60,887 nucleotides of DNA from an uncultured Methylophaga sp. (GTDB lineage Bacteria; Pseudomonadota; Gammaproteobacteria; Nitrosococcales; Methylophagaceae), in assembly GCA_913055695.1 (NCBI GenBank), contig CAJXKF010000010.1, positions 1-60,887 on the forward strand, given 5' to 3'. A program made the position numbers and the translations under genes. Shown here in pieces: positions 1 to 60,887 of the stretch (its first letter is position 1; every line of letters starts with the position of its first letter). Under the pieces are notes generated by a model. It was not told where the DNA came from and searched no databases. It saw only the letters and a list, made by a program, of their open reading frames with translations.

Positions 1-527
<527 letters not shown>

Positions 528-553
<26 letters not shown>

Positions 554-1685
554 ACAACTCGTCAGCCTGTGTCCGGTAACCGGCAAATACAGCGCGATAG
601 ACTCGCCGTTGACGGACCTTGGCGCACGACAGAATCCCTTCGGTGACCAGACTGTCGAATCCTTCTCCATTTGCTTCAAAACAGATGATCCCGCTGCCTC
701 CATTCCAGGTGTTGAGCCCCTGCTCCTGCAGCAATTCTGAAAAATGTCTGGCTTGTCCTAAGCGTGCCCGTGTCTGCTGAAAAAACCAGTTTTCACCAAG
801 TATTCTCAGATTAAGCCATAAAGGCAGAAACAGTTCTGCACCGTAGGAGCCGGTCACTCGCCCACTGGGTGCCTTAGCAAGATAATCTGTTTGGCTACTG
901 TACTCAGGCGCGAGTTGGCTCAGATAGACACTGCAGGGGCGGGGTTGAAACAGCGATTTATGCGGATCAAAGCCCAGGCTGTCGACTTTGCTCAGTCTCC
1001 TCAGAGAATCACGATGCTCCGGCAGCATTAACAGCGAACCACCCCAGGCTGCATCAATATGCAGCCAAGCCTGATACTGCTCAGCAATCTCCGAGGTATC
1101 CTGTAAGGGATCCAGTGAACCCGTGGCGCTGGTCCCTGCTGTCAGCACAATAGCCAGTGGCGGCGCTTTTTTACAGGCTTTTTCAAGCGCTGAAACAGTT
1201 ATGCGGTCCTCTGCGTCGGTGGCGATAAGCTGCAGATCAAGCCCCAGCATCCGACAGGCCTTATCAACAGAATAATGCCTAGCCTCACTGGCATAGACGA
1301 TCTTTTTTCCGCTCGCCGTGTGGTCACGGGCTTGCCATAACGCCTGCAGATTATTATCACTGCCACCATGGCTGAAGTGTGCATAGCGCAAGCCAAAGCA
1401 TTGCTTTAGCCAGTTGAGGGTATCTGATTCTGCCTGTTTGAGCTCGGGGTAAAGTTCAGCTGACAGTAAATTACCCTGGTGTAATGTGGCTAATTGCATG
1501 CCCAAATGACTATATGGGGCCAGTTCCGGAGTCATGTGGGCAGCTTTTGCGGCATGCCGAAATGATTCTGCTTCGCTTAACAAAGCAGCACAGTGAGAAA
1601 GGCTGCTCGCCGCATCGACCTGATGATGTCGTAATAAAGCGGTTAACAGCGTGTCTGCCTGACTCGCAGCCAGCGACTGGTTCAT
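528..1685 (-). CDS. PLP-dependent group II decarboxylase, MfnA-like (tyrosine or aspartate decarboxylase)
   Basis: This 385-residue protein has the fold-type I group II decarboxylase signature. There is a cofactor-phosphate loop HGGSDNNLQAL near residue 107, HIDAAWGG in the middle, and the Schiff-base lysine in GFDPHKSLF. In methanogens MfnA decarboxylates tyrosine to tyramine for methanofuran, and some homologues make beta-alanine from aspartate. The neighbours are MfnE-, MfnF- and MfnD-like genes, so a methanofuran-type role is the best reading, but substrate cannot be read from the sequence. The start ATG overlaps the upstream gene's stop (ATGA), which indicates translational coupling. Its 3' end overlaps the convergent SPOR gene by 26 bp. 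A generic aromatic-amino-acid or glutamate decarboxylase is the alternative. Confidence 0.75.
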
Positions 1686-2263
1686 TGCAGAATCAGGCCC
1701 TTATCCGGAAATAAAGCCTGCTGCTGAAAATGAAATAAACGGGTGTGAACAGGCTTTCGTTGATACAGTGAGGTGAAGCCTTTATCCAATACGCCATGCT
1801 GAATCAATGCCTGAATTCGGCTGGATACAACAGTAGAGCGCTTAATCATAACCAGTTCATCTGCTTCCAGCTGCTGGCTGAGCCATAAGGCGAGGCTGTC
1901 TGAACTGATATCCCAGCTGTGCGGAATATCAGTCATCTCCAGCAATAAGCGGTCAGGTAGCCAGACATGAAGACCCGGTTTAAGTGAATCTGCCTGCTGC
2001 CGGGGATAATAAAAAGCCTTACTGTTCGGCGCCAGATCAGCCAGTAGCAGACCGAACTGTGCCATAGCCAGCAGGGCCATATGATGGGCAGAACTGTCAC
2101 TGAAGCGGTGTAACCGCTGAGCATGGCGGACTTCATCGGCAAACGGACCGCCGCCAGGCACGATCACAACCACTTCGTTTTGACTGGCACTGTCGAGCAG
2201 CTCAAGCCATTGCCGCAGCTCCGGTGTGTGAAACAGGCTGCCACCCAGTTTAATAATCCGCAT
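1682..2263 (-). CDS. mfnE: Amino-acid-kinase-family protein, MfnE-like furan phosphate kinase
   Basis: The 193 residues begin MRIIKLGGSLF and continue to VVIVPGGGPFADEV, the two glycine-rich nucleotide-binding loops of the amino acid kinase fold. The protein is short for that family, as MfnE is. In methanogens MfnE phosphorylates 5-(aminomethyl)-3-furanmethanol phosphate to the diphosphate used to join the furan to gamma-glutamyltyramine. The gene lies between pabB (2 bp gap) and the MfnA-like gene (4 bp overlap) in one minus-strand run. The family is clear. The exact substrate is inferred from family and neighbourhood. Confidence 0.72.
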   Translation of the reverse strand: MRIIKLGGSLFHTPELRQWLELLDSASQNEVVVIVPGGGPFADEVRHAQRLHRFSDSSAHHMALLAMAQFGLLLADLAPNSKAFYYPRQQADSLKPGLHVWLPDRLLLEMTDIPHSWDISSDSLALWLSQQLEADELVMIKRSTVVSSRIQALIQHGVLDKGFTSLYQRKPVHTRLFHFQQQALFPDKGLILQ

Positions 2264-2265
2264 GA

Positions 2266-3654
2266 TCAGCGTAACCCTTCGATCAGACGTAACATTGCCG
2301 CAGCTTTATCATGCACTTCCTGATATTCAGCCCCGGCCTCTGAATCCTTTACGATACCACCTCCGGCCCAGAAGCGCAGCCTGTTATCGCTTAACACCAG
2401 CGTACGGATAGTGATGTTGCTGTCCATATTGCCGTCAAAACCAATATAACCGATGCTGCCGCAATAGATGCCGCGACGGTTAGGTTCCAGCTCTTCAATG
2501 ATTTCCATCGCCCGCAGCTTGGGCGCGCCGGTGATGGAACCACCGGGGAAGCAGGCTCTCAGCAGAGTAACGGCAGATTGGTCTTCAGCCAAGGTGCCGG
2601 TGATAGTGCTGACCAGGTGGTGCACTGTGGCAAAACTTTCCAGTGCAAATGGTTTGGGCACACGGATAGTGCCTGCCTTGCACACTTTACCCAGATCATT
2701 ACGCAATAAATCGACAATCATCAGGTTCTCGGCCCTGTCTTTGACGCTACTCTGCAGGTCACGGGCTAAAGCCTGGTCTTTGTCAGTGTCGGTCAAATCG
2801 CGGGGGCGGGTCCCTTTAATCGGCTTGGTTTCTACCTGTCCATCATGAACCTGCAGCAAGCGTTCCGGCGATGAACTCATGACGGTCACCTCGCCAGTGC
2901 TGAAATAGGCGGAAAACGGCGCGGCATTCTGTTGCCGTAATCGGCGGTAGGCAAACCAGGGATCGCCCTCTGCCGCAATTTCGAAACGTTTAGCCAGATT
3001 GACCTGATAGCAGTCGCCTTCAGTGATGTAGTGCTGGATGCGGTTGAAAGCGAGGCTGTAGTCGTTTTTACTCAGGTTGCAGCGAAGTTCCCCCCGGACG
3101 CTGAAAGCGGTCTGATCCTGACCTGTTTCATCAGTATCAGTAAACAAGGCCACCAGTTCAGACCATTTTTCTGCGGTTTGCGGAGCCTGAGCGAAACTCG
3201 CCAGCCAGCAGCGTTGCAGCTGGTGATCGGTCAGGATGGCCCAGTCATAAATGCCCACAGCCATATCCGGGATTTGTTCTGCATCCACTGCTGTTACAGG
3301 CAGGCTTTCAATGCGTCGACCCAGATCATAAGCAAAATAACCGATGGCACCGCCGGCAAAGGGTAAGTCAGTCATCGGTTGCTGATAGCGGTTTAGCAAG
3401 TCATCAAGCAGTGTGAATGGATCTTCAGTGCTTGTTTCGCTGCCTGCCCCCTTGTTTATCAGGGTTTGCTCGCCACGGCATTCCAGCGTGATAAAGGGAT
3501 CAGCGGCAATAATGTCGTAGCGCCCCGCAGGCAGGGCGGTATTGGCACTATCGAGAAACACCGGCCAGTGACGCTGTCGCAGTTGACGAAAATAGCGCTC
3601 GCTGTCACCAGGATAGGGCAGTTCAACACAAAGCGGTGGAAGTGTCAGGCTCAT
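2266..3654 (-). CDS. pabB: Aminodeoxychorismate synthase component I
   Basis: This 462-residue chorismate-binding enzyme makes 4-amino-4-deoxychorismate from chorismate and ammonia, on the route to p-aminobenzoate. The motif PIKGTRPR separates PabB from anthranilate synthase TrpE, which has PIAGT. The C-terminal catalytic signatures FPGGSITGAPK and RGIYCGSIGYI are present. pabA and pabC are not in the window. pabB sits inside the methanofuran-type gene run, 2 bp before mfnE and 9 bp after mfnF. p-Aminobenzoate is the arylamine used by beta-RFAP synthase in tetrahydromethanopterin synthesis as well as in folate, so co-transcription with C1-carrier genes makes sense. That link is an inference. 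Confidence 0.92.
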   Translation of the reverse strand: MSLTLPPLCVELPYPGDSERYFRQLRQRHWPVFLDSANTALPAGRYDIIAADPFITLECRGEQTLINKGAGSETSTEDPFTLLDDLLNRYQQPMTDLPFAGGAIGYFAYDLGRRIESLPVTAVDAEQIPDMAVGIYDWAILTDHQLQRCWLASFAQAPQTAEKWSELVALFTDTDETGQDQTAFSVRGELRCNLSKNDYSLAFNRIQHYITEGDCYQVNLAKRFEIAAEGDPWFAYRRLRQQNAAPFSAYFSTGEVTVMSSSPERLLQVHDGQVETKPIKGTRPRDLTDTDKDQALARDLQSSVKDRAENLMIVDLLRNDLGKVCKAGTIRVPKPFALESFATVHHLVSTITGTLAEDQSAVTLLRACFPGGSITGAPKLRAMEIIEELEPNRRGIYCGSIGYIGFDGNMDSNITIRTLVLSDNRLRFWAGGGIVKDSEAGAEYQEVHDKAAAMLRLIEGLR

Positions 3655-3663
3655 CCGTCTATT

Positions 3664-4698
3664 TTACGATAACTGCTGCGCTGCCAGAAGGGCCAGCGCA
3701 GCGGCCGGCGCATGGTCCGCCGCCGCAGGCTGAGACTGACACAGACTGGCGAAATCGATATACGGTCGATTCAGCCTTTTTGCCACTATTTCGGTGATAA
3801 AACGACCGACACCGGCACCAATGAGCGGGCTGTCATGGACTTGCGGCTGGACCGACATCACTTGCAGACAGGCTTCAGTGATGCGTTGTAACTGTTTTTC
3901 AGCAAACCACTGAGCGGCGATTTGCCATTGCGCGTCACTGGCATCATCTGCATCGGTAGCCAGCATTCTGGCCAGTCGCTGGCGGCAATAGCTCGCTGTC
4001 CAGGGCAGGCCATCAGCACTACTGTCCTGAATATGGCTTGCATTCAGTTTTCCCAGCAAGCACCAGATATCGGCTGTACTGGCAAACCATTCAGCGGTCA
4101 GCGGGACTTTGACGCCATGTAATGGAGCAACTGTCGACAGGGCCATCAATGGTGTACGGATAGCACCGGTGTACACCAGACTGCCACTCAGCTGGCGTTG
4201 ATGATCGCTGAGGCCCAAAGGTCGCAGTTGATGGGATGAAAAAGGGACGATATCGCAAGTGGTGCTGCCGATATCGATAAATAAACCGCTCTCTGTCTGA
4301 CTGGCGGTAAAAGCAGCACTGGCCAGCCAGTTCATTGAGGCCACGGCCTGCCAGTTGCTTTTGGCCTGCTCGGGTTCAAGCCAGCCCTGCTCGCCAGCAT
4401 AAAGATGACAGTTTGCTACAGGCAGTAAACGGGTAACACAATCGATAATGGCATTGACGCCTTCACGGCGATGTTGGAAGGCATCAACCAGCTCACCGGT
4501 CATGGTGATAGCGTGCCTGTCAGCGGCGCAGTCCAGACTATCGATGGCCTGTTTCATTGATAATTGCAGTTCTTCAATGCCGCGCCACAGTGCACAGGGT
4601 AACTGAATGACCTGTTGCAGTCGGCCATTTCTATCACATCGGGCGACTTTAAGATGTGCACCGCCGATATCCCATCCGCAAAATCCGGGTTGTTTCAA
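3664..4698 (-). CDS. mfnF: Hydantoinase/oxoprolinase-like H4MPT-linked C1 pathway protein, MfnF-like
   Basis: This 344-residue protein carries an ASKHA-type fold: an N-terminal GWDIGGAHLK, an ITMTGELVDAF segment and the phosphate-binding LFIDIGSTTCDIVPF near residue 140. It matches the family annotated as H4MPT-linked C1 transfer pathway protein. The characterised methanogen member, MfnF, condenses the furan diphosphate with gamma-glutamyltyramine. No ATG is available near the N-terminus. The frame starts at TTG, preceded by a good AGAGGA ribosome site 5 bp away, so TTG is the likely start. The upstream ligase stop lies 1 bp before it. Confidence 0.75.
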   Translation of the reverse strand: MKQPGFCGWDIGGAHLKVARCDRNGRLQQVIQLPCALWRGIEELQLSMKQAIDSLDCAADRHAITMTGELVDAFQHRREGVNAIIDCVTRLLPVANCHLYAGEQGWLEPEQAKSNWQAVASMNWLASAAFTASQTESGLFIDIGSTTCDIVPFSSHQLRPLGLSDHQRQLSGSLVYTGAIRTPLMALSTVAPLHGVKVPLTAEWFASTADIWCLLGKLNASHIQDSSADGLPWTASYCRQRLARMLATDADDASDAQWQIAAQWFAEKQLQRITEACLQVMSVQPQVHDSPLIGAGVGRFITEIVAKRLNRPYIDFASLCQSQPAAADHAPAAALALLAAQQLS

Positions 4699-4699
4699 T

Positions 4700-5659
4700 T
4701 TAATCCTCTTTAAGAAATGGCTTCAGGTATTGTGCCGGATTCGCGTCTTGTCTCAATGCCGACTCGGCATAGGAAACCGTCAGTCTTGGGTTAATTTCAA
4801 TCAACCAGAGTGCATCAGCAGTCTGCACCAGATCAATACCGACAAAACCCCACAGTCCCGGAATCGTAGCATGAATCTGCCGGGTCAGATGGCTGACAAG
4901 CTCAGGAATTACTAGATCCTCGCGACTGGCTTCGCAATACGCAAGATGTAGTTGATGCTCAGACTCATTGATATGCTGCCTGTTCACTGACAAAAGATGG
5001 ATGTCTTGTCCTGTAACAAAGAGACTTAGACTGAGAGCTGTGCCTTCGATAAATGGCTGAACTATGCGTTTTTCAAGGTCCAAAGTAGAGAGTGAGTTGA
5101 GATAGCTGATGGCGGCCTGAGTTGGTAATTTATAAGTCTGCTCGCAGCCGGCACCATCACGCGGCTTAATAATCCAATCAGCTTGTTTACCTGAATGGAT
5201 TGACGCCAGCCAGTCAGGCGCTGTCTGTGTTTCCGGTGTGAGAATGGTGTTTTCAATCAGCCATTGGCTGCATTTGAGCTTGTCAGTACAAAGGGCAATC
5301 GTTGAAGCCTGACAACCCAGATGCTGTTTGTGCTGCTCATCAACTTGATTGACCAATTGTTCCAGCAGGCCATCGGTTTCAGGCGCAATCAACAGAAACC
5401 GCTCGTAATGCTCAAGACTTTGCTGCCAGTACTGCCGGTAACTCTCCGGGGTGTCGACCACCAACACGGAGATCCTGCCGGTCGGGTCATCCAGCTGCGG
5501 CAAACGGCTGTCACGCATGAGCGTGAGATGACAGTCCAGCGCAAGCAGATCATGACAAAGGGCTTTGAGCATCGCGTCACCCTCACGCAGCAGTGAGGCT
5601 GAAATAGCCTCACCGATCATTGCACCGCTGGTAAGATGTTCGTAGATAAATAGCGTCAT
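4700..5659 (-). CDS. mfnD: ATP-grasp ligase, MfnD-like (tyramine/tyrosine-glutamate ligase)
   Basis: This 319-residue ATP-grasp enzyme has an N-terminal pre-grasp domain, the lysine and glycine-rich region WIIKPRDGAGCEQ near residue 165, and the metal-binding C-terminal GFVGIDLV...LIEINPRLTVSYAE. In methanogens MfnD joins glutamate to tyramine in methanofuran synthesis. Its place as the first gene of a run with MfnF-, MfnE- and MfnA-like proteins supports a parallel role here. The gene is divergent from the HisA-like gene, and the shared 80 bp region holds an inverted repeat. The ATP-grasp assignment is firm and the substrate is inferred. Confidence 0.72.
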   Translation of the reverse strand: MTLFIYEHLTSGAMIGEAISASLLREGDAMLKALCHDLLALDCHLTLMRDSRLPQLDDPTGRISVLVVDTPESYRQYWQQSLEHYERFLLIAPETDGLLEQLVNQVDEQHKQHLGCQASTIALCTDKLKCSQWLIENTILTPETQTAPDWLASIHSGKQADWIIKPRDGAGCEQTYKLPTQAAISYLNSLSTLDLEKRIVQPFIEGTALSLSLFVTGQDIHLLSVNRQHINESEHQLHLAYCEASREDLVIPELVSHLTRQIHATIPGLWGFVGIDLVQTADALWLIEINPRLTVSYAESALRQDANPAQYLKPFLKED

Positions 5660-5691
5660 CGATGCTGTTGAATACTCATGATTTTCATGGC

Positions 5692-5717
5692 CAGGGTCAT
5701 GAGCTTCAGTGACCCTG
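5692..5717. promoter_or_regulatory. Inverted repeat in divergent intergenic region (possible operator)
   Basis: Arms CAGGGTCA and TGACCCTG are perfectly complementary and separated by 10 bp. They lie between the divergent starts of the MfnD-like and HisA-like genes. Half-site centres are 18 bp apart, about two helical turns, which suits a dimeric regulator. An RNA hairpin in the HisA-like leader is the alternative. No regulator is identified. Confidence 0.4.
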
Positions 5718-5739
5718 AAAAATAAGAATGGAATTTATG

Positions 5740-6438
5740 CTGCAGATTATACCGGTCCTTGATATCCGGGATGGAATTGTGGTTCATGCCCGCGGTGGCA
5801 ACCGAGAACAATACCCTGCTTTAACATCAGTGTTGACGGCTTCAGTTGAGCCGGTTGAAGTCATTGCTGATCTAGTGGCCTTATTCCCGTTTGAACAGTT
5901 TTATATCGCCGATCTGGATGCGATTGAACGGGACATTCAAGCAGCAGAATTTTATCAGTCCCTATCTAGACAGTTTCCGCAGACACAGTTCTGGCTCGAT
6001 TGTGGTATCAAGCACGCAGCGGATCTAGCGGTTTTCAGTGAGATGACTAATCTAAGCCTGGTCGCCGGGAGTGAAACGCTGGCTGACACAGCTATATTGA
6101 CGCAAGCGGCGCTCGCTTCGAGACTGATTCTGTCACTGGACAGAAAAAACCAAGTGAACCTCGGTCAGGCGGGCTTATTTTCAAATTCTGAATTGTGGAC
6201 TAAAAACGTGATTCTGATGAATCTCGACCGGGTAGGATCAGAGCGGGGACCCGATCTGACATGGTTGCAGGCGCAACAGTCAAAAGCGCAAGATATAAAC
6301 TGGTATCTTGCTGGTGGTGTGCGGGATGAGGGCGATTTAATGGCGGTCGCGAAAACGGGTGCCACAGGGGTGCTGTTAGCCAGCGCTTTACATACCGGCG
6401 CCATCAGCATTCAGACCTTGAAGCGTCTGATGCAGTAA
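5740..6438 (+). CDS. HisA/HisF-related TIM-barrel protein of methylotrophs and archaea
   Basis: The protein resembles HisA: a start LQIIPVLDIRDGIVVHARGG, a central YIADLDAIE, and a late phosphate-binding WYLAGGVRDEGDL plus GVLLASALH. It diverges from true HisA and fits the hisA/hisF-related family found in methanogens and in methylotrophs with the H4MPT pathway. Its function is not established. I choose the ATG at 5740 because MLQIIPVLDIR is the family N-terminus and a GGA lies 8 bp upstream. An in-frame ATG at 5728 would add four residues. It is the only plus-strand gene inside the C1 cluster and converges on fae at a shared terminator. Histidine biosynthesis is unlikely because no other his gene is nearby. 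Confidence 0.7.
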   Translation: MQIIPVLDIRDGIVVHARGGNREQYPALTSVLTASVEPVEVIADLVALFPFEQFYIADLDAIERDIQAAEFYQSLSRQFPQTQFWLDCGIKHAADLAVFSEMTNLSLVAGSETLADTAILTQAALASRLILSLDRKNQVNLGQAGLFSNSELWTKNVILMNLDRVGSERGPDLTWLQAQQSKAQDINWYLAGGVRDEGDLMAVAKTGATGVLLASALHTGAISIQTLKRLMQ

Positions 6439-6445
6439 AAATGAA

Positions 6446-6469
6446 ACCGCCCTTCCGGAGAAGGGCGGT
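6446..6469. terminator. Terminator between HisA-like gene and fae
   Basis: A perfect 9-bp stem, ACCGCCCTT/AAGGGCGGT, with a 6-nt loop lies between the convergent stops. The minus-strand product is followed by a T-rich run (TTTCATTTTTA), so it mainly terminates fae. It may also act on the plus strand. Confidence 0.85.
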
Positions 6470-6485
6470 CATCACAAATCAGAGA

Positions 6486-7046
6486 TTACTTGGCACCGAA
6501 TGGGTGTTCAGTTGATCTGTATTGTGCAACGACGTCAGCCGCTTTTGGCTCACGGGCAACCGCACGTTTGATTGCTTCTTTAGTTGCACGATAGTTCCAA
6601 TCCTGGATTTTTTCATCGCTGTCAGCAGTTGGAGAAATGAAGACACCAACGCAAACGAAGACATCGTCAGCTTCACCGGCAGGGATGGTGCCGTCTTCAA
6701 CACATTCAGCCACAGCCATGGAAACACCACGTTGTGCCGGACCGAACATTTGAACCGCTTGTTTCATGTTCTTGATGGTTACTTTGTTGAACATGACGGT
6801 AGCAGGTTTAACCATCAGGTTTGGCGTCACAACGGCCAACAGACCATTTACACCTTGCTTCTGGTCAGTCAGAGTGCGGCAGAAAGCGTCTTCTGCAGCT
6901 GAGCCGCGAGGGCCCATGATCAGGTCGATGTGAGCGACGTTGTCGAGGTCACCGTCTTCGATGACCAGAGATTCACCTACAAGTACGCGATCGATTACTG
7001 GCATGTTATATTTTCCTGTTCCAAAAAAATTGTCAAAAAGGCTCAT
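6486..7046 (-). CDS. fae: Formaldehyde-activating enzyme
   Basis: Fae catalyses condensation of formaldehyde with tetrahydromethanopterin to methylene-H4MPT, the entry step of the archaeal-type formaldehyde oxidation pathway in the methylotroph cytoplasm. The signature [13 protein letters not shown], with the catalytic histidine, and the C-terminal YRSTEHPFG region are intact. Two starts are possible. The ATG at 7046 has a near-perfect AAGGAGGG site and gives 186 residues with an unusual [14 protein letters not shown] leader. The ATG at 7004 has AGGA and gives the family-typical 172-residue protein starting [12 protein letters not shown] report the longer frame because its ribosome site is stronger. 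The order mch, ATP-grasp, CitG-like, fae is the order I recall for the M. extorquens cluster. Confidence 0.93.
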
Positions 7047-7075
7047 TTTTTTCCCTCCTTGCTGGCAAGGAAGGG

Positions 7076-7081
7076 TTTATA
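7076..7081 (-). promoter_or_regulatory. Candidate -10 element upstream of fae
   Basis: Reading the minus strand, TACGTATAAACC lies about 30 bp before the fae ATG at 7046. A close relative, CACGTATAATCC, lies upstream of mch. No clear -35 is visible. It is a weak promoter call, supported mainly by the shared motif. Confidence 0.3.
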
Positions 7082-7128
7082 CGTAATAAAGGAACGTATC
7101 ACCTGCTCAGTGCCGTCCGCTGGATGCA

Positions 7129-7998
7129 TCATGGTACTGAAATTCGGTCAACAGAAAGCCGGCGCTGAAATGCGTGAAGCAACAGCGTGGCCGCGACAAG
7201 GTCTGCGGTGGTACCCGGATTAATGGCATTCTGCTTTAATTCTTTATCCCAAGCAGTGAGCTGATCTAAATAAGCATTTAACGTACTGTTTTTATTCATT
7301 TCAAAAACAAGTTGTTTTGCCTTTTCTGTCACTGCGATTGCCTGTTCCCTGGATTGCTTGCGACAAATCAAGCTGTCGGGAACCTCTGATAAGAGCTTAA
7401 GATACGCGAAAGCCGCTGCCCATTCAACACTTTCCCCAGAATTCAGCGCACTTGTCAATCCCGGCAATCCAATTTGCCATAATGTATTGAAATTACTTAC
7501 ATATTGCAGGGCTATATGATCGCGCTCAGCAGCCATTTTCATGGCTTCAAGCAGGGTAACGGTCGGTTCTCCGCTAATATCCTGCTCCTGATGCTGTCCA
7601 AGGCCACCCGCCTCGGCCATCCGAATGGCCTGATAAGTCAGTCTGGCATCCTCAACCGTCAGCTTGTGCAGGATGTCTCTGAGCCTGTCAGGCAGCTCAG
7701 CGAATGATTCGCACTGTTCAGCCGCGCAGCACAAGGGAGCAAACAGCAAAACAATGCCAAGGTTGGTATTGCAGTCAACCACTTGCCGTGTCGCTGTTAT
7801 CGCAGCCAGAATTCTCTCCCCCACTTTCTGGCCGGGATGCGCCATCACCGGGGCGATGGCCCGGGCGCTGCGGATAAAATCTTCAACGGCCATATTGTGA
7901 CCATCGCTAAAGCAATTGACGTTGCCGGGTTTGGGTGCGCGGACCTCCTGTTCACAGGCCCAGAAAACGGATTCAGCTATCTCCGACTCAGACAGCAT
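7129..7998 (-). CDS. CitG-like (triphosphoribosyl-dephospho-CoA synthase family) protein of the H4MPT cluster
   Basis: The 289-residue protein shows the CitG-family pattern: EVRAPKPGNVNCFSDGHNM near the start, DCNTNLGIVLLFAPL in the middle and NPGTTADLVAATLLL at the end. Methylotroph C1 clusters carry such a gene between the ATP-grasp gene and fae. It probably acts in synthesis of a C1 carrier, but the reaction is unknown. Real CitG makes the citrate lyase prosthetic group and no citrate lyase gene is nearby. The frame is open to 8142, but those extra 48 codons overlap the previous gene and look non-homologous. The ATG at 7998, overlapping the upstream stop by 11 bp, is the likely start. Confidence 0.75.
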   Translation of the reverse strand: MLSESEIAESVFWACEQEVRAPKPGNVNCFSDGHNMAVEDFIRSARAIAPVMAHPGQKVGERILAAITATRQVVDCNTNLGIVLLFAPLCCAAEQCESFAELPDRLRDILHKLTVEDARLTYQAIRMAEAGGLGQHQEQDISGEPTVTLLEAMKMAAERDHIALQYVSNFNTLWQIGLPGLTSALNSGESVEWAAAFAYLKLLSEVPDSLICRKQSREQAIAVTEKAKQLVFEMNKNSTLNAYLDQLTAWDKELKQNAINPGTTADLVAATLLLHAFQRRLSVDRISVP

Positions 7999-8905
7999 GA
8001 TTTGAGGCCAGTGCGGCCGAGATGCGTTGATTGACTGCCTGTGCCAGTGCACCTGCGATATCGGCGCCGGTAGCCTGATACAAACCTTTCCATGCCGGCA
8101 CGCTGTTGACTTCCAGCACGGTGAACTGGCCGTCAGGACCACGGATCAAATCGACACCGGCATAATCGGCCTGCACTGCGGCTGTTGCGCGGATGGCAAG
8201 CTGTCGCATCTCTTCAGATACCGGCGTCGCAAAACAGCTGGCACCCTGAGCGAAGTTGGTAATCCAGTGATTTGAGCGACGCGACATGGCAGCGCAGACT
8301 TCGCCGTCAATCACCAATAAGCGCCAGTCTTGCCAGGCACCGGCTTGTTCCGGGGCAATATATTGCTGCAGATAAAAAGCGTCACCCACCGGCGATTGTT
8401 GTTCAAACTGACTCAGGGTTTCGATGAGGGCAATGCCCTTACCCTGACAACCAAACAGCGGTTTCATTACCAGCAAGTGACCCGCTGCCAGTTCCCGCTC
8501 AATTATGACTCTGGCGGTATTGGCATTTTCGCAGGCCCAGGTTCGAGGTGTACTAAGCCCGGCTAGGTGTAAGCGCAGCGAAGTGCGGGCTTTGTCTACG
8601 GTGTGTTCAATCGCGGAGGCCGGGTTCAACACCGGCACACCGAGTTCGGCCAGTGTATGCAACACATCCATACGCAGCGTGATTTGCTCCAGAAAGCCCG
8701 GTGCGATACCGCGGACAATAGCGGCCGCCGGCAATTGGCTGTCAAGGCCCGGAATCAAAAGACCGGTCGGGGAGTCCAGATCAATCCGGCATTCAGCCAG
8801 ATCGGTCAGCACCGCCTCGATACCCAGCTGGTCCAGTGCGGAACTAAGCTGTTCACTGTGCCAGCCGTGAGTATCGTTGAAAATGACGACGCGGGGTGCG
8901 CTCAT
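7988..8905 (-). CDS. RimK-type ATP-grasp ligase of the H4MPT cluster
   Basis: This 305-residue ATP-grasp protein has the RimK-like hinge HLLVMKPLFGCQGKGIALIE near residue 140, QQYIAP, DWRLLVIDGEV and the metal-binding end DYAGVDLIRG...VLEVNSVPAWKGLYQ. RimK-type enzymes add glutamate or similar groups to a carboxylate, and MptN does this to tetrahydromethanopterin in methanogens. A role in finishing dephospho-H4MPT or a methanofuran polyglutamate tail is a reasonable inference. It starts 4 bp after mch and overlaps the CitG-like gene, so it is co-translated with them. Confidence 0.72.
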   Translation of the reverse strand: MSAPRVVIFNDTHGWHSEQLSSALDQLGIEAVLTDLAECRIDLDSPTGLLIPGLDSQLPAAAIVRGIAPGFLEQITLRMDVLHTLAELGVPVLNPASAIEHTVDKARTSLRLHLAGLSTPRTWACENANTARVIIERELAAGHLLVMKPLFGCQGKGIALIETLSQFEQQSPVGDAFYLQQYIAPEQAGAWQDWRLLVIDGEVCAAMSRRSNHWITNFAQGASCFATPVSEEMRQLAIRATAAVQADYAGVDLIRGPDGQFTVLEVNSVPAWKGLYQATGADIAGALAQAVNQRISAALASNHAV

Positions 8906-8909
8906 GAAT

Positions 8910-9893
8910 TTACAGGCCGAAAGACTGATTCAGTAGGTCGCGGTTCAGTTCACCGGCGCTAAAGCTCTTACCGGTATTGGCATTGGTGACAATGACTTTA
9001 CCGGGGCTGAATAGACTGCCGTCAATCTTGAAGAAGTCATAATCATACGATTTGAAGATCTCGGCAAATGGACGGCCATAGTCGGAAGACGTGTTACTGG
9101 GCATTTTCTCGGCCAGATCTTTGGCTTCTTCATCAGTCGCATCCACAAATAGGTGGACCTGACCACCGAACAGGATCGCATCATTGGTGCGACCCATGGC
9201 TTTCATGAAATCACCGCCCGGCGGTGCGACCGGGGTTACCCCGTAACCATCGACGATTTTTTCCAGCGGGAAGTGCAGCTCGTGCGCTTTGTGCATCGCG
9301 ACTTCCAGCACCCGGATAGCAATCTGCATGACACCGGCGAGGCTGGCGGTCGGGGTCAGAATAAAAGTCAGATTTTCTGCTTTAATGCTGCAGTTATCAG
9401 CGACTTTTTCAGCGACTTCCACCGGCGGGAAGCTGTCGACTTCCAGTACGATCACGGTCGAATCGGCTTTATCCTGGTAGCCAAATTCCTTGAACAGCTC
9501 TTCACGGGCAGCCAGTGCACGCCCGGGACCACTGCCGAGTGCAAAAAACTTGCTGTCTTCACTTTTATGCGACAGGCTCCAGCCCGCATATTGACTGCCC
9601 AGGCAGCTCAAGACCGGGGTTTTAGCGTGGACGTTGACTGACCAGGGCCAGTTCTCAAAGCCGCTGTTGGTACCCAGTGTGGCGGTGCCCAGACCACCCA
9701 TGCAGATTTCACCGATGCGACGGCCGGCTTCGAGGCCACCTTTGCAGTTGATACCGGCATCGACAATGCGGGTACCGTTTTCCAAGGTGCTAATTTCCAG
9801 ATTAAGGGCCTGTGCATCGGCGATCAATGCATCGACCAGCGGCTGGCAGGCAGCGTTAACGCTGGTCCAGTTGGCTGAGAGTTCACTGCTCAT
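8910..9893 (-). CDS. mch: Methenyltetrahydromethanopterin cyclohydrolase
   Basis: Mch interconverts 5,10-methenyl-H4MPT and formyl-H4MPT in formaldehyde oxidation to formate. The 327-residue product has the family's hallmarks: [22 protein letters not shown], a [15 protein letters not shown] segment, [28 protein letters not shown] and [21 protein letters not shown]. Length matches archaeal and methylotroph Mch. It is the first gene of the four-gene run ending in fae. It is separated from the upstream cca by 105 bp holding a possible promoter. The partner dehydrogenase and the formyltransferase/hydrolase genes are not in the window. Confidence 0.96.
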
Positions 9894-9927
9894 GATAAGT
9901 CCTAATTTAAAGTCGAAAAATAAGCGG

Positions 9928-9933
9928 ATTATA
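9928..9933 (-). promoter_or_regulatory. Candidate -10 element upstream of mch
   Basis: On the minus strand a perfect TATAAT in the context CACGTATAATCC lies about 35 bp before the mch ATG, in the cca-mch gap. The -35 region (TTACAG at 17 bp) is poor. The match to the sequence before fae raises interest but does not prove function. Confidence 0.4.
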
Positions 9934-9998
9934 CGTGATATGGGGGCGGCCTGTAATCTTGCAAGCCTTTATCAACACAGGTTTTTCTGTTGGCGGGA

Positions 9999-11225
9999 TT
10001 AAGCCGCAGGACGATAGTCTTCGAGGGTTTGTTCGATTTTTTCAATGCGTTTACGCCGGATCGCCTCACCAATCGCGATGCCGGAGAGGCCGGCCTCGAT
10101 AAATTCGGTGGCGGAAACAGCAGCAGCGGCTTCATAACAGGCCTGGAAAGCAGCACCTTCGGGCATAGGGGCATCTTCGTAACCGGGACGGCCGCGGAAA
10201 TCAGCTTCGCCAGCCAGCAGATACTGCTGGAAACGTTCCGGCCGGCGGAAACTGTCGACACCTTCCAGCACATTCAGCACGCGCTCGGCATCGAGCTCGA
10301 ACAGCAGGTGAACATCGGTATGAAATTCGGCGACTTTAACCGCGAGATTACTGGTCTCTTTGGGGACACGTAGCCGTTCACATAAATCCCGGGTCAGCTG
10401 AATACTGGTGGCTTCATGCCCTTTATGACTGGGCAGAATATCGGCCGGTGTCTGACCTTTACCCAAGTCATGACATAGCGCCGCAAAGCGCACGGAGACA
10501 TCATCGGAAAGCCTGGCAGCCTGATCAATCACCATCATCACATGCACACCGGTATCAATTTCCGGATGCCATTTGGGATGTTGCGGCACACCAAACAGGG
10601 CATCCACTTCCGGAAACAGCACTTTTAAAGCGCCAACGTCACGTAAAGTGGTGAAAAACAGTGAAGGCTGCTCGCTTTGCAGCGCTTTGGACAGTTCCTG
10701 CCAGACCCGTTCAGGGACCAGATACTGCAGTTCGCCATCAGCGATCATGTCAGCAATCAGGTCCTTGGTCTCATCGGCGATGCTGAAGCCGAAGCGGGCC
10801 GCGAAGCGGGCGATTCTGAGCACGCGAACCGGATCTTCGACAAAGGCGGTTGAGACATGACGCAGAATGCCCTGTTTCAGATCCTGCTGGCCGTTGAAAG
10901 GGTCGATAATATGGCCGCTTTCATCTTCGGCAATCGCATTGATTGTGAGATCACGACGGCCCAGATCCTGTTCCAGCGTCACATCCGGCTCAGCATGGAA
11001 ACTGAAGCCATGGTAACCGCGGCCGGATTTACGTTCGGTGCGGGCCAGTGCATATTCTTCCTGGGTTTCGGGGTGGAGAAACACAGGGAAGTCCTTACCC
11101 ACCGGTCTGAAACCACGGGTCAGCATCTGCTGTGGATCGGCGCCGACAACAACCCAGTCACGGTCTTTAACCGGCAGTCCCAGCAGTTTGTCACGGACAC
11201 AGCCGCCTACGAGAAAGCATTGCAT
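9999..11225 (-). CDS. cca: CCA-adding enzyme (tRNA nucleotidyltransferase) with HD domain
   Basis: This enzyme adds or repairs the 3'-CCA end of tRNA. The 408-residue protein starts MQCFLVGGCVRDKLLGLPVKDRDWVVVG, the class II nucleotidyltransferase head with its GG and DxD motifs. RRDLTINAIA and the primer-binding EDPVRVLRIARFAARF follow. The C-terminal half contains the HD phosphohydrolase motif ALCHDLGKG near residue 254, as in the long gammaproteobacterial multifunctional form. slt lies 9 bp upstream on the same strand. The link to mch downstream is probably only positional. Confidence 0.96.
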   Translation of the reverse strand: MQCFLVGGCVRDKLLGLPVKDRDWVVVGADPQQMLTRGFRPVGKDFPVFLHPETQEEYALARTERKSGRGYHGFSFHAEPDVTLEQDLGRRDLTINAIAEDESGHIIDPFNGQQDLKQGILRHVSTAFVEDPVRVLRIARFAARFGFSIADETKDLIADMIADGELQYLVPERVWQELSKALQSEQPSLFFTTLRDVGALKVLFPEVDALFGVPQHPKWHPEIDTGVHVMMVIDQAARLSDDVSVRFAALCHDLGKGQTPADILPSHKGHEATSIQLTRDLCERLRVPKETSNLAVKVAEFHTDVHLLFELDAERVLNVLEGVDSFRRPERFQQYLLAGEADFRGRPGYEDAPMPEGAAFQACYEAAAAVSATEFIEAGLSGIAIGEAIRRKRIEKIEQTLEDYRPAA

Positions 11226-11234
11226 AACAACAGT

Positions 11235-13181
11235 CTAAGGTTTTTTAGGTTTGATTGCAGGCATACGTTCTGACAACGGTTTAATCGCCTGGTTTCTTTG
11301 ACTGTCAAAAATGGCGGCATAACTCATGACCGTCTGAACATAATGCCGGGTCTCGTTAAAAGGAATATTTTCTGCCCAAATCGTAGCATCAAGCTTTTCT
11401 GAGGGCAGCCAGCGGTTGACGCGGTGTGGACCGGCATTATAGGCCGCGGTGGCCAGTACCGGGTTACGCTGGTTCTCGTCCAGCATGCGTCTGAGATAGG
11501 CGCTTCCGAGCTCGATATTGCGTTCAGGATGATAGAGCTCCTCCAGCTGTTTCAGGGGCCGGTTGATAAGCTTGGAAATAAGCCGGCCGGTATCGGGCAT
11601 CAATTGCATCAGACCCAGGGCACCGGCATGAGAACGGGCTGTAGGGTTGAAGGCACTTTCCTGCCTGGCAATGGCGAGTAGCCAGGAAGGATCAAGCCCG
11701 GTATTGTGACCCGCCTGCTGCATGGCTTTATCGAAAACGACCGGAAAACGCAGATCCAGTGCATCCCAGTATTGCGCCTTGCCCAGCAGAGCAATCGTCT
11801 GGTTATGCCAGCCCCATTCATGGGTAATAGTTGCCAGCAGTTGCAACTCGGCATCGCTGCGATGCTGAGACTGATAGTAAGCCTCACGCCGAGCTTCCAG
11901 CATCATATCCTGCAGGTAAAACTCATGCAGGCGCTGCACCGCAGGCTGTTGCCGGAAATCCTTGAGAACTTCTGCCGGCACGCTGATAGGATGATGATTC
12001 ATCGCATAAGGTTTGGCGAGCTCATCGGAAGCCAGAAAAGAATAATAATCACGCTGACCCACAATGGCGGCATAGGTTTCTCTGGCGGCTTCATCCTGAC
12101 CGAGACCGGCCTGGCTGCGACCCAGCCAGTACTGCCAACGGGTTGAAGCCTGTTCGTCAATATTCATCTGCTTGATGGCTTTTATCGCCGCCCGCCAGTC
12201 CTGTTGCCAGATAGCCGCGCGCGCCTGCCATTCGCCACCGGGAATATTGCCAAAATAGATTAGTGCTCTTTCATCGCGGTTCAATGCCGCCCAGGTACCG
12301 ATAGCGCGGCGCACTTCAATCTGATCCTGTTCGCTGAACTGATAATGATCGCGCAGCTTCTGCCATTGTTCGAAAGCCTGTTCGGGGGAGCGTCGCGCCA
12401 GCCTAGTCAAGCCATGCACGATAATCTCACGGGACAGGGCTTCATCACGGGCCAGGGTGACGGAATTATCTGCCGGTGCTGAGGCGGGAAGTTGGTTTAA
12501 CAGTGAGACAGGGTTGTTGTGAATAGTTTGCCAGCGTTCCACCCAGGCAAGTTCTCTGGCTGCCTGAGGGCCGGAGCGTGCGAGATAGCTGGCAATCGAA
12601 AACTGGTTATCACGCAGAGCCAGCATCAAACGCTGATGGCGTAGCGCTTCAGTGAGCAGTCCGGCTTGTTGCCAGCGGCTGAACACCGGATCGCAGGCTT
12701 GGTGCTGGGAGTGAGGAACTAGCCACATAGCGGGGGTCAGTTCGAAGGCTTTGTCACGCTGTCCGGTGGCCAGAAGTGCCTGCAACTGATAGCACTCGCG
12801 TTCAGCAGATTGTGGCGCTTGATAAAATGCCAGATAGTCCTGCCAGCGCTGCTGTTTGGCCAGACGATCGAGCCAGAAAGCCCGTAGTCTCTCAGCATAG
12901 AAAGTATCTTTTTCCTGCTCCAGAAAACTTTTTACCTCCTGTGAAGAGACCTGTTCCAGCCGGTGGCGAAGATAAAGATATTGCAGATAACCCTGCAACG
13001 GATAACCGTCCAGCCTCTCATGAAACTGTCGGTAGAGAGAAATCTGATTGGTTTCAAGCGCTTTAAGCGCAAATTGAAAGGTCTGACGCTGTTTTTCCAG
13101 TTGTGCGTTAGTGTCTGCCAGGGCAAAAGATGGCAGCGCCAGAAAGGCAAGATAAAACCACAGTGTTTTAGTCCATCGCAT
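11235..13181 (-). CDS. slt: Soluble lytic murein transglycosylase
   Basis: This 648-residue periplasmic enzyme cleaves peptidoglycan glycans with formation of 1,6-anhydromuramic ends. It has a signal peptide (MRWTKTLWFYLAFLALPSFALA) and a long alpha-helical superhelical domain with repeated RxxYWxGRxxAGLG-like helices. The C-terminal lysozyme-like domain carries the catalytic Glu in ARQESAFNPTARSHAGALGLMQL, with AYNAGP and ETRHYV further on. Length and order match E. coli Slt70. The gene precedes cca by 9 bp. Confidence 0.95.
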   Translation of the reverse strand: MRWTKTLWFYLAFLALPSFALADTNAQLEKQRQTFQFALKALETNQISLYRQFHERLDGYPLQGYLQYLYLRHRLEQVSSQEVKSFLEQEKDTFYAERLRAFWLDRLAKQQRWQDYLAFYQAPQSAERECYQLQALLATGQRDKAFELTPAMWLVPHSQHQACDPVFSRWQQAGLLTEALRHQRLMLALRDNQFSIASYLARSGPQAARELAWVERWQTIHNNPVSLLNQLPASAPADNSVTLARDEALSREIIVHGLTRLARRSPEQAFEQWQKLRDHYQFSEQDQIEVRRAIGTWAALNRDERALIYFGNIPGGEWQARAAIWQQDWRAAIKAIKQMNIDEQASTRWQYWLGRSQAGLGQDEAARETYAAIVGQRDYYSFLASDELAKPYAMNHHPISVPAEVLKDFRQQPAVQRLHEFYLQDMMLEARREAYYQSQHRSDAELQLLATITHEWGWHNQTIALLGKAQYWDALDLRFPVVFDKAMQQAGHNTGLDPSWLLAIARQESAFNPTARSHAGALGLMQLMPDTGRLISKLINRPLKQLEELYHPERNIELGSAYLRRMLDENQRNPVLATAAYNAGPHRVNRWLPSEKLDATIWAENIPFNETRHYVQTVMSYAAIFDSQRNQAIKPLSERMPAIKPKKP

Positions 13182-13260
13182 GGCGCTATCTTAAACCATC
13201 ATGCGGGTAAAAATCAGCAGGATCTGATCACAAATTAACCGGGAAAATGTTGGGACCGGT

Positions 13261-13728
13261 TCAGCCCTGCTGATCGCGAATACTGGCCTCGATCTGATCA
13301 AGGTTTGGGATTAAGGCAACCTTGTTACTGATCTTGATCTGGCAGTGCAGATAGGGCGAATTATTATCATCATGGGTGAGGTGCAGCGCCGCCTGATTGA
13401 GGGTAATCAATTGCGGCGAGCCGGAACAGGGAATGGCAAAATAATCGATATCCGCGTCCGGGTTAATACCGTTGACAATACAAAGCTTATTGCCAGCTGA
13501 TTGGGGTTCGGCACCATCGGTCAGCAGGTTTTCCAGGTAGACCAGTGGCAGACGCTGTTGCTGCCAGTCAATAAAGCTGAGCCAGGTCGAATCACCGGCC
13601 TGTTCCTGAACCACGCCGGTGCGGGGAATCACTTCCGCAATGCTGCTGTTGGGCAGTAGCAGATAATGTCGCTGCAAGGGTATCAGCATGCAATGAATGA
13701 ACTGAGCTTGTTGTGCTTGTGCTGTCAT
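13261..13728 (-). CDS. CheW-like adaptor at the end of the pil/chp operon
   Basis: The 155-residue protein aligns with the CheW fold, for example LIPLQRHYLLLPNSSIAEVIPR at the start and WQQQRLPLVYLENLL. The later glycine-rich strands are weakly conserved. It follows chpA by 15 bp in the same direction, the place of ChpC in Pseudomonas. A ChpC-type role, linking a further receptor to the ChpA kinase, is likely but not proven. slt follows 79 bp downstream with only a weak hairpin between them. Confidence 0.72.
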   Translation of the reverse strand: MTAQAQQAQFIHCMLIPLQRHYLLLPNSSIAEVIPRTGVVQEQAGDSTWLSFIDWQQQRLPLVYLENLLTDGAEPQSAGNKLCIVNGINPDADIDYFAIPCSGSPQLITLNQAALHLTHDDNNSPYLHCQIKISNKVALIPNLDQIEASIRDQQG

Positions 13729-13743
13729 AACTGACCCTGGCTG

Positions 13744-16700
13744 TTAATTGTGCTGTCCGGGAAAACGTTGTTGTCCCAGCAGTTTTTGCATCTGGCTCAC
13801 CAACTCATCTTCCTGGTAAGGCTTACCGAGGTAGGCATTGACACCGATTTCCAATGCCCGCTCACGATGCTTCTGACCGGTACGCGAGGTAATCATGATG
13901 ATAGGAAGGTGACGGAACTGCGCGTCATTACGGACTATCGAAGCGAACTCGAAGCCGTCCATTCGCGGCATTTCCACATCAAGCAGAATAATATCCGGCT
14001 TCTGCTCATGTAGTTGAGACAGGGCATCGACACCATCACGCGCAGTCAGCACCTCAAAGCCCAGTCTCTTCAACAGATTGCCAGAAGCCTTACGCATCGT
14101 TATCGAATCATCAACAACCATCGCCACGGGGGCCTGTTCCTGGATATGTGCAAGTTCACGCTCAAGATTAATCGCATCATTACTGTCGAGGTGAATATCC
14201 CGGGCGGTGTCGATTAAAGTCGGAATATCGAGGATAAAGACCACCCGACCGTCACCCAGTATGGTGGCACCATTGACCGCGCTAATGGTGCCAAGCTGGC
14301 GACCGACAGACTTAATGACAATTTCACGGTTGCTGATAATACTGTCGACCAGAAGTGCAATGCGCAACTCGCCTGAGCGGAACAGCAGTAATGGCAACTG
14401 ATGCTTGAGGTTAGCCGGCAGAGTTAGAGGCTTGTCCAGCAGTGAGGCAAGCGGGATGAAATCATACTGCTCACCCTGAAAATTGTATTTCGGATCATGG
14501 GTGCCCAGCATCAATCTAATATCGCGCACACTGATTCGTTCACCGGCATTGACGCTGCCCAGAGGCACCGCATACTGCTCATCCTGAACTTTGACCAGTA
14601 AAGCCTGTATTACCGACAGGGTCAGGGGCAGGCGAATCGCAAACTGGGTGCCTTTGCCACGCTGTGACTGGATAGTCAGGCGACCCTTAAGGCTGCGAAT
14701 TTCGTTACTGACGACATCCATACCGACGCCGCGACCGGACAACTGGGAGATATTATCGGCAGTGCTGAATCCGGAGGTCAGAATCAACTGTATCAGCTCA
14801 TCATCCGACGGCTTGTCGTCGCTGCTGATGAGGTTGAGGTCGAGTGCTTTCTGACGCACTTTATCAACATCAATCCCTTGCCCGTCGTCATTGACAGTGA
14901 CCACCATCTCCGAGCCTTCACGCAGGATCTGCAGCTGCAGCTGACCCTGTTCGGGTTTGCCATTGGCCAGACGTACACCGGGTGACTCAATGCCGTGGGC
15001 AATGGCATTACGCAGAATATGTTCCAGCGGCGCGACCAGACGGTCCAGAATGGTCCGGTCCATTTCCAGTTCGGCGCCACGAATGCTGAAATCGGCTTTT
15101 TTACCGAGTTCGCTGGCAGTTTGTCTGACAATCCGTTCCAGCCGGGGAGAGACACCGCTGAATGGCAGCAGACGGGTCGCCATCAGACCTTCCTGCAGAT
15201 CAGCATTGAGGCGGGACTGCTGCAGCAAGATGGCGTCGGTTTCCTTGACCAGAATATCCATCGAGCGGCTAATGTCATTCAAATCGATAACACTTTCAGT
15301 CAGACCACGGGAGAGTTGCTGAATCATCGAGAAGCGGTCGAGTTCCAGCGGGTCAAAATCAGAATCCTGATTCAGCCGTTCATCTTCGTAACGGAACAGG
15401 ATTTGGGTTTCGGTTTCAATTTCCAGTTTGCGCAGCTGATCGTGCAGACGACTGACCGTTTCCTCCATCTCGCGCAGTTGCTGACGCAGCGCGGTATGCT
15501 GCTGGGTCACACGGTCACGGGAGATACTGACCTCACCGGCAAAATTGGTCAGATAATCGAGCAGATCAGCACGGACCCGGACCTGTTCTACAGGCTGGGA
15601 TGCGGATTTCACCGTCGCTATGTCCGGCTCTGGGCTGGCTGGCTGCGATTCAGCTTGCGGGACAGCGGTTACGACTTTTTCCGGCTCCGGCAATGGCCGA
15701 TCGTCTATTTCCAGATCGGTGCCTTCCGTGCGCCAGCTTATTTCTCTAATCAGTGACAGGGCGGTTTTTAATGCTTGCCTGGCCGCCAGCTGTTCCTGCA
15801 TTTCGCTGAGTTTGTCCTGACAACGCTGCAATAAATCAAAAAAGTCTTCATCAGCCGGCACTTTATGATCGCTGACGGCAATAACCAGGGTTTCAACCTG
15901 GTGCGTCAGATCGGCCATCGGCGTGATGCCGGTCAACCTGGCACCGCCTTTCAGAGTATGCAGATCACGCTGTAACTGTAGCGGGTCGACGGCACTGTCA
16001 TGTTCCAGCTGCCAGGCTTTGATAGCCTGACCACTGGAAGTCAGCAGCTCAGCGGCCTCTTCACTGAAGGCTTCCAGCAGTTCAGGGTCAACATCATCCG
16101 GGAGGATAAAGTCAGTTTCATCGACATCCATATCCGGTATTGACTGCTGGGGCGCAGACTGGCTGGCGAGATAGCTGTCAACGCGTGCGGCAAAATCAAA
16201 GTCGGCACTGTGCGCTTTGTTCTGCAGCAGGTTTTCAATATGCTGATTCAGCTGTTCATAACCCAGCTCAAGCAAATCATTAAGGCCCGGCGCTGCGGGC
16301 TGCAGTTGCTGAATCAGGCGTGACAGGGCGGCATAAACATCAGCAATGTGCTGCTGTTCAGCCTGCCTGGCAGCCTGTTCCAGGTCATACAGGGTCTGTT
16401 CAAGTGCCTGCAGATTGTCCTGATCATCAGGCTGTTGCTGCCATTGTGCTAGCTGCCGGGTGTAGGCATCGAGCAATTCATCGGTCTCTTCCAGAAAGAC
16501 CACCAGAAATTCCGGATCAATGATTGGGCTTGCAGCCGTTGCTTCAGTGGCCGGTTTGAGTTGGCTGACTGCTGCCGACAGTTCGCGGATATCCGGTTCA
16601 GGCTGATGCTCAGTAATACTCAACAAGACCTGATTCAGTTGTGCAACGATATAGCTGAGCTGTTGCATCTGCTCGCTATTCAACACCACATCCTGCGCAT

Positions 16701-19700
16701 GCAGCTGTTTCATGACCGCATCCAGCTCAGTGGCCACCAGCCCCATCGGTTTAATGCCGGCGATATTGGCGCAGCCTTTGAGAGAGTGCACGGCTCTCAA
16801 AATGGGTTTGGTAACCTGTCGAGAGAAGCTGATATCTTCCAGACCCTGACGCAGTGTGATGATGTGCTGTGCTGCTTCGGCGGCAAAAATCTGCAGCAGT
16901 TCATCGTCTTCTTCCTGGGCGACTTTATCGGCTTCCAGATGGGCATCCTGCATTGCAAGATAACGATCGACACTGGTGGCGGGATATTGCTGACGAACTT
17001 GATTTATCAGATAGCGATCCACTGTGCTAAGCGGCTTGAATACCGGCGCTTGAGGTCGGGCAGGCGTGAGTGCCGCTGCTGATTTTTCAGCTGCTTTTTG
17101 CTGACGCAGATAGCGTGCAACCCCGGTTTCCTGTTGTAGACGTTGGATATACGTTTCAACACCTGTGAGCGGTTTGGGAGCGACGTCAGCTGTTTCCGCT
17201 TCAGGAGAACCGGCCTGTTCTGCCAAGGCGTAAGGACGCTCATCCATAGCATTAAGCGGCTGTTGCGCTAGATTTTCTGGCTGCGTGGTTGAACCAGCTT
17301 TGCTTTGATGTGAGTTCTTCGCTCTAGTATAACGTTCGACCCCGGTCAGTACTTCTGTGTCTATCTGGAAAGACGTCGGTTCCGGCTGTTGATCACTGTC
17401 ATCAGCTGCAGCCCGGTAAGCAGAGACATCAAAGTCGACCAGAGAGGGATCTGTTTCTGGTTCGATAATGATAAGGTCCGCATCATCGACAAGTTCAATG
17501 GTTTCACCCGTGTCATCAGACCAGTCCAAAGTATCGCTGTTTGAGGTTTGAACTGACGCATCCTCAGGAGCGATAGGGGCAACGGACTCGGCTGACAGAC
17601 AGCGGTCGCGGAGTGAGTGCAAGGCCTCGACTTCTGAAGGGGTGCTGGTATCGGCATGTGTAAAACGAGCAATCAAAGCCGGCATAATGTGGTGCGACTC
17701 CGCCGTCAGTTGCTGTACCTGCGCAGTTTCCGGGCGGGTCCCATCAATCACATGATTGAGCACCTGCTCTACAGCCCAGGCCAGTTCACCGATAACCGTA
17801 GCACCAGCCATGCGGCCGCTGCCTTTCAGAGTGTGAAAGTGTCGACGAATTTCGCTCAATACAGCGGGATCATGATCCCTTATCCACTGGGGTATTAACT
17901 CATCGAGCTCCGCCAGTACTTCCTCGGCTTCTTCGATAAACACCTCAGCGATTTCCGGATCAATCCCTTCTGCAAATTGCCACTTGTTGGTAGGTTCCGA
18001 CTGGGCTGAAGTTGCAGCATCAACTTCGGCCTCTGCGGATTGCTGCAGTGACAGCCGGGCGCTCAAATCTTCTGGCTCTGGATCTGGCTCTGGCTCTGGC
18101 TCTGGCTCTGGCTCCGTTCCGGTTTCCAGCAGCAGGGAGGTTTCATCACTACTTAACAGAGAATCCAGTTCATCCAGCACCGGATCCTGCTTAGTCTCAG
18201 TGGCAGGCTCGATAGCGGGTATCTGTCCTTCATCGCTGGTGTCCAGCTGATCAAAACTGGCCAGCTTGTCAGCGGCATCATCCAGGTAATTGGTTTCAGC
18301 ATGACCATGTTGACGGATACCTTCCATGTAGATGTCACAGCAGGCGAGTATATCGGCGAGCCGGTTCAACTGAGCTGGAGTAAAGGCTTCGCGACTCTCA
18401 CTGTGTTGATGAATCTTGTCGACGGTGTGTTTCAGAATATCGGCCGCATCCGGATAATCAAGCATTTCCAGGCTGCCGGTAATCAGCTGTAGCTGCTGCT
18501 CTGTTTCTCCGAGTTCATCCGGATGGCGCTGAGCCTGACTCATCAGGGTCAGGGTTTCCTTGATATTGGCCATTTCCAGCAGGCATTCACTGATCACCGT
18601 TTCACGCAGTTTGTCACTGACGTCAGCCTGGGTTGAGGACTGCAGGAATTGTTCGACCTGCAACAGCGTGTCAGCCATTTCGGTCAGCATCATTTCATCA
18701 GGTCTGTGATCCTCATCGAGCAGAGCCTGAATTCTTTCCGCCTGATGATGCAGCAGATTACTGGCTTCATATTCAGCCAGTAATGCCAGGGTGTCAGTCA
18801 TGCTCTGCAGCTGCTGCAGAATCGCATCGAGCTTGTGGTTGTCAAGATCCTGATCGGGATGATAATGATCGATCTGGGTTTTTAAATCTTCCAACTGTTC
18901 AAGCAGCGCCAGATGAGCATCGCCGAGCGCGTTATCGCTCATGCCGTAGATTTTCTGCTTGTGATCAAAAAAGTGCAGATGGAAAGTGGTTTTCAGCAGG
19001 CTGACCTGCGGGCCATGACTCTGAGCATGGGCCACAAAGCGCAGTAAACGGCTGACCAGATCACTGGGAAAATGCTGTAACAGCGCGGCTTCGCTCTGTT
19101 CTGACTGGGTTTTAATCGGCATGACCAATTTCCCCAGCAGCTGTTTCACTGCGGCATCAGCTTCCAGACCCTGTTGTTCCAGGGCTTCCAGCAAAGCTTC
19201 TGATGCCCACCACAACAAGGTGATTTTTTCTTCCTGACAGGCGAGACGAAGATAATGCACCACGCCGCGCATTTTTCGCAGGCTTTCTTCATCCTGCTTG
19301 CGCAGCCAGTTCAGCAGCATGACCTGGAAGGCATGCCCCAGTTTCTGTTTTTCTATCGCGATTTCCGGCAGTTTGCGATGCGGGTTGGGCGCGATACTGT
19401 CAGGCAGAGGCTGAGTCAGCACGGGTTTGAAAAGTGATTCTTCAGTCAGGGGCTGAGCACCACGGGCCTGACGTAATTCGTTAAGGCTGTCGAGCAGGGA
19501 CAGCGGATGATCTTCAAACTCATCACTGAGCAGCTTGAGATAGTTGGGTAGCAATAGCAGTGAACGCACCAGCGCATCTTCTGCCTGGTCTCTGTGAGTG
19601 ATTTTGTTATCGCGCAGGGCCATCACCGTATGCTGCATTTCATCTGCAAGCATCGCTGCACCGCTGATGTTGACCATGTCCAGGGTGCCTTTGACCTGGT

Positions 19701-19851
19701 ACAGCGCTTCAATACAGTCTGACAGGGTTTTGCCATCACCCTCACCGTCAATAAAGCTGTTCATGGCATTCAAGGCATGAGTCAGTGACTGCTGCAGTTC
19801 GGTTTGCAGCCACATCAAAGCGTTGTAGTTGCCTTTGATTAATTGAGCCAT
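13744..19851 (-). CDS. chpA: ChpA, hybrid histidine kinase of the type IV pilus chemosensory system
   Basis: This 2035-residue CheA-like kinase drives the Pil-Chp pathway that controls twitching and often cAMP. An N-terminal degenerate Hpt-like region lacks the histidine. Hpt domains with HTLKGS near 674, HSLKGC near 1022 and HTLKGG near 1299 follow, plus one degenerate Hpt near 1130. Then come a dimerisation region near 1430, an HATPase (NAIAHGIESP near 1615, ISQLSGRGVGMDVV), a CheW domain, and a receiver with phospho-Asp in ILLDVEMPRMDG near 1957. It has fewer intact Hpt domains than Pseudomonas ChpA. The linker between Hpt domains carries a Glu-Pro repeat and six copies of a short V-x-x-Y-L motif. 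It lies 29 bp after pilJ. Confidence 0.95.
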   Translation of the reverse strand: MAQLIKGNYNALMWLQTELQQSLTHALNAMNSFIDGEGDGKTLSDCIEALYQVKGTLDMVNISGAAMLADEMQHTVMALRDNKITHRDQAEDALVRSLLLLPNYLKLLSDEFEDHPLSLLDSLNELRQARGAQPLTEESLFKPVLTQPLPDSIAPNPHRKLPEIAIEKQKLGHAFQVMLLNWLRKQDEESLRKMRGVVHYLRLACQEEKITLLWWASEALLEALEQQGLEADAAVKQLLGKLVMPIKTQSEQSEAALLQHFPSDLVSRLLRFVAHAQSHGPQVSLLKTTFHLHFFDHKQKIYGMSDNALGDAHLALLEQLEDLKTQIDHYHPDQDLDNHKLDAILQQLQSMTDTLALLAEYEASNLLHHQAERIQALLDEDHRPDEMMLTEMADTLLQVEQFLQSSTQADVSDKLRETVISECLLEMANIKETLTLMSQAQRHPDELGETEQQLQLITGSLEMLDYPDAADILKHTVDKIHQHSESREAFTPAQLNRLADILACCDIYMEGIRQHGHAETNYLDDAADKLASFDQLDTSDEGQIPAIEPATETKQDPVLDELDSLLSSDETSLLLETGTEPEPEPEPEPDPEPEDLSARLSLQQSAEAEVDAATSAQSEPTNKWQFAEGIDPEIAEVFIEEAEEVLAELDELIPQWIRDHDPAVLSEIRRHFHTLKGSGRMAGATVIGELAWAVEQVLNHVIDGTRPETAQVQQLTAESHHIMPALIARFTHADTSTPSEVEALHSLRDRCLSAESVAPIAPEDASVQTSNSDTLDWSDDTGETIELVDDADLIIIEPETDPSLVDFDVSAYRAAADDSDQQPEPTSFQIDTEVLTGVERYTRAKNSHQSKAGSTTQPENLAQQPLNAMDERPYALAEQAGSPEAETADVAPKPLTGVETYIQRLQQETGVARYLRQQKAAEKSAAALTPARPQAPVFKPLSTVDRYLINQVRQQYPATSVDRYLAMQDAHLEADKVAQEEDDELLQIFAAEAAQHIITLRQGLEDISFSRQVTKPILRAVHSLKGCANIAGIKPMGLVATELDAVMKQLHAQDVVLNSEQMQQLSYIVAQLNQVLLSITEHQPEPDIRELSAAVSQLKPATEATAASPIIDPEFLVVFLEETDELLDAYTRQLAQWQQQPDDQDNLQALEQTLYDLEQAARQAEQQHIADVYAALSRLIQQLQPAAPGLNDLLELGYEQLNQHIENLLQNKAHSADFDFAARVDSYLASQSAPQQSIPDMDVDETDFILPDDVDPELLEAFSEEAAELLTSSGQAIKAWQLEHDSAVDPLQLQRDLHTLKGGARLTGITPMADLTHQVETLVIAVSDHKVPADEDFFDLLQRCQDKLSEMQEQLAARQALKTALSLIREISWRTEGTDLEIDDRPLPEPEKVVTAVPQAESQPASPEPDIATVKSASQPVEQVRVRADLLDYLTNFAGEVSISRDRVTQQHTALRQQLREMEETVSRLHDQLRKLEIETETQILFRYEDERLNQDSDFDPLELDRFSMIQQLSRGLTESVIDLNDISRSMDILVKETDAILLQQSRLNADLQEGLMATRLLPFSGVSPRLERIVRQTASELGKKADFSIRGAELEMDRTILDRLVAPLEHILRNAIAHGIESPGVRLANGKPEQGQLQLQILREGSEMVVTVNDDGQGIDVDKVRQKALDLNLISSDDKPSDDELIQLILTSGFSTADNISQLSGRGVGMDVVSNEIRSLKGRLTIQSQRGKGTQFAIRLPLTLSVIQALLVKVQDEQYAVPLGSVNAGERISVRDIRLMLGTHDPKYNFQGEQYDFIPLASLLDKPLTLPANLKHQLPLLLFRSGELRIALLVDSIISNREIVIKSVGRQLGTISAVNGATILGDGRVVFILDIPTLIDTARDIHLDSNDAINLERELAHIQEQAPVAMVVDDSITMRKASGNLLKRLGFEVLTARDGVDALSQLHEQKPDIILLDVEMPRMDGFEFASIVRNDAQFRHLPIIMITSRTGQKHRERALEIGVNAYLGKPYQEDELVSQMQKLLGQQRFPGQHN
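18071..18114. repeat. Hexanucleotide repeat in chpA encoding Glu-Pro
   Basis: Seven TCTGGC units (plus-strand reading), one changed to TCTGGA, encode alternating Glu-Pro with one Asp on the minus strand, near ChpA residue 585. Unit length keeps the frame, so slippage would vary linker length between Hpt domains. Confidence 0.85.
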
Positions 19852-19880
19852 GTTTGCTGTTCGCCCCCGCCTTATCTGAC

Positions 19881-21146
19881 TTACTGTGGCAGTTTAAAGC
19901 CGGAGACCGACTTACGCAGTTCATTGGTGAGATCGAGCAGGCGACCGATCGCGGCTGCACTTTCGTTGGTGCCGGTCGAGGTCTGCATGGTGATCTCTTG
20001 AATGACATTCATGCTTTCAGAAGTGCTGACGGCCGCAGTGGCCTGCTGTTTGGCATTCGCTGTAATGTTGTTGATGAGTTCAGCCAGCTGCTGCGATACC
20101 GCCTCAATCTGTTCCAGTGAGGTACCGGCATCCTGCGACAGCCTGGCACCGGATACAACTTCCGAGGTGCTTTGTTCCATCGAGGCAATCGCTTCACTGG
20201 TGTCGCTCTGAATAGTCTTCACCAGGGCATCGATCTGACGTGTTGCGTTACTGGAGCGTTCGGCCAGGCGCTGTACCTCGTCCGCGACCACAGCAAAACC
20301 ACGGCCGGCTTCACCGGCCATCGCTGCCTGAATGGCCGCATTCAGAGACAGAATATTGGTTTGTTCCGCGATGTCGTTAATCAGCTCGACGATATCACCG
20401 ATCTGCTGAGAGCTCTCGCCCAGGCGCTTGATACGTTTGGAGGTTTCCTGAATCTGCTCCCGGATCGTGTCCATACCGCGGATGGCTTTCTTCACCGCGG
20501 TATTACCCTGGACCGCCAGCGATACCGATTGCTTCGCTACTTCTGAAGACTGACTGGCATTTTCCGACACCTGTTCGATAGAGCCGGCCATCTGAGTGAT
20601 TGCAGAACTCACTTCGGTTATCTGCTGCGCCTGATGCTCACTGGCATCGGTCAGATGCAGTGCTGTGGCCTGAGTTTCCTGTGCCGCGGAAGCGACCTGC
20701 AGGGTGGTGGAGTTGATCTGCTCAACCAGGCTGCGCAACGCATCAATGGTGTAGTTGACCGAGTCGGCAATAGCACCGGTAATGTCTTCAGTCACAGTCG
20801 CGCTGACTGTCAGGTCACCGTCAGCAAGATCGCCCATTTCATCCAGCAGCCGCAGAATGGCGTCCTGGTTGTGACGGTTTTGCAGTTCCATCTCGTCCAT
20901 TGAGGTTTTGAGTCTCTGAATTGACGGGAAACTCAGTCTTACCACCGCAATCAGCGTCAGAACAAAAGCCACGGCCACCGCGATGCTGAGATGCAGGATA
21001 TTATCGTAGAAAGTCTGATACTGACCGCTGGCTATCAGCCACAGGCCGCCCAGGGTGACGACACTGAACACAATCACAAAAAACAGGTTGAGCCAGTTTT
21101 GTCTGCGCATCAGGGAAGAGAAAAAAAGCTTGCTGGTGGATGTCAT
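19881..21146 (-). CDS. pilJ: PilJ-type methyl-accepting chemotaxis protein lacking a periplasmic domain
   Basis: This is the receptor of the pilus chemosensory array. From the ATG at 21146 it has 421 residues. The frame extends to a TTG at 21167, but the ATG with AGGA upstream is preferred. Two membrane helices, about 18-39 and 51-70, are separated by only about 11 residues. A HAMP-like segment and the long signalling coiled coil follow, with the hairpin tip [35 protein letters not shown]. Known PilJ proteins are about 680 residues, with two periplasmic PilJ domains that sense pilin or surface contact. These are absent here. Position between pilI and chpA supports the PilJ call. Confidence 0.88.
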
Positions 21147-21170
21147 AAACCTTAATCCTGGAATCAATAG

Positions 21171-21719
21171 TTAGGCGGCGGCATTAAGAAAACGGGGATC
21201 GCTGACCAGATGTCTGAAGCTGAAGACCTGCCATTCGATCTCCTGCTGGGAGACGGTTCCGGTCACATAGACAGGGAGTGCAGCGCTTTGCTCTGAGAGT
21301 ATGGGTTCGGGCTGCTGCTGAAAATGTTTGAGGCCAAATACTTCATCGACAGTAACGCTGCTGACGACCTCATTGTCATTGATGACTATGATGCGACTGC
21401 GCTTGGTCAGCTTGACCGGCTGGTCATACAGAAACAGGTTGAGATCAAAAACCGGCAGCAATTCACCACGCAGATTGACGATGCCGAATACCCAGCGCTG
21501 GGATTTAGGCACCGGCGTGATTTGTTCGGGCACCGGAAACACTTCACGGGTTTCGCTCAATGGGGTGACAAAATGTTGCTGGCCGATGCGGAAACCTATC
21601 GCCGTCCAGCTCTGACCAGCTGTGTCCTGTTGGTCAAGACCGGCGGCCTTGTGCTTGCTGCGGCGCTCCATGTCATGCAGCAGCGAGATAATGTCTTCAG
21701 GGGTTTGTAATAAAGCCAT
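21171..21719 (-). CDS. pilI: PilI, CheW-like adaptor
   Basis: PilI couples the PilJ receptor to the ChpA kinase. The CheW domain is visible in GFRIGQQHFVTPLSETREVFPVP, WVFGIVNLRGELLPVFDLNLFL and RIIVINDNEVVSSVTVDEVFGLKH. I use the ATG at 21719, preceded by GGGA. An upstream GTG at 21725 overlaps the pilH stop by 4 bp and would add two residues. pilJ follows closely downstream. Confidence 0.92.
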   Translation of the reverse strand: MALLQTPEDIISLLHDMERRSKHKAAGLDQQDTAGQSWTAIGFRIGQQHFVTPLSETREVFPVPEQITPVPKSQRWVFGIVNLRGELLPVFDLNLFLYDQPVKLTKRSRIIVINDNEVVSSVTVDEVFGLKHFQQQPEPILSEQSAALPVYVTGTVSQQEIEWQVFSFRHLVSDPRFLNAAA

Positions 21720-21721
21720 GC

Positions 21722-22087
21722 TCACTGTCCCAGCAGTTCATTGATCTGCTGCATCAGGTCCTGCTCGGTGACAGGTTTGCCAAGATAGCCTTTTGCTCCC
21801 TGACGCAGCCCCCACATTTTGTCGGTCTCCTGATTTTTGGATGAGACGATAATAATCGGGATGTGGCTGGTGTCCGGGTCTTTGCTCAGTTTACGGGTAG
21901 CCTGAAACCCGTTCAGGTTGGGCATCACCACATCCATCAGAATCAGGTCGGGCTGGTGTTGCCGGGTCTGGTTGACAGCCTGTTCACCATCTTCGGCAAC
22001 CAGCACCTCATGCCCGTTTTTTTCCAGCATTTTTTGTAATACATAGACTTCCGTAGGTGAGTCATCAGCAATCAGAATCCGTGCCAT
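21722..22087 (-). CDS. pilH: PilH, single-domain response regulator
   Basis: This 121-residue receiver domain begins ARILIADDSPTEVYVLQKML, with the phospho-acceptor Asp in DLILMDVVMPNLNG near residue 52 and the lysine in GYLGKPV. It has no output domain, like CheY. In the Pil-Chp system PilH receives phosphate from ChpA and affects pilus retraction. It lies 3 bp after pilG. Confidence 0.93.
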   Translation of the reverse strand: MARILIADDSPTEVYVLQKMLEKNGHEVLVAEDGEQAVNQTRQHQPDLILMDVVMPNLNGFQATRKLSKDPDTSHIPIIIVSSKNQETDKMWGLRQGAKGYLGKPVTEQDLMQQINELLGQ

Positions 22088-22090
22088 AAG

Positions 22091-22507
22091 CTATTCAGCG
22101 TCCTGGTTTTTTTCAAGCAAATGTTTACGGATGGCTCCCAGAAGGTCGTCTCTGGTAAATGGTTTGGTGAGGTATTGTTCTGCACCGACCACACGTCCTT
22201 TTGCCCTGTCGAACAGGCCATCCTTACTGGAGAGCATGACGACGGGGATGTTCCTGAACTTGGGATTGTTTTTCACCAAGGCACAGGTCTGGTATCCATC
22301 CAGACGAGGCATCATAATATCAATAAAGAGAATATCGGGATGATGGGCGCTGATGACCGGTAAAGCTTCAAAACCATTGTCAGCTGTCAGAACGTCACAA
22401 CCGGCTTTTTTAAGCAGCGTTTCAGCAGTTCGACGAATGGTGTTGCTGTCATCAATCACCATGACCTTCAGGCCGGAAAATTCAGATTGGTTCTCGCTCA
22501 CGGTCAT
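22091..22507 (-). CDS. pilG: PilG, single-domain response regulator
   Basis: This 138-residue CheY-like receiver has LKVMVIDDSNTIRRTAETLL at its start, the phospho-acceptor in DILFIDIMMPRLDGYQ near residue 60, and a conserved VGAEQYLTKPF. PilG is the first gene of the chemosensory operon in Pseudomonas and promotes pilus extension and cAMP signalling. Here too it heads the run and diverges from gshA across 234 bp. Confidence 0.93.
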   Translation of the reverse strand: MTVSENQSEFSGLKVMVIDDSNTIRRTAETLLKKAGCDVLTADNGFEALPVISAHHPDILFIDIMMPRLDGYQTCALVKNNPKFRNIPVVMLSSKDGLFDRAKGRVVGAEQYLTKPFTRDDLLGAIRKHLLEKNQDAE

Positions 22508-22657
22508 GCATTACCTGATAAAGTCATCATTCTAATTCTTAGATAAAGCCCTGAGGAACGAAGATAACCGATTTTTAGTCTGCAGGCTAGTAATGTAGAC
22601 ATAGCCTTATTTCGTTGAGTCATGGCCTGAATTTAAACGACCAAAGAGTATGTATCA

Positions 22658-22686
22658 CTTGAAAAACGCAAACTGTGTCCCATGTC
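22658..22686 (+). promoter_or_regulatory. Sigma-32-like promoter upstream of gshA
   Basis: CTTGAAA is followed after exactly 13 bp by TCCCATGTC, close to the heat-shock consensus CTTGAAA-N13-CCCCATnTA. It has the same spacing as the strong groES promoter elsewhere in the window. It ends 55 bp before the gshA ATG. Two positions of the -10 differ from consensus, so it is a candidate only. Confidence 0.45.
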
Positions 22687-22741
22687 ACAGTATAGACAGC
22701 GCTTTTGTCGCAACCTGCAATCCCTAACAGCGAGATAGATT

Positions 22742-24016
22742 ATGACCACTGGCGTTCCGCACCTGATCACCGCCCTCAATGGCCCGTTGCTGCAACTGGA
22801 ATCCCATCTTCTGGAAAGACAAACCCAGGTCGAAACCTGGCTGCGGGAACAATGGCTGATAACGCCATCCCCATTCTATGCTTCTGTCGATCTGCGTAAT
22901 GCCGGCTTCAAACTGGCGCCGGTGGATACCAACCTGTTCCCGGCCGGTTTCAACAATCTGAACCCGTCATTTATTCCTTTATCCATCCAGGCGGCCCAGT
23001 CTGCCGTTGAACGCGCCTGTCCGACCGCCAAACGGGTATTGATTGTGGCGGAAAATCACACCCGTAATCTGTTTTACCTGGAAAGCCTGGAAACCCTGCG
23101 GGACATCTTCCAGAAAGCTGGTCTTGAGGCCCGTATAGGCAGTCTGAGAGATGATATTACTGAACCCTTGAGCGTGGATTTGCCGTCCGGAAAACAATGT
23201 CTGCTGGAGCCGCTTGTGAGAAAAGGCAATCGGGTCGCAGTCGGAGATTTCTCACCCTGCCTGGTTCTGCTCAACAATGATTTATCAGCGGGCCGGCCGG
23301 CCATTCTTGAAGACTTGGAGCAGGAAGTCATGCCGCCGTTGCATGCCGGCTGGTCGACCCGCAAAAAATCTCATCACTTCAGTCACTACAGCACTGTTGC
23401 CAAGGAATTCGCTCAGCAGATTGACATTGACCCGTGGCTGATTTCTCCGCTGACCCTGCAGTGCGGTGAGGTGAACTTCAAGGAAAAAGCCGGGCTTGAG
23501 TGTCTGGCCCGCAACATCGATAACCTGTTGATGTCGATCCGCAGTAAATATCGTGAATATAATATTGATAGAGACCCGTTTGTGGTCGTAAAAGCCGATT
23601 CGGGTACGTATGGCATGGGCATCATGACCGTGAAAAGCCCGGATGATATCTATAACCTCAACCGCAAGCAGCGCAACAAGATGTCATCAGCCAAAGAGGG
23701 ACTGGTGGTGGATAACGTGCTGGTTCAGGAAGGGGTCTATACCTTTGAAACCCTGGGTGATGGACAGGCCGTGGCTGAGCCGGTCATCTACATGATGGAC
23801 CATTTTGTTATCGGTGGCTTCTATCGGGTGCATACCGGCCGGGGGACGGATGAAAATCTCAACGCTCCGGGTATGCATTTTGAGCCCTTGGCTTTTGCCC
23901 AGTCCTGTATTACGCCGGATCAGAATGAGCAGCCGGATTCCGAACCCAACCGTTTCTATGCTTATGGTGTGATTGCCCGGCTGGCCCTGCTGGCCGCAGC
24001 CAGAGAGCTGGCCTAA
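22742..24016 (+). CDS. gshA: Glutamate-cysteine ligase, Acidithiobacillus ferrooxidans-type
   Basis: This 424-residue enzyme is of the proteobacterial family first named from A. ferrooxidans, not the E. coli GshA family. It forms gamma-glutamylcysteine for glutathione, which in many methylotrophs also serves formaldehyde detoxification. Family-typical segments include PVDTNLFPAGFNNLNPSF, KADSGTYGMGIMTVKSP and the long VLVQEGVYTFETLGDGQAVAEPVIYM. Its place next to pilG recalls the gshB-pilG neighbourhood of Pseudomonas. The stop codon overlaps the stop of the convergent FIST gene. Confidence 0.9.
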   Translation: MTTGVPHLITALNGPLLQLESHLLERQTQVETWLREQWLITPSPFYASVDLRNAGFKLAPVDTNLFPAGFNNLNPSFIPLSIQAAQSAVERACPTAKRVLIVAENHTRNLFYLESLETLRDIFQKAGLEARIGSLRDDITEPLSVDLPSGKQCLLEPLVRKGNRVAVGDFSPCLVLLNNDLSAGRPAILEDLEQEVMPPLHAGWSTRKKSHHFSHYSTVAKEFAQQIDIDPWLISPLTLQCGEVNFKEKAGLECLARNIDNLLMSIRSKYREYNIDRDPFVVVKADSGTYGMGIMTVKSPDDIYNLNRKQRNKMSSAKEGLVVDNVLVQEGVYTFETLGDGQAVAEPVIYMMDHFVIGGFYRVHTGRGTDENLNAPGMHFEPLAFAQSCITPDQNEQPDSEPNRFYAYGVIARLALLAAARELA

Positions 24017-25155
24017 GCGTTATGTTCACTGAGGTAGGCGATTGTCATGGTCTGGTTATGTAACTGACTGTGACTATCGTCTTCACCTGAGCAGATTTCC
24101 CCATTGGAGTAAAAGCCGGTAATGCCGGTTTGCATACCCAGCAAGCGCTGAACGGCAAATACCTCATCCGCCACCTGTGATTCCATGACCAGTTTGCGGC
24201 CAACACAGCTGACGCAGATAGCCAGCGCTTTGTCATTGATATTGACGTCTTTCTGCAGGATCTGACGTGCCGCTTCACTGGCACCCATCACCAGGCTGTC
24301 ATGATCGGACTTGAGGAAACGCACCGTTGAACCCTGGTCGATATTACCGGCGAACGTCAGGCTGTTGTCTTTTTCGTTGACGGATAAGAGCGTACGGATC
24401 ACATTGACGTTTTTCTCGTCCATGATTGCGAACGGGAAATTAAGACCCGAAGCCGGCAATTCATTGGCGTAATAGCCAATGTACATTTTATACAGTGGCA
24501 GGGCCGGTTTGTTATCCAGTTCATAGACCACGTTCTTGTTAGAGCGGGTGATTTGTCGCGGTGGGCCGTAAGGCTTCCAGCCGCCCAGCGCGCCACTGGT
24601 GACAATCGCATCTTCGCCGTAGATACCGACAGCAATCACTACCCGATCCTGAATCTTGTCGTTATTAAGCAGTAATGTCTGTGCAAATTTGGCATCATCC
24701 CCGGCCAGACCGCCGGTAATGGGAATGTTCGGTAAGACTTCCTGAAGACCTTCGACCAGTTCGGAGCCATTCACGTTGAGTCCGTCACTGAGGACAAAAA
24801 CGCCTTTTAAATCATCCATTTTCAGCTCACCGGCAATCTGGGCGCCGAGCGCGTGTGACTGCTCCATGCTGTTCACCGGTTTGGAGATAAAGCGCAGTGT
24901 GCTGCGTTCCCACTTCATCGCGGTGATATGGATACTGTCGTCATAAACGCCTTCGCCGGTAATTTCACCCGAGGTGGTGCAGCCGATGATTTGGGCATCG
25001 GGATACCGTTTTCTCAGGTTTTTGGCGAAACCGCGTTCATTGAAACGGTTGACTGAACCGAAAACCAAGACCCAGTTTGCGTCCGGCAAAGGTGAGGAGG
25101 AAGGCAGTTTGTTAATGCCCGTCTTGGCGGGGAGATGTTCCTGTTCAAACTTCAT
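24013..25155 (-). CDS. FIST N/C-domain sensory protein
   Basis: The 380-residue protein has a FIST N domain with WVLVFGSVNRFNE, IIGCTTSGEITGEGVYDDSI and GVFVLSDGLNVNGSELVEGL, then ITGGLAGDDAKFAQTLLL. A FIST C domain follows with VVYELDNKPALPLYKMYIGYYANELP and the closing GFYSNGEICSG. FIST domains are predicted intracellular ligand sensors, perhaps for amino acids, usually linked to kinases or diguanylate cyclases. This one stands alone, with no output domain. The nearest plausible partner system is the pil/chp operon 1.5 kb away, which is speculative. It converges on gshA with a 4-bp stop-codon overlap. Confidence 0.85.
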   Translation of the reverse strand: MKFEQEHLPAKTGINKLPSSSPLPDANWVLVFGSVNRFNERGFAKNLRKRYPDAQIIGCTTSGEITGEGVYDDSIHITAMKWERSTLRFISKPVNSMEQSHALGAQIAGELKMDDLKGVFVLSDGLNVNGSELVEGLQEVLPNIPITGGLAGDDAKFAQTLLLNNDKIQDRVVIAVGIYGEDAIVTSGALGGWKPYGPPRQITRSNKNVVYELDNKPALPLYKMYIGYYANELPASGLNFPFAIMDEKNVNVIRTLLSVNEKDNSLTFAGNIDQGSTVRFLKSDHDSLVMGASEAARQILQKDVNINDKALAICVSCVGRKLVMESQVADEVFAVQRLLGMQTGITGFYSNGEICSGEDDSHSQLHNQTMTIAYLSEHNA

Positions 25156-25317
25156 GAGTAAGCGAATCTGGCTCCGTATAAGCGACGCATCCTGCGCCGG
25201 AACAAGTAGCGTTAATAAACCAACGATTGATACTACATCAGTTCAATCGGGATGGGGAAATAGTCCGCAATAAAAACTGTGAACTAGATCACAATCCATC
25301 ATGGGCTAAAAAAGCAA

Positions 25318-25343
25318 AAAGCCGCAACAGAGGATGCGGCTTT
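25318..25343 (-). terminator. gatB terminator
   Basis: A 9-bp stem, AAAGCCGCA/TGCGGCTTT, is followed on the minus strand by TTGCTTTTTTAG. It lies 26 bp past the gatB stop. Confidence 0.85.
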
Positions 25344-25368
25344 CGACTATGCCTCAGTCCGGCAGGCC

Positions 25369-26811
25369 TTATCCCGCCAGTTTTTTCTTCAGAATGTCAT
25401 TAACCTGAGCCGGATTGGCTTTGCCTCTGGAAGCCTTCATGACCTGGCCGACAAAATAACCCAGCAACTGCTCTTTACCATCACGGTATTGCTGAACCTG
25501 GTCCGGATTATCGGCCAGCACCTCATCAATCATACTTTCAATTGCACCAGTGTCAGTCACCTGTTTCAGCCCTTTGGCTTCGATAATGGCGTCAGCATCT
25601 TTGCCTTCACCTTTCCATAAGGCATCGAACACGGTCTTGGCGATTTTGCCGGAGATAGTGTTATCCGCAATGCGTTTCAGCACGCCGGCCAGTTGTTCAG
25701 CGCTGACTGGTGACTCAGTGATGTCGAGGCCGGCTTTATTGAGGGCACCGGAGAGTTCAACAATGACCCAGTTGGCACATTGTTTAGGTTCTTTGCCGCC
25801 GCTTGCTTTCAGCACGGCTTCGAAATAATCGGCGAGTTCGCGGCTGCTGGTCAGAACTGATGCGTCATACAGAGACAGACCCAGTTCATTGACAAAGCGA
25901 TCGCGTTTTTCATTTGGCAGTTCCGGCAAAGTGGCACGGACTGAGTTGATTAATTCCTTGTCGACCACCAGCGGCAGCAGATCAGGATCCGGGAAGTAGC
26001 GGTAATCATTGGCTTCTTCCTTGCTGCGCATGGAACGGGTTTCATTCTTGTCAGCGTCGTAAAGCCGGGTTTCCTGCACCACCTCGCCGCCACCTTCGAG
26101 CACATCAATCTGGCGCTCAATCTCGAAATTGATGGCGCGTTCAACGTTACGGAAAGAGTTGATATTCTTCAGCTCGGTGCGGGTGCCGAATTGTTCCTGG
26201 CCTTTGGGGCGGATAGATACATTGGCATCACAGCGGAAAGAGCCTTCTTGCATATTGCCGTCACAGATTTCCAGGTAGCGCACCAGCGAGTGAATTTTCT
26301 TCATGTAGGCCACGGCTTCTTTGGCGCTGCGCATGTCCGGTTCAGAGACGATTTCCAGTAGCGGCGTGCCAGCCCGGTTAAGATCAATACCGGTCTCGCC
26401 GTGAAAATCTTCGTGCAGGGATTTACCCGCATCTTCTTCCAGGTGGGCGCGGGTGATGCCGATGACTTTCTCGCTGCCGTCTTCCAGCTCAATACTGATT
26501 TCACCCTTGCCGACAACTGGCAGTTCATACTGGCTGATTTGATAGCCTTTGGGCAGGTCCGGGTAGAAGTAGTTTTTGCGGGCAAAAACGGAACGATCAG
26601 CGATCTCGGCGTCGACCGCCAGACCGAATTTAATCGCCATTTTGACTGCTTCTTCGTTCAGTACCGGTAAGACACCCGGCAAACCGAGATCCACGGCACA
26701 AGCTTGCGTATTAGGGGCGGCGCCGTAGGCAGTGGGAGCACCCGAGAAAATCTTGCTTTTGGTGGCGAGCTGAGTGTGAATTTCCAGCCCGATAACAACT
26801 TCCCATTCCAT
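25369..26811 (-). CDS. gatB: Asp-tRNA(Asn)/Glu-tRNA(Gln) amidotransferase subunit B
   Basis: GatB is the kinase/tRNA-binding subunit of GatCAB, which converts mischarged Glu-tRNA(Gln) or Asp-tRNA(Asn). The 480-residue protein starts [21 protein letters not shown] and has [14 protein letters not shown], the [12 protein letters not shown] motif and a C-terminal YqeY-like tail ending [25 protein letters not shown]. gatC and gatA are normally immediately upstream. Here the upstream gene is a HAD phosphatase, so they must lie elsewhere. The gene has its own terminator. Confidence 0.96.
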
Positions 26812-26890
26812 AATGAAGGCCTGATTGTCAGTGTTAAAAAACGATGAATTGTAACAATAAACAGCGTTCCGCGCTGCTTCTGATTCTGTG

Positions 26891-27544
26891 TTAGCGCAGG
26901 CTCAGAATCTGCCAGCCGCGCTGCTGAGCCACGGCCTGCAATTTCGGATCTGGATCAACGGCGACGGGGGTATCGACCAGTTCCAGCAAAGGCAGATCAT
27001 TGTGAGAGTCACTGTAGAAGGTGCTGTCTTTCAGTTCCTCTCCACGGCTTTGTAACCACTGACGCAAACGCTCGACCTTGCCGTGCTGGAATGAGGGTTG
27101 TCCTGCGACACGTCCACTGAAGCGGCCATTAACAATTTCCGGATCGGTCGCAATCAGATTCTCAATGCCCAGCATCTGCGCGATCGGGGTCGTCAGGAAG
27201 CTGTTGGTGGCCGTGATGATAAGCAGGGTGTCGCCCTGTGAGCGGTGTTTCTCCACCAGGGCTTCAGCTGCGGGCAGCAGGATGGGTTTGATCTTCTGTT
27301 CAAGATACGCCTCGCGCCAGCCTTCCAAGGTCTGCATATCGTAGCTGGCGAGCGGTTTGAACACGAATTCAAGAAATTCGAGAATATCGAGACTGCCTTC
27401 CAGGTATTGCTGATAATAATGTTCGTTGGCACGACGATAGGCCTGCTCATCAACGATACCGTTCTCGCACAGATACCGTCCCCACAAAAAGTCGCTGTCA
27501 CCGCCCAGCAGGGTGTTATCAAGATCAAAAATTGCCAACGCCAT
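26891..27544 (-). CDS. HAD-IB family phosphatase, SerB-like
   Basis: The 217-residue protein starts [18 protein letters not shown], with the nucleophile Asp in DLDNT. It has motif [12 protein letters not shown] and a late [26 protein letters not shown] typical of the HAD-IB (SerB-related) group. Such a gene is often found beside rppH in Pseudomonas-type genomes and its substrate is not established. It is divergent from rppH across about 150 bp. Confidence 0.85.
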
Positions 27545-27653
27545 GATGATTAAGCTGTCTCCGTTTAGATATGAATCAGCGCCTATTGTAAGCCAAAATG
27601 CATTGCAACCTGACGGTGCTTTTACTAATCTAACCTGTAATTAAGATTAACCT

Positions 27654-27678
27654 GCTGAGTCAAAGAGAGAGACTCAGC
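27654..27678 (+). other. Hairpin in the rppH leader
   Basis: Perfect 8-bp arms GCTGAGTC/GACTCAGC enclose the loop AAAGAGAGA. The hairpin ends 18 bp before the GTG start of rppH, so it would sit in the 5' untranslated RNA. It has no U-tract, so it is not a terminator. Confidence 0.45.
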
Positions 27679-27696
27679 CAGTCAGAGACTTTCGTC

Positions 27697-28212
27697 GTGA
27701 TTGATAAAGACGGCTTCAGGCCTAATGTGGGGATCATACTCTGCAATGAAGACAATCAGGTGCTATGGGCACAGCGTGCGCAACATGATTCTTGGCAGTT
27801 CCCACAGGGCGGCATAAAAGCACATGAAACGCCGGAGCAGGCAGCTTACCGTGAACTGATGGAAGAAGTCGGTCTGTCACCGCAACATGTTGAACTGCTG
27901 GCGTCGACCCGTGGCTGGTTGCGCTATCGACTGCCCAAGCGTTACCTGCGCTATGGCAATAAACCCTTATGTATCGGCCAGAAACAGCGCTGGTTCCTGA
28001 TGCGATTTACCGGTCAGGAGCAAGATGTCCGTCTTGACCTGCATGAAAAGCCGGAGTTTGATGACTGGCGTTGGGTCGATTACTGGACGCCGGTGGAAGA
28101 AATCGTGTTTTTCAAGCGCCGGGTTTACGAAAGAGCGCTGCATGAGTTCGCCCCGATCCTGTTTCCTGAATACCGCCGCCGGCCTAACCGTGGTCAGAAA
28201 TCCAGCGGTTAG
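27697..28212 (+). CDS. rppH: RNA pyrophosphohydrolase
   Basis: RppH removes pyrophosphate from 5'-triphosphate mRNA ends and so triggers RNase E decay. The 171-residue Nudix protein begins [17 protein letters not shown], as E. coli RppH does. It contains the Nudix box [22 protein letters not shown] with intact Glu residues. Start is GTG at 27697, fixed by this conserved N-terminus. Its stop and the argA stop share four bases. Confidence 0.96.
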
Positions 28213-29510
28213 GCCAGCTGTTTGCGAAACACCCTCGAATTACGCTGATAGTTATATAGCGCCTGTTTGGCGACCGGCAGATCACTGATTTCAGCCGGTT
28301 TGAAGCCATGCTCCAGAAACCAGTGTGCAGTCTGTGTGGTGAGCACGTAGAGCGACTCGATGCCCGCGTTAATGGCGGTCTGCTCCAGAGAGGCCAGAAG
28401 CTGTTTACCTCTGCCTTTGCTCTGATAATTGCCGGACACCGCCAGACAGGCGAGTTCTGCCATATTGTTTTCCGGGTATGGATACAGCGCTGCGCAGGCG
28501 ACCACCGTGCCATCACGTTCCATGACCGTGAAATGATCGATTTCACGTTCCAGCAGCTCCCTCGAACGTTTCACGAGGGTGCCGTTGGCTTCCAGCGGTT
28601 GCAGCAGCTCAAGAATACCGACCACGTCTTCAATACTGGCCTGGCGGGTTGTTTCGAAAGAAGTCGCAGATAGCAGCGTGCCGGCACCGTCACGGCTGAA
28701 CAGTTCCTGCAGCAAAGCGCCGTCCTGTGCTCTGTCGAGCAAATGCACCCGACGCACACCGGATTCGCAGGCTCTGGCCGCAGCAGCCAGCGATGGATGC
28801 GCATCGAGATTATTGCGGGCCTGGCTCAGCGTCATTTCCCGCGGCAGATCTCGGTTGCTGGAGCCGATGAAAATCAGCTTGTCAGCATGTAAAGACACCG
28901 CAACGGCAGTCGCAATCGCTTCCGAGGATAGATTGAAGATTTCACCGGTCAAAGAATAACCCAGCGGTGGTAACAGCACGATGTTGCCGAGTCCCAGTTG
29001 CTGGTTGATGCCGTCCACATCAATGCGGCGTACTTCGCCGGTATGGCCCAGATCGATACCATCAATAATGCCGGCGGGGCGGGCGGTGACCAGGTTACCG
29101 CTGGTACAGCGGATACGGGCATCAGCCATCGGTGTATGCGGCAGGCCGAAAGACAATTTGGATTCGATATCCAGTCTTAATTTTCCGATCACCGCCTTGG
29201 CAATCTTGAGGCTGGCATCGTCGGTCACCCGCAGGCCACGATGGTAATGCACTTCGATGGCCTGCTGTTCGCACCGGGCTTCGATTTGTGGACGGGCACC
29301 ATAGGCCAGCACCAGCTTGATACCCAGACTGCTGAGGATGGCAATATCGTGCAGCAGAGGATCGAAACCGTCGCTGTCGATGGTCTCACCATCAAAAGCG
29401 ATGACAAAAGTGGCACCGCGGTGAGCGTGAATGTAAGGCGCAGCCGTGCGGAACCAACTGGTGGTGGTCGCCAGGTTCTGGTGATTATTCATCGGTTGCG
29501 CGTCATTCAT
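28209..29510 (-). CDS. argA: N-acetylglutamate synthase
   Basis: ArgA makes N-acetylglutamate, the first step of arginine synthesis. The 433-residue protein has the N-terminal amino-acid-kinase-like regulatory domain ([39 protein letters not shown]). A C-terminal GNAT domain ends with [23 protein letters not shown], the acetyl-CoA loop, and [16 protein letters not shown]. This bipartite form is typical of gammaproteobacterial ArgA. A second ATG lies at residue 7 (MNNHQN). Confidence 0.96.
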
Positions 29511-29639
29511 AGGCTTCTTTTTATCGCAGACTCAGCACGCTTGCCAAGTGTCGTGTAAAATTTAGGGATCAAAAGACAACATATTTAAAGCGCGATCATA
29601 GCATTACGCGTTAAATTTCAGATTTTTGGAGTGTACAGC

Positions 29640-31493
29640 ATGCCTCAATATCGTTCTAAAACGTCCACTGCCGGCCGCAATATGGCGGGTGCCCGCGCCT
29701 TATGGCGGGCGACGGGAATGAAAGACGATGATTTCAACAAACCGATCATCGCGATTGCCAACTCCTTCACCCAGTTCGTACCGGGCCATGTTCACCTGAA
29801 AGATCTGGGGCAACTGGTGGCCCGCGAAATCGAGCGTGCCGGTGGTGTGGCCAAAGAGTTCAACACCATTGCAGTCGATGACGGTATTGCCATGGGCCAC
29901 AGCGGTATGCTCTACAGCTTGCCGTCCCGTGACATCATCGCCGATTCGGTCGAATACATGGTCAATGCCCACTGTGCTGATGCGCTGGTCTGCATTTCCA
30001 ACTGCGACAAAATCACGCCGGGGATGCTGATGGCGGCGATGCGCCTCAATATTCCGGTGATTTTCGTTTCCGGCGGTCCGATGGAAGCCGGTAAAACCAA
30101 ACTGGCGGGTAAAGACGTCAAGCTGGATCTGGTCGATGCCATGGTGCAGGCGGCTGACGATAAGGTGAGCGATGAAGATGTCGCCCAGGTTGAACGCAGC
30201 GCCTGCCCGACCTGTGGCTCCTGCTCCGGTATGTTTACAGCGAATTCCATGAACTGTCTGACTGAAGCGCTGGGTCTCTCACTGCCCGGTAACGGTTCCT
30301 TGCTCGCGACCCATGCCGATCGTGAAGCGCTGTTCCTGGAAGCAGGACGTCGTATTGTCGATCTGGCCAAGCGCTATTACGAAAACGATGAAGACGATGT
30401 CTTACCGCGTGCGATTGCGACCAAGTCCGCCTTTGAAAATGCAATTGCGCTGGATATTGCGATGGGCGGTTCCACCAATACCGTATTGCACCTGCTGGCC
30501 GCGGCCAACGAGGCGGAGGTTGATTTCACCATGGCTGATATCGACCGTATGTCCCGCAAGATTCCGAATCTGTGTAAAGTCGCGCCGGCTACCAATAAAT
30601 ACCATATGGAAGACGTACACCGTGCCGGTGGTGTGGTTGCGATTCTGGGTGAGCTGGCTGCAGGTGGGCTTCTGCATACCGATGTGCCGACTGTTCACAG
30701 CAAAACCATGGCGGACGGTCTGGCACAGTGGGATATCAAACGCAGTCAGTATGAAGCCGCGCAGCTGCGTTATCTGGCGGGCCCTGCTGGGATTCCGAGC
30801 CAGGTCGCTTTCAGTCAGGACTGCCGCTGGCCGGAACTGGATCTGGACCGTGAAAATGGCTGTATCCGTGATATTGAACATGCCTATAGCAAGGATGGCG
30901 GTCTCGCCGTACTTTACGGCAATCTCGCTGAAGACGGCTGTATCGTCAAAACGGCCGGTGTAGATGAATCCATTCTGACCTTCTCCGGTCCTGCCAGGAT
31001 TTTTGAATCGCAGGATGCCGCGGTCGCCGGTATTCTCGGTGGTGCCATTAAAGAGGGCGATGTGGTACTGATCCGCTACGAAGGACCGAAAGGTGGGCCC
31101 GGTATGCAGGAGATGCTGTACCCGACCAGTTACCTCAAATCCAAAGGTCTGGGTAAAGCCTGTGCACTGTTGACCGATGGCCGTTTCTCCGGCGGTACCT
31201 CAGGACTGTCGATTGGCCACGCTTCACCGGAAGCGGCAGAAGGCGGCAATATCGGCCTGGTGGAAGAGGGCGATATCATCCATATCGATATTCCGCACCG
31301 TAAGATCAATGTGGATCTGACTGATGAAGAACTGGCCCACCGGCGTGCCAAAATGGAAGCCCGGGGTGAAAATGCCTGGAAACCGGTGGCGCGCGAGCGC
31401 ACTGTAAGTCTGGCACTGCAGGCCTATGCGGCATTGACCACTTCTGCAGCCAAGGGCGCGGTCCGTGATGTGGAGCAACTGAAACGCCGCTAA
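29640..31493 (+). CDS. ilvD: Dihydroxyacid dehydratase
   Basis: IlvD dehydrates 2,3-dihydroxy acids to 2-oxo acids in isoleucine and valine synthesis. The 617-residue enzyme has the family start [26 protein letters not shown] and the Fe-S cysteines in [11 protein letters not shown] and [20 protein letters not shown]. The C-terminal [16 protein letters not shown] is also present. I choose the ATG at 29640, with GGAG 8 bp upstream. An in-frame GTG at 29631 is less likely. It stands alone, and a repeat-rich region follows. Confidence 0.97.
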
Positions 31494-31503
31494 TACGGGT
31501 ATT

Positions 31504-31704
31504 TAACCACAGAGGCACAGAGCGTAATCATTATTCTCTGTGTAAGCTCTCAACGTTGGGTTACAGGCTGCAAATCAATCCTCAGATGACGCAGATGAAC
31601 GCTGATTTTTCTGTAGGGAGCTTAATCGGTGCGAATCCGCGTCATCTGCGGATTAGGCTTAAGTATAGCGGCTATAAACCTCTGTTCTCTGTGCCTCTGT
31701 GCTT
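31504..31704. repeat. Nested inverted-repeat intergenic element of a widely dispersed type
   Basis: Outer arms CACAGAGGCACAGAG (31508-31522) and CTCTGTGCCTCTGTG (31687-31701) are perfect complements. Inside them, 31577-31597 and 31634-31654 form a second, 21-column arm pair with three mismatches around CAGATGACGC. Both motifs resemble intergenic sequences known to recur in many unrelated bacterial genomes, where they yield spurious ORFs reading HLR or MTQMNAD. No transposase is present. The element fills the ilvD-ABC transporter gap, which has no other gene. I consider the short ORFs here spurious. Confidence 0.75.
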
Positions 31705-31721
31705 CAATCAAATCCAAAAAA

Positions 31722-33506
31722 TCAAACCTGCTGAGCGTAGAGTTTCTGGTACAAGCCCTCCTGCTGAATCAGAGAGTCATGATCTCCCTCAGCGATAATA
31801 TCGCCGCCATCAAACACCACCACCCGATCGGCCTGACGCACCGCGCTGAGCCGGTGGGCGATGATGATCGTGGTGCGGTCCTGTAGATACTGTTCCAGCG
31901 CCATATGCAGGTGATATTCGGTTTCGCTGTCAAGCGCCGAGGTGGCCTCGTCCAGCACCACCACGCTGGGATTAATCAATGCCATTCTGGCAATCGCCAG
32001 TCGCTGGCGCTGGCCGCCGGAGAGTTTGACCCCGGCACGGCCGATAATGGTATCGAGCTTCTTGGGCATGGCGATAATGACATCTTCCAACTGGGCAATC
32101 CTGATCGCTTCCCACACGGCTTCATCGGAATAATCACGACCCATGGTGATGTTTTGCCTGACGCTATCATTAAACAGGGCCGGCGCCTGCAGCACGGTCG
32201 CAACATGCTCGCGCACGGTTTCCAGACCGATATCGCTGACCGCGACGTCATTGAAATACACCATGCCTTTGTCAGCCGGATACAGGCCCAGCAGCACATT
32301 GACCAGCGTGGATTTGCCGGCCCCGCTGGCACCGACCAGTGCCACTTTTTCACCCGCTTTGATATTGAGTGAAACGCCGTTGAGCACTTTGTTGTTGTCG
32401 TCGTATTTAAAGTGCAAATCCTCAATCCGGATACTGCTGGCCTGACCCGGCACAAAGGGATTGATTTTGTCGGGATAGCGCTCTTCTTCTTTCATCGAGA
32501 ACAGGGTGTTGAGTCGACCCACCGCGGCGCCGGCGGCATAGAAGGAGTACTGAATATTGAGGATCTCCTGAACCGGACTCATCATGAACCAGAGATAGCC
32601 GAACACGGCAAACATCTGACCGATGGAGAGGTCCGAGAACACCACCATAAACATGCTGACAGCGCGGAAGACATCAAAGCCGAACAGGAAAATCACAAAT
32701 GAGAAACGGTTGGCGGCATCACTTCGCCAGGCAAATTCGGAAGCATGCTGGCGCACATTGCGGGCATTATCAATGACCCGGCGCAGATAGTGCTTCTCAC
32801 GGTTGGCGGTCCGGATTTGCTGCACTGCATCCAGCGTTTCGGTGAGGCTCTGCTGGAAAATCTCAAAGGCCGAGTTCTCTTTTTTCTTCAGCGCTTTAAC
32901 GTGTTTACCCACCACCATGGTGAAATAAATCACAAGGGGGTTCATAAACAGGATCAATAAAGCCAGCTGCCAGTGCAGAAACAGCAGAATGATGGCTGTC
33001 CCCAGAATACTGAGTACCGCCACGATAAAACGGCTGATGGTATTGCCGATGAAATTATCAATCACCTCGATATCGGTCACAAAATGGGAGGCAATACCGG
33101 CGCTGCCACGGGTTTCGTATTCACTGATGGCAATGCGACCCAGACGTTTAATCAGCTTGTGCCGGATGCGGAAAGTGATACGTTTGGCGATCAGGGTGAA
33201 ATAACGTGACTGGGCCACATTAAGCACCAGTGAGATCACACGCAGAATCAGCGTGAACAGCAGCACAGCGCTGATAAACAGAACTGGTCCGTGCCATGGT
33301 TCCGGCGTGAACTGCTCGATAAAGTGTACCGTCGGACCTGGCTGGTCCAGCAGCACCTCATCCACCATCAAAGGCAGCAGCAAAGGCACCGGCACCGCGC
33401 AGACCGTAGCCAGAATAGCCAGCAGATTGGCTTTGACCAGGTGTTTTTTATAACCCAGCGCCTGTTTTAATATGCCTTTGAGGTCGTAATTGGTTTCTGT
33501 TGTCAT
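31722..33506 (-). CDS. ABC exporter, fused permease and ATPase (MsbA-like)
   Basis: This 594-residue half-transporter has about six N-terminal membrane helices (roughly 25-320) and a C-terminal ATPase with Walker A LVGASGAGKSTL near 385, signature KLSGGQRQRLAIARM, Walker B SVVVLDEATSALD and IIAHRLSAVRQAD. It would work as a homodimer in the inner membrane. Subfamily and substrate (lipid, peptide or drug) cannot be read from the sequence. It is a single-gene unit and no membrane fusion or outer-membrane partner is nearby. Confidence 0.85.
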   Translation of the reverse strand: MTTETNYDLKGILKQALGYKKHLVKANLLAILATVCAVPVPLLLPLMVDEVLLDQPGPTVHFIEQFTPEPWHGPVLFISAVLLFTLILRVISLVLNVAQSRYFTLIAKRITFRIRHKLIKRLGRIAISEYETRGSAGIASHFVTDIEVIDNFIGNTISRFIVAVLSILGTAIILLFLHWQLALLILFMNPLVIYFTMVVGKHVKALKKKENSAFEIFQQSLTETLDAVQQIRTANREKHYLRRVIDNARNVRQHASEFAWRSDAANRFSFVIFLFGFDVFRAVSMFMVVFSDLSIGQMFAVFGYLWFMMSPVQEILNIQYSFYAAGAAVGRLNTLFSMKEEERYPDKINPFVPGQASSIRIEDLHFKYDDNNKVLNGVSLNIKAGEKVALVGASGAGKSTLVNVLLGLYPADKGMVYFNDVAVSDIGLETVREHVATVLQAPALFNDSVRQNITMGRDYSDEAVWEAIRIAQLEDVIIAMPKKLDTIIGRAGVKLSGGQRQRLAIARMALINPSVVVLDEATSALDSETEYHLHMALEQYLQDRTTIIIAHRLSAVRQADRVVVFDGGDIIAEGDHDSLIQQEGLYQKLYAQQV

Positions 33507-33675
33507 CTCGCTTGTTTATGTCATCTTTGTCAGATAGACAGCCAGCACCCGCTGTCTTCTTCGGTAGCGATGGCCGGGACTGATTATCCATGCCGTTGAT
33601 ACTTTTATTTTACCCTGATGAGAACAGCAAATCTTGTGGCACTTTGTTTACATCTGAATTTTGAAAGGTGGAAGG

Positions 33676-34086
33676 ATGAGTGAGACGCGAACAGACTGTA
33701 TACCCGGCAGTCAGGCAAAAATGTTGCTGATGGAGATTGCCGACTGGGAGTGGGTGACTACGATTGTGTTACATGCCGGCTCGGTATTTGAGTTCAAGGG
33801 ACCCTTTCCCACAGGCAGTGAGGGTCATGGCTTTTATAACCTGCAGGGCGAAATGCCTGGTTTTCATGGTCATCTGAATCTGGAGCTGGTCTCGCATATT
33901 CGCTTTCAGGACAAGCCGCATCGAGGCCGTGAGAGCTATGCTTTTGTGTTCGAAAATGCTGACGACGAGGTCATCTTCAAGGTCTTTCTGGGACGTGATG
34001 AATCAGGTGAGCTGATTGCCTCACAAGTCAGACAATTCAGCGCATTACAGTTGCAATATCAGCAAGGGGCCAAGCATGAACAATAA
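33676..34086 (+). CDS. hutX: HutX-like cytosolic heme carrier
   Basis: The 136-residue protein resembles the HutX/HuvX family: LLMEIADWEWVTTIVLHAGSVFEFKGPFPTG and a central GFYNLQGEMPGFHGHLNLELVSHIRF, ending FKVFLGRDESGELIASQV. HutX passes heme to the degrading enzyme HutZ in Vibrio. The ATG at 33676 with GGTGG just upstream is preferred over the in-frame TTG at 33661. hutZ overlaps its 3' end by 11 bp. HutW, receptor and transport genes are absent here, and no Fur-like site was found upstream. Confidence 0.82.
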   Translation: MSETRTDCIPGSQAKMLLMEIADWEWVTTIVLHAGSVFEFKGPFPTGSEGHGFYNLQGEMPGFHGHLNLELVSHIRFQDKPHRGRESYAFVFENADDEVIFKVFLGRDESGELIASQVRQFSALQLQYQQGAKHEQ

Positions 34087-34606
34087 GGGGCTGGAACAAG
34101 AAATCCGCGATGAGATTCTGCGCCATGTCACTCAGCGCCAATCGCTGATGTTGTCATCACTGGATGAGTCAGGCTTGCCCTATGCCTCCTATGCGCCATT
34201 TGCGATTGGCGACGATTGTCTTTTTATTCTCATCAGTGAAATCGCAGTACATGCCATCAACCTGCAATTACATCCGCAGGCTTCGGTGCTGATCATTGAA
34301 GATGAAGCCACGGCCGCGGAACTGTTTGCCAGATTACGGGTATTTTATCGGGTTCGTGCAGAATTACTTCAGCCTGACAATACCGACTGGCAACAGGGTA
34401 TAGACTGCCTGCAGCATAAACATGGAGAGCGAATAAACAGTCTCAGTCAGCTGGGGGATTTTAAACTGTTCCGGCTGCATCCTGAGGGCGGACGTTATGT
34501 TAAGGGGTTTGGCAAAGCCTACCGGATTGAAGGTGGCAGCTTAACAGGGGAGCAGCTCTCACACCTGAGAGGGGGCCACATCAAAGATAATAAAAAAGGG
34601 CGCTAA
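34076..34606 (+). CDS. hutZ: HutZ/HugZ-like heme-degrading or heme-binding protein
   Basis: The 176-residue protein belongs to the split-barrel flavin-reductase-like family of HugZ/HutZ. It has SLMLSSLDESGLPYASYAPFA at the start, LHPQASVLIIEDEATAAELFARLRVFYRV in the middle, and a C-terminal FKLFRLHPEGGRYVKGFGKAYRIEG that includes the family's heme-contact region. The start is the ATG at 34076, which overlaps hutX by 11 bp; the longer frame from 34016 lies inside hutX. The stop codon falls in the loop of the following terminator. Confidence 0.85.
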   Translation: MNNKGLEQEIRDEILRHVTQRQSLMLSSLDESGLPYASYAPFAIGDDCLFILISEIAVHAINLQLHPQASVLIIEDEATAAELFARLRVFYRVRAELLQPDNTDWQQGIDCLQHKHGERINSLSQLGDFKLFRLHPEGGRYVKGFGKAYRIEGGSLTGEQLSHLRGGHIKDNKKGR

Positions 34607-34615
34607 ACGCCCTTT
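34595..34615. terminator. Bidirectional terminator between hutZ and the SH3 gene
   Basis: Stem AAAGGGCG/CGCCCTTT has a 5-nt loop. The plus strand continues CTT, and the minus strand continues with a TTTTTTATT run. It serves both convergent genes. Confidence 0.85.
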
Positions 34616-34625
34616 CTTGGTGAGA

Positions 34626-35300
34626 TCAGAGACTACCCCAGCTGTCTTTTTTACGAACCCGTAACCTGGGCAGAATCAGGCCCAGAAAAATACCGGAAAA
34701 CAGCACGGCGGCTCCGACCAGGAACCAGCTACGGGTGCTGTTATCTTTGAGCGCATTATTTTCTAGTACCAGAGACTGGTTTTTGTGATCAATCTGCTGC
34801 AGCTTCTCTTTCAGCTGACGGTTCTCATTTTCCAGTGCCACCGCATTGGAGGCTGTGCGGCGCAGATCATCCAGTTCCTTGCTAAGCCGCTGTGATTTTT
34901 CACGCAGGCTCAGATTCTGGGTATCAACATCACTGTTCTGGTTGCTGAGCGCAGCAATTTCTTCTTTGTATCTGGAGATTTCCAGTTCCAGATTGGCAAC
35001 GCGCTGCTGGCTGGCTTCCAGCTGATCGCGGGCGCTGGGGCTGTTGCTGAGATAACGGGTCAGAACCCAGCCCTCAACACCTTCAGCAGTTCGGACTTTG
35101 GAATAACCATTAGGATCCGTTTCCAACACATCCAGACGGGTGCCCGACTCCAGCATCTTCTTGATGCCGAATTTAATACCCTGGCCACTACGCATGGTGA
35201 TTTCGAGTTCATCAGAGACATAACGAGTCGTTTGTGCCTGACTGAGCGCAGGAAGGCTGAGTGCGGCCAGAAGCAGAGTGCAGCGGATGAAATTTTTCAC
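34626..35300 (-). CDS. SH3-domain, coiled-coil membrane protein (YgiM-like)
   Basis: The 224-residue protein has a signal peptide ending ALSQA and a bacterial SH3 domain (RYVSDELEITMRSGQGIKFGIKKM...GWVLTRYLS). A long coiled coil covers about 88-190, and one C-terminal membrane helix (WFLVGAAVLFSGIFLGLILP) precedes a basic tail. This is the YgiM/TIGR04211-type architecture, with the SH3 domain in the periplasm. SH3 domains of this kind often bind peptidoglycan. The exact role is unknown. Confidence 0.82.
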   Translation of the reverse strand: MKNFIRCTLLLAALSLPALSQAQTTRYVSDELEITMRSGQGIKFGIKKMLESGTRLDVLETDPNGYSKVRTAEGVEGWVLTRYLSNSPSARDQLEASQQRVANLELEISRYKEEIAALSNQNSDVDTQNLSLREKSQRLSKELDDLRRTASNAVALENENRQLKEKLQQIDHKNQSLVLENNALKDNSTRSWFLVGAAVLFSGIFLGLILPRLRVRKKDSWGSL

Positions 35301-35468
35301 GGTGATTCGCTTTGTTGAGATTTAAAGCCGCATTTTAGCAGATGGTTAATGCCCCGCTTCAACAGCAGACGACCGAATTTGCGACTTAATCTTCACAATC
35401 AGTCCCTTCATCAGCCTGTCATATAAGCCTGTTAACGTCGTCGGGCGAAAAAATAAAGGTGTCATGTC

Positions 35469-35903
35469 ATGGATAAGTTAAGAATCATTTTTTTGTGCAC
35501 GGGGAACTCCTGCCGCTCTCAGATGGCTGAAGGCTGGGCCCGTGCGCTGGCCGGTGATGATATTGAGGTCAAGTCTGCCGGTATCGAGGCACATGGTCAG
35601 AATGCGATGGCAATCAGAGTGATGAAAGAGGTCGGTATCGACATTTCGAGACAAGAGTCGATCCGTGTCAATGGTGAGATGCTGGAGTGGGCCGACTTGC
35701 TGGTGACCCTCTGTGATCATGCCGAAGCGCAATGCCCGTTATTAAGTCCACATACTGTCAAAGTACATTTGCCTTTGGCCGACCCCGCCAAAATTCGCGG
35801 AGAAGACCTGGCGTTGCTTGATGAATTTCGCCAAACCCGCGAAAAAGTGCGTCAGCGAGTGGAGTTTGTTATCGAGCAGGTGGCGCTGGAAGCCGCTGTT
35901 TAG
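35469..35903 (+). CDS. ArsC-like low-molecular-weight phosphatase (arsenate reductase family)
   Basis: The 144-residue protein has the P-loop CTGNSCRSQMAEGW near residue 10, later cysteines in LCDHAEAQC near 80-88 and the LPLADPAKI segment. It matches thioredoxin-type arsenate reductases and related protein-tyrosine phosphatases. The Cys pair suggests reductase chemistry, but no arsR, arsB or acr3 gene is nearby, so arsenate reduction is only likely. Upstream is a loose, wrongly spaced Pho-like pair (see rejected items). Confidence 0.75.
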   Translation: MDKLRIIFLCTGNSCRSQMAEGWARALAGDDIEVKSAGIEAHGQNAMAIRVMKEVGIDISRQESIRVNGEMLEWADLLVTLCDHAEAQCPLLSPHTVKVHLPLADPAKIRGEDLALLDEFRQTREKVRQRVEFVIEQVALEAAV

Positions 35904-35915
35904 CTGTTTACAGCA

Positions 35916-37727
35916 TCAGCCGCTCATTTTGATAGCGATGAGCGGCTCTTCATGACAGAGACACTGATTCTGGCGAAGCTGATAAAGGCTGTTACCGCTC
36001 ATTTGCTTGGCCATAGACTTAGCCTTGCTGGCGCATTCGGCAAGGTCAGTCTCTGTGCCGCTACCACTGAAATCTTTGAGTCTGATAGCACCGATAGACA
36101 AGCTTAGCAGCGGATAGAAGGTTTCTCTGCCATGCCGGTCCACCGCATGAATGCCCCGCTGCTGTAAGTGCCGCAGCGTGTAGAACTGTGCATGCAAAGC
36201 ACTGAAAGCATCGAGAATAGCATGACAACGCGCATGCCAGTCGGCGCTTTCAAACACGATGATAAAGTCATCGCCACCGACATGACCGATAAAATCGATA
36301 TCAGTGTTGATATGGTCGGTCAGGGTCTTGGCGGTGAGGGTGATGACAAGATCGCCTTTGCTGTAGCCGTAGATATCGTTGTAAGGCTTGAAGTTATCAA
36401 GATCAAAGTAACAGACGGTGACATCACGTTCCTGCTCAATTGCTTCCCGGGTATGCTCAGTTAGCGGCACATTGCCAGGCAGACCACTTAGCGGATTAGC
36501 ATGGCGGGCCATCGTTATCTGCATATCGGTGATCTGACGGAGCAGATCCATCAGGCTACCCACACCGCGGTAGCGGCTGTCTTCGGTAATCACAAACAGA
36601 CTCTGTTGCTGCTGGCTTTGCTGGCTGGTGATCTGGTAACTGAGCTTTTTCAGCGGCAGTGAGGTTTCGACCACGATTGGCGATTTGTCCATAAATGACT
36701 GTACCGCTTTGCGACCATAGAGCTCACGGCCGAAACGGCTGGCATAGAGGGTCATGAACTCATCGCGCCAGACCATGCCACGGACCCGGTTGCTGTCATC
36801 GACCACCGGTAGTGCAGGCAGTTTCAGATTGCGCTGAAAACGATCGGCGGCGAGTTCGACACTGTCGCTTTCACGTAAAGGATCGAGTTCTGTCAGCAGG
36901 CTGCCTACCAGAGTATTTGCCCGTGGCCTTCCGGCACTAATCAGACTGGTTTGCTGGCGTTGGGCAAACAGCGTTTCATCCAGTTGTTTTTGCGGATAGC
37001 GGTTAGGACGACCAAAGTAATACCCTTGGGTGAACTGCATGTCGAGTCCCTGTGCCGCCAGATATTCCTGCCGAACTTCGATGCCTTCACCGATAACCTG
37101 ACAGCCGACACTCTGAGCGATATCTATCATTGACTGTACAAACTGACGCTTTTGCCGATCTTCATGGATATTCTGCATAAAGTGCCGGTCGAGCTTGACG
37201 AAATCAGGCTTGAGTTCTGACCAGGTACGCAGACCCGAGTAACCGGCCCCCAGATCATCAATCGCAATCGAAAAGCCCATTTCACGATAGTGGCGGGTCG
37301 CCTCGCGCATCAGATCATAATCATCGATAGGATACTGTTCTGTCAGTTCAATCACCACCTGCTGCGGTGTCAAGCCGGCTTCTTGCAGAAACTGCAGTGT
37401 CAGGCCATGAGGATAGTCATCCTGCAACAATGCTGCTGGACTGGTGTTGATAAACAGTTTCTGTTCCACCCCCAGTTCACCGTATTTGCGAATCACGGTC
37501 TCGCGGCACAGTAAATCCAGCTCAGCCAGGCGGCCATGACGGTTGGCAGTGTTGAAGAGGTTAATCGGTGAATGTAGTGGACTCGCTGAGGGCCCCCGGA
37601 TCAATGCCTCATAGGCAAAAATCTGCTGATGTTTCAGTGAGACAATCGGTTGAAACAGCGGGATCAGCGAACCCTGGCTGAGGATATCTTCCAGTGAGTG
37701 AAAATGACGGAGTTCTTCTTGTGTCAT
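35916..37727 (-). CDS. EAL-CBS-GGDEF cyclic-di-GMP protein
   Basis: The 603-residue protein has an N-terminal EAL phosphodiesterase domain with the main motifs intact (YEALIRGP, VIELTEQ, AIDDLGAGYSGL, VKLDRHFM, GEGIE, QGYYFGRP). A central CBS pair covers about 265-395. The C-terminal GGDEF domain has an active-site motif changed to GGDDF. The EAL domain is probably active. The GGDEF domain may be a sensor or a weak cyclase. No signal peptide or membrane helix is seen. The order EAL-CBS-GGDEF is less common than GGDEF-EAL. Its leader contains a terminator and a Pho-like region. Confidence 0.9.
   Translation of the reverse strand: MTQEELRHFHSLEDILSQGSLIPLFQPIVSLKHQQIFAYEALIRGPSASPLHSPINLFNTANRHGRLAELDLLCRETVIRKYGELGVEQKLFINTSPAALLQDDYPHGLTLQFLQEAGLTPQQVVIELTEQYPIDDYDLMREATRHYREMGFSIAIDDLGAGYSGLRTWSELKPDFVKLDRHFMQNIHEDRQKRQFVQSMIDIAQSVGCQVIGEGIEVRQEYLAAQGLDMQFTQGYYFGRPNRYPQKQLDETLFAQRQQTSLISAGRPRANTLVGSLLTELDPLRESDSVELAADRFQRNLKLPALPVVDDSNRVRGMVWRDEFMTLYASRFGRELYGRKAVQSFMDKSPIVVETSLPLKKLSYQITSQQSQQQQSLFVITEDSRYRGVGSLMDLLRQITDMQITMARHANPLSGLPGNVPLTEHTREAIEQERDVTVCYFDLDNFKPYNDIYGYSKGDLVITLTAKTLTDHINTDIDFIGHVGGDDFIIVFESADWHARCHAILDAFSALHAQFYTLRHLQQRGIHAVDRHGRETFYPLLSLSIGAIRLKDFSGSGTETDLAECASKAKSMAKQMSGNSLYQLRQNQCLCHEEPLIAIKMSG
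35918..35947. terminator. Hairpin at the convergent arsC-like/EAL junction
   Basis: Perfect 10-bp arms AGCCGCTCAT/ATGAGCGGCT have a 10-nt loop. The hairpin starts 15 bp past the ArsC-like stop and covers the last codons of the EAL gene. No strong U-tract follows on either strand, so termination is only possible. Confidence 0.4.
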
Positions 37728-37748
37728 ATTGGGCCACTATCAAAAAAA

Positions 37749-37768
37749 CCTGCCCCCGGAGAGGCAGG
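37749..37768 (-). terminator. Intrinsic terminator upstream of the EAL gene
   Basis: On the minus strand the stem CCTGCC/GGCAGG, with an 8-nt loop, is followed by seven T. It lies 21 bp before the EAL start, so it may end a short RNA made from 37770-37900 or act as an attenuator for the EAL gene. Confidence 0.65.
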
Positions 37769-37879
37769 AAAATCACCACGAGAGATGAAGCGTTAATTTG
37801 TTGCAGGCAATTGCCGTTCAGCAGTCGCCAGATAGGATTGAGAAACATGAATAAGATCACATTTTTGCTGGGCAGTTTG

Positions 37880-37908
37880 ATGACAAAAAGATGAATTTTA
37901 TGTGACAG
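37880..37908 (-). promoter_or_regulatory. Weak Pho-box-like region upstream of the EAL gene
   Basis: Reading the minus strand, CTGTCAC and, 22 bp later, TTGTCAT are in 11-bp phase. A degraded copy (AATTCAT) lies between them. The pattern resembles PhoB 11-bp repeats but is imperfect, and a terminator intervenes before the EAL gene. Confidence 0.3.
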
Positions 37909-37928
37909 TGCCTAACAACGATGCAAAA

Positions 37929-37956
37929 AAAAGCCCCACCCGGAGGTGAGGCTTTT
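37929..37956 (-). terminator. Porin gene terminator
   Basis: The stem AAAAGCC-CACC/GGTG-GGCTTTT has one mismatch and loop CGGA. It is followed by T residues on the minus strand, 29 bp past the porin stop. Confidence 0.85.
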
Positions 37957-37984
37957 CGTAGCGCAAATTGCTTGTGAGAGCAGA

Positions 37985-39337
37985 CTACCAGTAAGCCTGT
38001 GCACGGAATTTCAGTGCAGATGGTTCTTCGTCGGCACCGCTTCCGTTAACCGTCAGATCTGTCACTTTAGAGTAGTTCAGCATCAAACGGGTATTTTTGG
38101 TTGGGTAGTAGTTAACACCCACTGTGAACTGGTCATATTCGTCTTCCAGAGACGAACCGGGATCCACTTCCACACTTTCAAAGCGACCTGCCACTTGCCA
38201 GGCACCGTATTTGGAGTTTGGTGAAATACCGGAGGTATAACCTTTTTTCCATTTCAGTTGTTCACCGGTCAGGAAGTAACCGGCTTCAACAGCATAGCCT
38301 TTGGTGTCGACATCATTGCCGATTTCTGGTTCAGCTGTGTGGTCGAGGTATTCCGCCATTGCATGGAATGAACCGAAGATAGCCATGGCGTCGACAGTGT
38401 AGGCATCAGCCTGATCCAGATCGATAGTGCCGGTGGAAACAGGTTTGAAAATATCATCATGGCTTACCAGATCAGGACGGAAGCTGAATTCGTCACCACC
38501 ACCCTGGGTGAGGTAAGCAGCGCCCAATTGAATCAGGTTTTTACCTTCTTTATAGGGCAGGAAAGAGCCACGAACAGCAAAGGTGCTGCCATTGATTTCA
38601 TAGGTGTCATTGTCACCGTCGAATTCACCGTTTTGCAGACCGGCACTCAACATCCAGTTGTAGTCGTTATCGTTGACAGTCGCCACGACACCGCTTGCAC
38701 GAGCAGGAGACACACTGCTATCTGCGAACATTGGACGGTCCATGAACGTCATGTATTTTGAACTGATCTTGGTATTCAGACCAAACGGGATATGTGACTG
38801 ACCGAGTTTAACGCCCCACTGGGTAGCGTCAGTCAGGCTGTTGCCGTAACCGAGGTAAGCATCTTTGATTGATGCATCACCGCCGGCAAAATCAGCTTCA
38901 AATTTGTAGCTCCAGTCGTAGATGTCACCTTCAAAACCCAGACGTGCACGCCGCAGTTCAGTACCCTGGACATCGTCACCGCTGGCATCGGTATCTGCAT
39001 CGGCATCAACCGCATCCCACATCACACGGCCGATGGGCTGGAATGACCAGTTGCCTTCACGATCAGAGACGACCAGTTTGCCGTCAGTTTCGATGACCGG
39101 CATATCGGCAGTGGCTTCTTCCACTTCTTTTTTCATTTCAGCTTTATCAGCTTCTGCCATTTCCTTATCCGCAGCTGCTGCATTTTTCAGCATGTTGTAA
39201 TCTTCGGCGCTGATAGTGCCTTTATCGCGCAAGACTTTCAGCAGATCCATCATGGCTTCGTTGCCGGCGTGAGCTGGCATTACGGCAGCGCCAAACAGAG
39301 CACCTGCAACTAATAAAGATGTTGATTTGAGTTTCAA
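37985..39337 (-). CDS. Phosphate-selective porin, OprO/OprP-like
   Basis: The 450-residue outer-membrane protein has a signal peptide ending MPAHA and a short charged helix. The OprP-family start FQPIGRVMWDAVDADAD...LRRARLGFEGDIYDWSYKFEADFAGG follows, then alternating beta strands and the C-terminal aromatic end FRAQAYW used for barrel assembly. An Asp-rich segment is near residue 110. Family membership points to anion or phosphate uptake. The perfect Pho box 94 bp upstream strongly supports control by PhoB and so a phosphate role. Confidence 0.88.
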   Translation of the reverse strand: MKLKSTSLLVAGALFGAAVMPAHAGNEAMMDLLKVLRDKGTISAEDYNMLKNAAAADKEMAEADKAEMKKEVEEATADMPVIETDGKLVVSDREGNWSFQPIGRVMWDAVDADADTDASGDDVQGTELRRARLGFEGDIYDWSYKFEADFAGGDASIKDAYLGYGNSLTDATQWGVKLGQSHIPFGLNTKISSKYMTFMDRPMFADSSVSPARASGVVATVNDNDYNWMLSAGLQNGEFDGDNDTYEINGSTFAVRGSFLPYKEGKNLIQLGAAYLTQGGGDEFSFRPDLVSHDDIFKPVSTGTIDLDQADAYTVDAMAIFGSFHAMAEYLDHTAEPEIGNDVDTKGYAVEAGYFLTGEQLKWKKGYTSGISPNSKYGAWQVAGRFESVEVDPGSSLEDEYDQFTVGVNYYPTKNTRLMLNYSKVTDLTVNGSGADEEPSALKFRAQAYW

Positions 39338-39430
39338 GGGACTATCCTCTTGGTTGGTTCATCAAGTTCGGACTAACGCCGAAGTCCCGCACACCTTATG
39401 CTCGCAATGTTTCACCGTGATGAATTTTTT

Positions 39431-39448
39431 GTGACAGTTTGATGACAG
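39431..39448 (-). promoter_or_regulatory. Pho box of the porin gene
   Basis: On the minus strand, CTGTCAT-CAAA-CTGTCAC matches the PhoB box of two 7-bp direct repeats with a 4-bp AT-rich spacer. It lies 94 bp upstream of the porin ATG in the right orientation. Confidence 0.85.
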
Positions 39449-39558
39449 TGATACACATGCGGATTTTTGTTGTTGCAATACCACGGGCCTGTCATTGACT
39501 TGAAAAAATATCAAGCGACCCAATGTCTTTCATTACATTCATCAAATTGGTCACTCCC

Positions 39559-40029
39559 ATGTTTCGATTTTTATTCATACTTTTTCTGCTGGTACCGCTG
39601 GTGGAGATCTTTTTTCTGATCCAGGTAGGTCAGGTGATCGGGGCCGGCTGGACCATCTTTCTGGTGGTAGCGACGGCGGTGATTGGTGCTTTTCTGCTGA
39701 GGTTACAGGGCTTTCAGACCCTGCACAGGGCGCAAACAACGCTGCAACAGGGACAGTTACCTGCGACCGAGATGATGGAAGGTCTGTGTTTGTTGGTAAG
39801 CGGCGCTTTGTTACTGACGCCCGGCTTTGTCACTGATACCATGGGGTTTTTATTGCTGGTGCCGCCGATGCGGCAGCTGCTGATTGGCAAAATGCTGAAA
39901 AACAGTCAGTTTATCTTCAGCCGCACTGGGACAGGCTTTCACTACCAGTCGCGCCATTCATCCCGTCGCGATGAAGACATTATTGAAGGCGAAGTCGTCG
40001 ATGAAGATGATCCACGCCACCTTCACTGA
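39559..40029 (+). CDS. fxsA: FxsA-family membrane protein
   Basis: FxsA is a small inner-membrane protein encoded before groES in many gammaproteobacteria; in E. coli it relieves exclusion of phage T7 by F. The sequence has three to four hydrophobic segments: FLFILFLLVPLVEIFFLIQVG, IFLVVATAVIGAFLL, and LLVSGALLLTPGFVTDTMGFLLLVPP. The last carries the conserved LLLTPGFxTD motif. The tail is acidic and hydrophilic. I choose the ATG at 39559, which gives the family N-terminus MFRFLFILFLL. An ATG at 39523 would add 12 residues. The groES heat-shock promoter lies downstream of it, so fxsA is transcribed separately. Confidence 0.85.
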   Translation: MFRFLFILFLLVPLVEIFFLIQVGQVIGAGWTIFLVVATAVIGAFLLRLQGFQTLHRAQTTLQQGQLPATEMMEGLCLLVSGALLLTPGFVTDTMGFLLLVPPMRQLLIGKMLKNSQFIFSRTGTGFHYQSRHSSRRDEDIIEGEVVDEDDPRHLH

Positions 40030-40062
40030 GACAAAAAAGCAGTAAAAATTTTCAGCTAAACC

Positions 40063-40091
40063 CTTGAAAGCGGTTTTTCAGCCCCCATCTA
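40063..40091 (+). promoter_or_regulatory. Sigma-32 heat-shock promoter of groESL
   Basis: CTTGAAA, a 13-bp spacer and CCCCATCTA match the RpoH consensus perfectly. It ends 60 bp before the groES ATG, where GGAGG serves as ribosome site. No CIRCE element was seen. Confidence 0.92.
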
Positions 40092-40150
40092 AGCCGTGCC
40101 AAAACAAACAACATTGGTCCTAAACAGACATTTTTTCGGAGGAATTACAG

Positions 40151-40441
40151 ATGAATCTTCGTCCCCTTCATGATCGTGTGATTGTACGTCGCATGGAAGA
40201 AGAAACCATGAGTGCTGGCGGTATCGTTATCCCTGATAACGCAGCAGAAAAACCCTCACGCGGTGAGGTACTTGCCGTGGGTGATGGCAAAGTAACGGAT
40301 TCAGGCGAAGTTCGTGCACTGACAGTTAAAGTCGGTGACAAAGTCCTGTTCGGTAAATACGCCGGTACTGAAGTAAAAGTGGAAGGCGAAGAACTGCTTG
40401 TCATGCGTGAAGATGACATTGTGGCTGTTATCGAAGGCTAA
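40151..40441 (+). CDS. groES: GroES co-chaperonin
   Basis: This 96-residue lid protein of the GroEL folding chamber has [18 protein letters not shown], the mobile loop [23 protein letters not shown] and the end [18 protein letters not shown]. It is preceded by a strong GGAGG site and a perfect sigma-32 promoter. groEL follows after 43 bp. Confidence 0.98.
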
Positions 40442-40466
40442 TCTTCTGGATTCATTTGCTTTATAA

Positions 40467-42116
<1,650 letters not shown>

Positions 42117-42150
42117 ATCTGAGCAATCAGTTTTACATTGAGTCCAAACA

Positions 42151-42184
42151 AAAAGCCCCGGCATGAATATGCCGGGGCTTTTTT
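42151..42184. terminator. groEL terminator (bidirectional)
   Basis: A perfect 14-bp stem, AAAAGCCCCGGCAT/ATGCCGGGGCTTTT, with loop GAAT has T runs on both strands. It also serves the convergent DUF6164-like gene ending at 42212. Confidence 0.95.
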
Positions 42185-42211
42185 GTGTATGGCGTACTAT
42201 TCAAGCTCTAC

Positions 42212-42580
42212 TTAAGGATGCAATGTTTTCCAGAATGGCAGCATGATAACCGCCAGAATCAGCACCAGCAGAGCGACAGTGCTGATGAGTCTGACAGGAT
42301 GCTGCAGACTCTGTTGCCAGAAGCCGGGCTCTTCCCCCGCATTGAGACGCGCTTGATAATCAGCCCGCATCTGTTCTGAGCGCTGTGCCTGATAATTCTC
42401 AATCAGCTCACGGGCATGGGGCAAATCAGTATTGTCACTGAGCCAGATAGCAGCCACGCCGAGACCGAAAAAACCGGCCGAACTTTCATAGTAATCAATG
42501 CGGGCATCGTTCAATAACTGCCTGACCTCATCGGCTTCGTCTTCGGGCACCTGGTTGAGCCGGAATAATAAAACAGCCAT
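42212..42580 (-). CDS. DUF6164-like small membrane protein
   Basis: The 122-residue protein has an N-terminal soluble domain, MAVLLFRLNQVPEDEADEVRQLL and YYESSAGFFGLGVAAIWL. This resembles the small ferredoxin-like DUF2007/DUF6164 fold. A basic stretch is followed by one C-terminal membrane helix (LISTVALLVLILAVIMLPFW). Function is unknown. It starts 2 bp after the alternative oxidase stop and is likely co-transcribed with it. Confidence 0.7.
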   Translation of the reverse strand: MAVLLFRLNQVPEDEADEVRQLLNDARIDYYESSAGFFGLGVAAIWLSDNTDLPHARELIENYQAQRSEQMRADYQARLNAGEEPGFWQQSLQHPVRLISTVALLVLILAVIMLPFWKTLHP

Positions 42581-42582
42581 GC

Positions 42583-43212
42583 CTAATTCATTGCCCTCTC
42601 TTGTAGCTGGTTGGCGAAGTCGTGATTGACGTCACGGTGTTTTGCTTCATCATCCCGCACTACCTGAATCACATCGCGCAGTCTCGCGTCAGGAGAGAGC
42701 TGCCAGTAATCAATTGCAATCTGAGGGGCAGCTACATTCTCGTATTTACCATTGTCTACCCCTTCAAGATATTCGGTATAGCTGTAGACAGCCTCTTCTT
42801 CAAGATAACCGACGATACGGTGAGCGACGCGTGATGAACAAAGGTAAAGCAGGAAAAACAGATTGTAAAACACGCCCTGCGCGATAATGACAATGATGCG
42901 TTCAACCAGACTGGGTTTGGCGATTTGAATAAAAGTCAGCAGATGCATGCGCTCATTTTCCGCCTCTTCCAGTAAGGTCTTAATCCAGCCATCATCATCT
43001 TTCATTTTTCTCAGTGAACGAAGATGCTGCAGGGCACCGCCAACCATGCCCGGTACGGCGGCCACTGTCTCCAGTACCACGGCCCGGTGACCATAACGAC
43101 CAGCAAAGAAGGCATCGGCAAAAAAACGCATAAATCTGACAATACGGTAAGCCAGCCGGTCAGAGAAATAGCGAGTCTCATGGTGTGGCGGATGCTGGTA
43201 ATCTTCTGCCAT
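42583..43212 (-). CDS. aox: Alternative oxidase (di-iron ubiquinol oxidase)
   Basis: AOX passes electrons from quinol straight to oxygen without pumping protons and is cyanide-insensitive. From the ATG at 43212 it has 209 residues with all AOX iron ligands: E48 in [15 protein letters not shown]87 and H90 in [10 protein letters not shown]139/E140 in [13 protein letters not shown], and E189 and H192 in [12 protein letters not shown]. Two hydrophobic helices (about 47-61 and 104-125) anchor it to the membrane. The frame runs on to 43329 inside mscL, but those residues are not AOX-like. AOX is rare in bacteria and occurs mostly in marine species. Confidence 0.9.
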
Positions 43213-43256
43213 GTCTTTTCTGATGAGGCGTGTCGAATGGACTGTAGACCTGGGTA

Positions 43257-43706
43257 TCAGGCAATCTCGGAAGTGCAGTGCGGGCAGCGGGTTGCTTTGA
43301 TAGAGACCGAACTGAAGCAGAACTGACAATCCTTGGTGGTTGGCTCTGCCGGTGGCGCATCCTCTTCACGGCGCAGGCGGTTGATGCTTCGAATCAGCAG
43401 AAAAACAGCAAAAGCGACAATCAGAAAACTGATAACGGCATTGATAAAGACACCATAGCTAATGACAACCGCACCAGCCTCCTGAGCAGCGGCAAGTGTC
43501 GCATACGGCGCGGCGGTGCTACCTTCTTTGAGCATGATAAACAGATCAGTAAAGTCGACACCGCCCAGTAATAAACCGATTGGGGGCATGATTACATCGG
43601 CTACCAGGCTTTTGACGATGGTGGCAAAGGCACCGCCAATGATAATCCCCACTGCCATATCGACGACATTGCCACGCATGGCAAATTCTTTGAATTCCTT
43701 CAGCAT
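43257..43706 (-). CDS. mscL: Large-conductance mechanosensitive channel with C-terminal zinc ribbon
   Basis: MscL opens under membrane tension to relieve hypo-osmotic stress. The 149-residue protein has [44 protein letters not shown], a periplasmic loop and the second helix [19 protein letters not shown]. The usual cytoplasmic helix bundle is replaced by a linker and a C127xxC130...C141PHC144 zinc-ribbon motif. I use the ATG at 43706 with AAGGAG upstream; the frame's TTG at 43712 is not needed. The alternative oxidase follows 44 bp downstream. Confidence 0.93.
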
Positions 43707-43848
43707 GCTCAACTCTCCTTTAAGTCAGACCTGATGTGCTTTGTAACCCGGTTCAGGTTTTGGTGCACAATACAGCTCGCACCATGCCGGATAAACAACA
43801 CAGATAGGGCCGATATTAGTCACGGCATCATAGCCTTGTCCAGTCAAA

Positions 43849-44187
43849 TCAGGCGAGGCGTGTACCGTTGGGGACTGGCATATCGGTAGTGGCCAGAACA
43901 ACCTGACTGTCTGGTCGATGAAAGCCGGTTACCAGACATTCGGACATGATAGGACCGATTTGTTTGGGCGGGAAATTCGTCACCGCAATCACCTGTTTAC
44001 CAATCAGGGTGTCCAGCGTGTACAGATCGGTGATCTGGGCACTGGACTTCAGGATACCGATTTCGGGGCCGAAGTCGATCTGCAGGATATAACTCGGATT
44101 ACGTGCCTCAGGAAAAGAGCGGGCACTTATGACAGTACCGACACGAAGTTCGACCTGCCGAAAATCTTCCCAGCTTAATTCGGCCAT
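43849..44187 (-). CDS. csaA: CsaA-like tRNA-binding-domain protein
   Basis: The 112-residue protein is a single OB-fold tRNA-binding domain as in CsaA/YgjH and the Met-tRNA synthetase C-terminus: VELRVGTVISARSFPEARNPSYILQIDFG, KSSAQITDLYTLDTLIGKQVIAVTNFPPKQIGPIMSECLVTGF and a closing PNGTRL. CsaA dimers bind tRNA and have been reported to have chaperone-like activity. The gene starts 21 bp after the PA2778-like gene ends, and may be its last cotranscribed gene. Confidence 0.88.
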   Translation of the reverse strand: MAELSWEDFRQVELRVGTVISARSFPEARNPSYILQIDFGPEIGILKSSAQITDLYTLDTLIGKQVIAVTNFPPKQIGPIMSECLVTGFHRPDSQVVLATTDMPVPNGTRLA

Positions 44188-44208
44188 ATCTCTTCCTCGT
44201 GAAAACCG

Positions 44209-45210
44209 CTACTGATAAAGCGGACACTGTGGGACTTCACACTGACCCGCAGGCAGATCACGTTTGCCGACAATTTCCTTGAGACTGTCGTCGAGATTCT
44301 GATCATCGGGCGACAATCTGACGGCACAGCCAATCGCCTTGATAGCGCCTACGCGGCACTGACGTGCAGTCAGCACATAGGCGAGGTTATTCCAGGCCTG
44401 CGCATTGTCAGGCTGATTGCTGATAGCGCGAGTGAAAGCGGCCTGGGCTGCTTCAAAGTCTTTTTTTGCATAAAGGGCATTACCTAGCGTCATCTGCGGC
44501 AGTGCCTGGTCAGGCCAGTAGTCACTGGCGGTGTTAAAGGCCTGCATGGCGGCTTTTTCATGGCCTGATTGCATCAGTGCCACGGCACTGCGGCTGTATT
44601 CAACAACATTGGCCGTCACCGGTACTTCATCGGGGGGGACCATTACATAAGCCCAGTGATCGGCACGTTGCCAGGTCCGCTCAAAGGTCGAAAACGGCAC
44701 CAGGTGACGCTTGCTGGTGCCGGAGCGCAGAATGAGTTGTTGCTGATTAAGGTCATAGCCTACGACAACAGCATAATGCCATTGCGGTACCCACTTAAGC
44801 GCCAGATTCTGAAACACCAGCACAGGCCGGCCTGAAGCCACTTCCCTGAGTATGTCCCCGAGATTATTGGCGAGTTTGTAGCTAAGCAGATCATAGCTGC
44901 GCGCGGTGGCAATCATTTCAATTTGCAGACTGCCTTTGCGCGCCGGGATATAGACTTTGTCGACCAGATCATCTGGCCTGACATCAATATTCTGGTGTGT
45001 CAGCACGGTAGCCAGTGCGGCTGGTCCACACTGATATTTTTCCTGCGGAAAAAAAGCCACCTCAGTTAATTCATGGCTGGGAGGAATACCCGCCGGCGGC
45101 TGACTGCTGAGCCGGTTGGTTTGCGGCGTGCCCGCACAGGCGCTGAGTAACAGTACAAAAAAAGCGCCAGACAGAAGTCTGACGCTTTTTCCGGGATTAT
45201 AACGTTGCAT
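44209..45210 (-). CDS. PA2778-family C39-like cysteine peptidase lipoprotein with TPR
   Basis: From the ATG at 45210 this is a 333-residue lipoprotein with lipobox LLSAC (lipid Cys 25). A C39-like papain-fold domain has the nucleophile in YQCGPAALATVL (C61) and His in QWHYAVVVGYD (about H145). A C-terminal TPR region covers about 210-305 (MTLGNALYAKKDFEAAQAAFTRAI). The combination is that of the PA2778 family, a neighbour of PA2779-type proteins, and the pairing is repeated here. Substrate is unknown. No ABC or exporter domain is fused, unlike bacteriocin-processing C39 transporters. A terminator-like hairpin lies inside its signal-peptide codons. Confidence 0.85.
   Translation of the reverse strand: MQRYNPGKSVRLLSGAFFVLLLSACAGTPQTNRLSSQPPAGIPPSHELTEVAFFPQEKYQCGPAALATVLTHQNIDVRPDDLVDKVYIPARKGSLQIEMIATARSYDLLSYKLANNLGDILREVASGRPVLVFQNLALKWVPQWHYAVVVGYDLNQQQLILRSGTSKRHLVPFSTFERTWQRADHWAYVMVPPDEVPVTANVVEYSRSAVALMQSGHEKAAMQAFNTASDYWPDQALPQMTLGNALYAKKDFEAAQAAFTRAISNQPDNAQAWNNLAYVLTARQCRVGAIKAIGCAVRLSPDDQNLDDSLKEIVGKRDLPAGQCEVPQCPLYQ
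45157..45190 (-). terminator. Terminator-like hairpin inside the start of the PA2778-like gene
   Basis: In the minus-strand RNA a 14-bp stem (AAAAAGCG, one G-U wobble, CAGAC) with loop UUCU is followed by a U run. It covers codons of the signal peptide, 20 to 53 bp past the ATG. Read as RNA it is a good intrinsic terminator, so it could lower expression of the peptidase relative to the two small proteins before it. Confidence 0.55.
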
Positions 45211-45211
45211 C

Positions 45212-45610
45212 TTAATGATTAATGTCGTGGACGAAACCGAATACATTGGTGGCACCTAACATATCAGTCACCACAAGCACGACAAAAATAACCAGCAGGG
45301 CGCCAATGATGCCGCTACCTGCCGGCATTTGTTCGAATTCCTGTTGCAACTGGGCCAGTTCCTGATGATTCATTTGCTGGATCCGTTGTTTGGCATCATC
45401 AATATTGACGCCAGCGGCAACCAGTTTGTCCTGAACTTCCTGCTTATCGAGTTCACTCAGTATCTGAGTTTTGGTGATTTCCTGTTGTGTACTGGCCAGT
45501 AGCTGATCATTGTCTACCATCGCTGCTTGCAGCGGGGCAGTATGGATGCTCAGCAAGGCCAGAATTGAGAGGATGGGTACTACTTTTCCAAGGCGTCTGA
45601 AGAAATTCAT
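45212..45610 (-). CDS. PA2779-family small membrane protein, copy 1
   Basis: The 132-residue protein has a signal peptide ending LQAA and a charged helical middle (about 40-95: EVQDKLVAAGVNIDDAKQRI). A C-terminal membrane helix (IIGALLVIFVVLVVTDMLGA) precedes the invariant tail VFGFVHDINH. It is about 60% identical by eye to the copy at 45765, most strongly at the C-terminus. A strong AAAGGAG site precedes the ATG. The PA2778-like peptidase starts 1 bp after its stop, so they are coupled. It is a candidate substrate or partner of that peptidase. Confidence 0.85.
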   Translation of the reverse strand: MNFFRRLGKVVPILSILALLSIHTAPLQAAMVDNDQLLASTQQEITKTQILSELDKQEVQDKLVAAGVNIDDAKQRIQQMNHQELAQLQQEFEQMPAGSGIIGALLVIFVVLVVTDMLGATNVFGFVHDINH

Positions 45611-45630
45611 AAATACTCCTTTTCCAAGAG

Positions 45631-45666
45631 TTGGACTATACGGAGTTAAAAATCCGTATAGTCCAA
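45631..45666 (-). other. Perfect 14-bp stem-loop in the leader of PA2779 copy 1
   Basis: Arms TTGGACTATACGGA and TCCGTATAGTCCAA are exact complements with an 8-nt A/T loop. It lies 20 bp before the start codon region and just before the ribosome site. No U-tract follows, so it is not a terminator. RNA processing, mRNA stability or a regulator site are possible. Confidence 0.7.
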
Positions 45667-45764
45667 AGTTAACAAAAGCTTAAGTCGATTGCGAGAATAA
45701 TTAAGTCAGCCAACAGCCACGCTGATTGCCTGACATGAATGGCACTGCTAATGAAGGTCCTCGT

Positions 45765-46166
45765 TTAGTGATTGATATCGTGGACAAAGCCAAAGACGTC
45801 GGTGGCGCCGAGCATGTCGGTCACGACCAGGACAATGAATATGACCAGAATCGCACCGATGATATGACCGCTACCTGCGGGCAGGTTGTCGAAGTCCTGA
45901 GCGACTTGAGCAAGCTCCTGCTCTGTCATCTGATTGATCCTCTGTTTGGCGGTGTCTATATCCACACCCATTGCCACCAGACGATCCTGGACATCCTGTC
46001 GATCGAGTTCAGCCAGGATGTCCTGCTTACTCATTTCAATCTGGGACTGGGCTATAAGTTGACTGTTATCGACCATGGCTGCCTGAAGCGGAGCAATGTT
46101 CATACTGAACAGGGCCAGTATCGACAGCATGGGAACGAGCTTGTTGAAACGTCTGAAGAAATTCAT
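45765..46166 (-). CDS. PA2779-family small membrane protein, copy 2
   Basis: The 133-residue paralogue of the downstream protein has a signal peptide ending LQAA, the helical middle DRQDVQDRLVAMGVDIDTAKQRI, then PAGSG before the helix IIGAILVIFIVLVVTDMLGA and the tail DVFGFVHDINH. The two copies lie in tandem with a 154-bp gap that holds a perfect hairpin. AGGAGAG lies before the ATG. Two copies in one genome locus suggest that they form a pair or a recent duplication. Confidence 0.85.
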   Translation of the reverse strand: MNFFRRFNKLVPMLSILALFSMNIAPLQAAMVDNSQLIAQSQIEMSKQDILAELDRQDVQDRLVAMGVDIDTAKQRINQMTEQELAQVAQDFDNLPAGSGHIIGAILVIFIVLVVTDMLGATDVFGFVHDINH

Positions 46167-46199
46167 AGGACTCTCCTTATCAAATATTGAGCATGCAAG

Positions 46200-46265
46200 A
46201 TAACCTGAGAGGCAGCTTGGCTGAGTGAGAGATTTGATGGTTCTGAGTCCAGGCGTTCAGGTTAT
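46200..46265. other. Long-loop inverted repeat in the glnE/PA2779 divergent region
   Basis: Arms ATAACCTGA (46200-46208) and TCAGGTTAT (46257-46265) are perfect complements 48 bp apart. They lie in the divergent region between PA2779 copy 2 and glnE. A paired operator is possible, but chance cannot be ruled out for 9-bp arms. Confidence 0.3.
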
Positions 46266-46387
46266 TCTTAATTTATTCGACAGATTAGCAATAGTGAAAA
46301 TTCAATGTTGAGAACTCATTCAAATTTAGGGTGTTTAGCGCTGGGTGCGTTAAAGTAAGCCTTTGCCGCAATCAAGAAGGAAATGCT

Positions 46388-49204
46388 ATGTCAGCCGAGT
46401 TTTCGTTGCCTGAAAACTGGAACGAGGCTTTGTTATCAGCTTCGACAGAACTGCAAAACACGGCAGAAAAAGTGCTGGCCTTGAGTGACTTTGTCAGTCA
46501 GTGGGGGCAACGACAATTGCCGCAGCTGGAGGCTTTGCTTTCATCCGGTGTCATTGAGCAGAAACTTGATAAAACGGCTTTTGAAAAAAAGCTGGCTCAA
46601 CAGCTGGCTGACATCAGTGATGAAACCGGCCTGCAACGAGAACTGCGTTTTTTTCGCCAGCAGCAGATGGTCCGGATTATCTGGCGGGATCTGGCAGGTT
46701 GGGCGGATCTGGCCGAAACCATGGGCGATCTGTCAGCCATGGCCGATGTCTGCATCCAGCAGAGTCTGGAACGCTTGCATGAATGGCAGACTGCCTTGTA
46801 TGGCCGTCCCTGTGACGAAGAAGGTAATGAACAGGAAATGGTGGTACTGGGCATGGGCAAGCTGGGGGCGGGTGAACTCAACCTGTCATCGGATATCGAT
46901 CTGATTTTCACTTATCCGGAAGAAGGTGAAACCCGTGATGGCCGCAAAACCCTGAGCAACGAGGAATTCTTTACCCGGCTGGGTCGCAAACTGATTCAGG
47001 CGCTGGATAATCAGACGGCCGATGGTTTTGTCTTTCGCGTAGATATGCGATTGCGACCCTTCGGTGAGAGCGGCGCGCTGGCCTCCAGCTATGAAGCCAT
47101 GGAGGAGTATTACCAGACTCAGGGCCGGGAGTGGGAGCGCTACGCCATGATCAAGGCGCGGGCGATTACCGGCAGTGATGAGGCCAGGAAAGCCCTGTCG
47201 GACATGCTTCGTCCTTTTGTTTACCGCCGCTATCTGGACTACGGCATGTTCGATTCTCTGCGGGAAATGAAGTCGATGATTGCCGGGCAACTGCACCGCC
47301 GGGGCATGGAAGACAATATCAAGCTGGGCGCCGGCGGCATCCGTGAAATCGAATTTATCGGTCAGGTATTTCAACTGATTTATGGCGGCCGGGACAAGCC
47401 GCTGCAGCAAAGACCGATTCTGACCATTCTGGATTGCCTGGCCGAACGCAATGTACTGTCTGATTACGCGGTCAATGAACTGAAACAGGCCTATGATTTT
47501 CTGCGTCGTACCGAGCACCGGATACAGGCCTGGGCCGACCAGCAAACGCATGTGTTACCCAAAGAGGAGGATGCCCGGCAGCGTCTTGCTGACAGCATGG
47601 GCTTTGATAACTGGGAAGCCTTTAATGAACAGCTCTGGCAGCATCGTCAGCAGGTTCATGATCATTTCAATCAGTTGCTGGCAGCGCCACAGGCGGAAGA
47701 TGAAGCGGCCACCAATAACATCTCTTTGCTCAATGCAGGGGAAGAAGAAAAGCTGCAATATCTGACCCAGTGTGGCTATCAACAGCCCGAAGCCTGTCTG
47801 GATGTGCTGGTCAAGCTGATGGAGCTGCATATCTGCCGTAATCTCGGCCAGACCGGCCGGCAGCGGCTGGAAAAATTACTGCCGCTGCTGGTGCAGGCTG
47901 CGGCCGGTACCGAGAATCCGGATGAAACCCTGCCCAGGCTGATGCCGCTGCTGGAATCGATCATGCGCCGCAGTGCCTATATGGCGCTGCTGGTGGAAAA
48001 CCCGCTGGCATTGTCACAGCTGGTCAAATTGTGCGCGGCAAGTCCTTTGATCAGTCACCAGCTGGCGCGATACCCGGTCCTGCTTGATGAGCTGCTGGAT
48101 CCGCGCTCTCTCTATGAAGTACCGGCGCGGGATGAACTGAAAAAACAGCTGGAGCTGTTTCTGGCCTCGGTCGATGAGGACGATCTGGAACAGATGATGA
48201 ACCGTCTGCGCGAGTTCCGTCAGATTGCGACTTTACACGTGGCAGCAGCCGATGTGACCGAAGTTCTGCCATTGATGCGGGTGGGGGATCAACTCAGTGA
48301 ACTGGCAGAAATCCAGCTGGAGAAGGTGCTGCAACTGGCCTGGTCGCATCTGGTGAAGCGTCATGGTTATCCGCCGGCCGCCAAAACCGACGATCCGGCC
48401 AGCTGCGGTTTTACAGTGCTGGCCTATGGCAAGTTGGGTGGGCTGGAGCTCGGTTATGGTTCGGATCTGGATCTGGTGTTTATCTTTGATGATGGACAGG
48501 AAGGCACGACGGACGGGGACAAACCGGTCGAGCCGATGGTGTTCTACACCCGCCTCGCCCAACGCATGATTCACCTGCTGACCACCATTACCCCGGGCGG
48601 TATTTTGTACGAAGTGGATATGCGGCTGCGGCCCAGCGGCGCCTCCGGTCTTTTGGTCAGCCCGTTAAGCGGGTTTGCCGATTATCAGCGTGATGAAGCC
48701 TGGACCTGGGAACACCAGGCACTGGTGCGTGCCCGCTGTGTCGGCGGCGATGAAACCCTGGCAGCCAGAGTCTGGCAGATTCGTGAACAGGTGCTGGCTC
48801 AGTCACGCGATGAAGCAGCGCTGAAAGACAAGGTCCGCGAGATGCGCAGCAAGATGCGCTGCCAGCTCGACAAGAGCGACAGCCAACTGTTTGATCTGAA
48901 ACAGGGTATCGGTGCTATCACCGATATCGAGTTTATGGTGCAATATGCGGTGCTGGCCTGGTCAGCAAACTTGCCTGAACTAATGGTTTACACAGATAAT
49001 ATTAGGATTTTGGAAGCGCTGGTGGCCACCGGTAAACTGGCGCAGGCGGAAGGCGACATGCTCGCTGAAGCTTATCGCTTCTATCGCAGTGAGGCGAATC
49101 ACTGTGTATTACAGGAAAGACCGGCGCTGATAGATAAAGCGCTGGTGGGCGATTATCCAGAGCAGGTAGCCACTATTTGGCAACGCTGGTTGGGCGAAAG
49201 CTGA
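46388..49204 (+). CDS. glnE: Glutamine synthetase adenylyltransferase/adenylyl-removing enzyme
   Basis: GlnE adenylylates and deadenylylates glutamine synthetase in response to PII. The 938-residue protein holds two nucleotidyltransferase domains with GMGKLGAGELNLSSDIDLIFTY near 160 (removing) and AYGKLGGLELGYGSDLDLVFIF near 680 (adding). EVDMRLRPSGASGLLV follows the second. The ATG at 46388, with AAGGA upstream, gives MSAEFSLPENWNEALL. The longer frame from 46331 includes non-homologous residues. It lies 38 bp before ilvE. Confidence 0.97.
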   Translation: MSAEFSLPENWNEALLSASTELQNTAEKVLALSDFVSQWGQRQLPQLEALLSSGVIEQKLDKTAFEKKLAQQLADISDETGLQRELRFFRQQQMVRIIWRDLAGWADLAETMGDLSAMADVCIQQSLERLHEWQTALYGRPCDEEGNEQEMVVLGMGKLGAGELNLSSDIDLIFTYPEEGETRDGRKTLSNEEFFTRLGRKLIQALDNQTADGFVFRVDMRLRPFGESGALASSYEAMEEYYQTQGREWERYAMIKARAITGSDEARKALSDMLRPFVYRRYLDYGMFDSLREMKSMIAGQLHRRGMEDNIKLGAGGIREIEFIGQVFQLIYGGRDKPLQQRPILTILDCLAERNVLSDYAVNELKQAYDFLRRTEHRIQAWADQQTHVLPKEEDARQRLADSMGFDNWEAFNEQLWQHRQQVHDHFNQLLAAPQAEDEAATNNISLLNAGEEEKLQYLTQCGYQQPEACLDVLVKLMELHICRNLGQTGRQRLEKLLPLLVQAAAGTENPDETLPRLMPLLESIMRRSAYMALLVENPLALSQLVKLCAASPLISHQLARYPVLLDELLDPRSLYEVPARDELKKQLELFLASVDEDDLEQMMNRLREFRQIATLHVAAADVTEVLPLMRVGDQLSELAEIQLEKVLQLAWSHLVKRHGYPPAAKTDDPASCGFTVLAYGKLGGLELGYGSDLDLVFIFDDGQEGTTDGDKPVEPMVFYTRLAQRMIHLLTTITPGGILYEVDMRLRPSGASGLLVSPLSGFADYQRDEAWTWEHQALVRARCVGGDETLAARVWQIREQVLAQSRDEAALKDKVREMRSKMRCQLDKSDSQLFDLKQGIGAITDIEFMVQYAVLAWSANLPELMVYTDNIRILEALVATGKLAQAEGDMLAEAYRFYRSEANHCVLQERPALIDKALVGDYPEQVATIWQRWLGES

Positions 49205-49242
49205 CCAGCTTCGATTAACAGACAGACTTGGAATTTAGGATT

Positions 49243-50172
49243 ATGGTAGCAGCAACAATGGCGGATCGTGACGGCGTTATCTGGCTGGACGGCGAACTGG
49301 TGCCGTGGCGGGAAGCGAAAGTCCACGTGCTCACTCACACCCTGCACTACGGCATGGGCGTGTTTGAGGGTGTCCGTGCCTACAAAGCCGACAAAGGGAC
49401 TGCTATTTTCCGCTTGCAGGAGCACACCGATCGCTTGTTCCGCAGTGCCAAAATCCTGGGCATGAAAATCCAGTTCGATAAAGACACCATCAACGAAGCA
49501 CAGCGCACCGTGGTGCGTGAGAATAAGCTGGAATCAGCCTATATCCGGCCGATGTGCTTCTATGGCTCGGAAGGTATGGGCATTCGTGCTGATAATCTCA
49601 ATGTTCACACTATGGTCGCAGCCTGGAGCTGGGGTGCTTATCTCGGTGAAGAGAACATGACCAAGGGTATTCGTATTAAAACATCATCGTTTACCCGTCA
49701 CCACGTCAACATCACCATGTGTAAAGCCAAGGCCAACGGCAACTACATGAATTCGATGATGGCGCTGCAGGAAGCCGTCAGCTGTGGTTACGATGAAGCC
49801 TTGCTATTGGATGCGCAGGGTTTCGTTTGTGAGGGCAGTGGTGAGAACTTCTTTATGGTTCGTGATGGCGTCCTCTATACGCCGGAACTGACCTCCGCGC
49901 TGGAAGGCATCACCCGCGACACCGTCATCACCCTGGCACGGGATATCGGGCTGAAAGTGGTGGAAAAACGCATCACACGTGATGAAGTCTACATCGCTGA
50001 TGAGGCCTTCTTTACCGGTACCGCGGCAGAAGTCACACCGATCCGTGAACTGGATAACCGTCCTATCGGCAGTGGCACCCGCGGTCCTATCACCGAAAAA
50101 CTGCAGTCCATGTATTTTGATCAGGTACTGGGCCGCAGTGAGGTTTACCAGAACTGGAATACGCTGGTCTAA
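49243..50172 (+). CDS. ilvE: Branched-chain amino acid aminotransferase
   Basis: This class IV PLP aminotransferase makes valine, leucine and isoleucine. It has GVIWLDGELVPWREAKVHVLTHTLHYGMGVFEGVRAY and the lysine region NITMCKAKANGNYMNSMMALQEA near 160. CEGSGENFFMVRDG and EAFFTGTAAEVTPIRELD follow. I use the ATG at 49243, downstream of AGGA; an ATG at 49258 (MADRDGVIW) is a strong alternative, and the TTG at 49228 is unlikely. glnE-ilvE adjacency is common in this class. Confidence 0.96.
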   Translation: MVAATMADRDGVIWLDGELVPWREAKVHVLTHTLHYGMGVFEGVRAYKADKGTAIFRLQEHTDRLFRSAKILGMKIQFDKDTINEAQRTVVRENKLESAYIRPMCFYGSEGMGIRADNLNVHTMVAAWSWGAYLGEENMTKGIRIKTSSFTRHHVNITMCKAKANGNYMNSMMALQEAVSCGYDEALLLDAQGFVCEGSGENFFMVRDGVLYTPELTSALEGITRDTVITLARDIGLKVVEKRITRDEVYIADEAFFTGTAAEVTPIRELDNRPIGSGTRGPITEKLQSMYFDQVLGRSEVYQNWNTLV

Positions 50173-50238
50173 GCATAAAAGTTCAAAAGCGGACGGATGA
50201 CGCAGCCGGCCGCCGCAAATCAAGAGGTACGAAGCACA

Positions 50239-50988
50239 ATGGCAGGTCATAGTAAGTGGGCAAATATTCAGCATCGTAAAGGCGCGCAGGATGCCAAGCG
50301 CGGCAAGCTGTTCACCAAGCTGATTCGCGAGATTACCGTTGCAGCCCGGATGGGCGGCAGTGACCCCGCAACCAACCCACGTCTGCGGGCAGCGATCGAT
50401 AAGGCGCTGGGCAGCAATATGACCAAAGACGTCATTGAACGTGCGGCCAAACGCGGTGCCGGTGAACTGGAAGGCGTCAGCTATGAGGAAATTCGCTATG
50501 AGGGCTATGGCCCTAACGGCATTGCCATCATGGTGGACTGCATGACTGATAACAAAAACCGCACCGTCGCGGCGGTACGTAATGTATTCAGCAAACGCGG
50601 CGGCAATATGGGCACCGATGGCTGCGTGGCTTTCATGTTTAATCAGAAAGGCATCATCACACTGCCAGCCGGTACCGAAGAAGATGACATTATGGAAGTC
50701 GCGCTGGAAGCCGGCGCGGAAGATATTGCTACCAATGACGACGGTTCGATTGATGTCTTCACCAGTCCTGAAGACTATTCAACCGTGAAGGATGCACTGG
50801 GTGCAGCCGGTATTACGGTCGAGTCATCCCAAGTCACATGGCATCCGGATAACACCGTCAGCCTGGAAGTCGAAGATGCCAGGAAAGCGATTGGCCTGAT
50901 TGAAGCCTTTGAAGAGCTGGATGATGTACAGGAAGTCTATTCCAATGCCGACTTCTCAGACGAGGTGATGGCGCAGCTCGACAGCTGA
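50239..50988 (+). CDS. yebC: YebC/PmpR-family regulator or translation factor
   Basis: The 249-residue protein starts [32 protein letters not shown] and carries the [21 protein letters not shown] motif, as in E. coli YebC. The family was annotated as DNA-binding transcription regulators, and members are also linked to translation of proline-rich stretches. It stands in its usual place before ruvC. The start is the ATG at 50239, fixed by homology; the frame's earlier codons are not conserved. Confidence 0.95.
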
Positions 50989-50998
50989 CGCCAGCCTG

Positions 50999-51535
50999 AT
51001 GACCCGTATTCTTGGTATCGACCCGGGATCACGTAAAACCGGCTTTGGCATTATCGAGCTGGAAGGCAAGAAAATTAAGCATGTCATCAACGGTCGTCTC
51101 AAAGTCGGTGATGGTGAATTTGCCGACCGGCTGAAGCAGATCTTTGAAGGGCTGGTTGATCTTATTGATCGTTATCAGCCGCAGATGATGGCGGTGGAAA
51201 AAGTCTTTCTGCATAAAAATGCCGATTCGGCACTGAAGCTGGGGCAGGCAAGAGGGGCCGCGATCTGCGCTGCCGTGAGTCGTGAATTGACCGTCTCCGA
51301 GTACAGTGCCACCCAGATTAAAAAAGCCGTGGTCGGCAACGGCCACGCGAAAAAAGATCAGGTCCAGTATATGATGTCTGTGATTCTGAACCTGCCGGAA
51401 GTACCGGAAGAAGATGCCGCTGATGCGCTGGCCTGTGCGTTGACTCATGCCCACCATGCATCCGTCGGCAGCAGTCAGCGCAAACTGCCGGAAGGCATGC
51501 GCACAAGCCGTCGTGGAGGACGATATAGTCGATGA
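50999..51535 (+). CDS. ruvC: Holliday junction resolvase RuvC
   Basis: RuvC cuts four-way DNA junctions at the end of recombination. The 178-residue protein has the metal-binding D7 in [17 protein letters not shown]66 in [23 protein letters not shown], and the C-terminal [14 protein letters not shown]. It overlaps ruvA by 4 bp (ATGA). Confidence 0.97.
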
Positions 51536-52134
51536 TTGGACGTTTGCGGGGGATTATTATCGAGAAGCAGCCACCTGAACTGGTACTGGATGTCCAGGGT
51601 GTGGGCTATGAACTCTCGGCGCCGATGTCGACTTTCTTCAATCTGCCGGCGGTCAACGACGAAGTCACTCTGTTTACCCATATGGTCGTGCGTGAGGATG
51701 CGCAGCTCTTATACGGCTTTGCTTCCGAGCGGGAACGTCTGTTGTTTCGCAGTCTGCTCAAAGTGAACGGCGTCGGTGCCAAGCTGGCCTTAACCATTCT
51801 CTCCGGCAGCGATGTCGACACTTTTGCCCGCAGTGTGCAGGATGGCGATACCGCCAGCCTGACCAGATTGCCCGGCGTCGGTAAAAAAACCGCGGAAAGA
51901 CTGATTGTGGAAATGCGCGACCGGCTCAAGGAAGTCAGCTCGGCGATGGGGCTGCAGAATTTTGCGCCGGATAGCAGTCAGTCAGCAGCGGCTGGTGGTG
52001 CCCGAAACGAAGCGGTGGAAGCCTTGATGGCACTGGGTTACAAATCCGCCGAGGCCGACAAGATGTTGCGCAGTTTTGACAGCGAAGGCATGAGCACCGA
52101 GCAAATCATTCGTCAGGCATTGCAGAGACACTGA
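51532..52134 (+). CDS. ruvA: Holliday junction DNA helicase subunit RuvA
   Basis: RuvA binds the junction and loads RuvB. The 200-residue protein has the OB-like domain [28 protein letters not shown], the HhH motifs [16 protein letters not shown] and [16 protein letters not shown], and the flexible C-terminal RuvB-contact domain. Its stop shares one base with the ruvB start (TGATG). Confidence 0.97.
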
Positions 52135-53150
52135 TGGAAGAACGTTTCATTACACCCCAGGCGACTAACGATGAGGAGCGCATTGATCGTGCTATACGTC
52201 CGATCAGTCTCGATGACTATATCGGTCAGCCGGTGGTGCGCGAGCAGATGGAGCTGTTTGTTTCTGCGGCCAGAAAACGCAATGAAGCCCTCGATCACAC
52301 CCTGATTTTCGGCCCGCCGGGACTGGGTAAAACGACCCTTGCGCATATCATCGCCAATGAAATGGGCGTTAATCTCAAGCAGACTTCCGGCCCGGTGCTG
52401 GAACGCCCCGGTGACCTGGCGGCATTGCTGACCAACCTCGAACCCAATGATGTACTGTTTGTGGATGAGATTCACCGTCTGAGTCCGGTAGTGGAGGAAG
52501 TACTGTACCCGGCGATGGAAGACTATCAAATCGATATTATGATTGGTGAAGGTCCTGCGGCACGTTCCATCAAACTCGATCTGGAACCCTTCACGCTGGT
52601 GGGGGCGACGACCCGGGCGGGTTCGCTGACATCGCCATTACGCGATCGTTTCGGTATCGTGCAGCGGCTGGAATTCTATTCGCCGGAAGATCTGAGCACT
52701 ATCGTGCAGCGCAGTGCCGGCATTCTGAACGTCAAACTGGAGCAGAGTGGTGCAAGTGAAATCGCCCGCCGTTCTCGTGGTACACCACGTATTGCTAACC
52801 GCCTGCTCAGACGCGTCCGCGACTATGCTGAAGTCAAATTCAACGGCGAAGTGACCGCAGAAGTTGCACGCCAGGCACTGGATCTGCTGGATGTCGATAA
52901 TTACGGTTTCGATATGCTGGATCGCAAGCTGCTGCTCGCCATTATCGAGAAATTTGAGGGCGGCCCGGTCGGCATTGATAATCTCGCGGCAGCCATCGGC
53001 GAGGAAAGAGGCACCATTGAAGATGTGTTGGAGCCTTATCTGATTCAGGAAGGTTTCATCATGCGCACGCCCCGTGGCCGTGTCGCTACCAAGCGGGCCT
53101 GGTTGCATCTGGGATTGAAAACGCCGGATTTAACACTGGACGGGAATTAA
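52134..53150 (+). CDS. ruvB: Holliday junction branch migration ATPase RuvB
   Basis: RuvB is the AAA+ motor of branch migration. The 338-residue protein has Walker [15 protein letters not shown], Walker [13 protein letters not shown], sensor [19 protein letters not shown], and a C-terminal winged helix ([18 protein letters not shown]). It is coupled to ruvA and to ybgC by one-base overlaps. Confidence 0.98.
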
Positions 53151-53554
53151 TGGGTGAATTCGACTGGCCGGTACGGGTTTATTATGAAGATACCGACAGC
53201 GGCGGAGTCGTGTATCATTCGCAATATTTAAACTTCATGGAACGGGCACGCACAGAATGGCTGCGTGCACTGGGGTTTGAACAGGACCAGCTCAGGGCAG
53301 AGCATAAGCTGTTGTTCGCTGTGCATTCGATGCAGCTTTTGTATCGGAAGCCGGCGCGTTTTAATGATGCTTTGTTGATCAAATCACGTTTAGAGAAAGC
53401 ATCCGGTGCTAGTATGCAATTTGAACAAAAACTCTACCGTGGCGAGGAACTGTTGTGTGAGGCGTCAGTCAGAATTGCGTGCCTTGACGCTGAGTCTTTT
53501 CGCCCTAAATCCATACCATCCTTCATTTTGACGGAGATGCATAGTGTCTGCTGA
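53150..53554 (+). CDS. ybgC: Tol-Pal-associated acyl-CoA thioesterase YbgC
   Basis: This 134-residue hotdog-fold thioesterase has the catalytic Asp in VYYEDTDSGGVVYHSQYLNFMERARTEWL. E. coli YbgC hydrolyses acyl-CoA in the cytoplasm and associates with phospholipid enzymes. It is the standard first gene of the tol-pal operon. Its end overlaps tolQ by 11 bp. Confidence 0.95.
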   Translation: MGEFDWPVRVYYEDTDSGGVVYHSQYLNFMERARTEWLRALGFEQDQLRAEHKLLFAVHSMQLLYRKPARFNDALLIKSRLEKASGASMQFEQKLYRGEELLCEASVRIACLDAESFRPKSIPSFILTEMHSVC

Positions 53555-54212
53555 TCTATCTATTATCGCGCTGATTTCCGAGGCCAGTTTGCTGGTCAAG
53601 CTGGTGATGTTGGCGTTATTACTGATCTCGTTTTACTCCTGGCTGCTGATCTTCCGTAAACGCAGCGAACTCGAGCAGGCAAAACGGGATGCAGATGCAT
53701 TCGAAGACAAGTTCTGGTCGGGTAATGAATTGAATCGCCTCTATGAAGACATCTCATCACGCCCGCATGCCAGCCGCGGTATGGAAGGCATTTTTGAAGT
53801 CGGCTTCAAGGAGTTTGTGAGGCTGAAAAAGTCCACTAATGGCAGCACTGCCGTACTGGAAGGATCGCAACGGGTGATGCGGATTTCACTGGCGCGCGAA
53901 ATTGATCAACTGGAAACCTCACTACCCTTCCTGGCGACTGCCGGTTCTACCAGTCCCTATATCGGTTTGTTCGGTACGGTCTGGGGGATTATGAACTCAT
54001 TCCGGGCGCTGGGTAATGTGCAACATGCAACGCTGGCGATGGTGGCGCCCGGTATCGCGGAAGCACTGATCGCGACGGCGATGGGCCTGTTTGCCGCGAT
54101 TCCGGCGGTTATTGCCTACAACCGTTATTCTCATGAAGTAGAGCGGCTGATTAACCGTTACGATACCTTCCTTGAGGAATTTTCTTCCATCCTGCAGCGT
54201 CAACAGGATTAA
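53544..54212 (+). CDS. tolQ: TolQ, inner-membrane motor subunit
   Basis: TolQ, with TolR, uses the proton gradient to energise TolA during outer-membrane constriction. The 222-residue protein is an ExbB/MotA homologue with an N-terminal helix (LVMLALLLISFYSWLLIF) and two later ones that include the conserved PYIGLFGTVWGIMNSFRALG and GIAEALIATAMGLFAAIPAVIAYN. Start is GTG at 53544 within ybgC, fixed by the family N-terminus. Confidence 0.97.
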   Translation: MSADLSIIALISEASLLVKLVMLALLLISFYSWLLIFRKRSELEQAKRDADAFEDKFWSGNELNRLYEDISSRPHASRGMEGIFEVGFKEFVRLKKSTNGSTAVLEGSQRVMRISLAREIDQLETSLPFLATAGSTSPYIGLFGTVWGIMNSFRALGNVQHATLAMVAPGIAEALIATAMGLFAAIPAVIAYNRYSHEVERLINRYDTFLEEFSSILQRQQD

Positions 54213-54214
54213 CC

Positions 54215-54670
54215 ATGGCCGTGCATAAATCGATACGACAACGTCGCAAGCCGATGGGCGAGATAAACGTCGTGCCTTATATCGATGTGATGCTCGTACT
54301 GTTGATCATCTTCATGGTGACAGCACCGATGCTGACCCAGGGGGTCAAGGTGAATCTGCCGCAGGCCGAGGCCGAAGCGGTTGAAATGCCTGACGAGAAC
54401 ACAGAGCCGCTGGTGGTCTCAGTTGATGCGGAGGGTAATTTCTATGTCGCGATAGGTGATCGTCAGGATGAGCCGATAGAGGCCCGCGAGCTGATGGCCA
54501 AAACTGCCGCTGTACTGCGACGCAACCCGCAGACGCCGGTTATGGTCCGTGGCGATAATGCCGTTAACTATGGCTATGTTGTCACCGCAATGGCACTGTT
54601 ACAGAAAGCCGGGGCGCCCAGCGTGGGATTGATAACCCAGCAGCCGGACCCGGTGGTGAACGACGAATAA
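54215..54670 (+). CDS. tolR: TolR, inner-membrane motor subunit
   Basis: This 151-residue ExbD-like protein has a single membrane helix that carries the proton-path aspartate (INVVPYIDVMLVLLIIFMVTAPMLTQG) and a periplasmic domain ending VGLITQQPDP. It starts 2 bp after tolQ and forms the motor with it. Confidence 0.97.
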   Translation: MAVHKSIRQRRKPMGEINVVPYIDVMLVLLIIFMVTAPMLTQGVKVNLPQAEAEAVEMPDENTEPLVVSVDAEGNFYVAIGDRQDEPIEARELMAKTAAVLRRNPQTPVMVRGDNAVNYGYVVTAMALLQKAGAPSVGLITQQPDPVVNDE

Positions 54671-54679
54671 GAAAAAACA

Positions 54680-55813
54680 ATGAAAAAGGCTTTCGTTGAA
54701 AACTTTCTGGCAGGCAGTTATTCGCTGTTACTGCATCTGGTACTGGTAGTCCTGCTGGTCATAGGACTGGAGTCGACCAGCACACCCCAACTTGCATCGG
54801 ATCCCAGTGTGGAAATCGTGCAGGCGACGGTTTTGGATGAAAATCTGGTTGAGCGAGAAATGGCGCAACTGGAGCAGCGTGAAAAGCAGCAGCGTGAAGC
54901 CGAGCAGGAACGTCAGCAGAAGCTGGAAGAAAAACTGGAGCAGACCCAGGAAGAGCTGGCGCGGCAGGAACAGGAATATCTGGATATGCAGCAGCGCGCT
55001 GAGCTTGAAAAAAAGCAGCGTGAAAAAGAAGCTGAAGCCGAAAAGCAGCGCATTCAGGAGCTGGAAAAGCAGCGTGAACTGGAAGAGCAGCGCCGGCAGG
55101 AAGCTGAAGCAGAGCGTAAACGCATTGAAGAACAGAAACGCCAGGCGGAGCTTGAACGTCAGCGTATAGAGCAGGAAAAGCAAAAGGCTGAAGCAGAGCG
55201 CCAGCGTATTGAAGAAGCAAAGCGCAAAGCTGAAGCAGAGCGTCAGCGCATTGAAGAAGAAAAGCGCAAAGCTGAAGCTGAACGCCAGCGTATTGAGGAA
55301 GAAAAGCGTAAAGCTGAAGCTGAACGCAAACGGCTGGAAGAAGAGAAACGTAAAGCTGAGGAAGAAGCCAAGCGGCGTGCTGAAGAAGAACGTAAACGTG
55401 CAGAGGCCGAAGCCAAACGTAAAGCTGAAGAAGAGGCAAAACGCAAAGCAGAAGCGGAACGCCAGGCGGCTGAAGCTGCACTGCAGAGACAGCTGGAACA
55501 GGAACAGCAGGAACGTGATGCCAGACGAGTACAGGGTGTCGTCGATCAGTATTCGATTATGATTAAGCAGCGGGTGAAGCGTTACTGGATTCGTCCCGTT
55601 AACAGTGAGAGCGGTTTGCAGGTAACCTTGAGGGTAAGTTTGCTGCCGGGTGGAGATGTGAAGTCAGTAACTATCGTGAAAAGTAGTGGCAATCCGCTGT
55701 TTGACCGCTCTGCCGAGTCGGCCGTTTACAAAGCGGCACCGCTTCCGCAGCCCTCTGATCCGAAAGCTGCCGAAGCACTGCGCGATTTCCAATTTATATT
55801 TAAACCAGAATAG
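54680..55813 (+). CDS. tolA: TolA, envelope-spanning protein
   Basis: TolA connects the TolQR motor to Pal and TolB across the periplasm. The 377-residue protein has one N-terminal membrane helix (about 12-33, including SYSLLLHLVLVVLLVIG). A very long Lys/Glu/Ala/Arg-rich helical domain (about 55-285) is built from near-repeats such as KAEAERQRIEEE. The C-terminal TonB-like domain (IKQRVKRYWIRP...AAPLPQPSDP...FIFKPE) closes it. The repetitive DNA of the helix (about 54850-55480) also opens long spurious antisense frames. Confidence 0.95.
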   Translation: MKKAFVENFLAGSYSLLLHLVLVVLLVIGLESTSTPQLASDPSVEIVQATVLDENLVEREMAQLEQREKQQREAEQERQQKLEEKLEQTQEELARQEQEYLDMQQRAELEKKQREKEAEAEKQRIQELEKQRELEEQRRQEAEAERKRIEEQKRQAELERQRIEQEKQKAEAERQRIEEAKRKAEAERQRIEEEKRKAEAERQRIEEEKRKAEAERKRLEEEKRKAEEEAKRRAEEERKRAEAEAKRKAEEEAKRKAEAERQAAEAALQRQLEQEQQERDARRVQGVVDQYSIMIKQRVKRYWIRPVNSESGLQVTLRVSLLPGGDVKSVTIVKSSGNPLFDRSAESAVYKAAPLPQPSDPKAAEALRDFQFIFKPE

Positions 55814-55825
55814 AGGACAGAAGCG

Positions 55826-57124
55826 ATGTTAAGACAGTGGTTCAAACTTGTCGCGCTACTGATTGCATTGGTGCCATGGCCGGCACAGGCTGTGCTCACC
55901 ATCGAGATCACGGGTGGGTCAGAAGCCGCATTGCCAATTGCTATCGTACCTTTCGGGGTTGAAGGCTATGCGCCGCCGGAAGATATTTCTGAAATCATCA
56001 GCAGCGACCTCGCCAGCAGTGGCCGTTTCGCGCCGCTGGAAAAAAGGGATCTGATTTCTCAACCGCATGAAGGCGAACAGGTCAATTTTCAGGACTGGCG
56101 TTTGCTGCGCTCCGAAGGTCTGCTGATTGGTAAAGTCAGCAGTCAGGATGGAGAAAATTACCAGGTTCAGTTTCAGTTATTTGATGTCTACAAGGCAGAA
56201 CAACTGGTGGGTAAGCGCTACAACGTGCCGGCCTCCGGCTTACGCAGTCTTGCGCATCAGATTGCCGATATTGTCTATGAAACATTGACCGGTGAGAAAG
56301 GCGTTTTCTCGACCCGTCTCGCCTTTGTCACCGAGATGAAAAATGCTGATGGCAGTAAACGTTATGCGCTGCAGGTGTCTGATGCCGATGGCGCTAACCC
56401 CCGCACCGTGCTGCAATCAACCCAGCCTATCCTGTCACCGAGTTGGGCGCCGGATGGCGAGCGACTGGCTTATGTGTCCTTTGAAAATGCCAAAGCCGAA
56501 GTCTATGTACAGGAACTGAGCAGCGGAAAACGTCAATCAGTGGCTTCTTTCCGCGGTCTGAACAGTGCGCCGGCATGGTCTCCGGACGGCAAAAAGCTGG
56601 CACTGACCTTGTCAAAAAACGGTAACCCGGAAATTTATGTACTGGAACTCGCGTCCGGTGAATTATCTCGGGTGACGCATAATTCCGGTGCGATTGATAC
56701 CGAAGCAGTCTGGATGCCTAATGGCAGAGAAATTCTTTTTACTTCAGATCGCGGTGGGCGCCCGCAGATCTATCGGGTTGATGCTGACGGCGGTCGTGCC
56801 GAACGGGTCACCTTTGAAGGCAGTTATAATGCGTCTGCAGATATTTCCCCGGACGGCAAGACCATGGCCATGGTCCATGCTGTCAATGGCAAATTTCATA
56901 TTGCCATTCAGGATTTGCAGACAGGTGCAGTGCAGGTGCTAACCGAAACCACTGCAGACGAATCCCCGAGCTTTGCGCCTAACGGCCGCATGATCTTGTA
57001 TGCTACCGAGCAAAAAGGCAGAGGTGTATTAGCGGCTGTGTCCGTTGATGGCCGAATCAAACAGCGCCTGGGAGAAGCAGGTAGCGCGGTACGTGAACCA
57101 GCATGGTCGCCTTTTAGACGTTAA
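55826..57124 (+). CDS. tolB: TolB, periplasmic Tol-Pal component
   Basis: The 432-residue protein has a signal peptide ending PAQA, an N-terminal alpha/beta domain, and a C-terminal six-bladed beta-propeller. The propeller shows repeats such as PSWAPDGERLAYVSF, PAWSPDGKKLALTLS and PDGKTMAMVHA, ending REPAWSPFRR. TolB cycles between Pal and the TolA-bound state. It lies 12 bp after tolA. Confidence 0.97.
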   Translation: MLRQWFKLVALLIALVPWPAQAVLTIEITGGSEAALPIAIVPFGVEGYAPPEDISEIISSDLASSGRFAPLEKRDLISQPHEGEQVNFQDWRLLRSEGLLIGKVSSQDGENYQVQFQLFDVYKAEQLVGKRYNVPASGLRSLAHQIADIVYETLTGEKGVFSTRLAFVTEMKNADGSKRYALQVSDADGANPRTVLQSTQPILSPSWAPDGERLAYVSFENAKAEVYVQELSSGKRQSVASFRGLNSAPAWSPDGKKLALTLSKNGNPEIYVLELASGELSRVTHNSGAIDTEAVWMPNGREILFTSDRGGRPQIYRVDADGGRAERVTFEGSYNASADISPDGKTMAMVHAVNGKFHIAIQDLQTGAVQVLTETTADESPSFAPNGRMILYATEQKGRGVLAAVSVDGRIKQRLGEAGSAVREPAWSPFRR

Positions 57125-57142
57125 TCCGATAGGAGATTTTCA

Positions 57143-57712
57143 ATGAAGTTTTTTAAATTGTTTGCATTGGTACTGCCTCTGATGTTCCTGGCAGCGTGTA
57201 GTTCTTCACCCGATAAGGGTATGAACGGTGGCGATGTCGCTGTGGAAGAGCGTGGTGCTGATACCGCTGGTGTTAACGGTCAGGGTGCCGATGGCGAAGA
57301 TATGGGTGCTGAAGCTAAAGTTGTCGTCGGTGAAGATGGTTATGCCGGTAATGAACTGAATGACCCATCCAGCCCGCTGTCTAACCGTGTTGTATACTTT
57401 GATTACGACAGTGACGTGGTTCGTAGTGAAGACCAGGAAACCCTACGCGCTCACGGTGCTTATCTGGCTAAAAATCCGAACCTGACTGTACGTCTGGAAG
57501 GACACACTGACGAACGCGGTTCTCGTGAGTATAACCTGGCTCTGGGTGAACGTCGTGCGCTGTCAGTACGTCAAATCCTGATGCTGCAGGGTGCCAGTAT
57601 TGATCAGTTCCAAGTCACCAGCTTCGGTGAAGAACGTCCTGCCGAAGAAGGCAGCAGCGAATATGCCTGGTCACAAAACCGTCGTGTTGAACTTAAATAC
57701 ATAGGTCGATAA
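57143..57712 (+). CDS. pal: Peptidoglycan-associated lipoprotein Pal
   Basis: The 189-residue outer-membrane lipoprotein has lipobox FLAAC, a Gly/Asp-rich linker and an OmpA-like domain that binds diaminopimelate in peptidoglycan (RVVYFDYDSDVVRSEDQ, RLEGHTDERGSREYNLALGERRA). The linker is longer than in E. coli Pal. It follows tolB by 18 bp. Confidence 0.97.
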   Translation: MKFFKLFALVLPLMFLAACSSSPDKGMNGGDVAVEERGADTAGVNGQGADGEDMGAEAKVVVGEDGYAGNELNDPSSPLSNRVVYFDYDSDVVRSEDQETLRAHGAYLAKNPNLTVRLEGHTDERGSREYNLALGERRALSVRQILMLQGASIDQFQVTSFGEERPAEEGSSEYAWSQNRRVELKYIGR

Positions 57713-57715
57713 AAA

Positions 57716-58525
57716 ATGCAGTTTAACGGCAAGAAAACCATTCTCAGTGCCGTGATTCTGGCTGCCACTCTGCCCGGCATCAGCTGGGCAGAGGAGGCGG
57801 AACCGCTACAGCAGCGTGTTGAGCGCCTGGAGCGCATCATCCAGGGTCAGGGATTGATGAACCTCATCACGCGTGTTGATCAATTACAAAATGAAGTTAA
57901 ACGTCTCAACGGCGAAAACGAAACGCTGCGCCATGAACTGGAACAGATGCGTGAACGTCAGCGTGAGATGTATATCGACCTTGATGAGAGATTAACCCAG
58001 CAGGCACAGGCCACACCGCCGGCGCAAACGGAACTGTCCGCTAATCAGAATCCGGAAATGACGCCAGCAGATGAAACAGGCATGACAGTGGTCAATGAGC
58101 CCGCTGATACAGCTGCAACAGACTCTGCGCCCGCTTCCGTGGAAAACGGTGAGGCTGCCTATCAGGCAGCACTTCAGTCACTTCGAAGTGGTGAGTATCA
58201 AGAAGCGATTACCGCACTTCAAACTTTCCCCGAACAGTATCCGGGCAGCATTTATTTGCCTAATGCCTATTACTGGCAGGGTGAAGCCAAATACGTGTTG
58301 CGTGAATTTGCGGATGCCGCTGCCCTGTTCCAGATCGTGATTGATCAGTATCCATCCAGTACCAAAGTACCTGATGCGTTGCTCAAGCGAGGTTTCAGTG
58401 AACATGAAATGGGGGATACCCAGCGTGCTGTGGCCACCCTCAACCAGGTTATCCAACAATATCCTGACAGCTCAGCTGCCAAGCTGGCACAGGTCAGACT
58501 GGATCGCATCAATCAATCACAATAA
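57716..58525 (+). CDS. cpoB: CpoB (YbgF), cell division coordinator
   Basis: CpoB is a periplasmic protein that links Tol-Pal constriction to peptidoglycan synthesis by PBP1B. The 269-residue product has a signal peptide ending ISWA, a trimerising coiled coil (about 28-95: LQQRVERLERIIQGQ) and a low-complexity linker. A TPR domain follows (AYQAALQSLRSGEYQEAITALQTF...SIYLPNAYYWQGEAKYVL). It starts 3 bp after pal. Confidence 0.95.
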   Translation: MQFNGKKTILSAVILAATLPGISWAEEAEPLQQRVERLERIIQGQGLMNLITRVDQLQNEVKRLNGENETLRHELEQMRERQREMYIDLDERLTQQAQATPPAQTELSANQNPEMTPADETGMTVVNEPADTAATDSAPASVENGEAAYQAALQSLRSGEYQEAITALQTFPEQYPGSIYLPNAYYWQGEAKYVLREFADAAALFQIVIDQYPSSTKVPDALLKRGFSEHEMGDTQRAVATLNQVIQQYPDSSAAKLAQVRLDRINQSQ

Positions 58526-58545
58526 TCACTGAGCCGGAATTTGTT

Positions 58546-59187
58546 ATGGCCCAGTGCCGCATTACCGAAATCTTTTATTCTTTACAGGGCGAGTCCAGAA
58601 CCGTTGGCTTGCCCACTGTTTTTGTCAGACTGACCGGTTGTCCCCTGCGCTGCAGTTACTGTGATACCGAGTATGCTTTTTACGGTGGCGAGAAAATGGC
58701 GATCGCCGATATCGTCAAGCAGGTTGCCAGTTATAAACCGCGCTATGTGTGCGTCACAGGCGGTGAGCCTTTGGCCCAGCCTAACTGCATTCAATTGCTC
58801 TCTGCGATTTGTGATCTGGGCGTGGAAGTCTCGCTGGAAACCAGCGGTGCAATGGATGTCAGTAAAGTCGATCCGCGTGTCGTGAAAGTCATGGACCTGA
58901 AAACGCCCGGTTCCGGCGAAGAAAGTAAAAACCGCTACAGCAATATCGAACTGCTGCGTCAGCAGGATCAGTTGAAATTCGTTATCTGCAATCGTGAGGA
59001 TTATGACTGGGCCCGCGCGAAGCTGGATGAGTATCAGCTCTCTGAACGCTGTGAGGTCCTTTTCTCGCCGATCCATGGTGAACTCAAGCCCGCTGATCTT
59101 GCCGACTGGATCGTAGAAGATAATCTGCCAGTCAGGATGCAATTGCAGCTTCACAAATACCTATGGGGAGATGAGAAGGGCCGATGA
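58546..59187 (+). CDS. queE: 7-Carboxy-7-deazaguanine synthase
   Basis: QueE is a radical SAM enzyme of the queuosine precursor pathway. The 213-residue protein shows [16 protein letters not shown] and the cluster-binding CPLRCSYC (CxxxCxxC with a preceding GCP context), [11 protein letters not shown] and a C-terminal substrate region. It overlaps queC by 4 bp (ATGA), so both act in the same route to preQ0. QueD and QueF are not in the window. Confidence 0.96.
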
Positions 59188-59855
59188 AGCGTGCTGTCGT
59201 ACTTTTATCGGGTGGTCTTGATTCGGCAACCGTGCTTGCGATTGCCAAATCAGAAGGCTACGACTGCTACACCATCAGTTTTGATTATGGCCAGCGTCAT
59301 CGTGCTGAGTTGTTTGCTTCGTCTCTGTTATCTGAGCAACTCGGTGCTGTGTCCCACAAGGTCATCAACATTGACCTTACCGCAATTGGTGGCTCAGCAT
59401 TGACTGATAGCAGCATTGCAGTGCCCCATGAACATCAGGAAGGTATCCCGGTCACCTATGTACCGGCAAGAAATACCGTTTTTATGTCGATAGCCCTGGG
59501 CTGGGCAGAGGTACTGGAAGCGGAGGCGATTTTTGTCGGCGTCAATGCGGTGGATTATTCCGGCTACCCGGACTGTCGGCCTGAATATATCGCTGCCTTT
59601 GAGAAGATGGCCAATCTGGCGACCAGATCCGGGGTGGAAGGTCATCCACTGAACATCGCGACACCGCTGATTGATTTGAGCAAACAGGACATCATCAAGC
59701 GGGGCATTGAACTTGGCGTTGACTACAGCCTGACAGTTTCCTGTTATCAAGCCGATGAGACTGGTCGTGCATGTGGGGAATGCGACTCCTGCCGTTTTCG
59801 CAGGCAGGGTTTTGAACAGGCTGGTATTAAAGATCCGACACGTTATCAGCCTTGA
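59184..59855 (+). CDS. queC: 7-Cyano-7-deazaguanine synthase
   Basis: QueC converts carboxy-deazaguanine to preQ0 with ATP and ammonia. The 223-residue protein has the PP-loop [28 protein letters not shown] and the four zinc cysteines in [21 protein letters not shown]. Its end overlaps the convergent hypothetical gene by 10 bp. Confidence 0.97.
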
Positions 59856-60136
59856 TCAAGACCGAAACTCGGCGGTTCCTCGGTCTCTGCTTCCAACTCA
59901 TAAGTTTCAAAAGCCTCGAGCGCTTTCACCAGTCTGGTATGTAATTGCGCATCTTCACCGAAGCGGAGATATTCTTCAGCGGCATATGCGATAGCCTCCA
60001 GCAACCGGCAGCGTTCTTCCAGATATAGCAGGGCATGACCGATATGATGATGATCATTACCGGTTTCTCGCAGCAATTCGGCGTTATTCAACGCAGTCGA
60101 AAAAGTGGGTTGATCGGGTTTGGGAATGACGGCCAT
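59846..60136 (-). CDS. Conserved-looking small acidic helical protein, unknown
   Basis: I do not recognise this 96-residue protein. From the ATG at 60136, preceded by GAGGTGG, it reads [12 protein letters not shown] and is almost entirely helical, with [24 protein letters not shown] and [19 protein letters not shown]. The His-rich turn [10 protein letters not shown] is notable and the tail is acidic. No signal peptide or membrane helix is seen. Good ribosome site and protein-like composition support a real gene. It converges on queC and lies before tRNA-Lys. Confidence 0.65.
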
Positions 60137-60178
60137 CTGTGCCACCTCAATAAATATAAAAAAATCTGTAATTAGGGG

Positions 60179-60206
60179 TTGTCATTTATCTCAAATAAGG
60201 TATCAT
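60179..60206 (+). promoter_or_regulatory. tRNA-Lys promoter
   Basis: TTGTCA and TATCAT with a 16-bp spacer end 14 bp before the mature tRNA 5' end. Confidence 0.7.
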
Positions 60207-60220
60207 TTTGCGCTTCTTCG

Positions 60221-60296
60221 GGGCCGTTAGCTCAGTTGGTAGAGCACCGGACTTTTAATCCGTTGGTCCTGCGTTCGAGTCGCAGACGGCCCACCA
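60221..60296 (+). tRNA. tRNA-Lys (TTT)
   Basis: The 76-nt cloverleaf includes the encoded CCA. The acceptor stem GGGCCGT/ACGGCCC pairs fully. The D-loop AGCTCAGTTGGTAGAGC, anticodon loop CTTTTAA and T-arm GTTCGAGTC are standard. The anticodon TTT reads AAA/AAG lysine codons. It has its own promoter and terminator. Confidence 0.97.
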
Positions 60297-60304
60297 AGAA
60301 TTCA

Positions 60305-60337
60305 AAAGGGTTATGCTTGTTTCAAGCATAGCCCTTT
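60305..60337 (+). terminator. tRNA-Lys terminator
   Basis: A 15-bp stem (AAAGGGTTATGCTTG with one G-T pair to CAAGCATAGCCCTTT) with loop TTT is followed by TTC, within a T5 run. It lies 8 bp past the tRNA. Confidence 0.9.
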
Positions 60338-60347
60338 TTCATTTCTG

Positions 60348-60482
60348 TCACCACGAAAATTCGACCCCGGACAGATGTTCCCGGTCATAAGCTGATGCAG
60401 AAGCAATCCCATCATTTAACAAAGCCGATTCATCTTCCGTGACCAGCCTCACATCTGTGCACCAATTCCGGTGATCAGGCAT
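60348..60482 (-). CDS. Possible 44-codon ORF downstream of an orphan Pho box
   Basis: On the minus strand an ATG at 60482 opens 44 codons beginning MPDHRNWCTDVRLVTEDESA and ending EHLSGVEFSW before TGA. It has protein-like composition with no low complexity. I do not recognise a family, and no Shine-Dalgarno sequence is visible. The reason to list it is the exact Pho box 64 bp upstream in the same orientation and no other gene to serve. A noncoding RNA or a decayed gene remnant are alternatives. Confidence 0.35.
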   Translation of the reverse strand: MPDHRNWCTDVRLVTEDESALLNDGIASASAYDREHLSGVEFSW

Positions 60483-60545
60483 TTTATTTTGAACAGATAA
60501 AAAAGTGCTAAGTGACTCTTGATATTGTCTTTTATCACGAACAAA

Positions 60546-60563
60546 ATGACAGAATGATGACAG
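60546..60563 (-). promoter_or_regulatory. Exact Pho box, minus orientation, orphan
   Basis: On the minus strand CTGTCAT-CATT-CTGTCAT is a perfect pair of PhoB half-sites with the standard 4-bp spacer. It is nearly the same as the porin Pho box. It points away from the rRNA operon, toward the 44-codon ORF. Confidence 0.75.
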
Positions 60564-60701
60564 TGGCGAAAATTAGCTGTTGCAATGCCTACGGCACTGA
60601 CGTAAGATGCGCAGCCTCAGTTGATGAGCTTTGTTTGCAAAGCAAATCAGAGCTGAATTCCAGACCGAAATAACTGATTCAAAATGACTCAAATTTTTCG
60701 G

Positions 60702-60729
60702 TTGACAGCCGGGTCGGGAGCTGTATAAT
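60702..60729 (+). promoter_or_regulatory. rRNA operon promoter
   Basis: Perfect TTGACA and TATAAT have a 16-bp GC-rich spacer. An AT-rich stretch just upstream (about 60680-60700) may be an UP element. The antitermination leader downstream identifies it as an rrn promoter. Confidence 0.9.
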
Positions 60730-60738
60730 TCTCGCTTC

Positions 60739-60775
60739 TTTGCTGCACGAGTTTGCAGCAAACGCTCTTTAACAA
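60739..60775 (+). promoter_or_regulatory. rRNA leader antitermination site (boxB hairpin and boxA)
   Basis: The 8-bp hairpin TTTGCTGC/GCAGCAAA (60739-60762) is followed directly by CGCTCTTTAACAA (60763-60775), one base from the E. coli rrn boxA. GTGTGGGTGCTTA near 60797 resembles the next conserved leader block. Confidence 0.88.
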
Positions 60776-60887
60776 AACAGTATCAAGTAATTTGTGTGGG
60801 TGCTTACGTTAGGTTGCTAGAAAACCTGACGGCTAGCATTTACATGCTAACGTCAATCAAGATTTGGTAACTTTGTCTTATAAAGTT
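60776..60887 (+). other. 16S rRNA leader (cut by window end)
   Basis: This stretch is the transcribed leader before 16S rRNA. It contains two local hairpins, GTTAGGTT/AACCTGAC and GCTAGCAT/ATGCTAAC, probably part of the processing stem. The mature 16S start is not reached. The neighbouring 60564-60679 segment holds no gene that I can support. Confidence 0.75.

Follow-up and report, generated by a model that had tools for sequence, protein, structure and literature searches.

Tandem PA2779 genes and a PA2778-family C39 peptidase lipoprotein in Methylophaga: a candidate two-component processing unit of the cell envelope

Organization of the locus

The window, i.e., the whole stretch of 60,887 nucleotides analysed here (a contig of an uncultured Methylophaga sp.), carries on its minus strand two PA2779-family genes in tandem, followed by the gene of a PA2778-family C39/TPR lipoprotein (Table 1). 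The ATG of the latter at 45210 lies one base past the TAA of the downstream PA2779 copy; the open reading frame of 348 aa starting at GTG 45255 is over-extended and is replaced by this start, giving 333 aa. Both PA2779 copies score above the cut-off of 40 for NF033919 and match PF20332 (DUF6627) as well, and 96 of their 132 aligned residues are identical. A perfect 12-bp inverted repeat separates them, which has no second match anywhere in the window, and the yield of promoter and terminator scans was at about chance level. In two other genomes (G656 and G659), large antisense open reading frames overlie the PA2778 gene beside the PA2779 genes.

Table 1. Features of the PA2779-PA2778 locus, in positions of the window
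Feature	Position	Strand	Evidence
PA2779-family gene, upstream tandem copy, 133 aa	45765-46166	-	NF033919 125.6 bits, PF20332 133.7 bits
PAGSG junction, upstream PA2779 copy, candidate cleavage site	45867-45881	-	alignment of the copies
Perfect inverted repeat of 12 bp in the intergenic region of the two PA2779 genes, ahead of the downstream one	45633-45664	.	RNA fold z = -5.0
PA2779-family gene, downstream copy, 132 aa (signal peptide, helical domain, PAGSG, membrane helix, tail)	45212-45610	-	NF033919 121.4 bits, PF20332 125 bits
L/M-x3-E-L segment, residues 80-85 of downstream PA2779 copy, candidate recognition helix	45356-45373	-
PAGSG junction, downstream PA2779 copy, candidate cleavage site	45311-45325	-	cleavage inferred
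PA2778-family lipoprotein gene, 333 aa (signal peptide, lipobox Cys25, C39-like domain at about residues 44-197, TPR)	44209-45210	-
PA2778 Gln56 codon	45043-45045	-	Gln in 130/130 distinct paired, 2/46 unpaired sequences
PA2778 catalytic Cys61 codon	45028-45030	-	Cys in 130/130 distinct paired, 0/46 unpaired sequences
PA2778 catalytic His145 codon	44776-44778	-	His in 130/130 distinct paired, 2/46 unpaired sequences
PA2778 TPR-like helical repeats, model residues 202-314	44269-44607	-	Pfam TPR matches, model helices, TPR structures in fold search

The PA2778-family peptidase

The PA2778 protein matches NF033920 with 354.3 bits (cut-off 150) over the full profile (1-255 of 255), and exceeds the Pfam cut-offs for PF13529 (C39_2; 47.7 bits, cut-off 24), PF03412 (C39; 28.8 bits, cut-off 22) and TPR. 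The earlier note had described a C39-like lipoprotein with C61, H145 and a TPR part, and these residues are exact. No other Pfam family is matched above its cut-off; in particular, there is no fusion to an ABC transporter, which places the protein outside the AMS/PCAT class. The AlphaFold model of the protein alone (333 residues; pLDDT 95.3, pTM 0.89) retrieved the C39-like structure 3erv (Z 16.6), the ComA peptidase domain PEP (3k8u, Z 15.4), LahT150 with a leader peptide (6mpz, Z 15.3), and PCAT1 (Z 14.7), such that a C39 fold of the ComA/LahT kind is predicted.

Concerning the active site, Gln56 is likely the oxyanion-hole glutamine; a paired sequence added later, outside the 130 (L401), has Asp in its place. 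The column of the triad Asp is occupied by Ser (116 of 130 rows) or Thr (14), Ser163 being placed near the ComA Asp by a weak profile alignment. One paired gene (G112:C9) carries an in-frame stop.

The PA2779-family proteins

Both window copies share the PAGSG motif, the hydrophobic helix and the VFGFVHDINH tail, as described earlier. The tail, which had been called invariant, is present in the two copies and in near relatives, whereas across the family it varies and is sometimes absent. The piece following PAG measures 34-35 residues rather than the previously estimated 38 or so. Within the helical domain, Leu or Met at position 80 and Glu at position 84 are found in all 122 aligned sequences, the family-wide motif being L/M-x3-E-L/V with Glu84 at 100%. 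In the 110 PA2779 rows of the main set, the junction is conserved to 95% at P96, 93% at A97 and 100% at G98.

The combination of the L/M-x3-E-L helix and PAG resembles the leader signature of C39 substrates (PMC6363468), and a cut at PAGSG would fit these two conserved elements. Against this stands the fact that the distance between the helix and the small-residue site exceeds that of known leaders by 7 residues and that positions -2/-1 are Ala-Gly, not Gly-Gly, so that the double-glycine signature L(-12)-x3-E(-8)-L(-7) followed by Gly-Gly/Ala/Ser is not reproduced. Among the profile matches of the window proteins, no leader family appears at E <= 1.

A short-tailed form of PA2779 (Type B, e.g., L241-L250) was considered as a PA2779 without peptidase and rejected: a search with its own profile in the phylum sample found it only in PA2778-bearing genomes, and in Pseudomonas_E, 9 of the 10 carrier genomes have an active pair as well. 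The argument that PAG is conserved independently of the peptidase was therefore dropped; the contrast of 9/24 versus 1/175 is confounded by ancestry.

Co-occurrence and copy number

PA2779 proteins are not found mostly without the peptidase, and the tight coupling named in the earlier note is supported: a full-length PA2778 is present in 110 of the 113 PA2779-positive genomes tested, a count that leaves out 10 PA2779-positive genomes of the window's genus (in which 15 of 24 genomes have PA2779). Across two samples of 398 and 199 genomes, 7 of them in common, a full-length PA2778 never occurs without PA2779. In the phylum sample of 398 genomes, all 43 PA2779 genes above the cut-off are followed by PA2778 in the same orientation, matches below the cut-off (one in G269 and a second one in G044) having been dropped; NF033920 is matched by 386 of these genomes at E <= 0.001, the listed weak matches lying mostly over the TPR end and being uncounted, with at most 6 candidates scored per genome. 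In Pseudomonas_E, full pairs are adjacent in 24 of 24 cases. The class sample contained 66 PA2779-positive genomes, of which 11 were already covered; 40 of the other 55 were checked for PA2778, 15 being left out, and 39 of the 40 have a full PA2778, the last one a frameshift-split PA2778 next door. One genome (G517) possesses PA2779 with degenerate PA2778 copies only.

PA2779 also lies beside PA2778 in every one of the 80 best loci among 545 confirmed ones, a result that is partly so by construction because the locus search patterns include the catalytic residues; the phylum, Pseudomonas_E and class sets, unlike these loci, stem from profile-based searches. Antisense reading frames of the pair aside, no third gene family among the 22 clusters listed occurs in more than 23 of the 80 loci, and there is no natural PA2779-PA2778 fusion among them. 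A merely coincidental synteny of two genes with unrelated functions is highly improbable, given that all 80 loci share this combination and no other, and that it persists across many families.

The same loci bear on the idea that the hydrophobic piece at the C-terminus of PA2779 is set free as a bioactive peptide, similar to a bacteriocin or a signal, with the helical domain as its leader. The C39 fold near leader-cutting peptidases (among others) and the leader-like helix with a small-residue junction before a hydrophobic core speak for it. However, the piece has the conserved shape of a membrane helix, a PA2779-family gene of P. stutzeri was selected as a constitutively expressed one (PMC10155442), and, since no third family exceeds the frequency given above, the 80 loci (22 clusters listed) give no sign of a dedicated transporter or an immunity gene; we consider this idea quite improbable.

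Concerning copy number, it is PA2779 that multiplies, in tandem or elsewhere in the genome, and the active peptidase rarely does. Tandem copies occur in the window as well as in L071, G659, G759, and G809, and additional copies elsewhere in the genome in G717, G672, G760, G866, G785, and nine Pseudomonas_E genomes. Among 24 genomes of the window's genus, only that of the window has two copies.

PA2778-like copies without PA2779

Catalytic Cys61 is present in 130 of 130 distinct paired sequences and in none of 49 PA2778-like copies without an adjacent PA2779, i.e., the 46 aligned first plus L337, L338, and L398. The former comprise 6 copies from the phylum sample and 40 copies out of some 170 in Pseudomonas_E that lack PA2779 (the 20 best ones not already included and 20 from further down the list). 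As 48 of the 49 belong to one genus, with L398, which retains the TPR part, coming from another family, the correlation reflects few events (one genus and one genome) and its independent replication is low. For the degenerate stretches L256-L295, each about 1.1 kb in length, the absence of an adjacent PA2779 rests on a genome-wide search and for some also on wider stretches. Of 19 stretches, 11 have the degenerate copy next to an oxidoreductase gene, and the same gene flanks active pairs in other Pseudomonas.

The median dN/dS is 0.149 for degenerate copies (28 close pairs) and 0.085 for active ones (23 pairs). The degenerate copies are thus under purifying selection, and the PA2778-like fold has a use without catalysis. 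This would suit a stable envelope complex of PA2778 and PA2779, in which cleavage is minor and the C39 domain mainly binds, as do the degenerate C39-like domains of some ABC transporters; Cys and His, however, are kept in all paired rows that can be aligned over the active site, and such a complex is rather improbable. A complex without any cleavage is less likely than processing.

Model of the two proteins

The earlier note had suggested structure prediction of the complex. A tethered PA2778-PA2779 model reached a pTM of 0.85 over 471 residues, compared with 0.89 for the peptidase alone, with pLDDT values of 84-95 in the helical domain and low values (63-75) in the PAGSG/helix segment; the overall score is high, but with the chains tethered, pTM leaves the docking surface undefined. 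In the second-look list for the two-chain model, which scarcely covers the PA2779 part, no row starts in that part.

The co-occurrence, the missing catalysis in copies without PA2779, and the predicted docking suit equally well an obligatory partner, i.e., PA2779 as activator, inhibitor or membrane tether of a peptidase that cuts another envelope protein. In the same envelope, LbcA-CtpA is reported as an adaptor-protease pair. On the other hand, many genomes hold more PA2779 copies than active peptidases, a pattern common among substrates but less typical of stoichiometric regulators, and we regard the partner role as unlikely, albeit as an alternative to be taken seriously.

Proposed processing unit

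Near-constant co-occurrence and the loss of Cys in enzyme copies without the partner lead us to propose that the small PA2779 proteins are probably what PA2778 cuts. With slightly better than even chances, the pair would constitute a two-component envelope processing unit, with an exported C39 peptidase, PA2779 proteins as its dedicated substrates, and PAG perhaps as the cut. Judging from sequence and model, PA2779 precursors would be exported by Sec, their small four-helix domain would fold in the periplasm, and a C-terminal membrane helix would anchor them. The lipobox would place PA2778, with its predicted papain-like C39 domain and TPR, on the periplasmic side, where it may bind the helical domain and cut, most likely at PAG between this domain and the membrane helix, yielding a soluble helical domain and a hydrophobic peptide of 30-35 residues. 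A single peptidase could act on several PA2779 proteins, whether these are encoded in tandem, as in the window, or elsewhere in the genome. Against the proposal speak Ser/Thr in the triad Asp column, the occurrence of PA2779 in G517 beside nothing but degenerate PA2778 copies, the missing Gln of L401 and the in-frame stop of G112:C9.

More tentatively, and with rather less than even confidence, this might represent a widespread proteobacterial system of the envelope, where membrane-anchored precursors exported by Sec are matured at PAG by a C39 peptidase that is itself Sec-exported, i.e., a double-glycine logic outside the cytosol and without ABC export, with one peptidase for several precursors, and with loss of the precursor leaving a conserved pseudo-peptidase lipoprotein. 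If the proposed unit holds, a process would be assigned to two families of unknown function, and a conserved pseudo-enzyme in many Pseudomonas would be explained.

Comparison with known systems

Both families are already catalogued (NF033920; NF033919 with PF20332, DUF6627), and the window proteins are members by curated score, the window differing by its two PA2779 copies; the comparative evidence is new here. A literature search, with most subscription journals out of reach, found no paper on PA2778 or PA2779 function. PA14_28250 was set aside, as there is no mapping of it onto the PA2778/PA2779 genes.

The closest precedent is FapD, the periplasmic C39 protease of the Pseudomonas Fap amyloid system, whose target is called unclear by its authors (PMC5557850). 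FapD is an exported C39 cysteine peptidase with Cys and His and with exported candidate targets encoded next to it, and PA2778 would be of this kind by the export signal and the two residues read from its sequence; PA2778 is a lipoprotein, has a TPR domain, pairs with PA2779 and lacks a conserved third gene. Among the gene clusters listed beside the pair and the general profile matches in the window flanks, no fap-like gene was recognised. Compared with FapD, the common two-gene unit offers an evident candidate target for an exported C39 peptidase, together with strong comparative evidence and natural catalytic knock-outs.

The C39 domains of the AMS/PCAT class (ComA, LahT150, PCAT1) are similar to PA2778 in their catalytic fold and act on substrates with L-x3-E-L before a small-residue site. 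Despite this similarity, PA2778 is exported instead of cytosolic, has no ABC or membrane domain, and possesses Ser/Thr near the triad Asp column, and the PA2779 proteins differ from AMS/PCAT substrates in the helix spacing and in the Ala-Gly site described above. Degenerate C39-like domains are, furthermore, reported for type I secretion transporters (PMC5557850); like the unpaired PA2778-like copies, these have lost catalysis and retained the fold, but the PA2778-like proteins are free lipoproteins and not transporter domains.

Organization of the unit

The two tandem PA2779 genes and the C39/TPR lipoprotein gene described in the earlier note are borne out by the ORFs and by NCBIfam/Pfam matches over the curated cut-offs. 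The three ORFs form one run, a single base separating the TAA of copy B from the start of the PA2778 ORF, and copies A and B are identical at 96 of 132 aligned residues. The flanking genes on both sides are unrelated to the unit: upstream, on the opposite strand, lies an ORF which we take to be GlnE-like, and downstream follow a CsaA-like tRNA-binding protein, MscL, an alternative oxidase, and DUF6164 (NCBIfam/Pfam). The arm of an inverted repeat situated between the PA2779 copies was found, among the fetched loci, only in the stretches of the window's own genome. The top public-contig match to the window's PA2778 is a Methylophaga MAG (L063; 75% identity).

Features of the PA2778/PA2779 unit and its surroundings in the window
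Feature	Length	Position	Strand	Basis or remark
PA2779-like copy A	133 aa	45765-46166	-	NF033919/PF20332 over curated cut-offs
Perfect 12-bp inverted repeat between the PA2779 copies		45633-45664		RNA fold z -5.0; single in the window
PA2779-like copy B	132 aa	45212-45610	-	NF033919/PF20332 over curated cut-offs
PA2778-family ORF	333 aa	ATG 45210 to 44209	-	NF033920, C39 and TPR domains, over curated cut-offs
MscL with C-terminal extension		43257-43712		Four Cys (CQFC...CPHC), zinc-ribbon-like
Alternative oxidase		42583-43329		PF01786, 289.8 bits

Co-occurrence and multiplication

In the phylum sample (398 genomes), PA2779 exceeds the cut-off in 40 genomes with 43 genes, and all 43 have PA2778 over the cut-off downstream on the same strand. 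In the only other genome of this sample with PA2778 over the cut-off (G261, presumably Pseudomonas_E), the copy is short and degenerate. Searching with a profile built for type B, the short-tailed PA2779, added no further genome, and neither family exceeded its cut-off in 14 control genomes. Among the 199 Pseudomonas_E genomes, 7 of which are common to the phylum sample, PA2779 is over the cut-off in 25 and full-length PA2778 is present in 24, adjacent in 24/24. Eighteen chosen genomes comprised ten PA2779-positive ones not counted before (full PA2778 in nine), five PA2779-negative ones of the window's genus (full PA2778 in none), and three Pseudomonas_E genomes already counted. Full PA2778 was furthermore found in 39 of 40 further PA2779-positive genomes of the class sample.

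Without double counting, 110 of the 113 tested PA2779-positive genomes have full-length PA2778, the exceptions being G517, G650, where a contig end cuts PA2779, and G813, where PA2778 adjoins PA2779 but is split by a frameshift. No PA2778 match above 166 bits occurs in the PA2779-negative genomes of both samples (358 and 174). In public contigs, PA2779 lies beside PA2778 in 80/80 loci (the best 80 of 545, a pattern-biased set), and no third conserved gene family accompanies the pair in these loci, the widest cluster reaching 23/80, antisense ORFs of the pair aside. The pairing, for which a genome survey had been proposed, is thus near-obligatory, and the unit is real and conserved.

An analogous but rearranged pair, read by eye, is situated at about 3617-5657 of locus L160 (G113:C319). 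Its first member is an exported helical protein of 296 aa with membrane segments at the C-terminus; the second is a lipoprotein in which the TPR part comes before the C39 domain. It suggests that a partnership of exported helical protein and C39 lipoprotein exists in more than one form.

Concerning copy number, 15 of the 24 genomes from the window's genus have PA2779, 14 of them as a single copy and the window's genome as two. Tandem PA2779 genes before one PA2778 are found in the window, in Thioalkalivibrio denitrificans (L071), and in the genomes G659, G759, and G809, and extra PA2779 genes away from PA2778 in G717, G672, G760, G866, and G785. Nine Pseudomonas_E genomes with the pair possess such a distant extra gene of type B. 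Short-tailed type B genes away from PA2778 were seen in L241-L250, L392, L393, and L395; their neighbours in Pseudomonas_E are PHP/Sua5-like and trpS/scpA-like genes (named by eye). Two PA2778 genes above 200 bits exist, among the genomes listed, in G108 and G112, where each has its own PA2779 (with an in-frame stop in the G112:C9 copy), in G659, with three PA2779 genes, and in G785, where one of the two lacks the catalytic Cys.

Catalytic decay of unpaired copies

A match to NF033920 at E <= 1e-15 exists in 192 of the 199 Pseudomonas_E genomes, 24 with the full pair and 168 with the weaker match only. Forty unpaired copies of this sample were aligned together with six of the phylum sample. 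All 46 have the lipobox Cys and none has the catalytic Cys, which is replaced by Ser in 30 and by Gly in 16; His and Gln survive in 2 each, and over the later TPR columns the alignment consists mostly of gaps. In paired PA2778, Cys, His, and Gln are kept in 132/132 rows (130 distinct sequences). A later alignment of 50 rows retains all three in 44; the other six are L336 (= L260, counted before), two more Pseudomonas_E copies (L337, L338) and the TPR-bearing L398 of G785, from a different family, all four unpaired and without the catalytic Cys, the frameshifted L390, in which the alignment does not cover the site, and the paired L401, which retains Cys and His with Gln replaced by Asp. Together, Cys is present in 0/49 unpaired copies, and His is retained in L398 and two of the 46.

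Purifying selection acts on the degenerate genes, whose median dN/dS is 0.149 (28 close pairs) as compared to 0.085 (23) in active genes. Absence of PA2779 therefore goes along with loss of the catalytic Cys, but not of the lipoprotein; the 49 copies represent a minimum of two independent events. The Pseudomonas copies in L256-L295, L143-L148, L337, and L338 constitute a conserved pseudo-peptidase lipoprotein that purifying selection maintains.

Of 19 stretches with a degenerate copy, 11 have a conserved oxidoreductase gene next to it, and in 7 of these thrS and infC come after that gene; the other 8 have folD/pbpG/TerC/RND neighbours or none recognised. Among 14 other Pseudomonas-group loci, the same gene lies after the active pair in 8, and thrS and infC are present in 12; the gene also follows the pair in G190 and G531. 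In two genomes (G424, G488), the oxidoreductase locus holds a degenerate copy, and an active pair is encoded at another place.

Structure models

In a second-look alignment, the PA2778 model (pLDDT 95.3, pTM 0.89) matches the C39-like 3erv (Z 16.6, 2.2 A, 151 residues), the ComA peptidase 3k8u (Z 15.4, 2.1 A, 133 residues), and LahT150 with leader, 6mpz (Z 15.3, 2.4 A, 135 residues); further fold matches are PeiR, phytochelatin synthase, and TPR chains. A sequence search with the C39 profile gave E-values of 2.3e-5 (3erv), 0.009 (ComA), and 0.02 (LahT). In the weak profile alignment to ComA, the Asp column falls near Ser163, a position that is Ser/Thr in 130/130 distinct rows.

A model of PA2779 tethered to PA2778 (locus L108; alignment of 66 rows, 22 of them paired) reached pLDDT 88.9 and pTM 0.85 over 471 residues, against a rough estimate of 0.63 (0.89 x 333/471) for a freely floating PA2779, so that the PA2779 domain seems confidently placed, as judged from the overall score, which names no contact surface. 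Within this model, the pLDDT of the PA2779 helical domain is 84-95 and that of the PAGSG/membrane-helix part 63-75.

Candidate cleavage site and comparison with known systems

An alignment of 122 PA2779 sequences (110 of the main set, 12 of type B) shows no variation at Arg76 and Glu84 and either Leu or Met at position 80. Every main-set sequence has Gly98 (type B: Gly 67%, Ala 33%), and Pro96 and Ala97 reach 95% and 93% of that set. The tail past the membrane helix, T-D-x-L-G/C-x-T-D/N-V/I-F, is common; the invariance claimed for it does not hold across the family. Judged from sequence, it cannot be a universal cut site, because it is missing from type B, L069, and L141.

Passages on C39 leaders describe an L-x3-E-L signature followed by a small-residue site (PMC6363468). 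PA2779 has such a helix ahead of a candidate small-residue site, but its helix lies 7 residues further off and its pair would be Ala-Gly. Assuming a cut after G98, -4 (Ala, Leu or Met) and -7 are mostly hydrophobic, as in the LahT leader. By analogy, these likenesses fit a candidate PAG cut, without proving it.

A literature search for a function of PA2778 or PA2779 found none. In the pertinent passages, PA2779 is noted only as divergent from PA2780 (bswR) (PMC3985676), the PA2778 start codon is reported lost in P. aeruginosa clone CHA (PMC3697988), and a PA2779-family gene of P. stutzeri is among the promoters picked as strong and constitutive, its strength equalling that of the gentamicin-gene promoter (PMC10155442). 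What is new here are the quantified co-occurrence, the catalytic decay of unpaired copies, the repeated multiplication of the candidate client, and the model of the pair. PA2778 and PA2779 probably constitute a dedicated peptidase-substrate unit with PA2779 as the candidate substrate. As an exported C39 peptidase, PA2778 is of a kind already known; its nearest precedent found is the periplasmic C39 protease FapD. FapC secretion requires the Cys of FapD, and the study that describes it leaves its target unclear (PMC5557850).
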